DNA from: Clostridiaceae bacterium
GTDB taxonomy: Bacteria; Bacillota; Clostridia; DSM-8532
NCBI GenBank assembly: GCA_012728095.1
Contig: JAAYFU010000034.1
Span: 1-53,016 of the forward strand
Reading direction: 5' to 3'
DNA: 53,016 bases
Within the stretch, counting starts at the first letter, position 1. Each line of letters opens with the position of its first letter. The position numbers and the translations under genes are program-made. The notes below the pieces were generated by a model, which was given only the letters and a program-made list of their open reading frames with translations, did no database searches and was not told the origin of the DNA. Positions 1-53,016 of this stretch are shown here, piece after piece.

Positions 1-54
1 CTGACAGACGGCGTACAAGCGCATAATACCATTGATTATCTGTCCGGCGTATAG
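1..54 (+). CDS. C-terminal tail of an unidentified protein (partial)
   Basis: Frame 1 is open from the first base and stops at TAG 52-54, giving 17 residues ending in NTIDYLSGV. The residue mix looks like a real protein C-terminus. It is too short to assign, and it may be chance. Confidence 0.3.
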   Translation: MTDGVQAHNTIDYLSGV

Positions 55-136
55 TAAAATATATTCTCCATCCGGAGGTGCGGCCATAGGCTGCGATGCG
101 GTCAGATGTACCGTCCGTTACGGATGCACGGTTCGG

Positions 137-212
137 CGGGGTGTAGCGCAGCTGGTAGCGCGCTTGGTTTGGGACCAAGATGTCGGGAGTTCGAGTCTCT
201 TCACCTCGACCA
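137..212 (+). tRNA. tRNA-Pro (anticodon UGG)
   Basis: A 76-nt cloverleaf with the CCA end encoded. The 7-bp acceptor stem (CGGGGTG with CACCTCG, one G-U pair) closes properly. The anticodon stem CTTGG/CCAAG holds the loop TTTGGGA, whose anticodon is TGG. The T-loop is TTCGAGT. It reads proline CCA/CCG codons, and CCN by wobble. A terminator-like hairpin follows directly. Confidence 0.93.
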
Positions 213-419
213 GGACGATGCAGATCCAGGAGATTGAGATTCGGGATCTGCTTGTCTTTTATTCAATAATTCGGATACGTATTCCAGTCCTTTTGCCGCG
301 ATAATGAAGACGGCAATAATTATGAAATCCCTGTATCTCGGCTGTATTTCGATGAACGAGTATATTCCGATGTTGAACATGACAACTATAGTCATAAAAA
401 AGATTGTCTCGTTGTACAT
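201..419 (-). CDS. Small two-helix membrane protein, unknown
   Basis: The predicted product is 72 residues from ATG 419; a longer form starts at 443 but has no better ribosome site. Two hydrophobic stretches (about residues 6-26 and 34-48) are joined by a short polar turn, IEIQPRYRD, and followed by a charged tail (GLEYVSELLNKR). The composition looks coding. However, the last 16 or so codons run through the terminator and 3' end of tRNA-Pro on the other strand, so the tail may be fortuitous or the gene truncated. No family is recognised. Confidence 0.38.
   Translation of the reverse strand: MYNETIFFMTIVVMFNIGIYSFIEIQPRYRDFIIIAVFIIAAKGLEYVSELLNKRQADPESQSPGSASSWSR
220..263 (+). terminator. 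Terminator after tRNA-Pro
   Basis: GCAGATCC at 220-227 pairs with GGATCTGC at 244-251, followed by a T-rich tail (TTGTCTTTTATT). It lies 8 nt after the CCA end of tRNA-Pro. Confidence 0.6.
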
Positions 420-658
420 ACCGCTCTTTATTCCGTTATTCAATACTTATCAAAACATCTTTCTGGCTCGATTTGTTCGCTCAATACCCGGTATGGATTT
501 TTTCCGGTTATTAAGCAGTTGGTGTCAAAATTCTTGATTTTTAGCGCTTATTCTAAAAAAGATGCTATTAATTTGTTTTTATTTCCATTATAAATGGGTA
601 ATAATATAGCGATATAAATATTAAAGTAAACTGAAAAGCTACTGACAGGGGGAGGATT

Positions 659-2134
659 ATGAAGGATTCACTTATTTATCATGTACAAAAGATCAATAAG
701 ATTTTAAGCTTAATGTTCCTGGTTTTAGCAATTGTCATATTGATTGCCGGCATTGCTACACGTACAGTTACCGCCAATATTGTTCCTCTGGCGATAATAT
801 TTATATCAGTATTGGTTGCCTTTTTTTTAAGATATAAAAAGAAAGACAACGCGGCTGCATATGTTTTGGTGGTTTCTGCCCTGTTGCAGTCATTATCTTT
901 AATGTTTATTTCAAAGGGTATTGTGTCAAACAATGTAGCCGGATTTTTGGTTATGTTGCCAATCGGTTTTGCCGCACTGTATTTTAATAAATGGCTTTAT
1001 GTTATTGTTGCAATTATAATTAATTTAGCCATGTTTATTGTGCAATTCTCTGCACCAAATGTTGATTTTACATCTTATTTGTTCGCTGATATTTTTCAAA
1101 TCCTTGTAACTGTTATACTGTTCTTCCTGGCAAAAGAAGGCGGAAAACTAATTGAGAACGCCAATAAAAAAGAAACACAAACAGAGGATACTTTAAATGA
1201 ACTTAAAAAAACCATCGATACAATAAAAACAACTGCGTCATCATTAAACGATGATATCTGCAAAAGCAATGAAAGTCTTGTAAAGATTCGCGAAATGAGC
1301 AATTCAATAACATCAGCCACCCAGGAAATCACCACCGGTGTTGTCGGCCAGAGCAGAAGTGTAAGTCATATTAATGAAGCCATGAAAGAAGCAGACGGGA
1401 AAATATCCGAATTGACAAAATTCTCAGAACAACTGAACGCTGTTTCGTCGAATGCCATCGATGTTGTAAATAAAGGCATGGAAGATATAAATTCAATGGA
1501 TAATCAAATGGCGATCATTAACCAGGCTGTTACGCGTTCATTAGAGACAGTTGAGGAACTGAATAAAAATATGGACGAAATAAATAATTTCCTTTCCGGT
1601 ATTACGCAAATTGCGGAACAGACAAATATGCTTGCTCTAAATGCTGCTATTGAGGCTGCCAGAGCCGGAGAATCGGGCAGAGGATTCGCAATAGTTGCGG
1701 ATGAGGTCAGAAACCTGGCAGAACAGAGCGCAAATACAGTAGCGCAAATTAACCAGATAATTCATCAAATAAAAGATAAAACCAAAGATGTCCTCAGCGA
1801 AGTCAGCAGAGGCAAAGCGGCGACCCAGGATGGAGAAAAGGTTGTAAAGACTGTTAATGAGAGCTTTGGAATGATTCAAACATCGTTCAAGGATATAAGC
1901 AGGTACATAACTGATGAAAATAACAGGATTGAAAATATTGCTGACCTGTTCTCAAATATTCGAAAAGAAGTGGAAAGCATTGCGTGCATATCCGAGACGC
2001 AGGCTTCCTCGACAGAAGAGTTGCTGGCTATTTTACAGGAATATAATGCAAACGTTGAAAACTTATACAGTTTGATGCAGACCATCAAGAGTTCCAGCGA
2101 TGATTTAAACCTTGCCGTTAAAGATTCCGAATAA
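659..2134 (+). CDS. Methyl-accepting chemotaxis protein, membrane type without HAMP
   Basis: A chemoreceptor that should signal through CheA and CheW to the flagellar motor. The first 165 or so residues form about six hydrophobic helices with no large extracellular sensor domain and no clear HAMP. A long coiled-coil cytoplasmic signalling domain follows. Its conserved hairpin tip is visible ([17 protein letters not shown], then [16 protein letters not shown]). At 491 residues it is short for the family. It probably senses something in or near the membrane, or works indirectly. The start ATG has a strong GGGGGAGG ribosome site 3 nt upstream. It stands alone and ends at a strong terminator. Confidence 0.93.
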
Positions 2135-2153
2135 GAACAAAACGATTCTATAG

Positions 2154-2201
2154 AAGCATGGTGAACATTTTCCTCAAGGGGAATGCACACCATGCTTTTT
2201 T
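2154..2201 (+). terminator. Rho-independent terminator after the chemoreceptor gene
   Basis: AAGCATGGTG at 2154-2163 pairs perfectly with CACCATGCTT at 2188-2197. The interior also pairs (ATTTTCC with GGGGAAT around a TCAA loop). A run of six T follows. Confidence 0.9.
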
Positions 2202-2318
2202 GATTTCAGAAATATTTTTTATGGGAAAAACCATGCATCTGTTTAAAAAATGTGATGATTTATGTTGAAATGCACAGTATAATTAAGTTTATAAAGTTAC
2301 AAACAAAGGAGTCCGTAT

Positions 2319-3149
2319 ATGAGTATATTAAAATTCGACAGATTTGATATGCTTAAAAAACCTATCAGGCAGAGACATTTTTTGAGACCAATTACATGGT
2401 TATTAAGCTATCCTGCTGTGTGGGCTCATCGCGTTAAAATAATCAAGGTAGGGATGAAAGGACTCAAACCCCCATACCTGTTATTGTGCAACCATAATTC
2501 CTTTATCGATTTTAAAGTGACAACTGTAGCCATTTTCCCTCACCGTGCGAATTATATAGTGGCAATAGACGGTTTTATCAGACGGGAGTGGCTTCTAAGG
2601 AACGTGGGATGTATATGTAAACGTAAGTTTACAAATGATACGATACTTGTCCGGCATATGAAAAGGGTTGCCGAGAACGGAGATGTAATTGTGCTTTATC
2701 CGGAAGCCAGGTATTCGCTGTGCGGCACAAACGCGGTTTTGCCTGAATCACTGGGAAAACTGGTCAAACTGCTTAAGATTCCTGTTGTAACTTTAATAAT
2801 GCATGGACATCATGTTAATTCACCTTTCTGGAATATAAAAAACAGGAAGGTAAAACCAATGGAGGCTGTATTGACTCATTTAATAACAAAGGAAGAAACT
2901 GAGACACTGGACTATAAAGAAATTAATGAAAGGATAAACACAGCCTTTAAATATGACGACTTTGCGTGGCAAAGGGAGCGCAAGATCCGGATAAGTTATC
3001 CGGACAGAGCAAAGGGCCTGCATAAGGTGCTTTATCACTGTCCCAACTGCTATACCGAGTATCACATGATGTCTGACGGGAACAAGATATGGTGCGAAAG
3101 CTGCAAAAAAGAATGGGAGATAGTCCGAGTATGGGGGGAGATTGCATAG
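2319..3149 (+). CDS. PlsC-like acyltransferase with C-terminal zinc ribbon
   Basis: A lysophospholipid or glycerol-phosphate acyltransferase family member. It shows the catalytic block NHNSFID (NHxxxxD, about residues 58-64) and the glycerophosphate-binding block YPEARYS (about 128-134), and the core ends in IPVVTLIMHGHH. After an Arg-rich linker there is a four-cysteine zinc ribbon: CPNC, then about 15 residues later CESC. Such ribbons occur in longer (about 500-residue) clostridial relatives that continue well past this point, whereas this 276-residue protein stops 14 residues after the ribbon. It may be a naturally short form or 3'-truncated. The ribosome site AAAGGAG lies 8 nt before ATG. 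The exact acyl acceptor is unknown. Confidence 0.82.
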   Translation: MSILKFDRFDMLKKPIRQRHFLRPITWLLSYPAVWAHRVKIIKVGMKGLKPPYLLLCNHNSFIDFKVTTVAIFPHRANYIVAIDGFIRREWLLRNVGCICKRKFTNDTILVRHMKRVAENGDVIVLYPEARYSLCGTNAVLPESLGKLVKLLKIPVVTLIMHGHHVNSPFWNIKNRKVKPMEAVLTHLITKEETETLDYKEINERINTAFKYDDFAWQRERKIRISYPDRAKGLHKVLYHCPNCYTEYHMMSDGNKIWCESCKKEWEIVRVWGEIA

Positions 3150-3360
3150 ATCTTAATACGTTGACCGACACTTTCTATATATATCCTCAGTGCAGCCATT
3201 TTTCGGTAACGAAGATTGCCCTTGCAACCGAGGAAATATATAAGTTATGGCGAGCCGGCTCCATTAATGCAGTCCCTTCGCCACAGAGCGTTTAATGTGC
3301 TATTTAGCATTAACAAGCCGGCATTTGCCGTCATATCCTGATAAGATGGGCGCAAATACG

Positions 3361-3903
3361 CTATTTACGAATACCGCCGCAGAATACTTCATTATACCTT
3401 TCAATCTCTCTTTGAATGGTTAGTATGGCTTTTTCGCGCCCTTCGACCTCAGTGACTTCTGTCTCCACTTTCTCCAGTTCCTTGTATACGCTGAAAAAGT
3501 GGGTCATCTCAAGGGAAATATGTTTAGGAAGTTCTGAAACGTCCGTATACCCGTTGTAGCTGGGGTCGGTAAAGGGTATGGCAATGATCTTGGAGTCCTT
3601 TCTGCCGTTATCGATCATGGTGAATACTCCGATGGGATAGCAACGGACCAGCGTCATTGGCACAATTGGTTCAGAGCAGAGGATCAGTACATCCAGAGGA
3701 TCGTTGTCGTCCCCGTATGTGTGGGGAATGAATCCATAATTGGCGGGATAATGTGTAGAGGTTGACAGAATACGGTCAAGTATCAGCATACCTGTTTCCT
3801 TATCCAGTTCATATTTTGTCTTGGAGCCCTTCTGTATCTCGACTACCGCAAAAAAATCATCCGGCTTGATTCTTTTTGGGCTTATATCATGCCAAATATT
3901 CAT
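3361..3903 (-). CDS. ppa: Inorganic pyrophosphatase, family I (soluble)
   Basis: Hydrolyses pyrophosphate to phosphate in the cytoplasm, pulling biosynthetic reactions forward. The 180-residue length fits the family. The metal-binding signature DDNDPLDV (about residues 65-72) is intact, as are the upstream substrate residues in KGSKTKYELDKETG and NYGFIPHTYGD. Its neighbour on the other strand is a nicotinate phosphoribosyltransferase, whose reaction releases pyrophosphate, but they are not co-transcribed. The ribosome site AAGGAG lies just before ATG 3903. Confidence 0.95.
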   Translation of the reverse strand: MNIWHDISPKRIKPDDFFAVVEIQKGSKTKYELDKETGMLILDRILSTSTHYPANYGFIPHTYGDDNDPLDVLILCSEPIVPMTLVRCYPIGVFTMIDNGRKDSKIIAIPFTDPSYNGYTDVSELPKHISLEMTHFFSVYKELEKVETEVTEVEGREKAILTIQREIERYNEVFCGGIRK

Positions 3904-4152
3904 AATCTACTCCTTCTTTTTTTATGGATTATACCATAGGAACAGCGAAAAAGGCGCCCTATTCGGAATGAAATAACTATTTCGTTTCTCTTTATCAAGT
4001 ATTATACATAATATTGTTCAAAATAAACAAAATCCGGTTCCTGTAAACACGGTCGAATCTGTGATTCGGGTATATAAAACCCGGACTTAATGAATTTAAC
4101 GACAATTTGAAATATAATAGGAAACGGAAAGATGCATTCGGGGGTGGAATAA

Positions 4153-5121
4153 ATGAACAAAAGGAACCTGGCTTTATTGACGGATTTTTATGAGCTTACC
4201 ATGGCACATGGATATTTTAAGCACGGGCTGAAAGATAAGATAGCATATTTTGACATGTTTTTCAGGAGTATACCTGACAATGGCGGCTTTGCGATAATGG
4301 CAGGCCTGGAGCAGCTTATAGAGTACCTCAAAAATCTTAGATTCGATGATGAGGATATCGAATTCTTAAGAAGCAAGAAAACCTTCTGTGAGGAATTTTT
4401 GGAGTATCTTAAGAACTTTAAGTTTAGCTGCGATATCTGGGCAATTCCGGAAGGAACCCCGATATTCCCCAATGAGCCTATAATTACGGTCGCGGGTCCT
4501 GTTATTCAGGCCCAGTTTATCGAAACAATGCTTCTTTTAACGATTAATCACCAAAGCCTCATAGCAACGAAGGCAAACCGTATTGTCAGGGCGGCGCAGG
4601 GCAGGAGTGTTATGGAATTTGGCTCACGACGGGCTCAAGGGTATGACGGAGCCATTTATGGGGCAAGGGCCGCATATATCGGCGGATGTGTCGGGACTGC
4701 GTGTACAATCTCAGATAAAGAGTTTGGCATTCCGGCTATCGGAACTATGGCTCACAGCTGGGTTCAAATGTTCCCGACCGAACTGGACGCTTTCCGCGCT
4801 TACGCACGGACATACCCAGATAATTGTGTTTTACTGGTGGATACCTACAATACGCTGAAATCAGGAGTTCCCAATGCGATAAAAACATTCAGGGAAGAAA
4901 TTGTTCCGAGAGGTTTCAGACCCAAGGGAATAAGAATTGACAGCGGCGATATTGCTTATCTTTCCAAAGAAGCCCGGAAAATGCTCGATGAAGCAGGATT
5001 CCATGACTGCAAAATAGTTGCCTCAAATGCTCTTGATGAGAACATTATCAGGGATATGCTGATTCAAGGGGCGCAGGTAGATATATTCGGTGTGGGAGAA
5101 CGTTATTATCGGGATTATTAA
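4153..5121 (+). pseudogene. pncB: Nicotinate phosphoribosyltransferase, 3'-truncated
   Basis: The family converts nicotinate and PRPP to nicotinate mononucleotide in NAD salvage. The start is normal (GGGGGTGG ribosome site, MNKRNLALLTDFYELTMAHGYF), and the core motifs are present: VMEFGSRRAQG, GTMAHSW and IRIDSGDI. Family members are about 480 residues and continue from GVGER into a further 150 or so residues. Here the reading ends at residue 322 with GVGERYYRDY and a stop. Similarity therefore breaks at about 5103. The opposite-strand gene also runs across this point, which marks a rearrangement junction. Activity is doubtful without the C-terminal part. Confidence 0.8.
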
Positions 5122-6157
5122 GCTCTTCTCTAAAATTCATGACATTTTTCCAGGTTTCATGGAAATCTGAAATGGTAAGCGAGTTTTCCTCCTCTTCTTC
5201 ATCGAATGGGAATATAATACTTACTGTACCTCCTCCTTCTAATGTCTGTGTGATCCTATTGCCTTCCTGTGTCACTCCTTCCAAATCACCAAGAGGATTT
5301 TCCGCTTTCGGAGGCAGATTGTCCGGTTTGCCCGGGGAATAGGTTTTTGAGGGATCAGAGGCCTGCCCCGGATCGACAGGGGAGGTTTTTTCCATACCCA
5401 AAAACCTGCCTTTAAGTTCGACAGGACCTAACAATAGATTGACAAAGCGAACAGTAGCCTGTGCACCCTTTATTCTTACGGTTATAGGAACTTCCCATAA
5501 ATCCCAGCCGCCTTCCACAACGGCTGCTCCCAATGCCGCATCTTCCTGTACGGACAATTTAGCATTTCCCCAACCGATGTATCCATCGAATACGGGTGGT
5601 TCAAATTCGGTAAGAGAAACAATATTTATGCCGTCCTTATGAGCAACGACCTTTGGCGCACCTTTTTTGAATTTCGGGATTATTGTAAGTGTCAGGTTAT
5701 TATCAGCAGTTTTCAGTAAAAACGCCAAAGGTACTTCCTCATCGCCAAACTCGGCTTTTTCTTTAGCAATCATGAACTGATTTATATGCATGGCACCGAG
5801 ATATAATCTTGGGACATTATATATATTTGACAGCTTCTCTCTTGTCCGCTTAGAATCAGCATAAATATAATAGGATTCATCCAGACTTTCGAGATCCATG
5901 ACATTGTTGGCGCGTATCTCATGGCCTTCTGCTTCAATGCGCCAAATATAACTTTGCTTTGTATAACGATCATATTCGATTTCTTCAATGTATTCCTGCC
6001 GATTGAAAGGATCATAATAGACGCCATAGGCTGAAAAGCTGTCTACCTGCGTCATCAGTCCATATAAGCCGTCCGAGGTTTCAAGCAGTACACAAGGGAG
6101 AGGCCAGATTTCTTTAAAATCATCTGAATAACCGACAATATAGGAGTTTTCAGGCAA
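5048..6157 (-). CDS. Unknown protein fragment with acidic Pro/Gly-rich linker
   Basis: I do not recognise this gene. It reads well as protein: Tyr- and Glu-rich N-terminal third (MTQVDSFSAYGVYYDPFNRQ), a beta-rich middle with about 15 residues of VRIKGAQATVRFVNL type, a Pro/Ser/Gly linker (about 265-290) and an acidic patch FPFDEEEEEN (about 323-332). Both ends look artificial. The open frame continues upstream of the TTG proposed here (EYWQKEP precedes it) but meets a stop near 6211 with no good start. The last 20 codons are the complement of pncB coding sequence. I read it as an internal gene fragment of about 1.05 kb rather than a whole gene. Confidence 0.5.
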   Translation of the reverse strand: MPENSYIVGYSDDFKEIWPLPCVLLETSDGLYGLMTQVDSFSAYGVYYDPFNRQEYIEEIEYDRYTKQSYIWRIEAEGHEIRANNVMDLESLDESYYIYADSKRTREKLSNIYNVPRLYLGAMHINQFMIAKEKAEFGDEEVPLAFLLKTADNNLTLTIIPKFKKGAPKVVAHKDGINIVSLTEFEPPVFDGYIGWGNAKLSVQEDAALGAAVVEGGWDLWEVPITVRIKGAQATVRFVNLLLGPVELKGRFLGMEKTSPVDPGQASDPSKTYSPGKPDNLPPKAENPLGDLEGVTQEGNRITQTLEGGGTVSIIFPFDEEEEENSLTISDFHETWKNVMNFREELNNPDNNVLPHRIYLPAPLESAYP

Positions 6158-6179
6158 AGGTTCCTTCTGCCAGTATTCT

Positions 6180-6581
6180 ATGGGTATCTTGTTCGCATTA
6201 TACGTAGTGGTTTACCTCTTTTTCGGCATTGTAATAAAAGAGATTGATGTTTCATTGAACTTTTTTACTGCGGTACAAATGCTCTTTACGTGCTTGATAA
6301 TTGGAATAATGCAGCAAATATTTATACCCTTAGATAAGATCAGCCCGTTAAGATGTGCTGTTTGGATTGCTTCGGGAGCTGTCATTACAGTTCTTTCCGA
6401 GCTGGTGTTCAGGTGGTTCAGATTATTTCCGGCCTGGTGTTTTCCGGTGTTTACCGTTTTTATGATTTTAGGTATGCTGTTTATGGTGTTAGCTATTTAT
6501 CTTGAACTTCACAGGGAAACAAAAAATCTGAATCACAATCTTGAAAAATTCCAGAAAAAACGAAAGCCTGAAATTATATAG
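6180..6581 (+). CDS. Four-helix membrane protein, DUF3021-like, probably 5'-truncated
   Basis: 133 residues with four hydrophobic segments (about 1-19, 27-49, 58-80, 84-106) and a basic coiled tail (LHRETKNLNHNLEKFQKKRK). This layout resembles DUF3021 proteins, which often sit beside a LytTR regulator, though none is present here. The proposed ATG has no ribosome site; the bases upstream are the complement of the fragment ending near 6180. The native first residues and control region therefore seem to be missing. Assignment rests on topology only. Confidence 0.45.
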   Translation: MGILFALYVVVYLFFGIVIKEIDVSLNFFTAVQMLFTCLIIGIMQQIFIPLDKISPLRCAVWIASGAVITVLSELVFRWFRLFPAWCFPVFTVFMILGMLFMVLAIYLELHRETKNLNHNLEKFQKKRKPEII

Positions 6582-6642
6582 GGATTATCTTTTGATCAGT
6601 ATAGAAAGTCTTTTGAATAAACTGGTATATAAAACAATAACA

Positions 6643-6670
6643 GCAGCCGAAAAATTTAATCTTCGGCTGC
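6643..6670. terminator. Bidirectional hairpin terminator
   Basis: GCAGCCGAA at 6643-6651 pairs with TTCGGCTGC at 6662-6670. Read leftward, it is followed by TGTTATTGTTTT and serves the cupin gene. Read rightward, it could end the DUF3021-like gene. Confidence 0.75.
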
Positions 6671-6707
6671 ATCGTTTGATTTTAGCAGTCAACGATAACA
6701 TTTTCAT

Positions 6708-7292
6708 TCAACGTGGATTATTGCGTTCAGCTGCCTCTGCATCAGCCTTCGTTTTGTGGACTGTTCCGTGGGGATGCTGGGGCGGCGCATAAACAGAATA
6801 CAGCTTAAGAGGTATATTACCGGTATTAATTATATTATGCCATTTTCCTGCAGGTATAATGATGATATAGTCATCCTCAACATTTGCCTGATAATCCATT
6901 CTGTCCGGACTGTCCCCCATTAATACCAGTGCCTGGCCCTGCTCAATACGTACAAACTGATCAAGGTTCGGGTGATTTTCCACTCCTATGTCTTCTCCTA
7001 CATTAATACTCATTAAGGTTAGCTGCAGATGTTTTCCGGTCCATAAAGCAGTCCGGAAATTAGTGTTTTGCTTAGCTGTTTGCTCGATATTAACTGAGAA
7101 AGGCGAAGGACCGTAATCTTTCAACTGAATTTGATTGCCGTATTGGTTCGACATAGGCATTGGATTAAAATTTTGCATATTGAAACCGTAAGGATATTGA
7201 TAATAATTGTACGGATCATATACGTTGTATCCTGGTCCAAAGATGGGCGCGCCGTAATAAGGAGATGAATAAGAATTATAATAATTGTTCAT
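6708..7292 (-). CDS. Cupin-domain protein with Tyr/Pro/Asn-rich N-terminus
   Basis: 194 residues from the ATG at 7292 (AGGAAGGG about 10 nt upstream); a start at 7328 would add 12 residues but lacks a ribosome site. Residues 1-55 are a low-complexity Tyr/Asn/Pro segment (YYNSYSSPYYGAP, YDPYNYYQYPYG) like those of spore-coat and surface proteins. The rest is a single cupin barrel with likely metal ligands in ENHPNLDQFVRIEQG and the second motif IPAGKWHNIINTG. It ends in PPQHPHGTVHKTKADAEAAE. The ligand is unknown. The N-terminal segment makes a spore-coat location plausible, but that is inference. Confidence 0.82.
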   Translation of the reverse strand: MNNYYNSYSSPYYGAPIFGPGYNVYDPYNYYQYPYGFNMQNFNPMPMSNQYGNQIQLKDYGPSPFSVNIEQTAKQNTNFRTALWTGKHLQLTLMSINVGEDIGVENHPNLDQFVRIEQGQALVLMGDSPDRMDYQANVEDDYIIIIPAGKWHNIINTGNIPLKLYSVYAPPQHPHGTVHKTKADAEAAERNNPR

Positions 7293-7375
7293 AAAAATCA
7301 ATTCCCTTCCTGAGCTTATCCAATTCATATTATGATTTTAGATAAGCCGATGTTCTTCCCGGGAAGGGAATTGTT

Positions 7376-7501
7376 TAAGATTCTTCACTTCGCTACACGT
7401 TCAGAATAACAATCTCCGTGCCATTCTGAGTGCCTCTTATGTCATTCTGAGCACCAGCGAAGAATCTTAAAGATTCTCCACTTTGCTCGTTCAGAATGAC
7501 A
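7376..7501. repeat. Dispersed GTCATTCTGAGC repeat cluster
   Basis: The unit GTCATTCTGAGC...GCGAAGAATCTT appears in both orientations. At 7441-7501 the copy AGCGAAGAATCTT abuts an inverted copy AAGATTCTCCACTTTG, ending TTCAGAATGAC, so the whole can fold into a long imperfect hairpin. A diverged inverted copy begins at 7377. A second cluster lies at 13914-14030. Confidence 0.8.
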
Positions 7502-7542
7502 CTAATGGAGCTGTACTTCGACAATCCTATATCTATAAATAT

Positions 7543-8544
7543 CTATAAAGGCAGATAGGTATAAGGAGTTTCAATATATTCTTTAATCTCTTCAAAAGTA
7601 TTATAATTACCCATGGCAATCATAGTCTTGGCAACAAGGGTTTCGATGTTGAAATCACCTGCTATGATTATTTTATCCCGGGGAAGCAGGCTTCCTACCT
7701 CGTATACGCCATACTCCACGCCTTCTTCCATGCATTGGGTGGTAATAACCACAATTATGCCGGCTTCTATAAGTTCGTTGATCTTCATGGCTATACCCTG
7801 TTCAGTATTAGGTATTCCCCCCAGGCCGAAGCTTTCAATAATCACTCCCTCATAATGCTCTTTTACGAAATCAAATATATCTGTGTGCATACCGGGGATT
7901 AACTTAAGAACAATAATACGATCATTATACCTTGTACGGATGAAAAGAGAATCATTATTTTCTTTTTTCAGGAATTGTTCCTTTACACGTGTGTCATATA
8001 TGACCTTGTTATGCTTGATATTTGCAACAACCGGATAATTTACGCTGACAAATGCGTCATATGACTTAGTCTTTATTTTGGTTGCCCTTGTTCCGGCGAT
8101 AAGGTTTCCGTCAAAGCAAACAAATACTCCGGAAATATCTTCCATGGCGAAATGGATTGCATCGGTGAGGTTTTGAATACCATCGGTATAGAATTCCGTA
8201 ATAGGATATTGGGAGCCGGTAATAATAACTGGTTTATTCAGGTTGTGAAAAATATATGTTAAGGCTGCGGCAGTATACGCCATGGTGTCGGTTCCATGGG
8301 TAATTACAAAGCCATCGAATCCCTGGTAGTTATCTTTTATTTGATTTGCGATTATAAACCATTTATCCGGAGTCATATTGGTGCTGTCAATGTTCATTAC
8401 GGTATAACCCTCAATGCTGCAAATACCCTCAGGAATATTGACAAGTTTTATAAGTTCGTCAATTTCCAGCTCCGGTCTGAGACCCTGTGCGTGTTTTTTT
8501 GATGCTATTGTGCCTCCGGTTCCAAGAATTAAAACCCTTTTCAT
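7543..8544 (-). CDS. ansA: L-asparaginase, type I (cytoplasmic)
   Basis: Hydrolyses L-asparagine to aspartate and ammonia. The 333-residue length and absence of a signal peptide fit the cytoplasmic type I branch. Both threonine active-site motifs are intact: LGTGGTIAS near residue 7 (nucleophile) and ITHGTDTMAYTA near residue 82. The start ATG 8544 follows GGGGTGAAAC. It is monocistronic, with the dispersed repeat cluster just downstream of its stop. An archaeal-type GatD role is unlikely because no GatE partner is near. Confidence 0.9.
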   Translation of the reverse strand: MKRVLILGTGGTIASKKHAQGLRPELEIDELIKLVNIPEGICSIEGYTVMNIDSTNMTPDKWFIIANQIKDNYQGFDGFVITHGTDTMAYTAAALTYIFHNLNKPVIITGSQYPITEFYTDGIQNLTDAIHFAMEDISGVFVCFDGNLIAGTRATKIKTKSYDAFVSVNYPVVANIKHNKVIYDTRVKEQFLKKENNDSLFIRTRYNDRIIVLKLIPGMHTDIFDFVKEHYEGVIIESFGLGGIPNTEQGIAMKINELIEAGIIVVITTQCMEEGVEYGVYEVGSLLPRDKIIIAGDFNIETLVAKTMIAMGNYNTFEEIKEYIETPYTYLPL

Positions 8545-8678
8545 GTTTCACCCCTGCTTAAGTCTTATTGATAATATTTTAGCATAAAAACTGGCATTTA
8601 TATTTTTATGGCGCTCAGACAATAATAAGAAACTACACATGTAATCAATATAATAAAAATTAACTTTACAATGGGGGG

Positions 8679-10205
8679 GTGAAAACAATAAAAGACATGA
8701 AGAATAAGCGGAGACTCAGGAATGAGAGCATAAATTCAAAAAAAGCACTGAATAAATCCCTTGAAGACAATGTTAATCTATTCATGGAGTTTTTTAAAGA
8801 TGATGACACTGTTTCGGTAAGATATTTTTCCAACCGGGAACAGGACATGATAAAATTTTGCATAATCTACATTGATGGGATGGTAGACCCGGAAACAGTT
8901 AACAGAAATATTCTTCAGCCCATAATTCAGAGAACCTTTCCAAAGAATTTTTATGGAAATATGGATGTGGTTCTGGAACAGATAGTCATTGCCAATAATG
9001 CTGAAAAGCTCTGTAATGTTGACGAACTCGTGGTGAGGATATTACGCGGTGAAAGCGTATTATTGATGGATAAAAGCGATGAAGCAATCGCCATATGTAC
9101 TAAGGGCTGGAAGTCAAGATCTATAACAGAACCTGAAAATGAAAAAGTACAAAGAGGTCCCAAGGAAGGTTTTGTTGAACCCGTTCTTGTAAATTTATCC
9201 ATGATCAGAAGGAGACTCCCGACACCCAATTTAAAGTTTAAGAAATTGGTTATTGGGGTGCAATCTAAAACCGATGTATACGTTTGTTATTTAGACAACA
9301 TAGTAAACAAGCAAATTTTGGACGAACTCCTTAAAAGATTAAAAAACATCAGTTATGATGGCATTCTTTCAACAGGCACCTTAGGTGAACTGATTGAGGA
9401 TGCTCCTTATTCGTGTTTTGATACAATCGGCAGCACTGAAAGGCCGGATACTGCCGCTGCATTAATGCTCACAGGACGTATAATTGTTTTGGCGGATGGA
9501 AGCCCTACGGCACTCACATTACCTTTCTTGTTTGAAGAGTATTTTAGATCCAATGAAGATTATTATATAAATATCTATTTTTCTTCAATATCCAGAATAA
9601 TAAGAATACTAAGCTTTATAATCACCGTCTTGGCTCCGGGGTTATATGTGGCTATACTTACGTTCCACCAGGAAATGGTACCAACTCCATTGTTATATAG
9701 CCTGTCGGCGGCAAGAGAGGGAATACCTTTCCCAACCATTTTGGAAACTTTGGGATTGCTTTTCGTATTCGAAATCTTAAGGGAAGCAGGATTGAGAATC
9801 ACTCTTCAAATGGGTCAGTCCATAAGTATTTTAGGTGCTCTGGTCCTGGGCACGGCTGCAGTTGACGCAAGAATAGTCAGCGCGCCTGTAATAATAGTTG
9901 TTGCCATTTCAGGCTTAACAGGAATGATGACTTTAAAAATAAAAGGGGCTTCCATAATAATAAGACTTATCATGGTGTTATTGGCGGGATTCCTGGGGCT
10001 TTACGGAATGGTTTTCGGAATCATGGCAATAGTGTTTCATCTTTGTACATTAAGAAGTTTCGGCGTACCCTATTTATTGACGCTTACCTCATTAAAACCC
10101 GAAATGGTATTGGATACGGCTATAAGAGCGCCTATTTGGTTTTTAGAAAAAAGAATTAGATTTATAGCAGGAGAAAACAGGGGACATATTGGTGAGAAAG
10201 AATGA
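8679..10205 (+). CDS. Spore germinant receptor A subunit (GerAA/GerKA family)
   Basis: The A subunit of a germinant receptor in the inner spore membrane. The N-terminal half (to about residue 290) is cytosolic and carries the family motif RGPKEGFVEPVLVNLSMIRRR. The C-terminal half has four to five membrane helices, starting near ISRIIRILSFIITVLAPGLYV. At 508 residues it is standard. The start is ambiguous: GTG 8679 sits directly on a run of seven G, and ATG 8697 is about 15 nt downstream of it. The stop overlaps the next gene by 4 nt (ATGA), implying translational coupling. Confidence 0.93.
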   Translation: MKTIKDMKNKRRLRNESINSKKALNKSLEDNVNLFMEFFKDDDTVSVRYFSNREQDMIKFCIIYIDGMVDPETVNRNILQPIIQRTFPKNFYGNMDVVLEQIVIANNAEKLCNVDELVVRILRGESVLLMDKSDEAIAICTKGWKSRSITEPENEKVQRGPKEGFVEPVLVNLSMIRRRLPTPNLKFKKLVIGVQSKTDVYVCYLDNIVNKQILDELLKRLKNISYDGILSTGTLGELIEDAPYSCFDTIGSTERPDTAAALMLTGRIIVLADGSPTALTLPFLFEEYFRSNEDYYINIYFSSISRIIRILSFIITVLAPGLYVAILTFHQEMVPTPLLYSLSAAREGIPFPTILETLGLLFVFEILREAGLRITLQMGQSISILGALVLGTAAVDARIVSAPVIIVVAISGLTGMMTLKIKGASIIIRLIMVLLAGFLGLYGMVFGIMAIVFHLCTLRSFGVPYLLTLTSLKPEMVLDTAIRAPIWFLEKRIRFIAGENRGHIGEKE

Positions 10206-11359
10206 ATAGTTTAAAAAAATTATTAACATTATTATACGTTATTTTATTTATTATGCTTTGCACGGCCTGCTGGGATTACAGGGAGGTGGACAGATTAACT
10301 ATTGTGGCCGGCATAGCTATCGATAAAGCATACGATGATGATCTTTTGCTCACCTTTGAAGTAGCAGATTTGCTTGGTGCAAAATCAGATAAACCCATTA
10401 AATCGGTGATAATGGAATCACGAGGCGAAACCTTTATGAGCGCCATTCGTAATATCCTGAGTAAAGATAACCCCAGGTTATATTTCGGGCATACAACAGT
10501 TGCGATATTGAGTCGGGATATAGCCGAAGAGGGAGCAATGAAAGTAGTAGATTTTTTACTCCGGGACGGCGAACCGAGGTTAAACATAAATCTTTTCGTG
10601 TCTGAGGAGGAAACTGCAAGTGAATTGTTTAAATATAAACCTTCCCTGACGGAATTGTTTTCTGTTGAGTTAACAAATATAATGGACGAACAAAAAAATC
10701 TGGCCAAAGCTATACCGGTTCCCGCATACAAATTTGTGAACGCGGTATCCGGGGAAGGTATATCGGCAGTATTGCCATCTCTTTGTATTGTTGACAATGC
10801 TGAAGGGAAAACTGTAAAAGTATGCGGAACGGCAATTTTTAAAGAAGACAGGCTGCAGGGGTTTATCAGCGGAGAAGATACATTTACTTTAAGTTTCATT
10901 TTAGATGAAGTGAAAGGAGGAGTAATCGTCGCAAAAAAGGATTCGGAGACCGGTGAAAAAAAAGTAACACTGGAGATATTGGATAGCAAAACAGAAATAA
11001 AGCCTGTATATTCGGATAACAAAATATCAATAGAGATAAATATTGATGTAAAGGCATTTTTGAATGAAAACATGGGAGGTATAGAGCTAAAAGGCGAAGA
11101 CAGAAGAGCAGAATTAAAAAAATGTGCGGAAGAGCAAATGAATGTAAGAATTAAAGAATTAATTAAAAAAGTCCAGGAAGGTTACGGCGCGGATATATTC
11201 GGGTTTGGCAACAGTGTTTACAAGAATATGCCAAAGGTATGGAAGGAAAAAAAAGATGAGTGGGGTAATATATTCAGAGATTTGGAAGTAACGGTTAATA
11301 CAAATATAGAAATAAAACACTTAGGTCTTTTATTAGAACCTATTAAGATTGGAGATTAA
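10202..11359 (+). CDS. Spore germinant receptor C subunit, lipoprotein (Ger(x)C family)
   Basis: A lipoprotein subunit anchored on the outer face of the inner spore membrane. The signal peptide ends in the lipobox LCTAC, with the lipidated Cys at about residue 23. The family hallmark WDYREVDRLTIVAGIAID follows at once. The C-terminal domain ends VTVNTNIEIKHLGLLLEPIKIGD. Length 385 fits. It overlaps the A subunit gene by 4 nt and is followed 6 nt later by the small D-like gene. Confidence 0.93.
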   Translation: MNSLKKLLTLLYVILFIMLCTACWDYREVDRLTIVAGIAIDKAYDDDLLLTFEVADLLGAKSDKPIKSVIMESRGETFMSAIRNILSKDNPRLYFGHTTVAILSRDIAEEGAMKVVDFLLRDGEPRLNINLFVSEEETASELFKYKPSLTELFSVELTNIMDEQKNLAKAIPVPAYKFVNAVSGEGISAVLPSLCIVDNAEGKTVKVCGTAIFKEDRLQGFISGEDTFTLSFILDEVKGGVIVAKKDSETGEKKVTLEILDSKTEIKPVYSDNKISIEINIDVKAFLNENMGGIELKGEDRRAELKKCAEEQMNVRIKELIKKVQEGYGADIFGFGNSVYKNMPKVWKEKKDEWGNIFRDLEVTVNTNIEIKHLGLLLEPIKIGD

Positions 11360-11365
11360 TAATTT

Positions 11366-11590
11366 ATGCCTACTACTTTGGTTGTGGTAATTGTCGAAAT
11401 TATATTTATAATTATTGACTTGATACCGCAATATAAAAATAAGGAATGGGGAAGCTTCTTTTTGTCAGCGGCACTTTTGCTGGTTGCCTTGGTTTTTGTA
11501 TTTCTGTTTGAATCAAAAATTCAAATACCTGCTCCAACTGATTATATAGAAAAAGTGTATACTTTTATTCTCGGATTGGAACAAAAATAA
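11366..11590 (+). CDS. Small two-helix protein, candidate germinant receptor D subunit
   Basis: 74 residues with two hydrophobic helices (about 1-20 and 30-50). The first is followed by DLIPQYKNKEWG. Small two-helix D proteins occur in some gerA-type operons of Bacilli and Clostridia and modulate receptor function. Position between the C and B genes and topology support this call; there is no sequence motif to confirm it. The ribosome site is poor (AGATTAATAATTT), so translation may be coupled to the upstream gene. Confidence 0.72.
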   Translation: MPTTLVVVIVEIIFIIIDLIPQYKNKEWGSFFLSAALLLVALVFVFLFESKIQIPAPTDYIEKVYTFILGLEQK

Positions 11591-11612
11591 TAATATTGGA
11601 GGAAATGTTTTA

Positions 11613-12755
11613 TTGAAAGAAGTTATAAGCGAGAAACAGGCCATCATCATAATGTCGACTTATATTATCGGCAGCTCCGCAATTCTGAGCGCAGGTTCAC
11701 AGGCTAAGCAGGATATATGGATAGCCTATATTATAGCCATGGTAATGGCAAGTATAATAATTGCTGTCTATGGTAGGATATCCAGTATTTATCTTGGAAA
11801 AAACATATATGAAATAATGGAACTGGTTTTTGGAAAAGTAATAGGCAAAATATTTCTGCTGTCTTTCATGTGTTATTCTTTTACATTGGGTGCGCTTGTA
11901 ATCAGGGATTTTGCCGAATTTGTAAAAATAGTTTCCCTGCCCACGACCCCACTTTGCATATTTGCCTATTCCGCTGTTGTATTAATTATTTGGGCTGCCA
12001 GGGAAAGCATAGAAGTTCTTGGCAGGTTCCTTTCTATTTTTTTTCCTATATATATTTTAATGATCAGCACAGTTACCCTTTTATCATCTTCACTTTTTGA
12101 ATTCGACAATTTAAAACCTGTTCTTTATGATGGATTTAAGCCTGTATTAGAAGCTTCATACAGCATTTTTACATTTCCTTTTGCCGAGGTCGTGGTATTC
12201 TTAAGTATAATGGGAAATCTCAATAAAAACGGCAGTATATATAAAGTGTATTATTGTTCACTCTTGATTGGAGGCATCGTTTTATTTGTGATTGCAGTCA
12301 GATCGCTTCTGGTATTGGGTGTCCCCAGCAAATTATTGCAGTATTTTCCGTCTTATACTTCAACCCGGACTATCAGGGTAGGAACCTTTCTTCAAAGAAT
12401 TGAAGCTTCTATTGCAATAGTTTTCATGATAAGCGGATTTACAAAAACTACAGTCTGTCTGCATGCTGCAACGAAAGGGCTTGCTCATTTATTCAACATA
12501 AAAAACTACCATAGAATTGCCGCTCCGGTAGGAATTTTGATGGCATTGTATTCACTTTATATGTATGGGGACGCGGTAAAAATGTCTGAATGGACTGCAG
12601 AAATTTATCCGTATTACGCCATTCCACATCAGATTATTTATCCTGTATTAGTATGGATCGCTGCAGAGATTAAATCCCGGATAACGGGCAAGAATAATGC
12701 CACCTTAACAGAAGACACCGGAAATACTGAGCTGTCTGAATCGAACAGTTCATGA
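11613..12755 (+). CDS. Spore germinant receptor B subunit, APC-type permease (GerAB/GerKB family)
   Basis: A ten-helix membrane subunit that holds the germinant-binding pocket in this family. Start TTG 11613 with GGAGGA 8 nt upstream. It opens with the typical EKQAIIIMSTYIIGSSAI; FPFAEVVVFLS and the terminal helices fit the endospore germination permease family. Length 380 is usual. It is the last gene of the A-C-D-B unit and is followed by a terminator. The germinant cannot be read from sequence. Confidence 0.93.
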   Translation: MKEVISEKQAIIIMSTYIIGSSAILSAGSQAKQDIWIAYIIAMVMASIIIAVYGRISSIYLGKNIYEIMELVFGKVIGKIFLLSFMCYSFTLGALVIRDFAEFVKIVSLPTTPLCIFAYSAVVLIIWAARESIEVLGRFLSIFFPIYILMISTVTLLSSSLFEFDNLKPVLYDGFKPVLEASYSIFTFPFAEVVVFLSIMGNLNKNGSIYKVYYCSLLIGGIVLFVIAVRSLLVLGVPSKLLQYFPSYTSTRTIRVGTFLQRIEASIAIVFMISGFTKTTVCLHAATKGLAHLFNIKNYHRIAAPVGILMALYSLYMYGDAVKMSEWTAEIYPYYAIPHQIIYPVLVWIAAEIKSRITGKNNATLTEDTGNTELSESNSS

Positions 12756-12782
12756 GCGAGTGTTGTTCAGTATGACATGAAT

Positions 12783-12824
12783 AAGCGGCTGCATTCTCAT
12801 TAAGATACCTGCAGCCGCTTTTCA
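12783..12824 (+). terminator. Terminator of the germinant receptor operon
   Basis: AAGCGGCTGC at 12783-12792 pairs perfectly with GCAGCCGCTT at 12811-12820, followed by TT. The 10-bp stem also sits downstream of the convergent SLH/BsuPI gene and may act both ways. Confidence 0.8.
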
Positions 12825-12857
12825 TACCGGGATGGCTGTCCTTTTACTGATATGGTT

Positions 12858-13796
12858 TTAATTAAGAGTGAATTCAATGGTAGCGGTAAGCTCGCTGTCA
12901 TCAATCTTTTCGGTTTCGGAAGAAGCCAAAATCTTAATAACTGCCTTATAGCTGCCGGATGTGAGCTTTTCTCCGTCCTTATTTGTCAGATCCCATTCAT
13001 CCTGCCATTTCAATGATTCGCCGGGATTAATGGTCTTGTACAGCAGAGCCAGGGTGAAGAATTTACCGTCGGAATACCTGTAAACTTCATTTCCGGACTC
13101 ATCTGTTACAGTGATTTCGAATTGCTGGCCTGATGAAAAGTTCAACTCTACGGGTTTAGTATAATGACTTATCAACTCCATATCAAAAACAACTTTTCCG
13201 TCTTTGATTTCATGTGATGCCCTGGTTTCCAGTCTTCCTTTAACTATTGAAGGAGCTTCTTCCTCCAGTGATTGTTCCAGTGATTTGCTGATTGCCTTAT
13301 CGGTAAAGTATATCAATGTTGCCAGTTCCCCATAGGTAGTATTGGTTTTGGGGTCAAAAATACCGTTTCCTCTGCCCCTGGCTATATCATTCAGATAAGC
13401 TACGGTTATGGCGTGATTATACTTGGGGTCAATTTTATCGGTATCTTCGTAAATCAGCACCTGGATTGTCATAATCTCATCCAGGTTGTTGCCGGTCTTT
13501 TCTGCCCATATCCGGGTAAATTCATATACAATGGCTTCTCTGGCAACAGAGTCGGGAGAGCCTTCATAATTCTCGTCTAAAAAGAGCTTGACCGCCTTTT
13601 GGAAATCCTCGACTGTAATATAAGAATTCAAATCTTTAACGCTAAATACAGGGCTGATGTCATTCTTTAGGGCTAATTCATCGACATATTTTACGGCCCA
13701 GTGGTTGGATGCTCCCTGTGCAGCCGCGAAAACAGGGACGGTTAAAACAAGCGCCATTAATAAAGCAATTGATAAAGTAAATAGATTTCTTTTCAT
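12858..13796 (-). CDS. Secreted SLH-BsuPI domain protein
   Basis: 312 residues from ATG 13796, chosen because GGAGTG lies 7 nt upstream; the longer open frame to 13913 runs into repeat DNA. A signal peptide (residues 1-25, ending VPVFAAA) is followed by a first S-layer-homology-like segment (NHWAVKYVDELALKNDISPVF) and another further on (GRGNGIFDPKTNTTYGELATLIY). About residues 200-310 form a BsuPI (intracellular proteinase inhibitor) fold with FSSGQQFEITVTDESGNEVYRYSDG. It probably associates with the cell wall. BsuPI domains outside Bacillus are not known to inhibit proteases, so function is open. Confidence 0.8.
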   Translation of the reverse strand: MKRNLFTLSIALLMALVLTVPVFAAAQGASNHWAVKYVDELALKNDISPVFSVKDLNSYITVEDFQKAVKLFLDENYEGSPDSVAREAIVYEFTRIWAEKTGNNLDEIMTIQVLIYEDTDKIDPKYNHAITVAYLNDIARGRGNGIFDPKTNTTYGELATLIYFTDKAISKSLEQSLEEEAPSIVKGRLETRASHEIKDGKVVFDMELISHYTKPVELNFSSGQQFEITVTDESGNEVYRYSDGKFFTLALLYKTINPGESLKWQDEWDLTNKDGEKLTSGSYKAVIKILASSETEKIDDSELTATIEFTLN

Positions 13797-13913
13797 GTTA
13801 TCACTCCTTAGTAAAATGTCTTCAACTAAATAGACGAGGAATACACATGAAGGTTCAGAACGAAGTGGAATATTTTTGAACTTGAGACTATGCGCCTGCC
13901 GACTTACTGGCAT

Positions 13914-14030
13914 AAGATCCTTCGACTACGCTTCGCTCCGCTCAGGATGACATGTTGGTGTCATTCTGAGTGCCCCCCATGTCATTCTGAGCGTCCCCTA
14001 TGTCATTCTGAGCGTAAGCGAAGAATCTTA
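13914..14030. repeat. Second GTCATTCTGAGC repeat cluster
   Basis: An inverted unit (AAGATCCTTCGACTACGCTTC ... CTCAGGATGACA, 13914-13951) is followed by three direct copies of GTCATTCTGAG at about 13969, 13981 and 14002. The last ends in GCGTAAGCGAAGAATCTTA. It is the same family as the cluster at 7376-7501 and lies between the SLH gene and the ABC exporter operon's 3' end. Confidence 0.8.
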
Positions 14031-14053
14031 TTCTATCTATATGTCATCATACA

Positions 14054-15946
14054 TCAACTCAACTCGAACATCCCTGTATAAAGCTGATAATACTTGCCTT
14101 TGGCTGCAATCAGGTCGTCATGGTCCCCACGTTCGATAATTTCTCCGTTTTCCAGTACCATAATGGCATTGGCATTGCGAACGGTGGAAAGCCTGTGGGC
14201 TATCACAAAGACAGTCCTGCCTTCCATAAGAGTATCCATGCCCTTTTCAATCAAGGCTTCGGTTCTTGTATCAATTGAACTGGTGGCTTCATCCAGTATC
14301 AAAACCGGCGGATCTGCCACAGCTGCTCTGGCAATGGCCAAAAGCTGACGCTGCCCCTGACTGAGGTTCGATCCGTCAGCGGTTATCACGGTATTATAAC
14401 CTTCCGGCAAATGTTTGATGAATGAATGGGCATTTGCCAATTTCGCCGCCCTGATAACTTCTTCATCAGTGGCGTCAAGCCTTCCGTAACGTATATTCTC
14501 CATAACCGTATCAGTAAAAAGGTGCGTATCCTGGAGAACCATGGAAAGCGTTCTTCTAAGATGGGCTTTCTTGATTTTATTAATATTGATGCCATCGAAG
14601 GTTATTTTTCCGTCCGGCACATCATAAAACCGGTTTATCAGATTTGTTATGGTGGTTTTGCCCGCGCCGGTGGAGCCTACAAAGGCTATCTTCTGTCCAG
14701 GTTTCGCATACAGGGAAATATTTTTCAGAACCGTCTTATTTTCTTCATATCCAAAGGTTACATCCTCAAACCTTACATCACCGCGAACAGGGATATAGGA
14801 AATGCTTCCGTCGCTTTGAGGGTATTTCCATGCCCAAATTCCATCCTTGCTTTCCGCCTCAATAACTTCACCGTCGGCATTGTATTGTACTTTTACAAGC
14901 TCAACGAAGCCATCATCTTTTTCCGGTCCCTCATCCAGCACTTCAAAAATTCTTTCGGCTCCCGCAAGAGCGCTTAAAATGGAGTTCAGCTGTTGAGACA
15001 TCTGTGTGATGGGATGTGAAAAGGAACGGGTATATTGAAGGAAAGAAGCAATAGTTCCCAGATCAATGCCTGCTCCGTTTACAGCCATTATCGCTCCTAT
15101 GGCTGCCGTTATAGCGTACTGCAGATACGAAAGGTTGCCCATAATGGGCATTAAAATATTGGCGAAGGTATGAGCGTTTGTGGAGGCAACGGCCAGTTTA
15201 TCATTAAGTTTTTCAAATTCCTCCAAAACTTTTTTTTCACGGCTGAACACCTTAACGACCTTTTGTCCTTCTATCATTTCCTCAATGTACCCGTTTAACC
15301 GCCCCAATTCTTTTTGCTGCTCCTGAAAATATTTTCCGCTTTTCTTACTTAAAAGCTTTATAATATTCAGCATCAGAACCAGCATCAAAATAACCAGAAC
15401 AGTAAGTACGGGGCTTAATACCAGCATCATGACAAAGACGCTGATTACGGTAAGCCCCGATGAGAACATATTGGGAAGGCTTTGACTTATCATTTCCCGC
15501 AAAGTATCTATATCATTGGTGAACCTGCTCATCAGCTCGCCATGAGTATGTGTATCAAAGTACTTGATGGGTAAAGATTCCATGTGGGAAAACAAATCAG
15601 TCCGCATTTTTTTCAGTGTTCCGGTAGAAATATTGATCATGATCCTGGCATAGAGGTAGGATGCCAATACTCCAGTAAGATAGATCACACCCATCAGGGT
15701 CAGTATGGAAATAAATCCGGACAGATCAGGATTCTTATTCCCGATAAAAGGCACAATATAATTGTTTATAACAGGTTTCAGAAAATAAGTTCCTGCCACC
15801 GCGGCCAATGAGCTTATGATAATGAGAATTCCAACAATAATAAGCTGGAATTTGTACATTGACATATATTTAATAAGCCTTTTTATGATTCTCCCTGCGT
15901 TTTTTGGCTTAACTACAGGTTTGGTACTTGGTCCCGGTCTTGCCAT
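14054..15946 (-). CDS. ABC exporter half-transporter, canonical ATPase partner
   Basis: A 630-residue six-helix permease fused to an ATPase. Walker A GSTGAGKTT, signature LSQGQRQLLAIARA, and Walker B LILDEATSSID with the catalytic Glu are intact, as is the switch His in IAHRL. Between domains it carries an extra acidic insert (about residues 345-385, EGPEKDDGFVELVKV) typical of the larger subunit in BmrCD/LmrCD-type heterodimers. The upstream gene encodes the degenerate partner, 3 nt away. Likely substrates are drugs or lipids; which ones cannot be read. It is the last gene of the DUF819-exporter unit. Confidence 0.92.
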   Translation of the reverse strand: MARPGPSTKPVVKPKNAGRIIKRLIKYMSMYKFQLIIVGILIIISSLAAVAGTYFLKPVINNYIVPFIGNKNPDLSGFISILTLMGVIYLTGVLASYLYARIMINISTGTLKKMRTDLFSHMESLPIKYFDTHTHGELMSRFTNDIDTLREMISQSLPNMFSSGLTVISVFVMMLVLSPVLTVLVILMLVLMLNIIKLLSKKSGKYFQEQQKELGRLNGYIEEMIEGQKVVKVFSREKKVLEEFEKLNDKLAVASTNAHTFANILMPIMGNLSYLQYAITAAIGAIMAVNGAGIDLGTIASFLQYTRSFSHPITQMSQQLNSILSALAGAERIFEVLDEGPEKDDGFVELVKVQYNADGEVIEAESKDGIWAWKYPQSDGSISYIPVRGDVRFEDVTFGYEENKTVLKNISLYAKPGQKIAFVGSTGAGKTTITNLINRFYDVPDGKITFDGININKIKKAHLRRTLSMVLQDTHLFTDTVMENIRYGRLDATDEEVIRAAKLANAHSFIKHLPEGYNTVITADGSNLSQGQRQLLAIARAAVADPPVLILDEATSSIDTRTEALIEKGMDTLMEGRTVFVIAHRLSTVRNANAIMVLENGEIIERGDHDDLIAAKGKYYQLYTGMFELS

Positions 15947-15949
15947 ACC

Positions 15950-17677
15950 CTAAGCGACCCCCTTCTGTTGCGACTCGTAGACTTCCCTGTAGATGGCATT
16001 TGTAGCCAGCAGCTCTTCATGGGTTCCTATGGCGTCTATTCTGCCTTCGTCCATTACAATAATCCTGTCGGCATCATATACCGAAGTAATACGCTGAGCG
16101 ATAATTATGGTAGTGATATTTGAAATTTTCTGGGCAAAAGCCTCCCTGATCTTGCTGTCGGTATGAGTATCAACCGCGCTGGTGCTGTCATCGAGTATAA
16201 GTATTTTCGGCTTTTTCAATAGAGCCCTTGCTATAGTCAGGCGCTGTTTCTGGCCGCCCGACAGGTTAACTCCCCCCTGGCCCAACTGGGTATCAAAGCC
16301 GTCAGGGAATGACATGATAAAATCATAAGCCTGGGCGATTTTACAGGCTTCAATGATTTCCTCGTCAGTGGCATTCTCGTTACCCCATTTTAAGTTTTCC
16401 TTTATTGTACCGGAAAAAAGGACATTCTTCTGAAGAACCATTGCCACGGCATTTCTTAACGTTTCAAGCTTATATTTTCTAACATCATGGCCTCCCACCA
16501 GGATTCTTCCGCTGAGCACATCATAGAGCCTTGGTATAAGCTGGACCAGTGTTGTCTTTGCGGAGCCTGTGCCACCGATTATACCTATGGTCTCGCCGGA
16601 TTTGATATCCAGGTTTATATCGTGCAATGTCAAATTCTCCGGGTTTTTACTGTAGCTGAAATTGACATTTTCGAACACAATGGAACCATCTTCAACTTCA
16701 AGATCTTTTCCCGAAGGATTATCCTTTATATCCGTTTCTTCGTCAATAACCTCAACTATCCTGGTTATAGATGCTCTGGACATAACAATAATGACAAAAG
16801 CCATGGTAATCATCATAAGAGATATCAGGATCTGGGAGACATAGCTGATAAAGCTCATTAATTCGCCGGTTTCCATGGTTCCCCCGATTATCATTTTGCC
16901 GCCGAACCACGAAATCGCGATCATACAGCCATACATTACAAACTGCATTATAGGCATGTTTAAAACCAATAATTTTTCGGCTTTCAGCTGGGCCAGACGA
17001 AGTTCGTCGGCAGCTTTCCTGAATTTTTCGTTTTCATGGTCTTCTCGCACAAAAGCTTTTACGACGCGAATTCCTATCAAGTTCTCCTGGATCATGGCAT
17101 TCAGCCGGTCATATTTTTTAAGCATCGCCCTGAAAAGGGGAAAAGCTGTTTTGCCTATAAGAATAAAAGCCGTACCCAATATGGGAATGGCGACTAAAAA
17201 TATAATACAGAGTCTCGGGTTTATAGTATAGGCCATGAAGGTGGCGCTGATTAACATTATAGGAGCGCGTACCAGCATCCTTATTGATATTTGAAAAGCC
17301 AGCTGGGTATGGTTGATATCAGTTGTCATCCTGGTAATAAGAGAAGCGGTACTAAACTTATCCACGTTTGCGAAAGAGAAGCTTTGTATCTTTTCAAACA
17401 GGGTTTTTCTAAGACCTTTTGAGAAACCTACACTGGCAATAGCAGCGGTTTTTCCCGCGAGAGCTCCAAATAATAAAGAAAACAGGGCCATTATTATCAT
17501 CAATACGCCGATTTTCAGTATATATTTGATATCACTGTTCTTTATCCCTATATCAATGATTTTTGACATAAGAAAAGGTATATTTATTTCAAGAATTACC
17601 TCGGCGATTACCAACAGAGGTGTAAGAAGCGCATATTTTTTATACTCTCCCAGGCTTGGGAGAAGTTTTTTTATCAT
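15950..17677 (-). CDS. ABC exporter half-transporter, degenerate ATPase partner
   Basis: 575 residues from ATG 17677, chosen for AAGGAGG 9 nt upstream (TTG 17683 is possible). Six helices, then an ATPase with Walker A GGTGSAKTT (Ala in place of the usual Gly/Cys before Lys), intact signature LSGGQKQRLTIARA, and Walker B ILILDDSTSAVD with Asp where the catalytic Glu should be. The H-loop reads IAQR, so the switch His is Gln. These are the hallmarks of the non-hydrolysing site of heterodimeric exporters such as TM287/288 and BmrCD. It pairs with the gene ending at 14054. Confidence 0.92.
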   Translation of the reverse strand: MIKKLLPSLGEYKKYALLTPLLVIAEVILEINIPFLMSKIIDIGIKNSDIKYILKIGVLMIIMALFSLLFGALAGKTAAIASVGFSKGLRKTLFEKIQSFSFANVDKFSTASLITRMTTDINHTQLAFQISIRMLVRAPIMLISATFMAYTINPRLCIIFLVAIPILGTAFILIGKTAFPLFRAMLKKYDRLNAMIQENLIGIRVVKAFVREDHENEKFRKAADELRLAQLKAEKLLVLNMPIMQFVMYGCMIAISWFGGKMIIGGTMETGELMSFISYVSQILISLMMITMAFVIIVMSRASITRIVEVIDEETDIKDNPSGKDLEVEDGSIVFENVNFSYSKNPENLTLHDINLDIKSGETIGIIGGTGSAKTTLVQLIPRLYDVLSGRILVGGHDVRKYKLETLRNAVAMVLQKNVLFSGTIKENLKWGNENATDEEIIEACKIAQAYDFIMSFPDGFDTQLGQGGVNLSGGQKQRLTIARALLKKPKILILDDSTSAVDTHTDSKIREAFAQKISNITTIIIAQRITSVYDADRIIVMDEGRIDAIGTHEELLATNAIYREVYESQQKGVA

Positions 17678-17708
17678 CCACAATGTCCTCCTTTTACCAC
17701 GAGCACAT

Positions 17709-18893
17709 TTATCCAAGTAAGTAAAGCAATTGGCCGATACCTATACCAAGATAGTTTCCAATCGCGTAACCTAAAATTCCGCAGAGTATGCCCGGCAGAA
17801 TAATCTCATCGTTATGTAATGCATTTGCTACCGGAATAATGAAAGCCGGACCAAAAACCCCTGCGGTTGAAGTGATGATCATGGTGTGATAGTCTATCTT
17901 CCAGATTTTTGCCATGATTATGTGCAATAATACGGTACCGAACTGGATTACCAGCAGCATTCCCAATAGAACCAATGAATTGCTTACCGCGGAAATATCA
18001 AAACATAAACCCATTCCTACAGAAAACATCAATAAGAAATATTGTCCGGTGCTATAAGAACCGGTGGCATATCGTATTTTTCTAACAAACGATAAAATTA
18101 TGCCGAAGCTGGTTACCAACAACATTATAAGAGCCGTATATTCTCCTAGTTTAGCTAAACCGGTATTGCCGTACTGGCTTGGAAGCAGCAGGCATATGCC
18201 CATTGAAATCAAGACACAAACGATGGAGACAGACACAAGACCTACACGGGACATAAAGGCTTTTAATGGCTTTACACTCTGTTTGCTGCCGCTGAAAGTT
18301 TCAGCATAGTACTTAGCCTCTTCAGGGTTATAACTGCCAACCGGTTGATACTCAGGCAGTACCTTTTTCAGTAACCTCGGCATTATTGAAAGCAGCATGA
18401 AAAAGTAAATACCTCCGCCAATCATGTCTGCTGTTTGCAGAAGCATAATCCGTTCAGGTCCGGCATTGAGGCCATGTCCGATTGCAATCATGTTAGGCGT
18501 ACCGCCGGTGTAAGTTCCAACAAGCATACCGCTTATATTATGCGCATTCGGCAGCATATCTTTGAATATGAAAAATGAACCTATTGCCACTACTATTACT
18601 GCGACGATATCAATGGTAAATGAGATCAGCATCGGTTTAGCCAGCTTTTTAAGAGCGGGCAGATCTGCTGAAAACAAAATCAAAGGCATTCCTATCAATA
18701 CCAGGATCGAAGAAATATCGGAAGCAAGAGTCATATCAGCTCCTGCGTTCTTTAGAGGCGTACTTAATAAAAATCCTGTAAGATAACAAATAAAAACAGG
18801 CCCAACGGTTTTCAGAAATGAGAGCTTTTCGGATACCAGCATAATGATGCGAGGGAAAAATACAATAACCAGGATCATTATCAGAGTTGCCAT
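17709..18893 (-). CDS. DUF819 family membrane protein
   Basis: 394 residues, about ten to eleven membrane helices, no signal peptide. The family motif YTGGTPNMIAIG lies near residue 127, and FGPAFIIPVANAL and the Gly-rich terminal helix match DUF819 (YjcL-like) proteins, whose transport substrate is not established. Start ATG 18893 follows GAGGGGGCGG. It is the first gene of the unit with the two ABC exporter genes (31 nt to the next start), so it may work with export, but this is inference. Confidence 0.85.
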   Translation of the reverse strand: MATLIMILVIVFFPRIIMLVSEKLSFLKTVGPVFICYLTGFLLSTPLKNAGADMTLASDISSILVLIGMPLILFSADLPALKKLAKPMLISFTIDIVAVIVVAIGSFFIFKDMLPNAHNISGMLVGTYTGGTPNMIAIGHGLNAGPERIMLLQTADMIGGGIYFFMLLSIMPRLLKKVLPEYQPVGSYNPEEAKYYAETFSGSKQSVKPLKAFMSRVGLVSVSIVCVLISMGICLLLPSQYGNTGLAKLGEYTALIMLLVTSFGIILSFVRKIRYATGSYSTGQYFLLMFSVGMGLCFDISAVSNSLVLLGMLLVIQFGTVLLHIIMAKIWKIDYHTMIITSTAGVFGPAFIIPVANALHNDEIILPGILCGILGYAIGNYLGIGIGQLLYLLG

Positions 18894-19151
18894 TATTAGT
18901 CCGCCCCCTCTTACTAAGTAATATTTCTAAGTGTATCACAACAAATTATATATTAAATAAGAATTACTGCACAATAATTTTGTAAAGGTGAACTTTAAAA
19001 TGCGTAAAATCTATAATTAATATAAATTAATCTGCTGAATATCATTGCGACTGCGGATCGTTTTGATGACTATTCTTTCAAAACTGCATCACTTGGTGTA
19101 TTTTAATATATGATAGAATTAATCATAGTTATATGTATGGTGGTATAAAGA

Positions 19152-19928
19152 ATGAATATCGTTTTTTTCGATTCGGGAATCGGCGGGTTATCTGTGCTCA
19201 GAGAAGCGCTGATGCTTATGCCGAACGAAAATTATATATATTTTGCCGATTCTGACAATGCGCCTTATGGAACAAAAACCAAGGAGGAAGTCAAAAAACT
19301 TACTTTCAATGCGGTTCAATTTCTCAACGAAAAAAAAATAAAAGCGCTGGTTATAGCGTGCAATACTGCTACAAGCGCTGCTGTAAGAGATTTACGGGAA
19401 ACATACGACTTTCCGGTAATAGGAATGGAACCGGCAGTTAAACCGGCTGTTGAGAAAAATAATAACAGGGGTAAGCGTGTACTTGTTATTGCAACAGCCC
19501 TTACTCTTAAGGAAGAGAAATTTCAAAACCTTATTGCAAGGTTTGATGCGGAACATATCGTTGATATGCTGCCTGCCCCAAAGCTTGTGGAATTCGCGGA
19601 AAGGTTCCTGTTTTACGGGCCGGAAGTATCGGATTATATTAAAGAGATAATGCCTGAAAATTTAGATCAGTACGGCACCCTGGTACTTGGCTGCACCCAT
19701 TTTCCGCTTTTCAGGCGAGCCCTGGAGGAAAATCTGCCGAAGGATATTGACATAATTGACGGAAACAGGGGCACCGTAAATCATCTGATGGACATTTTAA
19801 AGAATAATAACCTTTTAAGCCTGTCCGATAAAAAAGGCAAAGTTACCTTTTATAAATCCGGAGTTGAGGTAACAGATAAAACTCTGTTGGAAAAGTATGA
19901 AAAAATACTATACGGCCGAAACTTGTGA
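19152..19928 (+). CDS. murI: Glutamate racemase
   Basis: Makes D-glutamate for peptidoglycan. The two catalytic cysteines are in VIACNTATSA (Cys70) and LVLGCTHFPLF (Cys181). The N-terminal FFDSGIGGLSVLRE and YFADSDNAPYG are typical. 258 residues is normal. The ribosome site is weak (GGTGGTATAAAG). Its 3' end overlaps that of murD, the enzyme that uses D-glutamate, by 21 nt on opposite strands. Confidence 0.95.
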   Translation: MNIVFFDSGIGGLSVLREALMLMPNENYIYFADSDNAPYGTKTKEEVKKLTFNAVQFLNEKKIKALVIACNTATSAAVRDLRETYDFPVIGMEPAVKPAVEKNNNRGKRVLVIATALTLKEEKFQNLIARFDAEHIVDMLPAPKLVEFAERFLFYGPEVSDYIKEIMPENLDQYGTLVLGCTHFPLFRRALEENLPKDIDIIDGNRGTVNHLMDILKNNNLLSLSDKKGKVTFYKSGVEVTDKTLLEKYEKILYGRNL

Positions 19929-21272
19929 TTCATTACCAAGCTTAAGGACAAATTTCTTAAACGTATCTCCCCGTACTTCAAAATTCTTGTACTGATCCCA
20001 TGAAGCGCAGGCAGGGCTCAGAAGGATGACGTCACCGTAATCAGCCGAATCGAATGCAGCTTCTGTCGCTTCTTCAAGGGTTTCAAAATCCTTGCAGGGT
20101 ATATTGCATTCCTGGGAAAATTCGGCTATCCTTTTACGGGTTTCCCCGTATGCCACAATAAGTTTTACGTTTTCCAAATAGTCCTTCAGTTCATTAAAAT
20201 TGTGGCCCCTGTCCAAACCGCCCATCAGTAATATAGTGGGTTTATCAAAAGATGACAGGGCAATTTGTGTGGATGTAATGTTGGTGGATTTTGAATCATT
20301 ATAAAACTCAATGCCGTTGATTGTTGTTACATATTCAAGCCTGTGCTCGACCCCGCCGAAAGTTTTTAATACCCTGATGATGCTTTCGTTGTCAACGTCA
20401 AACTCCTTAACGACCGTTATTGCCGCCATAATGTTCTCGTAATTGTGACGTCCTTTAAGCTTTATATCATTAAGGCCTATTATCCTTTCATTTTTATAAT
20501 AAATTGCGCCGTCTGCTATCGAGCAGCCGTCATCAATCCTTTGACGGGAGGAAAAATACTTTTTGACTGATTTTATATCTTTGGCTACCTCGTGAGATTC
20601 CTTGTCATCATAATTCAGAACCGCTATGTCCCGCGGGGTATGATGATTGAATATTCTTTTTTTTATATTTTTATATGCTTCATAGGAACCGTGAAAATCC
20701 AGGTGGGCTTCGGATATATTCGTCAAAACCGATATATCGGTTTTAAAATCCGCCACATTGCACAGCTGATGATCGGATACCTCCATAACCGCAATATCGC
20801 CGGGCTTTAAAACAGGGATAAATGAACATGCCGGAAATCCTATATTCCCCATTAAATAAGCGCTCTTTGAGGCTTCCTTCAATAATCTGTAAATTATCGT
20901 GGTTGTGGTGGTTTTTCCGTTAGTGCCTGTTACACCAATAACTTTTACGCCTTTTGGGAAATATCTGAAGGCGAGCTCCAGCTCATTTATTACGGGTATG
21001 CCAAATTCATCAGCCTTTTTTACATACAGATGGTTATTTGGTATGCCGGGGTTCTTAACCAGCATCTCGAAAGTATTGTCAAAAATATCTTCCGGGTGGC
21101 TCCCTAAAACGATTTTAACGCCTAATGATTCCAGTTCTTTTATATGCTCGGGTTTTTGTTCCTTGTTTAAATCATTTATTATGACATCGTAGCCTTTACC
21201 GGCCAGGAACCTGGCTGCCTCATATCCGCTTCTTGCCATTCCCAGGACAAAGGCCCTCTTTTTATTTTCCAT
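19908..21272 (-). CDS. murD: UDP-N-acetylmuramoyl-L-alanine--D-glutamate ligase
   Basis: Adds D-glutamate to UDP-MurNAc-L-Ala in the cytoplasm with ATP. The start ATG 21272 has GAGGTGG upstream, and a longer frame to 21347 lacks a site. ATP loop GVTGTNGKTTTT is near residue 114, with MEVSDHQL and DSKSTNITST further on. The N-terminal Rossmann segment FVLGMARSGYEAARFL binds UDP. 454 residues fits. It stands alone on its strand and converges on murI. Confidence 0.95.
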   Translation of the reverse strand: MENKKRAFVLGMARSGYEAARFLAGKGYDVIINDLNKEQKPEHIKELESLGVKIVLGSHPEDIFDNTFEMLVKNPGIPNNHLYVKKADEFGIPVINELELAFRYFPKGVKVIGVTGTNGKTTTTTIIYRLLKEASKSAYLMGNIGFPACSFIPVLKPGDIAVMEVSDHQLCNVADFKTDISVLTNISEAHLDFHGSYEAYKNIKKRIFNHHTPRDIAVLNYDDKESHEVAKDIKSVKKYFSSRQRIDDGCSIADGAIYYKNERIIGLNDIKLKGRHNYENIMAAITVVKEFDVDNESIIRVLKTFGGVEHRLEYVTTINGIEFYNDSKSTNITSTQIALSSFDKPTILLMGGLDRGHNFNELKDYLENVKLIVAYGETRKRIAEFSQECNIPCKDFETLEEATEAAFDSADYGDVILLSPACASWDQYKNFEVRGDTFKKFVLKLGNESQVSAV

Positions 21273-21414
21273 GATAAACCACCTCATACTCAGTTTATTA
21301 TACATTGAATATACTTGACATGAAATATAACAGTTATAAAAATTCATGAATATCTTAATTATGCGAAACTCAGGGAAGAATCCATAGGATGACAGGTATA
21401 TCCATTCTTAAAAC

Positions 21415-21460
21415 AAAGAATGGCTTGGAATATATCTATTTTCCCGGCCATTCTTTTTTT
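21415..21460. terminator. Hairpin terminator downstream of the 32-residue peptide gene
   Basis: AAAGAATGGC at 21415-21424 pairs perfectly with GCCATTCTTT at 21447-21456, with T-runs on both strands. It lies about 45 nt past the stop of the small Asn-rich ORF on the minus strand. Confidence 0.75.
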
Positions 21461-21504
21461 GCGCAAGTATTATGCGTCGTGCCAAACAAGCTAAACAATC
21501 AGTA

Positions 21505-21603
21505 TTAACGCTTATTGTTCTTATTTTCCTGGTTGTTTTTGTTGTTTTCCTGATTATTGTTACGATTTTCCTCGTTTCGGTTCTGTTTGTTGTTTTTTTC
21601 CAT
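21505..21603 (-). CDS. 32-residue Asn/Lys/Gln/Glu-rich peptide
   Basis: A short ORF with an excellent ribosome site (TAGGAGGTG, 5 nt before ATG 21603), a normal TAA stop and its own terminator. The product starts MEKNNKQNRNEEN and is made almost only of Asn, Lys, Gln, Glu and Arg, so it should be highly charged and unstructured. Composition and spacing are reminiscent of small spore core or coat peptides of spore formers, but I cannot assign a family. A 67-residue ORF in another frame over the same bases (21408-21611) is a shadow. Confidence 0.65.
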   Translation of the reverse strand: MEKNNKQNRNEENRNNNQENNKNNQENKNNKR

Positions 21604-21772
21604 GATTTCACCTCCTATACCCTTTAATATTGGGAAATTTTCTTAGTATTATTCACGTACTTAGCATGAAATAAAATTATTTTTGAAAAAGATGAAGATT
21701 AATAGAAGCATAGTAGGTTTAAGTTGTGATAAAAATATGGAAATAAGAACTATTTTATTTTAAGGAGATTAT

Positions 21773-22963
21773 ATGCTGCTGATAAAAAACGGGAGAATCC
21801 TGACAATGGCCGGACCAATCTATGAAAACGGAAGCATCCTGATAGACAATAAGAAAATCATCAAAATAGGGGAAGAAATAGACGCTGATGAAAACGTTCT
21901 TTCCGAGGTAATCGACGCCAGCGGCTGCTGGGTGCTTCCGGGGCTGATCGAATCCCATTGTCATGTTGGCATAATTGAAGAAAGAAAAGGTTTTGAGGGT
22001 GATGACTGCAACGAAAGAAATGAGCCAATAACTCCTTACTTAAAGGCAATAGACGCGATAAACCCCATGGATTCGGCTTTTCATAACGCCTTAAGCGCAG
22101 GGATAACGGGCCTTATGGTGGGTCCGGGAAGCTCCAATGTTGTAGGAGGACAGTTCGCTTTTATAAAAACGTATGGCAGATCAATAGATAAAATGGTAGT
22201 CCTGGAGCCTGCTGCAATGAAGATTGCCTTTGGAGAAAATCCGAAGTCAAACTATGATAATAAGAACAAAATGCCTACCACCCGCATGGCTATTGGCGCA
22301 ATGCTGCGTGAGGAACTTTTTGAAGCGAAAAAATATTACATTAAAAAGCAGAATGCCAAAAAAAACGGGGATAGCTTCGACGAGGATTTCAGAAAAGAAT
22401 GCTGGATACCGGTACTGGAAAAGAAAATCCCCCTTAAGGCGCATGTCCATAGGGTGGATGATATTCTGACCGCCATAAGGATCGCCAGGGAATATGATCT
22501 TGACTTGACGCTGGACCATTGTACTGAAGGTCATCTGATTGCCAAAGAGATAAAAAAATCCGGTTTCCCTGCCATTATAGGGCCTTCATTGTCCACGAGA
22601 AACAAAATAGAGACTAAAAATGCGGATTTCAAGACACCTGGCATTTTAAACAAAGAAGGCGTAACCGTAGCCATAATGACGGATCATCCGGTAACAAGAA
22701 TACAGGATTTAGTAATATGCGCCGCCTTTGCAGCCCGGGAAGGCCTGGGGGTGGAAGAAGGCCTTAAGGCTATAACAATTAACGCGGCAAAAATATGCAG
22801 AGTTGATGACAGGATAGGCAGCCTGGAGGTAGGCAAAGATGCGGATATTGCGATATTCGACGGACATCCCATGGATATTTTTACGAGAACATTATATACG
22901 ATAATTAACGGGGAGATCGTCTACAGGGCAAAGGATATGAAGTCACAGAATCATTCTCAATGA
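21773..22963 (+). CDS. Amidohydrolase family protein (imidazolonepropionase/dihydroorotase-like)
   Basis: A metal-dependent hydrolase of the amidohydrolase superfamily. The HxH metal motif is ESHCHVG (near residue 61), later ligands lie in LKAHVHRVDD, TLDHCTEGH and the final Asp in IMTDHPVT. The C-terminal beta-sandwich closes with GSLEVGKDADIAIFDGHP. 396 residues. Start ATG 21773 has AAGGAG 6 nt upstream. It is monocistronic and the substrate is unknown; no histidine, pyrimidine or peptide degradation gene is adjacent. Confidence 0.88.
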   Translation: MLLIKNGRILTMAGPIYENGSILIDNKKIIKIGEEIDADENVLSEVIDASGCWVLPGLIESHCHVGIIEERKGFEGDDCNERNEPITPYLKAIDAINPMDSAFHNALSAGITGLMVGPGSSNVVGGQFAFIKTYGRSIDKMVVLEPAAMKIAFGENPKSNYDNKNKMPTTRMAIGAMLREELFEAKKYYIKKQNAKKNGDSFDEDFRKECWIPVLEKKIPLKAHVHRVDDILTAIRIAREYDLDLTLDHCTEGHLIAKEIKKSGFPAIIGPSLSTRNKIETKNADFKTPGILNKEGVTVAIMTDHPVTRIQDLVICAAFAAREGLGVEEGLKAITINAAKICRVDDRIGSLEVGKDADIAIFDGHPMDIFTRTLYTIINGEIVYRAKDMKSQNHSQ

Positions 22964-22971
22964 CCGCGTTT

Positions 22972-23400
22972 TTACTTGTTTATAAGGTACAGTCCCAACA
23001 TGCAAATAAGTATACCCGCGATTTTTGTCAGGGTAATAACTTCGTGATAAACAACAGCGCCAATAAGCACAAGGCAAATAGACAGGATTATACTGTGGAC
23101 AATATGGCCGCTGCTTATGTTCCATCCTGCTTTATACATATAAATCGAGCCGGCTTCAAGCCCTACGATCGCGATTCCCAGGACAAAACCGCTCCAGTTG
23201 ATGCTTTTTAATTCATTCATTATGTTGCCGCTTTTGTTGAGGGTATAATACAAAACCAGGGATACTAAGGCTCCTACAATATATGTAACCGTTAACGAAG
23301 CAAACGGATCTATTGCAGCCGGAGTTTCCTTTGAACAAATATTATAAAAAATATTTGATATTACAATCAGCGCTATCGGCCAGACCATAGCAAATGTCAT
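22972..23400 (-). CDS. Half-size EamA/DMT family transporter
   Basis: 142 residues from ATG 23400 (AGGGGTG upstream), with four to five hydrophobic helices. It contains a single EamA unit (VVYHEVITLTKIAGILICMLGLYLINK at the end). Full DMT transporters have two such repeats, so this protein should dimerise. N-terminal MTFAMVWPIALIVISN is typical of this short clade. It converges on the amidohydrolase, with 8 nt between stops. The substrate is unknown. Confidence 0.82.
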   Translation of the reverse strand: MTFAMVWPIALIVISNIFYNICSKETPAAIDPFASLTVTYIVGALVSLVLYYTLNKSGNIMNELKSINWSGFVLGIAIVGLEAGSIYMYKAGWNISSGHIVHSIILSICLVLIGAVVYHEVITLTKIAGILICMLGLYLINK

Positions 23401-23602
23401 AGTATATAAACACCCCTGAAAACAAAAATCCGGCAATCAGAACGGCCTGACTGACGGTAGGTGGATATCTTTTCTATATGATAATTCAGTTAAATTCAAA
23501 AAACAAGCGTACTTTTCAAATTTAGGCGAAACAGCCATAGTTTATCCGGTAAACACTGCGGCATTTGCTTAAACGATTGGATCAGGTGGTTTAAATAGTT
23601 TT

Positions 23603-26398
23603 TTAAATGGATACGAATCGTTCTACACATTCCGACAAAGCGGTATCAATATTCTTAAGAGAAAGCTTTCTTGCGTTTAAGAGTATTTGCCGGCCTTCCA
23701 TATTCCTTGTATAAACAACATCATAGGGTATCATCCTGGATTGAAATTGTTTTTTCAAGTAATCAACGTACTCTCTTTTCTGGGCTATCAGGTCAGGGCA
23801 GGGAGTGGCAAGAGATATCAGTTTAATTCTGCTTTTTGATTTATAAACAAGTAGATATTTTTGTTTTTTTATGGGAGCTGTCATTTCTCTTAAAGCGGCT
23901 GCGAAAATTTCCTTTTCACGCGCTGTACCGCCGGCAAGGCTAATGGTTATCGAATCTTCACTGCCTTCGGTTTCTACTTTTACCCTGACGCCTTTAGATC
24001 TTATCAGCCCCATATGTATATAGGTTTTCAGAATTGCTTCCGACTGTATCTTTAATCTTTTTTTGGGGGATGTAATTCTCGAAATAAACATTTTACTTTT
24101 TACCAGGCTTAAGAACAGGAAATTATACGCTATAAAGCCTGGGAATAAGGCAAACGAGTATTTCAGCATCATTCCGGGAGAAAAGGTTAATCTGAATAGT
24201 ATCCAATATAAGGCAATACCTATTGTAACCAGGATAGAGTAAAGATGATTTATAAAAACGACTTCAGGTTTAACGTTTCTCTTAATCTCCGTTTGTTTTT
24301 GCATTTCATATGGTTTTACACCGTAACATGGTTTTGTTGTACCGTGACAATCCTCACCCAGAGCCCGCAGCCATTTTCTCTTCATTCCTTCCCTGTCGTT
24401 TGCCAGGCTCAGCATCATTTTGTTTATCCTGTCAATACCTGCCTTATTAAAGGGAGGGGTTATAATACTGATCCTTTTTATGCCGTTTTCTATAATATCC
24501 CTGGTAAAATGAGGACCTACAAAGGTTTTGAATCTTCTCTCCAGTGTTAAAAAATCGGAAGAATTATAGACAGCATCACCCAAATGTTTCGTAGACGCCA
24601 TCGAAAACCTATTCTTAAACAGATTAGCGGGTTCAACCGTTACCAAATGCCATATATTCGCTGTTTTGTCTTCATTCGTCGGGTCTGTGCGGATAGCCCG
24701 GCCCCGCATCTGGTTTGACAAAACGTATGAACCCACAAAGCTGGCAAGTATTAAACTGTTTATGTTAGGGGAATCCCAGCCCTCTCCCAAAAGTGATTTC
24801 GTTCCTATCAGTATCTCAATCAAGCCCATCTGAAACGCGCCGGTAATAATCTTTACCATGACGTTGCTTTTGTTGATATTTTCAATCACTACATACCCAT
24901 CAACAAGCGGCCGGCAGTTAAAACTGACACGGTTTTTTTCGGCTATGGAACTGATTTCGTTTAGCGTGGCTTCAGGCAGAATAACCAGGCTACCTGTCAG
25001 GACACCTATCTTAGCCCTCGTGCCAAGACTTCGTCGGACGGTTTCAAAAATAGGTACGATACCTATCTGGGTAAAAGCATTATTTGTGCCGATATCCGAT
25101 AAATAATTTTTCCTTATATAATCGCCCAGAATAAGCATTCTAAGCTCATGGCCCATATTATTGAACTCTGAGATGCATATTTGCCTAATACTCTCAAGCT
25201 TGCCGATGGATTGAATCATCAGCTTGTTTATCTTTTTATCGTATATATTCCTGACCTTGTTTTTTTCAATCAGCTTTGCATCATGGAGCCTGGACACTAT
25301 GGCATCGTAAAGGTCGGAAGGAAATAATTCCTTATGGTCAAAAATAAACTGGAAACCTGCGTCCACTACGATATTGTTTCTCTGGTTTAAAAACAATGAC
25401 CTGATATCAGGGGGTATATACTCATTTGAATAATTTAAAAGATTTAAAAATCCTATAAAGTCTTCCTCGTCGTCGAAACATATGTCCAAATATTTGTCCG
25501 GATCTTTGAATACCAGGTTTTCATTGGCCAACCTGTAAAGAAGGCCTTCACTGGCAAGGTCGGCTACAAAAGCGTCAATTTTTGAATCAAATTCATATAT
25601 TGCGTTTAATTCATCTTCGCCGGGATAATTAAAGTAAATATAATCCTGGTGATAACAAAGGTTTTTTGCCTTGACCAATTCAGGCACAAATATTTCATCA
25701 TCGATTTCCCCGCAGACAGAAACATATTTGTCCCATTCTGCCTTGCTAGAGTCATAGGGGGGTGTGGCAGTCAACGCGATTATCTTGTAACCTTTGCCGA
25801 GTTTTTTTAAGAAGGTTTCCAATGCTCTTTGCCATTCGGCGCGCAAATGGTGAGCCTCATCCAGACATATGGTCTTGATACCTGCCTTTTTTATTTCATT
25901 CAGTATATCAAAATTCTCGTAGTCTTCGTTTTCGTTAATATTATCCCATGAATCGGTTGAATCCTGGTCTGTTTCATCGTAATTTGAATCAGCCGGCATA
26001 TCTTCTTCATTATTGCTTTTGCTGGATGTATTTCTGTTTTTGAGCCGGTTAAAAGCCGAATAAAGAGTCTGATATGTAATAGAAGTGATAAATTTGATAT
26101 CTTTCAGTGATGTGGATACATAATCATCGAGATTGTGTTCCCCTATGAATGATTCGGCAAAACGCTGCTTCCACTGATCTCTTATGGACAATGTAGGGGA
26201 AAGAACCAGTGCAGGCTCGCCAAGACGGCAGATCAGTTCCAGCCCTAATATTGTTTTTCCCGAACCGGGTGCGGCCACAATATGTATCCGATTATCCTTC
26301 AAATGGATCAACGCATTTTGAAGAACTCTCATTTGGTAGTCACGGAATGTTTTGTTGAAACGGAATTTTTGCCTGGTATCATAACTTACATATTTCAT
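23603..26398 (-). CDS. SF2 DEAD/DEAH-box helicase with two predicted transmembrane helices
   Basis: 931 residues. Helicase domain 1: Q-like FRDYQMRVLQNAL, Walker A AAPGSGKT (42-49), DEAH (180-183), TATPP (210-214). An acidic low-complexity insert (about 125-160) interrupts it. Domain 2: LLGEGWDSP (about 537-545) and QMRGRAIR (563-570). After a Zn-poor linker, two hydrophobic helices at about 713-736 and 745-766 are joined by a short loop. A C-terminal basic domain of about 160 residues follows. A helicase tied to the membrane is unusual. It is monocistronic and divergent from the B12 operon. Roles in phage defence, DNA uptake or RNA work are all possible; none is shown. Confidence 0.85.
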   Translation of the reverse strand: MKYVSYDTRQKFRFNKTFRDYQMRVLQNALIHLKDNRIHIVAAPGSGKTILGLELICRLGEPALVLSPTLSIRDQWKQRFAESFIGEHNLDDYVSTSLKDIKFITSITYQTLYSAFNRLKNRNTSSKSNNEEDMPADSNYDETDQDSTDSWDNINENEDYENFDILNEIKKAGIKTICLDEAHHLRAEWQRALETFLKKLGKGYKIIALTATPPYDSSKAEWDKYVSVCGEIDDEIFVPELVKAKNLCYHQDYIYFNYPGEDELNAIYEFDSKIDAFVADLASEGLLYRLANENLVFKDPDKYLDICFDDEEDFIGFLNLLNYSNEYIPPDIRSLFLNQRNNIVVDAGFQFIFDHKELFPSDLYDAIVSRLHDAKLIEKNKVRNIYDKKINKLMIQSIGKLESIRQICISEFNNMGHELRMLILGDYIRKNYLSDIGTNNAFTQIGIVPIFETVRRSLGTRAKIGVLTGSLVILPEATLNEISSIAEKNRVSFNCRPLVDGYVVIENINKSNVMVKIITGAFQMGLIEILIGTKSLLGEGWDSPNINSLILASFVGSYVLSNQMRGRAIRTDPTNEDKTANIWHLVTVEPANLFKNRFSMASTKHLGDAVYNSSDFLTLERRFKTFVGPHFTRDIIENGIKRISIITPPFNKAGIDRINKMMLSLANDREGMKRKWLRALGEDCHGTTKPCYGVKPYEMQKQTEIKRNVKPEVVFINHLYSILVTIGIALYWILFRLTFSPGMMLKYSFALFPGFIAYNFLFLSLVKSKMFISRITSPKKRLKIQSEAILKTYIHMGLIRSKGVRVKVETEGSEDSITISLAGGTAREKEIFAAALREMTAPIKKQKYLLVYKSKSRIKLISLATPCPDLIAQKREYVDYLKKQFQSRMIPYDVVYTRNMEGRQILLNARKLSLKNIDTALSECVERFVSI

Positions 26399-26507
26399 GT
26401 TAATAATACCGTCCCCAAAATATTCATCTGCACTTGTTTACAAATATACCATAAAAAAGAATTAAATTAAACAATAACCGAAACTGTATAACAGGCAGAG
26501 ACAACCG

Positions 26508-26536
26508 TTGACAAGCACACGATATTGAAGTAATAT
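26508..26536 (+). promoter_or_regulatory. Sigma-A promoter of the cobalamin operon
   Basis: A consensus -35 TTGACA (26508-26513), a 17-nt spacer and -10 TAATAT (26531-26536). The transcript would start some 15 nt before the riboswitch. Confidence 0.8.
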
Positions 26537-26558
26537 ATAGCCACAAATGAATATAGCG

Positions 26559-26724
26559 TGTGTAATTGCACGAAAGTGCCGGTGCGGTAAAGCACCGAGG
26601 GAATACGGATGAGATTTCCGAGCTATCCCAATAACCGTGAAGCTGACGAAGGAGCAAAGAGCCACTGCAATATGCGGGAAGGCGCTCTGTAGGTTGAAGC
26701 CAAGCCGGGAGACCTGGTTACACA
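26559..26724 (+). ncRNA. Cobalamin (B12) riboswitch
   Basis: The outer stem is TGTGTAA (26559-26565) with TTACACA (26718-26724). Inside are the class hallmarks in order: GAGGGAATACGG, a GAGCTATCCC/AATAACCGTGA segment, GAGCCACTGCAA, GCGGGAAGGCGCTC and the B12 box AAGCCAAGCCGGGAGACCTGG. It should shut the downstream uptake and salvage operon when cobalamin is plentiful. Confidence 0.95.
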
Positions 26725-26775
26725 TTTTCCACTTGGGGGCGGGGCAAGCTATTTCATCAATAGTGTATTCTATTT

Positions 26776-26799
26776 GCTTCCTATCCAGGGAGCTTTTTT
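26776..26799 (+). terminator. Riboswitch expression-platform terminator
   Basis: GCTTCC (26776-26781) pairs with GGGAGC (26788-26793), one G-T pair, followed by six T. It lies between the riboswitch and btuF, consistent with transcriptional attenuation. Confidence 0.72.
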
Positions 26800-26852
26800 A
26801 TTTGCCCTTCGGTATATTCATTTGAAAATCTTAAGAAAGAGGTTTTCAAAAC

Positions 26853-27854
26853 ATGAAAAACAGAAAGATTCTCATCCTTTTACTCTGTTCCTTCATTGTA
26901 GTATCAACAGTCATTTCTGGCGGATGTACAAAAACGAGTAATATCGTACCGGAGAGTATATCCAGCCAAACCCCGACATCTAAACCGACTCATGAAGCTA
27001 TTACGGAAATAAAGGACACAGCTATTAAAATCACTGATATGACAGGCCGTGAAATTGTATTGGATGGACCGGTCACGCGGGTAGTCGCGCTTACTCCTTC
27101 CGATTGTGAAATTCTCTATGCAGTCGGGGCAGGCGAAACACTGGTAGGCCGGGGTGAATTCTGTGATTATCCGCAGGAGGTTTTGAATGTGCCTGTCGTG
27201 CAATCGGGAGTTAATACAAACCTGGAACAAATCATCAGTCTAAAACCACAGGTTCTGTTGATGAATACCATGGCACAGACTGAAGAACAGGTGGAAGCGC
27301 TTGAAGCGGCCGGAATAAAGGTAGTGGTATCCGCTGCTTATACTATTGAGGAAGTGTATGACTCGGTCTCCATGATTGGAGCGCTTATGAACAGGGAAGC
27401 CGAGGCAAAAGCTGTAATTGCCTCCATGAAAGAAACATTTGCCGAAGTTTCCGCAAAGGCATCTGATTTCGTGGGAAAAACCATATATTTTGAAGTCTCT
27501 CCCCTTGAGTACGGCCTGTGGACGGCAGGCAGCGGCACTTTCATGAATGAGATTGCAGAAATGATAGGTCTTAAAAACTGCTTTGCCGATGTGACCGGCT
27601 GGTGTGAGATTTCTGAAGAACAGGTGCTTGAGCGAAATCCCGACTATATATTGACAGTTGCGATGTATTTTGGCGAAGGAACAAGGCCGGAAGAAGAGAT
27701 CATGAACCGTAAAGGTTGGGAAAACGTGACTGCTGTCAAGAACAGGGCCGTTCTCAATCTATACAATAACGAGCTGTCCCGTCCTTCTCCGCGGCTTGCC
27801 GACGGCGCGAGAATGCTTTTTGATTTCATCAATGGCACGGCTGTAAAGGATTAA
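26853..27854 (+). CDS. btuF: Cobalamin/corrinoid ABC transporter substrate-binding lipoprotein
   Basis: A lipoprotein of 333 residues with lipobox VISGGC (Cys at about 25). A Thr/Pro/Ser linker is followed by a PeripBP-type binding fold: ITDMTGREIVLDGPVTRVVALTPSDCEILYAVG. Position under the B12 riboswitch and before FecCD-type permease and ATPase genes argues for corrinoid over iron-siderophore. Ribosome site AAGAAAGAGG. Confidence 0.9.
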   Translation: MKNRKILILLLCSFIVVSTVISGGCTKTSNIVPESISSQTPTSKPTHEAITEIKDTAIKITDMTGREIVLDGPVTRVVALTPSDCEILYAVGAGETLVGRGEFCDYPQEVLNVPVVQSGVNTNLEQIISLKPQVLLMNTMAQTEEQVEALEAAGIKVVVSAAYTIEEVYDSVSMIGALMNREAEAKAVIASMKETFAEVSAKASDFVGKTIYFEVSPLEYGLWTAGSGTFMNEIAEMIGLKNCFADVTGWCEISEEQVLERNPDYILTVAMYFGEGTRPEEEIMNRKGWENVTAVKNRAVLNLYNNELSRPSPRLADGARMLFDFINGTAVKD

Positions 27855-27923
27855 GAAGTCGATTAGATAAAGTTTAAGACTTTGATTAAAAAGGGATTTT
27901 CCGTCCCGTAATGGGGGATTTAA

Positions 27924-28964
27924 GTGATTAAAAAACAGGAAGGTTTTCGTATTTACGAATATATATTGTTTGCAGGGATAACATTCTTGGTTTTTATCCT
28001 TTGCGTATCTGTTGGCAGTGTCAGTGTGCCGCTAAAGGATATATTCACCATTATATGGAACTCTGTTTGGGGTATCCCGATTCCGGAGACAATCGCATCT
28101 CCGTCGATAATTCTGTCGGTACGGTTGCCGCGGGTCATTTGCGCTGCCCTTACCGGCGCATCACTTTCCCTTTGCGGCGGAGCGATGCAGGGATTACTGA
28201 GAAATCCCCTGGCAGACGGCTCCACGCTGGGAGTATCATCCGGCGCCGCGTTGGGCGCCGCCATTGCCATAGCGTTTGGCATAACCATGCCTTCTTTGCC
28301 TTTTGCAGGTACAATGGTCATGGCAATAGTATTTGCCTTCGTTTCTCTAATCGTAATACTTACCCTTGCATATAAAATGGATTTTTCGCTGTCTACCAAT
28401 ACGATAATTCTGATCGGGGTAATATATTCCATGTTCGTTTCCAGTATATTAGCCCTCATAATTACATTTGCGCCGGACAAAGTAAAACATATCACCTTCT
28501 GGACAATGGGGAGCCTGTCCGGCAGCAATTTTGACAATGCGCTGGTGTTGCTTTTTGCATTGGTCATATTCGGCGGAGGAATTGTTCTTCATGCCCGCGA
28601 ATTGAACGCCTTTGCCATCGGCGAAGAAAATGCATTGCATATTGGCGTGAATGTAAAGAGAGTTAAACTTTTAATCATGATTTTTGTTTCCGGACTCATA
28701 GGCGTATGCGTATCAATCGGAGGGTCCATAGGATTTATCGGGCTGGTGACACCGCATATCGTAAGGATGATTACAGGTCCTAACCATAAAAGGCTTCTTC
28801 CTGCTTCACTTTTCGGAGGAGCGACTTTCCTGATGCTGGCCGACCTGGTTGCCAGGGTCCTGCTTAATCCGCTGGAACTGCCAATCGGTGTGGTTACGTC
28901 CTTTGTCGGAGCAATTCTGTTCGTCTATATATTTTATACTTCAAGGAGGAAAACCCATGCTTGA
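27924..28964 (+). CDS. btuC: Cobalamin ABC transporter permease (FecCD family)
   Basis: 346 residues, about ten helices. Start GTG 27924 after GGGGGATT. The family motifs are clear: SVRLPRVICAALTGASLSLCGGAMQGLLRNPLADGSTLGVSSGAALG and, near the end, GFIGLVTPHIVRMITG for ATPase contact. The 3' end overlaps the ATPase gene by 8 nt. Confidence 0.93.
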   Translation: MIKKQEGFRIYEYILFAGITFLVFILCVSVGSVSVPLKDIFTIIWNSVWGIPIPETIASPSIILSVRLPRVICAALTGASLSLCGGAMQGLLRNPLADGSTLGVSSGAALGAAIAIAFGITMPSLPFAGTMVMAIVFAFVSLIVILTLAYKMDFSLSTNTIILIGVIYSMFVSSILALIITFAPDKVKHITFWTMGSLSGSNFDNALVLLFALVIFGGGIVLHARELNAFAIGEENALHIGVNVKRVKLLIMIFVSGLIGVCVSIGGSIGFIGLVTPHIVRMITGPNHKRLLPASLFGGATFLMLADLVARVLLNPLELPIGVVTSFVGAILFVYIFYTSRRKTHA

Positions 28965-29712
28965 AGTAAAGAACCTGAAAGTACGGTACGGTAACCTCAC
29001 GATTGTTGACGATGTCAGTTTTTCTATCAATGAGGGGCAATGGCTGATGATTGTAGGCCCAAACGGTGCCGGGAAAAGTACCATAATAAGGGCCGTATCA
29101 CAAGGCGCGCCGTATACCGGAGAAGTGTTTTTATACGATAAAAAGATAGAGGAATACAAACCCTATGAGCGGGCGAGAATAATCGGAGTCCTGGCCCAAA
29201 GCAACTATGTCAACTATCCTTTTACAGTGCGGGAGGTTATCCGGCTGGGGCGTTACGCTTATGCTCCCGGCATATTCTCCCGCCAGAGCGAAGAGGATGA
29301 AAGATATATTTCAGAAGCCATTGAAATGACAGGGCTTGGATCTCTGCTGAATAAATCGGTCTTGACCCTGTCAGGGGGAGAGCTTCAGCGGGTCTTCCTG
29401 GCCCAGCTTTTTGCTCAGAACCCGAGGATCCTTCTTTTGGATGAGCCTACAAATCACCTTGACCTTTTGTATCAGAAACAGGTATTCGCACTGATACAAG
29501 ATTGGCTGAAAACTCCGGGCAGGGCGGTCGTATCGGTGGTACATGACTTAAGCCTTGCCAGGGCGTACGGCCGGCAGGCATTGCTGCTTGACAAGGGAAA
29601 AATAAAAGCGTTGGGGGATATTGATGAGGTGCTGAATCCCAAAAATCTGGATATGGTGTATTCTATGGATGTGTATGCATGGATGCGCAGTAAGCTTGAA
29701 CAATGGAGATAA
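28957..29712 (+). CDS. btuD: Cobalamin ABC transporter ATPase
   Basis: 251 residues from ATG 28957 (AAGGAGG 9 nt upstream, inside the end of btuC). Walker A GPNGAGKST, signature LSGGELQRV, Walker B ILLLDEPTNHLD, switch VVHDLS. A longer open frame to 28849 is a shadow of btuC. Completes the BtuFCD importer. Confidence 0.93.
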   Translation: MLEVKNLKVRYGNLTIVDDVSFSINEGQWLMIVGPNGAGKSTIIRAVSQGAPYTGEVFLYDKKIEEYKPYERARIIGVLAQSNYVNYPFTVREVIRLGRYAYAPGIFSRQSEEDERYISEAIEMTGLGSLLNKSVLTLSGGELQRVFLAQLFAQNPRILLLDEPTNHLDLLYQKQVFALIQDWLKTPGRAVVSVVHDLSLARAYGRQALLLDKGKIKALGDIDEVLNPKNLDMVYSMDVYAWMRSKLEQWR

Positions 29713-29732
29713 GAAAGAAGGGAACTTTGGAA

Positions 29733-30770
29733 ATGGATTATATAGTACAAATCAAAAACATAAAGGATCTGGACAAGGCATCAATGGAAAAAGCAAAGGC
29801 GAGATGGGACAATATCGCAAAGCCGGTAGGCAGTTTAGGAGAATTTGAGGACTTAGTAGTGAAACTGGCGGGCATTGCAGGAAGCGCTGACGTAAACCTG
29901 GATAAAAAGGCGGTAATCGTGATGTGCGCCGATAATGGCGTGCTTGCACAAGGGGTTGCCCAAACGCCGGGCAAGATTACTGCTGTAATGGCAGGTTTTA
30001 TTGCCGATAAACGTTCTTCGGTATGTATAATGGCAAAAAAAGCGAATGCGGATATTATCGCTGTGGATATGGGCATGTTCACCCGGATAAGCAACAAGAA
30101 TATCCTGGATCGCCATATAGCCGACGGAACGAACGATTTTACCCAAGGCCCTGCCATGACGAAGGAGCAAGCCCAAAAGGCTATTCAGATCGGTATTGAA
30201 CTGGTAAAGGATTGCAAAGAAAAAGGTTATAAAATAATAGCCACGGGCGAAATGGGCATCGGCAACACTACCACTTCAAGCGCTGTCGCCTCTGTGCTTC
30301 TTGGTTTGAGTGTCGAAAAGGCAACCGGTCGTGGAGCTGGACTCTCGGATGAGGGCCTGGCCAGGAAGATCAATGCCATAAAACGGGGAATAGAGATAAA
30401 CAAACCTGATGAAACCGATGCTTTTGACGTATTGCACAAACTGGGAGGATTTGATATAGCCGGACTTTGCGGTGTCTTTATTGGCGGTGCCATCTACGGC
30501 ATCCCTGTGGTAATTGACGGGTTTATAAGCTCGGTGTCTGCGCTTGTTGCAGAAAGGATATGTCCCGGAGCCAGAAACTATATGATACCAAGCCATGTTT
30601 CCGCAGAGCCGGCATGCAAAGCCGTGCTGGAAGAGCTGGGACTGCATCCTGTAATACATGCCGGGATGCGGCTTGGAGAAGGCACCGGCGCGGTTGCGGT
30701 ATTGCCTCTTATTGATATGGCGCTGGCGGTTTATCATGACCTAATGACTTTTAAAGATATTGGAATGTAG
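29733..30770 (+). CDS. cobT: Nicotinate-nucleotide--dimethylbenzimidazole phosphoribosyltransferase
   Basis: Makes alpha-ribazole 5'-phosphate, the lower-ligand precursor of cobalamin. 345 residues from ATG 29733; an earlier ATG (29703) has no ribosome site. Typical blocks are PVGSLGEFEDL, CADNGVLAQGV, TGEMGIGNTTTSSA and the C-terminal MRLGEGTGAVAV, which carries the catalytic Glu. Part of the lower-ligand assembly genes behind btuFCD. Confidence 0.94.
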   Translation: MDYIVQIKNIKDLDKASMEKAKARWDNIAKPVGSLGEFEDLVVKLAGIAGSADVNLDKKAVIVMCADNGVLAQGVAQTPGKITAVMAGFIADKRSSVCIMAKKANADIIAVDMGMFTRISNKNILDRHIADGTNDFTQGPAMTKEQAQKAIQIGIELVKDCKEKGYKIIATGEMGIGNTTTSSAVASVLLGLSVEKATGRGAGLSDEGLARKINAIKRGIEINKPDETDAFDVLHKLGGFDIAGLCGVFIGGAIYGIPVVIDGFISSVSALVAERICPGARNYMIPSHVSAEPACKAVLEELGLHPVIHAGMRLGEGTGAVAVLPLIDMALAVYHDLMTFKDIGM

Positions 30771-30779
30771 GTGAGCCTA

Positions 30780-31301
30780 ATGCGGATACTGCTGACCGGA
30801 GGATCGGCCTGCGGAAAAAGCACATATGCGGAAAAGCTTGCGATGCGTTTTTCAACTCCCCGTTATTATATTGCCACCATGAGGATTTATGACGAAGAAA
30901 GCCGGAAAAAGGTTGAACGGCACCGGCAAATGCGCAAGACAAAAAATTTTATAACCATCGAACGCGATACCGATATTCATTTAATTGAATTATCCCGCCG
31001 CGGTACCGTATTATTGGAATGCATGTGCAACTTGACTGCAAATGAGATGTTTGACCGTTATGGAAATATCACGGATGTGTATAACAAGATTATTTCCGGT
31101 ATTGAATCCCTTGCTTCCCAATGTGAAAACCTTATTGTCGTGACCAATGATGTGGGCAGCGACGGCGGGAAATACGATGAAAGCACACAAGAGTATATAA
31201 GAACTCTTGGCAGGCTTAATATTTCACTGGCGGAGCGTTTTGACTGTGTTTATGAGATGGTATGCGGTATACCCATCGTTTTGAAAGGAAGATTATTATG
31301 A
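30780..31301 (+). CDS. cobU: Adenosylcobinamide kinase/guanylyltransferase
   Basis: Activates adenosylcobinamide to its GDP form. 173 residues from ATG 30780 (AGGTGAG 4 nt upstream; a GTG lies at 30771). P-loop LTGGSACGKSTYAEKL, the nucleotide-accepting His region in VERHRQMRKTKNF, and VTNDVGSDGGKY. The family's NEVG block here is NDVG. A second, shorter CobU-like gene lies after cobS. The stop overlaps the start of cobS. Confidence 0.9.
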   Translation: MRILLTGGSACGKSTYAEKLAMRFSTPRYYIATMRIYDEESRKKVERHRQMRKTKNFITIERDTDIHLIELSRRGTVLLECMCNLTANEMFDRYGNITDVYNKIISGIESLASQCENLIVVTNDVGSDGGKYDESTQEYIRTLGRLNISLAERFDCVYEMVCGIPIVLKGRLL

Positions 31302-32074
31302 GTTTTTTGCGGTCCATTGCTCTTGGATTTGCGATGTTTTCCAGGATTCCCATGCCCCGTGTTGAATGGACAAAAGAAAACATGCGGTATATGATCTGCG
31401 CATTTCCTTTTGTAGGCATGGTCATCGGCCTGCTTGTGTGGGTTTGGTTACGGTTGAGCAATTTACTGGCATTAGGAACCATTATCTTTGCTGCAGGACT
31501 AACATGTATACCCATAGCAGCAACGGGTGGTATCCATCTTGACGGGTTCTGTGATACGGTGGATGCGCTTGCCAGCAATGCTGAACCGGAAAAAAAACGT
31601 GAGATATTAAAAGATCCACATACCGGGGCGTTCGCAGTTATATTCGTATGTGCCTATCTGCTTGCATATTTTGCCCTTTGTACTGAGATCCCCCGTGAAG
31701 TCGACGCAGTATGGATTTTGGGAATAATACATATAATGATACGTTCAACGGTGGGATTCGGAGTCCTGTATTATCCCGCAATAAACTCCCAGGGATTGTT
31801 TTTCACGATCAGCAGTTCCAGCCGCAGGAAAAGTGCCGCCATCATTCTCTGCTTAATATTCGCGTCGTGTGCGGCAATACTGACGTTAATCGACGGATTA
31901 TTCATGGGTATAGTAATAACGATGGTTACAATTATTTGCGCCATTTATATTTATTTCATGTCTAAAAATAAGTTTGGCGGCATGAGCGGAGATATTTCCG
32001 GATACTGGCTGCAAATTGCCGAACTTGCGGCGCTGGCTGCATTTATTATGGTAAGAAAGGCGGAAAGTATATGA
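31298..32074 (+). CDS. cobS: Adenosylcobinamide-GDP ribazoletransferase (cobalamin synthase)
   Basis: A membrane enzyme that joins alpha-ribazole to adenosylcobinamide-GDP. 258 residues from ATG 31298 (AAGGAAG upstream) with six to seven helices. The Mg-binding motif GGIHLDGFCDTVDAL is present near residue 75. Overlaps cobU (4 nt) and the next gene (4 nt), a tightly coupled unit. Confidence 0.93.
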   Translation: MSFLRSIALGFAMFSRIPMPRVEWTKENMRYMICAFPFVGMVIGLLVWVWLRLSNLLALGTIIFAAGLTCIPIAATGGIHLDGFCDTVDALASNAEPEKKREILKDPHTGAFAVIFVCAYLLAYFALCTEIPREVDAVWILGIIHIMIRSTVGFGVLYYPAINSQGLFFTISSSSRRKSAAIILCLIFASCAAILTLIDGLFMGIVITMVTIICAIYIYFMSKNKFGGMSGDISGYWLQIAELAALAAFIMVRKAESI

Positions 32075-32415
32075 TATTGGTAGTTGGCGCAATTGCGTCC
32101 GGGAAAAAGGAGTATGTTAAATCTCTCGGCTATTCTGACTCAGATATTGCCGATGCCATATTGGACGAGCGCCCTGTATTATACAACCTGCAGGACATGG
32201 TATTCTCCGACCCGGAAGGAAGCGGGAACCTATACGATGCGCTCCTGAAAAAAGAAGTTGTAATTTGCAACGAGGTGGGAAGCGGAATCATTCCGGTTGA
32301 CGAAACTGAACGGAAAGCGCGGGAAGCTACCGGCAGGCTTTGCAACCGTCTTGCGCAGGCGGCGGAGCGGGTGGTACGCCTCGTTTGTGGTATTCCTGTC
32401 GTTATAAAGGGGTAA
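32071..32415 (+). CDS. Mini-CobU: CobU-like protein lacking the middle region
   Basis: 114 residues. A shortened P-loop-like start, VVGAIASGKKEYVKSLGY, is followed directly by a C-terminal half matching CobU: VICNEVGSGIIPVDETERKAREATGRLCNRLAQAAERVVRLVCGIPVVIKG. The region of CobU with the nucleotide-accepting His is absent. This C-terminal half looks closer to classical CobU than the same part of the full-length gene at 30780. It may be a kinase-only or regulatory partner. Overlaps cobS by 4 nt. Confidence 0.8.
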   Translation: MILVVGAIASGKKEYVKSLGYSDSDIADAILDERPVLYNLQDMVFSDPEGSGNLYDALLKKEVVICNEVGSGIIPVDETERKAREATGRLCNRLAQAAERVVRLVCGIPVVIKG

Positions 32416-32419
32416 GGAT

Positions 32420-33019
32420 ATGAGAATCATACTTATGCGGCACGGTATAACTGAGGGGAATTTACATAGACGGTATAATGGCAGGACTGACGAACCGCTG
32501 TGTGAAGAGGGAATTTTGCATGCACAGGCCGCAGGTGTTTTAAGCAATATGGCACATGTTTATGTAAGCCCAATGAAGCGGGCAATTCAAACGGCAAGAA
32601 TTTGCTTTCCAAATGCGCAAATGCACATTATCGAGGATTTGCGGGAGATGGATTTCGGGGATTTTGAGGGGCGTACCGTTGATGAACTGGCATGTGATGC
32701 AGCTTATCTTGAATGGGTCAAGGGGAACTGTGAAGGGGAATGTCCCAACGGGGAAAGCATCGCTTCTTTTCAGAAGCGTGTACTGGCAGCTTTTGATATT
32801 GTTATTCGTGATGCCATTGAACGACAGTTGAAAGAGCTGGCTATAGTTGCGCATGGCGGCAGTATTATGGCTATTATGTCAAAATTTGCCGAACCGGCCA
32901 GCAATTATTATGATTGGTATGTACCCAACTGCTGTGGCTATGAAATAATCGTAGACCAGAAAACATGGGAGGTTATACCGCGTTTTTCAGGTCATAAGTA
33001 TTTTGAAAGATTGAGATGA
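32420..33019 (+). CDS. cobC: Alpha-ribazole phosphatase (histidine phosphatase)
   Basis: Removes the 5'-phosphate in lower-ligand assembly. 199 residues, catalytic RHG in LMRHGITEGN (His8), second block YVSPMKRAIQTA, acidic residue in LREMDFGDFEG, last His in VAHGGSIMAI. Five nt after mini-cobU. A generic phosphoglycerate-mutase role is possible, but position supports CobC. Last gene of the B12 operon. Confidence 0.88.
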   Translation: MRIILMRHGITEGNLHRRYNGRTDEPLCEEGILHAQAAGVLSNMAHVYVSPMKRAIQTARICFPNAQMHIIEDLREMDFGDFEGRTVDELACDAAYLEWVKGNCEGECPNGESIASFQKRVLAAFDIVIRDAIERQLKELAIVAHGGSIMAIMSKFAEPASNYYDWYVPNCCGYEIIVDQKTWEVIPRFSGHKYFERLR

Positions 33020-33488
33020 CGAAACTTTACATAGACAGAGAGTTGATTCTCACGTCTTTTCATGTCGGTCTTCACAGATATCTAAAGCATGTTGTACTTT
33101 ATATTTAGTTAATTTAATCAGCAATATCAAAATAAGCGCAAATAAGAGTAATGTAAGTGAAGAACCCCATATTGTGCAGATAGGCTTTTTATTTAATAAA
33201 TTATAAAACCGCTTACAATAATAAAACCAACAAAAGGAATAAAAAAATGAAGCAAATGATTAAAATCAAATCTCATCATACAAACGCTTAGGGACAATCC
33301 CCCAGGAGCCTTATTACTTCCATAGGGAATGCTCCAAATAAAAATACTCCCTTCTGGTATCTTACAACTGATCATTACCAGAAAAGAGTATTTTTTCTTA
33401 ATTATCATGTACAAAGATTATTACAGTCTCGTACCATTGTTGCATTCGTTTTTCGATATATGGATGATGCGTTTATATTATTATTTAA
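33020..33488. other. 469-nt stretch without an intact gene; possible decayed membrane-protein gene
   Basis: No intact gene. On the minus strand one frame reads a hydrophobic tail ending FIPFVGFIIVSGFIIY (stop near 33193). Another frame, directly downstream, reads CTIWGSSLTLLLFALILILLIKLTKYK and on to a stop near 33045, with no start codon. Together they look like a two-helix protein broken by a frameshift. A hairpin with T-tail lies at 33343-33397. Confidence 0.4.
33343..33397 (+). terminator. Hairpin terminator downstream of the B12 operon
   Basis: AATACTC (33343-33349) with GAGTATT (33386-33392) and, inside, TCTGGTA with TACCAGA, followed by TTTT. It may end B12 operon transcripts, or the decayed unit. 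Confidence 0.6.
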
Positions 33489-34199
33489 TTATTTAGACAG
33501 ACCCAATACTACCGGTGTAGACCTATATCCAATCCCCATACGGTCAATACCCATATCTATCAGTTTCAGAAAATGTTCTCTGGTTCTGATGCAACCTGAA
33601 CCTTTGATTTTGCAGCGGCCTTTTGCTGTGTCCATCATAATCTGGATTACTTCCGGAGTAGCGCCTTTTACTTCTCCTCCCGTATAGAATCCTGTGGATG
33701 TTTTGGCAAAATCAGCGCCTGCATTACATATAACTTCAGTTCCTTTTATTATCTGCTCAACAGTAAGAGCATCTGTTTCCAAAATAACTTTTACAGCGGC
33801 GCCATATTTATGACAAACTTCTGTAACGGCCTTAATATCTTTCTCTACCTCATCGTACAGTCCGCTTCTCAGCCATCCGTAATTGGCAACTATATCAACT
33901 TCGAATATATCTCCGCCTTTTAAGCAGTCCTCAACCTGATATATTCTCGACTGTGTACTTGACAGACCAAAAGGAAAATCACATACAACACAAATCTTCG
34001 TTTCCGTTCCCTTTGTCATCTCACGGGCTATGTCCAAAGATGTCGGATTAATGCAAACCGTTTTACAACCAAAGTCAATACCTTCCTGTATGTATCTTCT
34101 AATTTCAGCTTGAGTAAACTCAGGTTTCAGGACCGATTGATCAATATAAGACGCCAACTCTTTTACTGTCATTTCACTTGCTTTTTTTACAGGTTTCAT
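33489..34199 (-). CDS. deoC: DeoC-family aldolase (deoxyribose-phosphate aldolase)
   Basis: The family cleaves 2-deoxy-D-ribose 5-phosphate to glyceraldehyde-3-phosphate and acetaldehyde through a Schiff base. 236 residues from ATG 34199 (AAGGAG 8 nt upstream). The catalytic Lys is in FAKTSTGF (Lys166), the relay Asp in FEVDIVANYG (Asp102), and the second Lys in KIKGSGCIRT (Lys199), where most relatives have KxAGGIR. It sits alone with its own promoter and an operator shared with the glycyl radical operon. No nucleoside phosphorylase or deoxyribomutase gene is near, arguing against plain nucleoside catabolism. Confidence 0.88.
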   Translation of the reverse strand: MKPVKKASEMTVKELASYIDQSVLKPEFTQAEIRRYIQEGIDFGCKTVCINPTSLDIAREMTKGTETKICVVCDFPFGLSSTQSRIYQVEDCLKGGDIFEVDIVANYGWLRSGLYDEVEKDIKAVTEVCHKYGAAVKVILETDALTVEQIIKGTEVICNAGADFAKTSTGFYTGGEVKGATPEVIQIMMDTAKGRCKIKGSGCIRTREHFLKLIDMGIDRMGIGYRSTPVVLGLSK

Positions 34200-34242
34200 A
34201 ATATTACTCCTTTCACAGTATGCTTGGCCCGAATGTATTATT

Positions 34243-34285
34243 TGTATGATACATTTATTATATATACTGAAATACATAAAATCAA
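34243..34285 (-). promoter_or_regulatory. deoC promoter with TGTATNATACA operator
   Basis: Read on the minus strand: -35 TTGATT (34280-34285), 17-nt spacer, -10 TATAAT (34257-34262), then 3 nt and the palindrome TGTATCATACA (34243-34253). The operator covers the expected transcription start, a repressor-roadblock layout. The same arrangement precedes the importer operon. Confidence 0.75.
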
Positions 34286-34290
34286 GTATA

Positions 34291-34326
34291 ATTTATACAG
34301 GTAATAATAATACCTGTATAAATTAA
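34291..34326. repeat. Perfect 14-bp inverted repeat between gntR and deoC
   Basis: AATTTATACAGGTA and TACCTGTATAAATT flank a 7-nt AT spacer. It overlaps the upstream edge of the deoC promoter. No T-run follows on the minus strand, so a DNA operator is as likely as a gntR terminator. Confidence 0.65.
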
Positions 34327-34376
34327 TGGATAATTAAACATTTAATCTTAACCGGAAATACAATCATGAATTAGGC

Positions 34377-35186
34377 TTATACGTTAAGACGCCTCTGAAA
34401 TTCTATTATATTTTTGTTTACAGTGTTATTTCTGTAGAGGTCAAGAATAAAAATGCATTTATCTGCACGGGTGATAGATGTAGTAAACTCAAACACATAT
34501 CCTGTTTCAAGATAAGATATACGTTCAATTTTAAAACCCGGTTCCTTTGCCTTGCATTTGAGACGTTTTGCATTTTCACTGCTTATCAGGATGGCTTCAA
34601 TTGTTTCAACAGCATGGTAAAGATGGAGTTTATAATAGTTGGTCAGTATATTATATAATGATGCCGTCGAAAAATCGTATTTTTCAATACCATGGCATAA
34701 ATAATAAGGTATGTATGATGTTTCAAGTATTATGGGCTCATTATTCGCGCAACGAAGTCTTTTCAGGAGAAAGGCCTTTGATTGTCCGCGTGGAAGCTGA
34801 AGAAGAGTGGCAATGCTTTCTTCCACATCGACAACCTTGCACTGAAGTACAGTAGAACTGGGGATTGCACCGGCATTTCTGATATTTTCAGTGAAATTAT
34901 ACATATAGTTGATATTTCGTTTCAACTTCTGTTCGGCAATATATGATCCTTTTCCTCTGTATCGAATAAGCAGACCTTCCTCTACTAAACGATCCATGGC
35001 CTGACGGATAGTTGTTCTGCTTACATTTAAAATGTCGCATAATTTATTTTCAGTAAACATCTTATCCCCTGGTTTCAAGACACCTGCCTGTATTTGGATT
35101 TTAATATACGCTGCAAGCTGCTCATAAAGAGGTGTGTTACTTTCAGGCGAAAATTTGAAAGTTTTCTTGAAATACTCAACATCCAT
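34377..35186 (-). CDS. GntR-family regulator with UTRA sensor domain (HutC subfamily)
   Basis: 269 residues. N-terminal winged helix (about 15-80): LYEQLAAYIKIQIQAGVLKPGDKM, then ENKLCDILNVSRTTIRQAMDRLVEEGLLIRYRGKGSYI. The UTRA ligand domain spans about 100-260 and includes FLLKRLRCANNEPIILETSYIP. Such proteins usually repress sugar or sugar-phosphate genes and release DNA on ligand binding. It lies between deoC (same strand) and the divergent importer operon, whose promoters share TGTATNATACA, the probable site. GGGGGA precedes ATG 35186. Confidence 0.9.
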   Translation of the reverse strand: MDVEYFKKTFKFSPESNTPLYEQLAAYIKIQIQAGVLKPGDKMFTENKLCDILNVSRTTIRQAMDRLVEEGLLIRYRGKGSYIAEQKLKRNINYMYNFTENIRNAGAIPSSTVLQCKVVDVEESIATLLQLPRGQSKAFLLKRLRCANNEPIILETSYIPYYLCHGIEKYDFSTASLYNILTNYYKLHLYHAVETIEAILISSENAKRLKCKAKEPGFKIERISYLETGYVFEFTTSITRADKCIFILDLYRNNTVNKNIIEFQRRLNV

Positions 35187-35403
35187 TCGTTTGTTCCCCC
35201 ATCTGTGCCACAGTTATAGTTCTTTAATATATTTCAATTTTATATATCATGTTGTTGAAATGTTATCTCCCACATTTTACAACTAATGATATATAAAAGT
35301 TTTAAATAATTTTTTGTTTATTTACATTTCTAGTAAACAATTTACAAATAATTTCTTCATATTGCAACTGTTTTAATAAATTTTATTTTTCATTTAAACG
35401 ATA

Positions 35404-35447
35404 TGGACAAATATAACCGTTAGTGCTATAATCATTGTATCATACAA
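35404..35447 (+). promoter_or_regulatory. Promoter and TTGTATCATACAA operator of the glycyl radical operon
   Basis: -35 TGGACA (35404-35409), exactly 17 nt, -10 TATAAT (35427-35432), then a perfect palindrome TTGTATCATACAA (35435-35447) over the start region. It matches the deoC operator in sequence and in place. The 298-nt gntR-importer gap is otherwise AT-rich with no further gene. Confidence 0.8.
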
Positions 35448-35485
35448 ATAGTACAAATGCATCAATTATTTTTAGGGGGATCAAC

Positions 35486-36475
35486 ATGGAAAATGCTCAG
35501 GCGGTTTCAGCGAAATATTCTAAGTTGAAAGGTTTAAAAGAATCTTTTGCAAAGCTTAAATATTATGGTATCTTATGGGTATTACTCGTTATAGTTTTAA
35601 TAGCATCAATTATTCAGCCGGAATTTATAAAATTTTCAAACATAGTAAATATCATCAGACAAATTGCTATTAATGGTATCATTGCAGTGGGTATGACATT
35701 TGTCCTGTTGACAGGCGGCATTGATCTTTCTGTCGGTGCGACGGTAGGAGTTGTTGCGGTTTCGGTCGCAATGATGTTCCAAAGAGGTGTCAATCCTGTA
35801 CTTGCAATGATTATAGGATTGTTGATAGGTGCTGTAATAGGTTTTATCAATGGCCTGGGGATTACAAAAGGGAAAATAGTACCGTTTATAATGACTTTGG
35901 GCACATTGACTGCCTTCAGAGGATTGGCCTTATATATCGCAAATGGTTCCCCTCAGAGTTGGAGAAACAGTGGAGTAAATATCAAATTTCTTGGACAGGG
36001 TGATATTTTAGCGATTCCTGTTCCAGTATACATTTTTCTTGGCGTATTGATAATGGCGCACATAATATTAAAGTTTACTACATTCGGGCGAAGCGTGTAT
36101 GCAATTGGTGACAGTCGTGAAGCGGCCAGGTTAAGCGGTATAAATGTGATTAAAACAGAGTGGATGGTCTATACTCTTTCAGGTTTTTTGGCGGCACTTT
36201 CATCTTTGATACTCATATCAAGACTAAGCGTCGGTGAGCCAACCGCCGGCGAAGGTGCAGAGCTTGACGCAATTGCTATGTCTGTTATCGGTGGCACAAG
36301 TGTCAGCGGTGGTGTCGGCGGAGTTATAGGTACTTTGCTTGGAGCTACTCTTTTGTCAGTTATTGCAAATCTTCTAAATATAATCGGTATTTCTCCTTTT
36401 ATTCAGAGAATTGTAAAAGGCGCAATTATTATTCTTGCGGTACTTTTGGATACCAAACAGAAAAAATCAAAATAA
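35486..36475 (+). CDS. Ribose-type sugar ABC transporter permease (RbsC-like)
   Basis: 329 residues from ATG 35486 (AGGGGGA upstream), eight to ten helices. Typical: GMTFVLLTGGIDLSVGATVG, NGLGITKGKIVPFIMTLGTLTAFRGLALYIANG, and IAMSVIGGTSVSGGVGGVIGTLLGA near the end. Works with the binding protein and ATPase downstream. RbsC-type systems take up pentoses, hexoses, polyols and autoinducer-2, so substrate class is sugar or polyol. First gene of the operon. Confidence 0.93.
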   Translation: MENAQAVSAKYSKLKGLKESFAKLKYYGILWVLLVIVLIASIIQPEFIKFSNIVNIIRQIAINGIIAVGMTFVLLTGGIDLSVGATVGVVAVSVAMMFQRGVNPVLAMIIGLLIGAVIGFINGLGITKGKIVPFIMTLGTLTAFRGLALYIANGSPQSWRNSGVNIKFLGQGDILAIPVPVYIFLGVLIMAHIILKFTTFGRSVYAIGDSREAARLSGINVIKTEWMVYTLSGFLAALSSLILISRLSVGEPTAGEGAELDAIAMSVIGGTSVSGGVGGVIGTLLGATLLSVIANLLNIIGISPFIQRIVKGAIIILAVLLDTKQKKSK

Positions 36476-36490
36476 GACAAATAAGGTCCC

Positions 36491-36510
36491 AAATCACTTG
36501 GGCGTGATTT
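36491..36510 (+). promoter_or_regulatory. Intercistronic hairpin between permease and binding-protein genes
   Basis: AAATCAC (36491-36497) pairs with GTGATTT (36504-36510). An alternative, CCCAA with TTGGG, overlaps it. No T-run follows. It may act in RNA processing or stability so that the binding protein is made in excess. Confidence 0.45.
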
Positions 36511-36538
36511 TATCATAAAATTTATAGGAGGAAATTCT

Positions 36539-37546
36539 ATGAAAAAAAGGATTTTTGTTCTAGTAATGACAGTTGTATTTGCATTTGCGATGCTGGCAGG
36601 ATGCTCCAACAACACAACAAGTCCGGCGGCTTCCAACCCAGCAGAGACATCTTCCGGTTCTTCCGGGCCATCCGGTTCATCCGGGAAAAAGTTCAAAGTG
36701 GGATTCTCACAGGCGACCATGAATCATCCTTTCAGAGTTGCCATGGTTGAAGAAAACGTAAATTATGCAAAAGAACATTATCCTGAAATGGAGATTATCG
36801 TAACAGACGGAAACAATGACTCCGCAAAACAAGTCAGCGACGTCGAGGATTTAATTGCTCAGGGAATTGATGCGCTTATAATTTCTCCTCTTACTGCTGA
36901 AGCTCTAACCGACGTTTGTGCAAAAGCTATGGAGAAAGGCATTCCGGTCATAACCCTCGACCGAAACGTAAATACTGAAGTTACTACCTACATAGGTGCG
37001 GAAAACAAACCCATGGGTGTTGCATCAGCCAAGCTTCTTGCAGAAATGACAAACAAAAAAGCAAGAATCATTGAAATTCAGGGTACTGCAGGCGCATCAG
37101 CCACCATTGACCGCCATGACGGTTTTGTAGAAGAACTGGCAAACTATCCGGAAATGAAAATTATTGCAGAACAGTATTGCGATTATCTGCGTGAAAATGC
37201 TATGAAATTCATGGAAGACATGCTTCAGCGTTTTGGACCCGGAGAAATTGACGCAGTTTACGCCCACAATGATGAAATGGCTTTAGGTGCATTGGAAGCA
37301 ATCAGAGCAGCCGGACGCGAAAATGAGGGAATAATATTGATTGGAATGGATGGAACAGAAGTTGCATTTGAAGCTATAAAGAATGGTTCTATGGCATTTA
37401 CCGTTGTTTATCCATACTGCGCTCCTGAAGGTGTTCAGTATACATATAAGATTCTCAATGGTGAAAAGGTAGATAAACGTATTGTTCTTGATACAGCAAT
37501 TGTAAGTGCTGAAAATATTGATGAATGGCTTGGTAAAGGGCTGTAA
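36539..37546 (+). CDS. Sugar ABC transporter substrate-binding lipoprotein (RbsB-like)
   Basis: 335 residues with lipobox AMLAGC (Cys at about 22), a Ser/Gly/Pro linker, then a type I periplasmic-binding fold: KVGFSQATMNHPFRVAMVEE, LIAQGIDALIISPLTAEAL, VITLDRNVNTEVTTYIGAEN, and YAHNDEMALGALEAI. The AGGAGG ribosome site is strong. Ligand contacts include a DRN in the expected Asp-Arg position seen in monosaccharide binders. Exact ligand unknown. Confidence 0.92.
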   Translation: MKKRIFVLVMTVVFAFAMLAGCSNNTTSPAASNPAETSSGSSGPSGSSGKKFKVGFSQATMNHPFRVAMVEENVNYAKEHYPEMEIIVTDGNNDSAKQVSDVEDLIAQGIDALIISPLTAEALTDVCAKAMEKGIPVITLDRNVNTEVTTYIGAENKPMGVASAKLLAEMTNKKARIIEIQGTAGASATIDRHDGFVEELANYPEMKIIAEQYCDYLRENAMKFMEDMLQRFGPGEIDAVYAHNDEMALGALEAIRAAGRENEGIILIGMDGTEVAFEAIKNGSMAFTVVYPYCAPEGVQYTYKILNGEKVDKRIVLDTAIVSAENIDEWLGKGL

Positions 37547-37630
37547 TCTTTAAAGTAAAATATTTTACTTAAAATTAATTTTATTCTGATAACGACCAAT
37601 AAAATATTCAAGCACTGTGGAGGGATTTCA

Positions 37631-39127
37631 ATGCTGAAAATGAATCATATCTCCAAAGAATTTCCTGGAGTAAAGGCACTTGATGATGTTTCAATATCGG
37701 TTGAAAAAGGTGAAATTCATGCACTTATAGGTGAAAATGGTGCAGGAAAGTCCACTTTGATAAAAATATTATCAGGAGCCTATACTGCAGATTCCGGTGA
37801 AGTGATTATAGATGGAGAAATAATTAAAAATCCATCGCCCGCACTGATGATCGAAAAGGGAATAGCGGTTATATATCAGGAGTTAATGCTGTTGGAACAC
37901 CGGACAGTAGCTGAGAATATTTTTATTGGTCGTTATCCTAAAACCAAATTTGGTTTTGTTGATTATAAGAAAATGAGAGAAGATACTTTGAAGATAACAA
38001 AGGAACTCTCTTTAGATCTTGATCCTGATGCAATAGTCAGTGATCTGAGTGTTGCAAAAAGGCAAATGGTCGAAATTGCAAAAGCTATGTCCCGGAATGC
38101 CAAACTGATTGTATTGGATGAACCTACTGCGGTTTTGGGTGAATCCGAGCTGGAAGGGCTTTTCAAAATCGTAAGGGAGCTCTCTCAAAAAGGAATAACT
38201 TTCATTTACATATCTCATCGTCTGAAAGAAATCTTCGAACTCTGTACAACCTTGACCATTCTTAAAGACGGTAAATTGGTTGAAACAGGAAAAGTGTGTG
38301 ACTATAGTATTGATATGCTGGTAACAAAAATGGTCGGCCGTGATATGTCGGATATATATCCTCCTAAACAGCGCAACATCGGGGAAGAAATTCTCCGTGT
38401 TGAAAACCTTACAAGAAAAGGCATACTGCACGGTATCAGTTTCTCATTGAGAAAAGGTGAAATTTTAGGTATATCCGGACTTGCAGGCTCGGGGCGTACA
38501 GAAATTCTTCGGGCTATTATGGGAGTAGATCCTATTGATAGTGGTTACATCAGAATAAATGGGAAAATTTGCGAATTTAAGAATCCCAGGGACGCTATAA
38601 ATGCTAAACTGGGTTTGGTACCTGAAGAAAGAAAGACACAGGGACTATTGCTTAAGCAGGATGTGACTTACAATACAAGTATTGCTTCACTTAAAAAATT
38701 TGTTTCAAAAGGTTTTATAAATACCAAGAAAGAAAGAAAAGCAGCCAAGGATTTTGTTGAGAAGCTTCGAACAAAACCTGGCGCTATAAATATAATTACA
38801 CAAAACATGAGCGGTGGTAACCAGCAGAAGGTGGTACTATCAAAGTGCTTGTCCTGCGAATGCCAAATTCTGCTGGTGGATGAACCCACACGTGGTATAG
38901 ATGTTGGTGCAAAACAAGAAATATACAATATATTAAATGAACTGACAAAAGACGGAATTTCGATAATAATGGTTTCTTCGGAACTCCCGGAGCTTTTGGG
39001 AATGTGTGACCGAATCATGGTTATGAACGAGGGACATATGACAGCAATTGTTGATGCAAAAGATGCTGACGAAGAATTGCTGATGTATTATGCAACATGC
39101 GATGTTTCGGCTTCAGCTTCAGCTTAA
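37631..39127 (+). CDS. Sugar ABC transporter ATPase, tandem domains (RbsA-like)
   Basis: 498 residues with two ATPase domains. Domain 1: Walker A GENGAGKST, signature LSVAKRQMVEIAKA, Walker B LIVLDEPTAVL. Domain 2: Walker A SGLAGSGRTE (Lys replaced by Arg, as usual in this family), signature MSGGNQQKVVLSKCL, Walker B LLVDEPTRGIDVG. An 18-nt palindrome (37553-37570) precedes it. The order permease-binder-ATPase is unlike the classical rbs order. Confidence 0.94.
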   Translation: MLKMNHISKEFPGVKALDDVSISVEKGEIHALIGENGAGKSTLIKILSGAYTADSGEVIIDGEIIKNPSPALMIEKGIAVIYQELMLLEHRTVAENIFIGRYPKTKFGFVDYKKMREDTLKITKELSLDLDPDAIVSDLSVAKRQMVEIAKAMSRNAKLIVLDEPTAVLGESELEGLFKIVRELSQKGITFIYISHRLKEIFELCTTLTILKDGKLVETGKVCDYSIDMLVTKMVGRDMSDIYPPKQRNIGEEILRVENLTRKGILHGISFSLRKGEILGISGLAGSGRTEILRAIMGVDPIDSGYIRINGKICEFKNPRDAINAKLGLVPEERKTQGLLLKQDVTYNTSIASLKKFVSKGFINTKKERKAAKDFVEKLRTKPGAINIITQNMSGGNQQKVVLSKCLSCECQILLVDEPTRGIDVGAKQEIYNILNELTKDGISIIMVSSELPELLGMCDRIMVMNEGHMTAIVDAKDADEELLMYYATCDVSASASA

Positions 39128-39165
39128 CTTAATATGGTTAAGTTTGTTGAAAAGGGGTGAGTGAT

Positions 39166-41574
39166 ATGTTAACGAAGAAACTTCTTCCCGAAGGGATAAC
39201 CAGAGAAGAACGGACAAAAAAGCTCAATGAGGCTATGCGGGCGGTTAAACCCGAAATATGTGTGGAACGGGCAAGACTTGTTACAGAAAGCTATAAGCAG
39301 ACAGAAGGTGCTCCATACATATTACGGCGTGCTCATGCTTTGTCCCATATTCTTAAAAATATGACAATTTTTATCGAAGAAGATGAGCTGATTGTTGGTA
39401 ATCATGCAAGTAAACCACGTTCAGCTCCGCTTTTTCCCGAGTTTGGATCATTTGATAAAAAAGAACTTGACTTAATGCCTGTCAGAAAGGTAGATACGCT
39501 GCAGATTACCGAGGAAGATAAAAAGTATCTACTTGAAGAGATTTATCCATGGTGGAAGAATAAAAATACAGGTGATATGGCCAAATATTATATTAATGAA
39601 AAAATCATGGATGTGTTGAATTCGCCATATCGCGTATTAGATCCCATAAGTCGTACCAGAAGCGGTTATGGTCATTATATACCAAATATTGAAACTGTAT
39701 TGAAAAAAGGATTTATAGGTATTGAACAAGAAGCGAAAAAACATCTGGAAAACCTGGATATTCTGGATCCGGATTATCCTGAAAAAAAACACTTTTACGA
39801 GGCCATCCTCATTATAGTTGATGGTATAAAATGTTTCGCAAAGCGTTATGCAGATCTCGCAAGAGCAATGGCCGAAAAGACAACAGATAAAAGACGAAAA
39901 AAAGAACTTGAACTTATTGCTTTGAATTGCGACCGGGTGCCTTATTATCCGGCAGAAAGCTTTTACGAAGCATTACAGTCCTATTGGTTTACTATACTGA
40001 TAGATTATATTTTCCAAAACGGTTCAGCTATATCGGGTGGGCGTTTCGACCAGTATATGGCTCCTTACTACGAAAATGACATCAAAAAAGGAATCATTGT
40101 CAGGGAAGAGGCAAGAGAACTCCTGGAGGCTCTTTGGGTAAAGCATAGTGATGTCATTAAAGTCGGCACTTTCAATAGTGCAAGGAACAACGGAGGATTT
40201 GCAACAACTATCAATATCGTGCTCTCAGGAGTTGGAAAAGACGGCAATGATGCGACAAGCGATTTTTCATATCTTTGCCTTGATGCGGAATCCAGTGTTT
40301 TTAATTCTGAACCCAATGTGAGTATCAGAGTTTCCCAAAAGACACCCGATGAGTTTCTTCATAAAGTACTTGAAATCCTTGTTGAAAAAGAAGGCGGTAA
40401 ATTACCGCTGTTTAATGACGATGCCATTATTGATGCGCTTGTAACTGACGGTGCTTCCATAGAGGACGCAAGGGATTATGCTATAGTAGGCTGCGTTGAG
40501 CCTACTCCGAGCGGAAATACTATGGGAATCACGAACGCATGTTATTTTAATTTGGCGAAATGCCTGGAACTTGCGTTGAATGATGGTGTTTGCCCTTTCA
40601 GCGGACAGCAGATGGGACCGAAGACAGGAAAGGCAGAAAACTTTACCAGTTTTGATCAGGTATTAGAAGCTTATAAAACACAGGTAGAATATTTTGCCGA
40701 TATGATGGTAAGCTCACTTAATTCGATCGAAAAGCTCCATGCTCAATATAGTCCGCATATTTATTGCTCGATGCTTCTGGATGGCTGTATTGAAAATGGT
40801 AAAGACTGTACTTTAGGTGGAGCCAAATACAATTACATAGGTGTGCAGGGAGTCGGTGTTCAGGACGTTGGAGATTCTCTGACAGCCATCAAAAAAGTGG
40901 TATTCGAAGATAAAAGCATTACAATGAAAGAACTTCTTGAAGCATTAAAAAGTAATTTTAAAGGCTATGAAGTATTACAGCAAAGACTTATCAACAAAGT
41001 ACCTAAGTATGGCAATGACATTGATGAGGCTGATAATATGGTAGCCTGGGCAGCTGAACACTATTGTTCCTGCTTTGATGACAAGTATGATTTCAGAGGA
41101 GGAAAATTCCGTCCGGGTCTCTTCTGCCTGTCATCAAATACTCCTCTCGGGCGTCAGGTTGGTGCGCTCCCAAGCGGAAGGTTATCCGGTACACCTCTTG
41201 CAGACGGTGGCGTTTCTCCAAAGCATGGCATGGACACTCACGGTCCTACAGCTGCTGCAAAATCTGTGGCAAAAATAAATCATGCCCGTGCGGTAAATGG
41301 TGTGAACTTCAACATGAAATTCTTGCCGAGCATTTTGAAAACAAAAGAGGATCGCCAGAAACTCATAGATCTGATACGCGGTTATTTTTCGTTGGGTGGA
41401 TTTCATATTCAATTCAATATACTTACACCTGAAAAACTCATTGATGCTCAGAAACACCCTGAAAGACACCGTAGTCTGGTCGTGCGTGTCGCCGGATACA
41501 GTGCGTTTTTTGTTGAACTGGATAGAGACATTCAAAACGAGATAATAGCAAGAACTCTGCAACAGGTATCATGA
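39166..41574 (+). CDS. Glycyl radical enzyme, dehydratase-like, substrate unassigned
   Basis: 802 residues from ATG 39166 (AAAGGGGTGAG upstream). The thiyl Cys and general base lie in AIVGCVEPTPSG (Cys443, Glu445), the C-x-E pattern of dehydratases; pyruvate formate-lyase has two adjacent Cys. The glycyl radical loop is VRVAGYSAFFVELDRD (Gly777). The substrate pocket differs from B12-independent glycerol dehydratase: the His-Ser pair in its NGHS block is Ser-Ala here (NGSAISGGRFDQY), and the substrate-binding Asp 14 residues after the thiyl Cys is Asn (ITNA). It should remove water from, or open C-O bonds in, a sugar or polyol supplied by the adjacent importer. Confidence 0.93.
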   Translation: MLTKKLLPEGITREERTKKLNEAMRAVKPEICVERARLVTESYKQTEGAPYILRRAHALSHILKNMTIFIEEDELIVGNHASKPRSAPLFPEFGSFDKKELDLMPVRKVDTLQITEEDKKYLLEEIYPWWKNKNTGDMAKYYINEKIMDVLNSPYRVLDPISRTRSGYGHYIPNIETVLKKGFIGIEQEAKKHLENLDILDPDYPEKKHFYEAILIIVDGIKCFAKRYADLARAMAEKTTDKRRKKELELIALNCDRVPYYPAESFYEALQSYWFTILIDYIFQNGSAISGGRFDQYMAPYYENDIKKGIIVREEARELLEALWVKHSDVIKVGTFNSARNNGGFATTINIVLSGVGKDGNDATSDFSYLCLDAESSVFNSEPNVSIRVSQKTPDEFLHKVLEILVEKEGGKLPLFNDDAIIDALVTDGASIEDARDYAIVGCVEPTPSGNTMGITNACYFNLAKCLELALNDGVCPFSGQQMGPKTGKAENFTSFDQVLEAYKTQVEYFADMMVSSLNSIEKLHAQYSPHIYCSMLLDGCIENGKDCTLGGAKYNYIGVQGVGVQDVGDSLTAIKKVVFEDKSITMKELLEALKSNFKGYEVLQQRLINKVPKYGNDIDEADNMVAWAAEHYCSCFDDKYDFRGGKFRPGLFCLSSNTPLGRQVGALPSGRLSGTPLADGGVSPKHGMDTHGPTAAAKSVAKINHARAVNGVNFNMKFLPSILKTKEDRQKLIDLIRGYFSLGGFHIQFNILTPEKLIDAQKHPERHRSLVVRVAGYSAFFVELDRDIQNEIIARTLQQVS

Positions 41575-41588
41575 AAGGACGAAACAGC

Positions 41589-42566
41589 ATGAGTATGTAT
41601 GATCTATGCGCTATAGGAGATATACTTGTGGATTTCACACCAATGGATCCATCGCCCGCGGGGAATTTCGTATATGAATGCAACGCAGGCGGGACGGTTG
41701 CAAATTTATGTGCAGCAGCCGGAAAATTTGGTTTGAGAACATTATTCATCGGTAAAATTGGAAACGATGATTTAGGAAAAGCTGTAAGGAGAAAAGTGGA
41801 AGAATCTAACGTTGATATGAGTGGTTGCTCAGTGGACGACGAAGCTTTCACCACGCTTACTTTTGTTACTCTAAACAATGGTGAAAGAAGTTTTAGTTTT
41901 TCACGGAAAAACTCAGCCGATATTAACCTGAAACCTGAAGATGTACCCGAAGATAAAGCTCTGAATTCCAGAATCTTGCATTTTTCAGGCATGTGTCTTA
42001 CTGATCAGCCAGTTAGGGACACAACGCTCAATCTGGTGAAAAAAGCACGTGAAAAGGGAATATTTATAACGCTGGATGTAAACTACAGAGAAAAACTCTG
42101 GAGAAACAGAGATGAGGCAGTAGAAATTTTCCGGGATTCTATTGCTCTGGTTGATTTGTATAAATCTTCAGAAGAAGAAATATTGCTTTTATCCGGAGAA
42201 ACTGATCTTGAAAACGCGGCGAAAAATATTTCCGCTTTGGGACCAAAATTCATTATTGTTTCTTGCGGTCCGAAAGGAGCATTCTATTATTACAATGGTC
42301 TTTCAGGCCGGCTAAACACATACGATACTAAGCCAGTCGATACTACCGGTGCCGGCGATTGTTTTATGGCGGCTGTTTTGTATCAGATAATAAAACGCGG
42401 CGGGATAAAGGACATGACGAAAGATGAAATAGAGGGAATGATTGATTTTGCCAATGCAGCAGGAGCCCTGTCTATAACAAAACGGGGAGGAGTAGCTTCC
42501 ATGCCCACTGTTGAGGAAGTGGAACGCTGCATGAGAAACATTCCGATACTGGTGGCGCCATGGTAA
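41589..42566 (+). CDS. PfkB-family carbohydrate kinase
   Basis: 325 residues from ATG 41589 (AAAGGA upstream; ATG 41571 overlaps the enzyme gene's stop). N-terminal AIGDILVDFTP and GGTVANLCAAAGKFG, substrate-side SFSRKNSADINL as in fructokinases, and the catalytic anion-hole motif DTTGAGDCFMAAVL near residue 250. It phosphorylates a sugar, polyol or deoxy sugar of this pathway. Its place between the radical enzyme and its activase ties it to the same route. It overlaps the activase gene by 7 nt. Confidence 0.92.
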   Translation: MSMYDLCAIGDILVDFTPMDPSPAGNFVYECNAGGTVANLCAAAGKFGLRTLFIGKIGNDDLGKAVRRKVEESNVDMSGCSVDDEAFTTLTFVTLNNGERSFSFSRKNSADINLKPEDVPEDKALNSRILHFSGMCLTDQPVRDTTLNLVKKAREKGIFITLDVNYREKLWRNRDEAVEIFRDSIALVDLYKSSEEEILLLSGETDLENAAKNISALGPKFIIVSCGPKGAFYYYNGLSGRLNTYDTKPVDTTGAGDCFMAAVLYQIIKRGGIKDMTKDEIEGMIDFANAAGALSITKRGGVASMPTVEEVERCMRNIPILVAPW

Positions 42567-43480
42567 AAAAAGCTGTTGAATCAATAAAAGGTTTAGTATT
42601 CGATATTCAGCGTTACAGCATTCATGACGGTCCTGGAATCCGTACGGTAGTATTTTTGAAGGGTTGTCCCCTGCGTTGCAAATGGTGTTCCAATCCTGAA
42701 TCCCAGGATATCAGGCCACAAATTTTCTATATTAAGTCTCGTTGTATGGGTTGTGGTCTTTGTGAAAAAAATTGCCCTGATAAAGAAGTGAAGCTCGAAC
42801 ATGATGGCCTGAAAATTGACTGGAAAGCCGCCAACAGAGGCGATTTAGCCTGGACGTCTGTTTGCCCGACAGGAGCCCTGGGGATCAAAGGAATATATAT
42901 GTCAGTTGAAGAAGTTCTCAACATAGTGATGAAAGATGAGATCTTTTATAGGCAAAGCGGGGGAGGAATGACGCTTTCAGGCGGTGAGCCCCTGATGCAG
43001 CCCAAGTTTGCCCTGGGACTTTTGAAGATGGCCCGTGAAGCGGATATTTCAACTGCAGTAGAAACTACCGGATATGTGGATAGAAAAGTGTTATTGGATG
43101 CTATGCATTATACCGATGTTTTCCTTTATGATTTTAAACATTGGGATGATGAAGCACATATAAAGTATACAGGAGTTTCAAACAAAAAAATTAAGGATAA
43201 TTTAAAAATACTTGCAGAAGCCGGGGCAAATATAATGGTACGAACGCCTTTAATCCCGGACGTAAATGATTCCGAAGAGTCAATAAGAAAAATAATGGAG
43301 ATAATTAAAGAGTACGGAATTAAGAAATTTACATTACTTCCTTTCCACCAATATGGCAGTGGGAAATACGCATCATGCGGGATGCAGTATGATATGAAGG
43401 ATGTAAAACCCCACAGCGAAAAGCAGGTTGCAAAGTTGTTCAGGATCATTGAAGATAGCGGATTTAGCAGTGAGTTCTGA
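42560..43480 (+). CDS. Glycyl radical enzyme activase (radical SAM)
   Basis: Uses S-adenosylmethionine and a [4Fe-4S] cluster to place the radical on Gly777 of the upstream enzyme. 306 residues. SAM cluster motif CPLRCKWC (Cys36, 40, 43), GGGMTLSGGEPLMQ, ferredoxin-like insert CMGCGLCEKNC (62-72) then VCPTGAL (Cys102). The usual second CxxC before VCPTGAL is missing (GDLAWTS is there), so at most one complete auxiliary cluster is expected. The pairing with the upstream gene is by synteny. Confidence 0.94.
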   Translation: MVKKAVESIKGLVFDIQRYSIHDGPGIRTVVFLKGCPLRCKWCSNPESQDIRPQIFYIKSRCMGCGLCEKNCPDKEVKLEHDGLKIDWKAANRGDLAWTSVCPTGALGIKGIYMSVEEVLNIVMKDEIFYRQSGGGMTLSGGEPLMQPKFALGLLKMAREADISTAVETTGYVDRKVLLDAMHYTDVFLYDFKHWDDEAHIKYTGVSNKKIKDNLKILAEAGANIMVRTPLIPDVNDSEESIRKIMEIIKEYGIKKFTLLPFHQYGSGKYASCGMQYDMKDVKPHSEKQVAKLFRIIEDSGFSSEF

Positions 43481-43495
43481 TATATATTTTTTTGG

Positions 43496-43537
43496 GGCCA
43501 GAAAACGTTATAGGGGGGGGACGGTTTCTGGCTTTTA
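43496..43537 (+). terminator. Intra-operon hairpin after the activase gene
   Basis: GCCAGAAA (43497-43504) pairs with TTTCTGGC (43525-43532) around a G-rich loop, followed by TTTTATAA. It may reduce readthrough into the oxidoreductase-PHP pair, which has its own AAGGAGG ribosome site. Confidence 0.6.
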
Positions 43538-43579
43538 TAACATGATTGCAAAATTAATTGATTATTAAGGAGGTTTTCA

Positions 43580-44641
43580 ATGCTTAATATCGGTATCGTT
43601 GGTTGCGGGAAAATGGGGAGAGTTCATGCCGAGGTTTTTTCAAAAAATCAAAACTGTAGAATTAAAGGACTTTATAACAGATCTGTTGAAAAAGCAGAAT
43701 CTATTAAGGAGAATCATCCTGATGCAAAAATTTATAACAGTTGGGAAGATTTAATTAAAGATCCTGAAATAGATGTTGTTGCAATCAGTACACCGCAAAT
43801 ACAGAGATTGGATCAATACCGTCTGGCAATCGAAAATGGTAAGCATGTTTTTCTGGAAAAACCCATGGGGATGGGGCTGCGAGATGTGAATCAGACACTT
43901 GAATTGCTTAAGAAATGTAATGTTTGTTTTTATGTGGATTCGCAAATCAGGAGCCAGCCAACTATACTTGCTATTAACAAGGTGATATCAAAAATTGGGC
44001 GTATATTCCACATAGATATGGAATTCTCAATGTACCGTGATGAAATAAAATGGAAACATAAGTTAATAGCAGGAGGAGGTGTACTCCGCGAACTTTGCGG
44101 ACATTTGATTGACCAGGCAGCAGATTGGCTTGGAGAAGCAAAAAGCGTTACCGCAGTCAACAAAGTTATCCTTCCCGGTCGCGAAACAGAAGATTATTCT
44201 GTTAATTTGATTGAATATAAGAATGGCGCAACATTAATACTGACCGGCAGTTATTGGGATCATACCGGAAGACTTTATCGTGGGCGCATTCTGGGTGAAA
44301 ATGGTCAGATCAACTTTACGTTCAGTTCCTATTCGCCTTCAGATGCATCAGCGGTGATATATATTGACGGGAAGAAAGAGGATATTGTCATTGATATACC
44401 CGATGAGAATGATATAAACAGTGTTTATCCGGGTCATATGGACAGCTTTAAAAAAGAAATCGATCGTTTTGTTGAATTGGTTATAAAAGGACAGAAAGCA
44501 TGGGATACTCTTGAAAAAGAATGGAATACTTCCCAGGTCATCGCAGCTTCTTATGAATCGACAAGAACGGACAGCAAAGTGTTTCTGCCTCTTAATGATT
44601 TTGATATTAATAAACTTAAAGATTGTTTCAGAAACTTCTGA
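43580..44641 (+). CDS. Gfo/Idh/MocA-family sugar oxidoreductase
   Basis: 353 residues. N-terminal Rossmann fold IGIVGCGKMGRVHAEVF (NAD(P) binding) and the family motif FLEKPMGMG with the catalytic Lys near residue 94. The second part has AGGGVLRELCGHLIDQAADWLG with the catalytic His. The family oxidises or reduces inositols and sugars at a CHOH. It could convert the imported sugar to the form the radical enzyme needs. AAGGAGG 6 nt before ATG. Followed 20 nt later by the PHP gene. Confidence 0.92.
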   Translation: MLNIGIVGCGKMGRVHAEVFSKNQNCRIKGLYNRSVEKAESIKENHPDAKIYNSWEDLIKDPEIDVVAISTPQIQRLDQYRLAIENGKHVFLEKPMGMGLRDVNQTLELLKKCNVCFYVDSQIRSQPTILAINKVISKIGRIFHIDMEFSMYRDEIKWKHKLIAGGGVLRELCGHLIDQAADWLGEAKSVTAVNKVILPGRETEDYSVNLIEYKNGATLILTGSYWDHTGRLYRGRILGENGQINFTFSSYSPSDASAVIYIDGKKEDIVIDIPDENDINSVYPGHMDSFKKEIDRFVELVIKGQKAWDTLEKEWNTSQVIAASYESTRTDSKVFLPLNDFDINKLKDCFRNF

Positions 44642-44661
44642 AAAGAGAGCAGTGGATAAAG

Positions 44662-45546
44662 ATGTCAAAAATAGATTTTCACATGCATTCAATATATAGC
44701 TGCGACGGAGAATATACACCGGAAGAGCTGATATATCTGGCAAAGGAAGCTGATCTTAAGGTAGTGGCCATTACGGATCATAATACAACAAAAGGTGTGG
44801 ACGAAGGAATACAGGCAGGAAAAGCTTTGGATATTGAAGTTGTACCTGCTGTTGAATTGGATTGCATACATCATGGTATTGTATTTCATGTATTGGGATA
44901 TTTCATAGATCATAAATCCAAAAAATACTTCAAAATTGAAAAGAATATATATGACCAGGAAATCGCTGCATCAAAGCAAAGAATTGATTTAGTCAGAAAA
45001 ATGGGAATAGAAATAGATGCTGATGAAGCTCTATCCCATGCCAAAGACGGTATTGTGACCGGTGAAATCATTGCAGAAATTGTTCTAAATGACCCTTCAA
45101 ATGCCGATAATCCACTTTTGCTGCCCTATTTCCCAGGAGGAGCCAGGGCGGATAACCCGTATGTTAATTTTTACTGGGATTACTGTTCCCAGGGCAAACC
45201 AGCTTATGTACATATAGATTATATTTCCATGAAAGAGGCAATATCGCTGATTATAGAAACAGGCGGTGTTCCTGTGCTGGCTCACCCGGGAATCAATTTA
45301 GAAGGAAGACCGGAGCTTCTTGACAGTATAGTTAAGCTGGGGATAAAAGGCATTGAAGCATACAGCAGTTACCATTCTCCAGATCAAAACCGGTATTTTA
45401 TACAACAGGCACAAGAATACGGACTATTAATTACCGGAGGGAGTGATTTTCACGGCAAGACAAAACCATCCGTATTTATGGGGAATTTCGGGCTGGAACA
45501 GGATGGTATGGCTCTTTTTAATGCACTAAAAGACTTAAAAGATTAA
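44662..45546 (+). CDS. PHP-domain phosphoesterase
   Basis: 294 residues from ATG 44662. Metal motifs of the PHP fold in order: DFHMHSIYSCDGEYTP, AITDHNTT, AVELDCIHHG, VLAHPGINL and GSDFHG. It resembles the YciV/TrpH branch, which hydrolyses nucleotide and sugar phosphates. In this operon it may remove phosphate from a pathway intermediate or a toxic dead-end product. This is inference. The frame opens earlier at 44623 without a ribosome site. Last gene of the operon. Confidence 0.88.
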   Translation: MSKIDFHMHSIYSCDGEYTPEELIYLAKEADLKVVAITDHNTTKGVDEGIQAGKALDIEVVPAVELDCIHHGIVFHVLGYFIDHKSKKYFKIEKNIYDQEIAASKQRIDLVRKMGIEIDADEALSHAKDGIVTGEIIAEIVLNDPSNADNPLLLPYFPGGARADNPYVNFYWDYCSQGKPAYVHIDYISMKEAISLIIETGGVPVLAHPGINLEGRPELLDSIVKLGIKGIEAYSSYHSPDQNRYFIQQAQEYGLLITGGSDFHGKTKPSVFMGNFGLEQDGMALFNALKDLKD

Positions 45547-45576
45547 TAACCAATTATAAGATAAAAAATTACAAAA

Positions 45577-45603
45577 AATAACACCCTTCACGGGTGTTAT
45601 TTT
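45577..45603 (+). terminator. Terminator of the glycyl radical operon
   Basis: AATAACACCC (45577-45586) and GGGTGTTATT (45592-45601) form a perfect 10-bp stem with a TTCAC loop and T-tail. Confidence 0.9.
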
Positions 45604-45605
45604 AG

Positions 45606-45683
<78 letters not shown>

Positions 45684-45793
45684 TCGTCATTTTTTGCGCT
45701 CAAATAGTATAACAAAATTTTTTCCCATTTGCAAGTCCTTTTTTATTATATCAAAAAGTTTATAAATTGCAATATTAAATGCCGTCCTAAATT

Positions 45794-46928
45794 ATGGTAA
45801 TACATTGTATCTTAGCAAGCGGCAGCTATTTCATTTGCGGATTTATATCCAAATATTCTCCTGGGATAATTATTAATCCATTTTTCGATACTTTTTATTT
45901 TTGCTGTGCTTATCTTACTTATATCAGTTCCCTTTGGTATAAAACGCCTTATCAACTTGTTTATATTCTCATTTGTACCTCTTTCCCATGAACTATAGGG
46001 GTGTGCATAGTATATCTTAGTCCTGATGCTGCCTGGCTCTATTGTTGATCTTTCAAGCTCCTTAAAATTCAAAAATTCTGAACCATTATCAACAGTTATC
46101 GTTTTAAACTTTTCTCTGAATACTTCCTTGTACTTAAATTCTAATTCATCTATTGCCTTGATTACAGAATCTTGCGTTTTGTTTGGTATCTTAAATATTA
46201 TCTCTTCTCTCGTCTTTCGTTCACTCAATACCAGTAATACTTCTTGATTCTCTTTTTTACCTACTACACAATCCATCTCCCAGTGTCCATATTCAACTCT
46301 ATCTTCAACCTCTTGCGGCCTTTCCTCTATACTTCTTCCCTTTATATTCTTGAGCGCTATCTTCTTTACTTTTTGATATATTCGTTTCTTTCCATCCTTT
46401 TTTACCGGAAGTTCTTTATTTGTTAATTTTAAAAACACATCTCCTCGATCTATGTAGTTATTCAGGGTCTTGGTACATATGCTTGTTTTAAACTTCAGTC
46501 CTTTCGCTTTTATTTCTCCAATAACTGCATCCGGAGAATACTTCCCTTTTATTATTTTTGTTTCTATATGCCTTGTTAATTTATGGTCATTTCCTATCTT
46601 TAACTGTGGCCCTTTATTCTTTCCATTCTCTATGTATTTCCTTTGCCCTACATCTGCACAATATGCTTTCCTATAGCTTAAATCGCTGTTTTGTAAATAT
46701 ACTGTCCCCCTGGCTATTTCTCTTTCTATTGTCCTTTTATGCCTTCCTAATCTCTTTGCTATTTGTTGTATTGTATATTTTTCTCGCAGGTATAGTTCTA
46801 TTGCATATCTTTCCCTTTCATTTAGATGTTTGTTCTTTCGTGATTCTGTGTTATGATTCATATATAACTCATGGTACTCCTTTGCTTATGTTTTTTTGGA
46901 CGTTAAACATTTTACAATGGATTACCAT
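45794..46928 (-). mobile_element. IS30-family insertion sequence
   Basis: Terminal inverted repeats ATGGTAATACATTGTA (45794-45809) and TACAATGGATTACCAT (46913-46928) match at 15 of 16 positions and bracket one intact transposase gene. Outer bases (AATT/GAGT) may extend the ends slightly. The element lies between the initiator tRNA and the c-di-AMP riboswitch gene. No clear target duplication is visible. Confidence 0.85.
45812..46861 (-). CDS. IS30-family transposase
   Basis: 349 residues. N-terminal helix-turn-helix (LNERERYAIELYLREKYTIQQIAKRLGRHKRTIEREIARG). DDE catalytic triad: Asp197 in GHWEMDCV, Asp258 in ITVDNGSEF, Glu298 in RGTNENINKLIRRF. Full length and uninterrupted, so probably active. 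It ends 3 nt from the inner edge of the left inverted repeat. Confidence 0.95.
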   Translation of the reverse strand: MNHNTESRKNKHLNERERYAIELYLREKYTIQQIAKRLGRHKRTIEREIARGTVYLQNSDLSYRKAYCADVGQRKYIENGKNKGPQLKIGNDHKLTRHIETKIIKGKYSPDAVIGEIKAKGLKFKTSICTKTLNNYIDRGDVFLKLTNKELPVKKDGKKRIYQKVKKIALKNIKGRSIEERPQEVEDRVEYGHWEMDCVVGKKENQEVLLVLSERKTREEIIFKIPNKTQDSVIKAIDELEFKYKEVFREKFKTITVDNGSEFLNFKELERSTIEPGSIRTKIYYAHPYSSWERGTNENINKLIRRFIPKGTDISKISTAKIKSIEKWINNYPRRIFGYKSANEIAAAC

Positions 46929-47120
46929 GAGTTTTCTATTCTTTTTTCTTACGGCATTTAATTTTACAACTTACTCCAGAACAAGCTTTGTCATTTATCA
47001 ATAATTGGAATAGTATACTATATATTAAGAAAATAAAAACAAAAATACCATTGCCCATTTGCATACCCAAAGCCGGCTCTAAAAACGGTCATTCATTAAT
47101 GCTTGGTGCTTTTCCAGAAA

Positions 47121-47141
47121 GTTTGGTAATTTATACCAAAC
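47121..47141. repeat. Inverted repeat just upstream of a promoter
   Basis: GTTTGGTA and TACCAAAC are perfect complements around ATTTA. It ends 1 nt before the -35 box of the wall-hydrolase promoter, a typical place for an activator or repressor site. Confidence 0.5.
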
Positions 47142-47142
47142 C

Positions 47143-47171
47143 TTGATATGCCATAATTATATTGATATAAT
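47143..47171 (+). promoter_or_regulatory. Sigma-A promoter of the NlpC/P60 gene
   Basis: -35 TTGATA (47143-47148), 17-nt spacer, -10 TATAAT (47166-47171). Transcription would start about 70 nt before the riboswitch. Confidence 0.75.
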
Positions 47172-47247
47172 TAATGAAGCACATGGTACAAATATACATA
47201 TACTTTTAATATAGATGTAATAAATGGCTTAGTTATTCAAAAGAATA

Positions 47248-47336
47248 AACGGAGGAACCAATTAATTGGGGTTAATCCATATTTTATATGGTAGGGGTGC
47301 CTCTTTACCCGAACCCGTCAGCTAACTCCGGAAGCC
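47248..47336 (+). ncRNA. c-di-AMP riboswitch (ydaO/yuaA class)
   Basis: The class core is present: GGAGGAACCAA, GGGGTTAATCC, GGTAGGGGTGCCTCTTT and CCCGAACCCGTCAGCTAAC. The closing stem is CGGAG (47250-47254) with CTCCG (47326-47330). It lies 20 nt before the ribosome site of an SH3b-NlpC/P60 gene, a classic target. c-di-AMP normally turns such genes off. Confidence 0.92.
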
Positions 47337-47353
47337 AAAATAGGAGGAACACC

Positions 47354-48445
47354 ATGGAAAGACCACGAAAAATAAACTTTCCGCTGCTGATTTTAACATT
47401 ACTTTTTTTGCTAACGCAGACGGTATTAGCCCTATCGATGACTATATCATATGATAAAACCGATGCAAATGTGCAAGCGAGTCAGCAAACAGAAGAAGAA
47501 ATTTATTTAGATATAGAAAATGAAGAAACAAATGCTTTTATTTCTGAAGAAAACGCATCCGTTGCAACTTTATCAGCCCTTCAGGAATTGGATTCAGCAA
47601 CTCAAAATATTACTTCTTCGGCAGATGATTCAAGTATTTCTACAATAGATATAAATTCCGGTCAGACAGAAATGGCTGTCACATCAGCGACTGCTGTTAA
47701 TGTTCCCGAACCTGCAGAATCTATTCCGGCACCAACACCAACTCCAAAACCACAAATCAAATCGGTGGTTAAACATGTTAATGCCGACAAGTTAAATGTC
47801 AGAGAAGAGCCTACAAAAGACAGCAAGTTGATAACTTCCATTAAAAGAGGGGACAAAGTTACCTATTTCGAAACTGTCGGCGAATGGGCGAGAATAATAA
47901 CCTGGACCGATAAAAAAGGCTATGTTCTGGCTAAATACCTGGTGGACAGTGCCGACAAAGTGGAAAAGCCTGTTGCACAGACACCCAAGCCATCCACGGC
48001 GCCCAAGCAGACCGAAAACGTGGTGGCATCGAGGGGCACCGAAGAAAAAGCACAAACAGTTTCTCCCGAAGCTGAAAAACTGGCCGATGAAATTATTGCT
48101 TATGCAAAAACATTACTTGGAGTGCCATACAGATGGGGCGGCTACTCCACCAAAGGGTTTGACTGCTCCGGATTTACCAAATATGTTTTTGCGAAATTCG
48201 GAATAGATTTACCGCGTTCGTCCTATGATTATTCCAGGATCGGAACCAAGGTATCACGGTCAGAGCTCAGGAAGGGCGATATACTGATGTGGGATACGGA
48301 AAAAAACGGTACAATAGGTCATGTAGGAATTTATATGGGCGACGGAATGTTCATCCATGCATCCTCTTCAAAAGGGAAAGTAGTTACAAGATCACTTGCT
48401 TCCTATGATGAAAAATATATGGGCGCAAGGCGCGTTATTAAATAG
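47354..48445 (+). CDS. Secreted SH3b-NlpC/P60 peptidoglycan hydrolase
   Basis: 363 residues from ATG 47354 (AGGAGG upstream; the longer frame from 47288 reads through the riboswitch). Signal peptide (1-26), a Glu/Thr/Ser-rich linker, an SH3b domain (about 140-210: LNVREEPTKDSKLITSIKRGD), a Pro/Lys linker and a C-terminal NlpC/P60 domain. Catalytic Cys in GFDCSGFTKY, His in GHVGIYMGDG, third residue in FIHASS. It should cut stem peptides in the cell wall, with c-di-AMP control. Confidence 0.94.
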   Translation: MERPRKINFPLLILTLLFLLTQTVLALSMTISYDKTDANVQASQQTEEEIYLDIENEETNAFISEENASVATLSALQELDSATQNITSSADDSSISTIDINSGQTEMAVTSATAVNVPEPAESIPAPTPTPKPQIKSVVKHVNADKLNVREEPTKDSKLITSIKRGDKVTYFETVGEWARIITWTDKKGYVLAKYLVDSADKVEKPVAQTPKPSTAPKQTENVVASRGTEEKAQTVSPEAEKLADEIIAYAKTLLGVPYRWGGYSTKGFDCSGFTKYVFAKFGIDLPRSSYDYSRIGTKVSRSELRKGDILMWDTEKNGTIGHVGIYMGDGMFIHASSSKGKVVTRSLASYDEKYMGARRVIK

Positions 48446-48460
48446 CTATGATTAATTAAT

Positions 48461-48503
48461 AAAAATAGCTCTGAGCGAAATAATAGCTCAGAGCTGTTAT
48501 TTT
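48461..48503 (+). terminator. Terminator of the wall-hydrolase gene
   Basis: AGCTCTGAGC (48467-48476) with GCTCAGAGCT (48486-48495), extended by AAAATA/TTATTTT. Confidence 0.88.
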
Positions 48504-48613
48504 ATGCCGACATTATTTTTTTATTATTATACTATTATAATTAAGTTTTATATGTATAGATATGGCTTAAATTTGTCAAATATAATAGAATTATTTCTAA
48601 GGAGGAAAGCGTG

Positions 48614-49720
48614 ATGGACAGAAGAACCCCGTTATATCAGGTTCAAAAAAACCTGGGAGCTAAGTTTACTTCTTTCGGAGGATGGGAACTTCCCGTTTCA
48701 TATACTGATATAATCTCCGAGCATCATTTGGTAAGGACAAAGGCTGGTCTGTTCGATGTTTCCCATATGGGTGAAATAAAAATAACCGGAAAGGATGCCG
48801 TCAAAGCGGTAAACAGGCTTATAACCAATGATTTGGAGCCGGTTCCCGTTGGTAAGATCCTTTATTCTCCCATGTGTTATGAAAACGGAACAGTGGTGGA
48901 CGATATTTTAATTTACAAATTTTCGGATGAAGAGCTTCTTTTGGTTGTTAACGCAGGAAATACCCAGAAGGACGATGAATGGATAAGGTCTCAAATAACT
49001 GGAGACGTTATGGTGGAGAACCTTTCCGATAATTATGTACAGCTTGCTCTGCAGGGACCGGAGGCTGAAAACATTATAAAGGGCATATTGGATGAAGATA
49101 CTGAACTTCCGCAATTTTACCGCTTTACAGAGACGTCCCTGCTGGGAATGAATGTATTGCTTTCAAGGACAGGCTATACAGGTGAAGACGGATTTGAGAT
49201 ATATTTAAGGTTTTCGGATCACGGTGCAGATCCGGAAAGACTCTGGAATGGAATATTGGAAGCAGGAAAAGATAACGGTATTGCTCCTGCCGGTTTAGGC
49301 GCAAGAGACACGTTAAGGCTTGAAGCTGCTTTGCCCCTTTACGGGCATGAACTTTCAGAGGATATAACTCCGTTGGAGGCCGGATTGAAAGCTTTTGTAA
49401 AAATAAATAAGGATGATTACATCGGCAAGGCTGCGCTGGCCCGACAGTTTGAACATGGTCTTAAGCGGAAGCTGTACGGTTTTGAGATGATGGACAGAGG
49501 TATACCAAGAAGCGGTTATGATATTTTGAAAGACGGAGAAAAAATCGGTTATGTAACCAGCGGGGGAATTCTGCCGACATTGAACAAAAACGGAGGTTTG
49601 GCATTAATAAATAATCTTGATTTACAAGTCGGTGAAACAATAGAAATCGTGATACGTGAAAGATTGTGCAAGGCGGTGGTTGTCCAGCTTCCTTTCTATA
49701 AAAAGAAATATAAACGATAA
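48614..49720 (+). CDS. gcvT: Glycine cleavage system T protein (aminomethyltransferase)
   Basis: Transfers the methylene group from the lipoyl arm of H protein to tetrahydrofolate and releases ammonia. 368 residues from ATG 48614 (AAGGAGG 8 nt upstream; GTG 48611 also possible). Typical: LFDVSHMGEIKITGKDA, GYTGEDGFEIY, GLGARDTLRLEAALPLYGHEL. First of four genes. No glycine riboswitch is present upstream. Confidence 0.96.
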   Translation: MDRRTPLYQVQKNLGAKFTSFGGWELPVSYTDIISEHHLVRTKAGLFDVSHMGEIKITGKDAVKAVNRLITNDLEPVPVGKILYSPMCYENGTVVDDILIYKFSDEELLLVVNAGNTQKDDEWIRSQITGDVMVENLSDNYVQLALQGPEAENIIKGILDEDTELPQFYRFTETSLLGMNVLLSRTGYTGEDGFEIYLRFSDHGADPERLWNGILEAGKDNGIAPAGLGARDTLRLEAALPLYGHELSEDITPLEAGLKAFVKINKDDYIGKAALARQFEHGLKRKLYGFEMMDRGIPRSGYDILKDGEKIGYVTSGGILPTLNKNGGLALINNLDLQVGETIEIVIRERLCKAVVVQLPFYKKKYKR

Positions 49721-49759
49721 AGCGTTTAAATAAGCAAAACAGGAACAGGAGGATTTTGT

Positions 49760-50140
49760 ATGGAAATCAGGGAAGGATTATATTACTCAAAGGATCATGA
49801 ATGGGTGCGTGTTGAAGGAAACCGTGCATATGTGGGAATTACGGATTATGCCCAGAATTCTCTCGGAAACATAGTGTATGTTGAGCTACCGACAGAAGGC
49901 AAAGAACTGTCAAAAGGCGATGTTTTAGGTGTCGTGGAATCGGTTAAAGCCGCGTCTGATATTTTTTCACCGATATCGGGAACCGTTGTTGAAGTAAACC
50001 ATGCGCTGGCAGATAACCCTGAGCTTATTAATGAAAGCCCGTATGAAAACTATATAGCTGTTTTAAGTTTCGGAAATACAGATGAGCTTAATGAGCTTTT
50101 AAGCCCTGCCCAGTATAAGGAACTGACAAAGGGAGAGTGA
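49760..50140 (+). CDS. gcvH: Glycine cleavage system H protein
   Basis: 126-residue lipoyl carrier. The lipoylated Lys is in VVESVKAASDIFSPISG near residue 62, and the opening YYSKDHEWVRVEG is typical. AGGAGGATTTTGT precedes ATG. Confidence 0.96.
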   Translation: MEIREGLYYSKDHEWVRVEGNRAYVGITDYAQNSLGNIVYVELPTEGKELSKGDVLGVVESVKAASDIFSPISGTVVEVNHALADNPELINESPYENYIAVLSFGNTDELNELLSPAQYKELTKGE

Positions 50141-50145
50141 CAAAA

Positions 50146-51534
50146 TTGAAATCATCCTACATCCCAATGACCAGGCAGCAGCAGGAAGCCATGCTTTCAG
50201 CTGTGGGCGTTGAGTCATTAGAAGAGCTTTTTTCGGCAATCCCGGAAGAACTCAGGCTAAAAAAAGACTTAAATTTACCAAAGCCATTATCCGAATATGA
50301 ACTGAAAAAACACATGAATACACTGGCCCGGAAAAATTCCGACGCCTGTGAGAATATATGCTTTTTAGGAGCGGGAGTCTATGATCATATTATCCCTTCA
50401 GCAGTGAAACATATTATATCAAGGCAGGAATTCTACACCGCCTATACGCCGTATCAGCCTGAAATCAGCCAGGGAGTGCTTCAGTCAATATTTGAATATC
50501 AGACAATGATTGCGGAGCTCACAGGAATGGATGCCGCCAATGCTTCACTTTATGACGGCGCAACCGCGCTGTATGAAGCAGTGCTTCTTGCCAGCAGGTT
50601 CAATGGCCGAAAGGAAGTATTAGTGGCCAGGAGCGTAAATCCGGAATATCGGAAAGTCCTGCATTCAGCCCTTAAATATTCGGGAATAACTATAAAAGAA
50701 GTGGATTTCAATAAAGAAGAAAACAATCCTGCCGGCAAAAGCGGCACAATTGACTTGAAAAAATTACAGGACAAATTAAGTAAAGACACGGCGGCTATTG
50801 CCATACAATCTCCGAATTTCTTCGGTATATTGGAAGATATTAAAGCTATATCCCAGAAAGCCAAAGAGGTGGGAGCTCTCTTAATTGCAGTATGTGATCC
50901 CATCTCGTTGGGCGTGTTTGAATCCCCCGGCGTGTTAGGGGCCGATATAGCGGTAGGGGAGGCTCAGCCCCTGGGGAATCCAATGAATTTCGGCGGTCCG
51001 CTGTTGGGTTATTTTGCTGTTAAAAGCCCGTTTATAAGGCGCATGCCCGGCAGAATTGCGGGTGAAACAACCGATTCCCAGGGTAGACGAGGATTTGTCC
51101 TCACCCTTCAGGCAAGGGAACAGCATATAAGGCGTGAAAAAGCCACCTCCAACATTTGCACCAACCAGGCTTTGTGTGCACTTGCCGCAGTAAGTTACCT
51201 TTCCCTTATGGGCAAGAAAGGTCTTAAAGAGGTTGCCAGCCAATGTATAAATAAATCGGTTTACACATATAAATCACTTCTCGAAACCGGGCAGGTTTCC
51301 CAGGTTTTCAGTGCCCCGTTCTTCAGAGAGTTTGTTGTAAAGCCCAAAATTAAACCAAGCGTATTAAATGAGGCGCTGTCGGCCGAGAAAATCATAGGTG
51401 GCTATGATTTGACGGCTGAATACCCGGAACTCGAGGGTTGCTGGCTTGTTGCCGTAACAGAGAAAAGGTCAATGGAAGAGATTAAACATTTTGTGAACAA
51501 GGTTAATTCAATTTGCCAGGGAGGGGATTATTAA
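50146..51534 (+). CDS. gcvPA: Glycine decarboxylase subunit 1
   Basis: The P-protein N-terminal half, which forms a heterotetramer with GcvPB. 462 residues from TTG 50146, chosen because GGGAGAG is 8 nt upstream and relatives begin near SSYIPMT; GTG 50137 overlaps the gcvH stop. Typical: [79 protein letters not shown]. Confidence 0.95.
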
Positions 51535-52988
51535 TGATTAGGGATGAAAAACTGATATTTGAAAAATCAGTGGAAGGCCGAATCGGATATTCTCTTCCCG
51601 AAAACGATGTTCCCAAAGTGGATTTGGAAGCGTTTTATCCCGATGAGTTTCTTCGAAAAACTGATCCTGAACTTCCGGAAGTGTCGGAAGTAGATGTAAT
51701 TCGCCATTATACCAATCTTTCCAAAAGAAATTACGGGGTCGATTCGGGTTTTTACCCGCTTGGCTCCTGCACAATGAAATACAATCCAAAGATAAATGAG
51801 GACATAGCCTCAATAGAGGGCCTGGCTCAAATGCATCCTCTCCAGGACCCGCAGAGTGCCCAGGGAAATTTGGAGATTCTTTATAATATGGACAGGTATT
51901 TGTCCGAGATACTTGGGATGGAGAGGGTTACGCTGCAGCCGGCGGCAGGAGCCCACGGCGAGATGACAGGCCTTATGATAATCAAGGCTTATCATATGCA
52001 CAGAAATGACAGTAAACGCGTGAAGATAATCGTTCCCGATTCGTCCCACGGAACAAATCCTGCGTCGGCAGCCCTTGCGGGATTTGAGGTCGTGCACATC
52101 CCTTCCGATGAAAGAGGTTGTGTAGATATCAAGGCGCTTGAGAGTATCCTGGACGATACCGTTGCTGGACTTATGCTGACCAACCCCAACACACTGGGGC
52201 TGTTTGAGGAGGATATTCTTAAAATCTCCAAGATGGTTCATGCCTGCGGCGGCCTCCTTTATTATGACGGTGCCAATATGAACGCGATAATGGGCATTGC
52301 GCGCCCCGGCGATATGGGATTCGATATTGCCCATGTCAATCTTCATAAGACTTTTTCTACCCCGCATGGAGGAGGCGGGCCCGGTTCCGGTCCCATTGGA
52401 GTGATAAAGGAGCTTGTTCCGTTTCTGCCGGTACCGGTCATTGAAAAGGTAAATGACAGTTTTGTTCCCGATTATGACAGACCTCTTTCGATAGGAAAGG
52501 TTAAATCATTTTACGGGAATTTCGGGGTAATATTAAGGGCTTACTCATATATTCGCACCATGGGCGCCCAGGGGCTAAAAGCGGTATCACAGGCTGCGGT
52601 TCTTAATGCCAACTATATCAGGAAGAAACTTGAGGACTATTATGAAATTCCATATAACAGGACCTGCATGCATGAATTCGTGCTGTCAGCGCAAAAACAG
52701 GCAAAAAGCGGCGTTACTGCGCTGGATATTGCAAAGAATCTGCTTGACGAAGGTATTCATCCGCCTACGATATACTTCCCGTTAATCGTACAGGAGGCAA
52801 TGATGATTGAACCTACCGAGACCGAGAGTCCCGAAACCCTGGATAATTTTATTGAAATTATGCGTCAATTGGCCGTAAAGGCCCAAGATGATCCGGAAAG
52901 CCTGAAAAATGCGCCAAAGACAACCTATGTTTCAAGGTTGGATGAAGTCAAGGCCGCCAGGACCCCGGTTTTGAGATGGAAAAAATAA
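51534..52988 (+). CDS. gcvPB: Glycine decarboxylase subunit 2 (PLP-binding)
   Basis: The PLP-binding half of split P protein. 484 residues from ATG 51534 (GGGAGGGG upstream), overlapping the gcvPA stop by one base. PLP Lys in [20 protein letters not shown], with [13 protein letters not shown] and [17 protein letters not shown]. It ends in VLRWKK. The L-protein gene is not before the window end. Confidence 0.96.
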
Positions 52989-53016
52989 TTTTAGAAAAAT
53001 TTGCTTAAAAAATGAA

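Follow-up and report, generated by a model that had tools for sequence, protein, structure and literature searches.

A GntR/HutC-type regulator gene and a conserved 20-bp candidate operator at the deoC and sugar importer promoters of a Clostridiaceae bacterium

Genes and promoters on either side of gntR

The window, i.e. the whole stretch of 53,016 nucleotides that was analyzed, carries a gntR gene between a deoC-like gene and an operon encoding a ribose-type importer, a glycyl radical enzyme and a sugar kinase. The features are the following (position, strand, description):

33489-34199, minus: deoC-like aldolase (TIGR00126, 185.7 bits, cut-off 117.3; start ATG at 34199 assigned by the ribosome-binding site)
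34234-34253, minus: extended candidate operator of deoC, TGTATCATACAAATAATACA (palindrome TGTATCATACA at 34253-34243, 3 nt past TATAAT; third half-site ACA at 34236-34234)
34257-34262, minus: -10 hexamer TATAAT of the deoC promoter (17-nt spacer; followed by the gap AAA)
34280-34285, minus (read 34285-34280): -35 hexamer TTGATT of the deoC promoter (also TTGATT in L011 and L012, see below)
34289-34325, minus: terminator-like hairpin in the gntR/deoC interval
34377-35186, minus: GntR/HutC-type regulator, putative repressor (PF00392 and PF07702 UTRA)
35404-35409, plus: -35 hexamer TGGACA of the importer promoter
35427-35432, plus: -10 hexamer TATAAT of the importer promoter (17-nt spacer; TG ahead of the hexamer; gap CAT)
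35436-35455, plus: extended candidate operator of the importer operon, TGTATCATACAAATAGTACA (palindrome TGTATCATACA at 35436-35446, or 35435-35447 with the flanking T/A pair; third half-site ACA at 35453-35455)
35486-36475, plus: ribose-type ABC importer permease, first gene of the controlled operon
36539-37546, plus: sugar-binding lipoprotein of the importer
37631-39127, plus: importer ATPase
39157-41574, plus: glycyl radical enzyme of the PFL2-3 dehydratase branch, without a characterised equivalog
41571-42566, plus: PfkB-type sugar kinase
42560-43480, plus: radical-SAM activase of the glycyl radical enzyme
43580-44641, plus: Gfo/Idh/MocA-type dehydrogenase, near the cluster end
44659-45546, plus: PHP-domain protein, last gene conserved with L011 and L012

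The first-pass annotation had described two divergent promoters on either side of gntR. The controlled units do point apart with gntR between them, but only the importer operon is divergent from gntR, deoC lying downstream of gntR on the same strand. The terminator-like hairpin between these two genes suggests that deoC needs a promoter of its own. The 17-nt spacing claimed for both promoters is borne out by the positions of the hexamers, and the palindrome does follow a perfect TATAAT, with a gap of exactly 3 nt at both promoters rather than the 2-3 nt given before. The block common to the two promoters, TGTATCATACAAATARTACA, is 20 nt long with one difference and exceeds the 11-bp palindrome.

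On the plus strand of the window no strong terminator was found between the importer genes and those of the radical enzyme, the kinase and the activase; as these genes are also close-set, the operator should control all of them. Just past the cluster end lie a tRNA gene (45609-45683, minus) and an IS30-like transposase ORF (45812-46861). The gntR product has both the GntR HTH (PF00392, 1.1e-18) and the UTRA domain (PF07702, 7.8e-35), and scores below the cut-off of every NCBIfam equivalog model.

Conservation and shape of the site

Conservation in related genomes, one of the checks named in the first-pass annotation, was found in five other clusters having a gntR ortholog and the same radical enzyme. 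Together with the window these make six clusters: L011 and L012 belong to the same genus (84-85% identity), and L013, L014 and L015 are more distant (68-70%). L013 is from Mediterraneibacter massiliensis and L015 from Faecalicatena contorta, both Lachnospiraceae; L014, from a Clostridiales isolate with a cluster resembling these two, was counted among the three Lachnospiraceae. Of the regulator genes, only gntR was seen in 6/6 clusters; its product is 60-76% identical to that of the window and has a strongly conserved HTH region. The operator is conserved alongside gntR, with two sites in each of the six clusters. In L011 and L012 these lie before deoC and before the permease gene, and their position relative to the -10 box is also kept together with the gntR ortholog; in L013-L015 they lie before the permease gene and in the region divergent from gntR. 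The operon divergent from gntR in L013-L015 encodes a DeoR-type regulator, a maltose-acetyltransferase-like hexapeptide protein and a DUF1349 protein and, in two of these clusters, also a PHP-domain protein.

At each of the nine permease and deoC promoters (deoC and permease in the window, L011 and L012, permease in L013-L015) the spacer is 17 nt long and a -10-like box ends 3 nt short of the site. The 3-nt gap is not kept at all of the gntR-side sites of L013-L015. Comparison of the 12 sites, a non-independent set drawn from just two bacterial groups, defines an asymmetric 20-bp operator of the form TGTATCATACA-WWT-NNN-ACA with a third half-site, in which positions 1-11, 14, 18 and 20 are invariant and position 19 is kept in 11 sites. 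The 11-bp palindrome that had been taken for the operator is thus present, but the full site is longer and asymmetric. On the strand bearing the downstream third box, the base in the middle of the palindrome is C without exception, which gives the operator a direction, and at 9/9 permease and deoC promoters this direction is along transcription.

Every site (12/12) reads GT-ATCAT-AC, i.e. it has 5 nt between GT and AC, whereas in most HutC-type sites there are 4 (PMC4494728). This rule holds for most, not all, members of the group, so the longer spacing does not exclude a membership assigned from the domains. Extra half-sites 7-12 nt from the centre have been documented for HutC-type regulators (PMC4494728).

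Within the family, each of the three genomes that bear the cluster has exactly two copies of TGTATCATACAWWT, compared to 0-1 in the other 29; in the genome of the window, the two copies are exactly those at the deoC and importer promoters. TGTATCATACAWWTNNNACA, with one mismatch allowed, likewise occurs exactly twice per genome, always in the cluster, in the three Lachnospiraceae genomes (3.1-5.3 Mb). A search for further gntR orthologs added only G006 from 391 genomes of the class and none from 299 genomes of the Lachnospiraceae-side family, which indicates that the cluster is rare. In G006, which is of the same genus, gntR (77%) and a deoC of the divergent subfamily (88%) are adjacent (L061, 7004-8743), with neither importer nor radical enzyme alongside; the deoC site, TGTATGGTACA, has one mismatch, and another one-mismatch site, TGCATAATACA, lies upstream of gntR. 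A relative in L016 (62%) has neither gntR nor an exact site nearby and gives no clear clue to the substrate. In a genome of another genus of the family (G029), TGTATCATACAAAT was seen just upstream of a rubrerythrin-like gene (L053, 1501-1511). A close gntR ortholog was not found in that genome, and this copy is possibly the site of another regulator.

The regulator and alternative explanations of the site

Taking the domains, the sites and their neighborhood together, it is very probable that the GntR/HutC-type protein encoded next to them is the repressor that acts on TGTATCATACA-WWT-NNN-ACA and putatively controls deoC and the importer-radical enzyme-kinase operon. That one repressor serves both promoters, as had been proposed, is supported by the presence of a gntR ortholog and two sites in each of the six clusters; binding by this GntR, the repression and an effector we infer. 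A GntR dimer would sit on the palindrome, probably with the help of an added contact 9 bp downstream, at the third half-site. The -10 box ends 3 nt upstream, thus, judged from the usual -10 to +1 distance, transcription is expected to start inside the palindrome. Bound GntR would cover the DNA from about 3 nt past the -10 box across the transcription start, and could in this way block RNA polymerase, or its escape, at the deoC and the importer-radical enzyme-kinase promoters. A pathway metabolite bound in the UTRA domain would free GntR, and uptake, radical dehydration, phosphorylation and aldol cleavage would be turned on together.

It is improbable, though worth weighing, that the site is a real operator of some other regulator (a GntR/HutC paralog or a DeoR-type protein) and that the adjacent gntR acts elsewhere. 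The GT-N5-AC spacing, one nucleotide longer than usual for HutC, fits such an explanation and speaks against GntR, as does G006, which has gntR with a deoC site that is one mismatch off and no exact site. A DeoR-type gene also stands beside a site in the Lachnospiraceae clusters, but it was seen only in L013-L015, whereas GntR is present in all six clusters, and the sites flank or neighbor gntR and occur nowhere else in these genomes.

Still less probable is that the two promoters resemble each other because they are common strong promoters or stem from a recent duplication of a promoter segment, the likeness then reflecting no protein-binding site. The -10 boxes and spacers are indeed similar, in regions of about 75% A+T, but the two promoters have different -35 boxes and other letters in spacer and gap, and the operator is letter-perfect at both, in two distant groups and at promoters that include non-orthologous ones; besides, the palindrome is not a sigma-70 element.

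A chance A+T-rich palindrome, suggested by the frequent occurrence of the loose motif in the window, is the least credible explanation, being contradicted by the shuffles and the genome-wide count and already refuted by the conservation. In dinucleotide shuffles the probability of the exact motif occurring in both intergenic regions was p ~1e-5 (product of two rates). A common 5-N-5 palindrome of any sequence appeared in 0.6% of shuffles of the two regions, and none of 400 shuffles gave an exact match as long as the 15 nt observed (maximum 14). The first-pass annotation had named a genome scan as a check and a motif common at random as the outcome that would count against the operator. The latter is true of the loose motif (up to 2 mismatches), which was seen 38 times in the window compared to 34.5 expected from shuffles; as this is no enrichment, the exact site alone is meaningful. 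The exact site is rare: TGTATNATACA has 9 copies in the 2.22-Mb genome as compared to 4 of the reversed control, and the longer TGTATCATACAWWT is confined to the two promoters. Six of the other seven exact TGTATNATACA copies lie within ORFs. Two candidate sites were set aside, the exact copy at 32175, which is inside an ORF, and a copy at C70:61475, which is intergenic, but in which TGTATAATACA includes TATAAT and lacks the third half-site. An RNA element was also dismissed: Rfam gives just one tRNA within 33000-46000, and a 5-1-5 palindrome cannot fold into a full RNA hairpin.

Pathway and comparison with known systems

The importer operon of L013-L015 runs from permease through binding protein, ATPase and kinase to deoC; with deoC as the last gene, the aldolase is tied directly to the kinase. 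The radical enzyme and activase genes stand apart in these clusters and no site was found upstream of the radical enzyme gene, thus co-control of the radical enzyme is not universal. A connection of the aldolase with the radical enzyme, as claimed in the first-pass annotation, is supported within limits: it gains from the position of deoC in the importer-kinase operon of the Lachnospiraceae and loses from the radical enzyme gene having no site there and from the lack of a radical enzyme in G006. Aldolase and importer can firmly be placed in one regulon, to which the radical enzyme also belongs in the group of the window; elsewhere the radical enzyme is linked by neighborhood.

As a hypothesis, a route leading from a polyol through a 2-deoxyaldose and its phosphate to acetaldehyde and triose phosphate fits the gene set. 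The importer would take in a polyol, for example a pentitol, the glycyl radical enzyme would dehydrate its terminal diol to the 2-deoxyaldose, the PfkB kinase would phosphorylate this, and the divergent DeoC would cleave the product to acetaldehyde and triose phosphate. Judged from gene content, such an anaerobic polyol route, with GntR sensing one of its intermediates through the 20-bp operator with three half-sites, is a tentative proposal, one that we consider possible without favoring it. Conservation of the site across two distant groups connects the glycyl radical enzyme, itself uncharacterised, with the sugar importer, the kinase and the divergent aldolase. The chemistry of the radical enzyme is narrowed by this to reactions whose product, when phosphorylated, can be cleaved by a deoxyribose-phosphate-type aldolase. 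The value of the regulon is thus that of functional evidence, yielding a short testable list of substrates. In the open-access literature we found no report of the motif as a bacterial operator and none joining this radical enzyme, kinase and aldolase; the regulon appears to be undescribed yet ordinary in kind, a case of routine bacterial control.

The radical enzyme has the PFL-like and glycine radical domains, the GCVE catalytic pair and a neighboring activase, placing it in the PFL2-3 branch, and shares domains, GCVE motif and dedicated activase with glycerol/diol dehydratase, PflD and trans-4-hydroxyproline dehydratase. It falls below the cut-off of every characterised dehydratase equivalog. 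Unlike the B12-independent glycerol/diol dehydratase, it has SRTRSGYGH in place of GNYYYNGVGH, NGSAIS in place of NGHSIS and GITN in place of GWHD, stretches which we take to be the substrate-site residues of that enzyme; the pattern is retained in the Lachnospiraceae orthologs.

The window DeoC retains the catalytic residues of deoxyribose-phosphate aldolase, i.e. the Schiff-base lysine (KTSTG), the second lysine and the aspartate (EVD), and scores above the TIGR00126 cut-off. It differs from canonical DeoC by a 4-residue insertion after KTSTGF, by KGSGCIRT (GSGC for ASGG) in place of KASGGIR and by a changed C-terminal GxGYxSxPVV loop, loops that presumably bind phosphate. By its sequence it is a distinct subfamily; a separate, canonical DeoC is encoded on contig 54 of the genome. 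A relative of this subfamily (69% identity) was noticed on Enterococcus raffinosus megaplasmids (NZ_CP081847.1, 669577-670275; L084), adjoining an AraC-type regulator and with no radical enzyme nearby.

The regulator has the same GntR HTH and UTRA architecture as NagR/YvoA, DasR and TreR, NagR/YvoA and DasR being its closest solved relatives. Like these GntR/HutC repressors, it is associated with a palindromic GT...AC operator that lies close to a transport/catabolic operon promoter, but there are 5, not 4, nt between GT and AC. A further difference from HutC operators is that the third half-site is near-invariant and the orientation is fixed to transcription at the importer and deoC promoters. 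With the FarR-type HutC sites, which are direct repeats of TGTATTAWTT, the site has in common half-sites of the TGTAT type and a non-standard layout (PMC4494728); it consists, however, of a perfect inverted repeat and one extra half-site, not of two long direct repeats.
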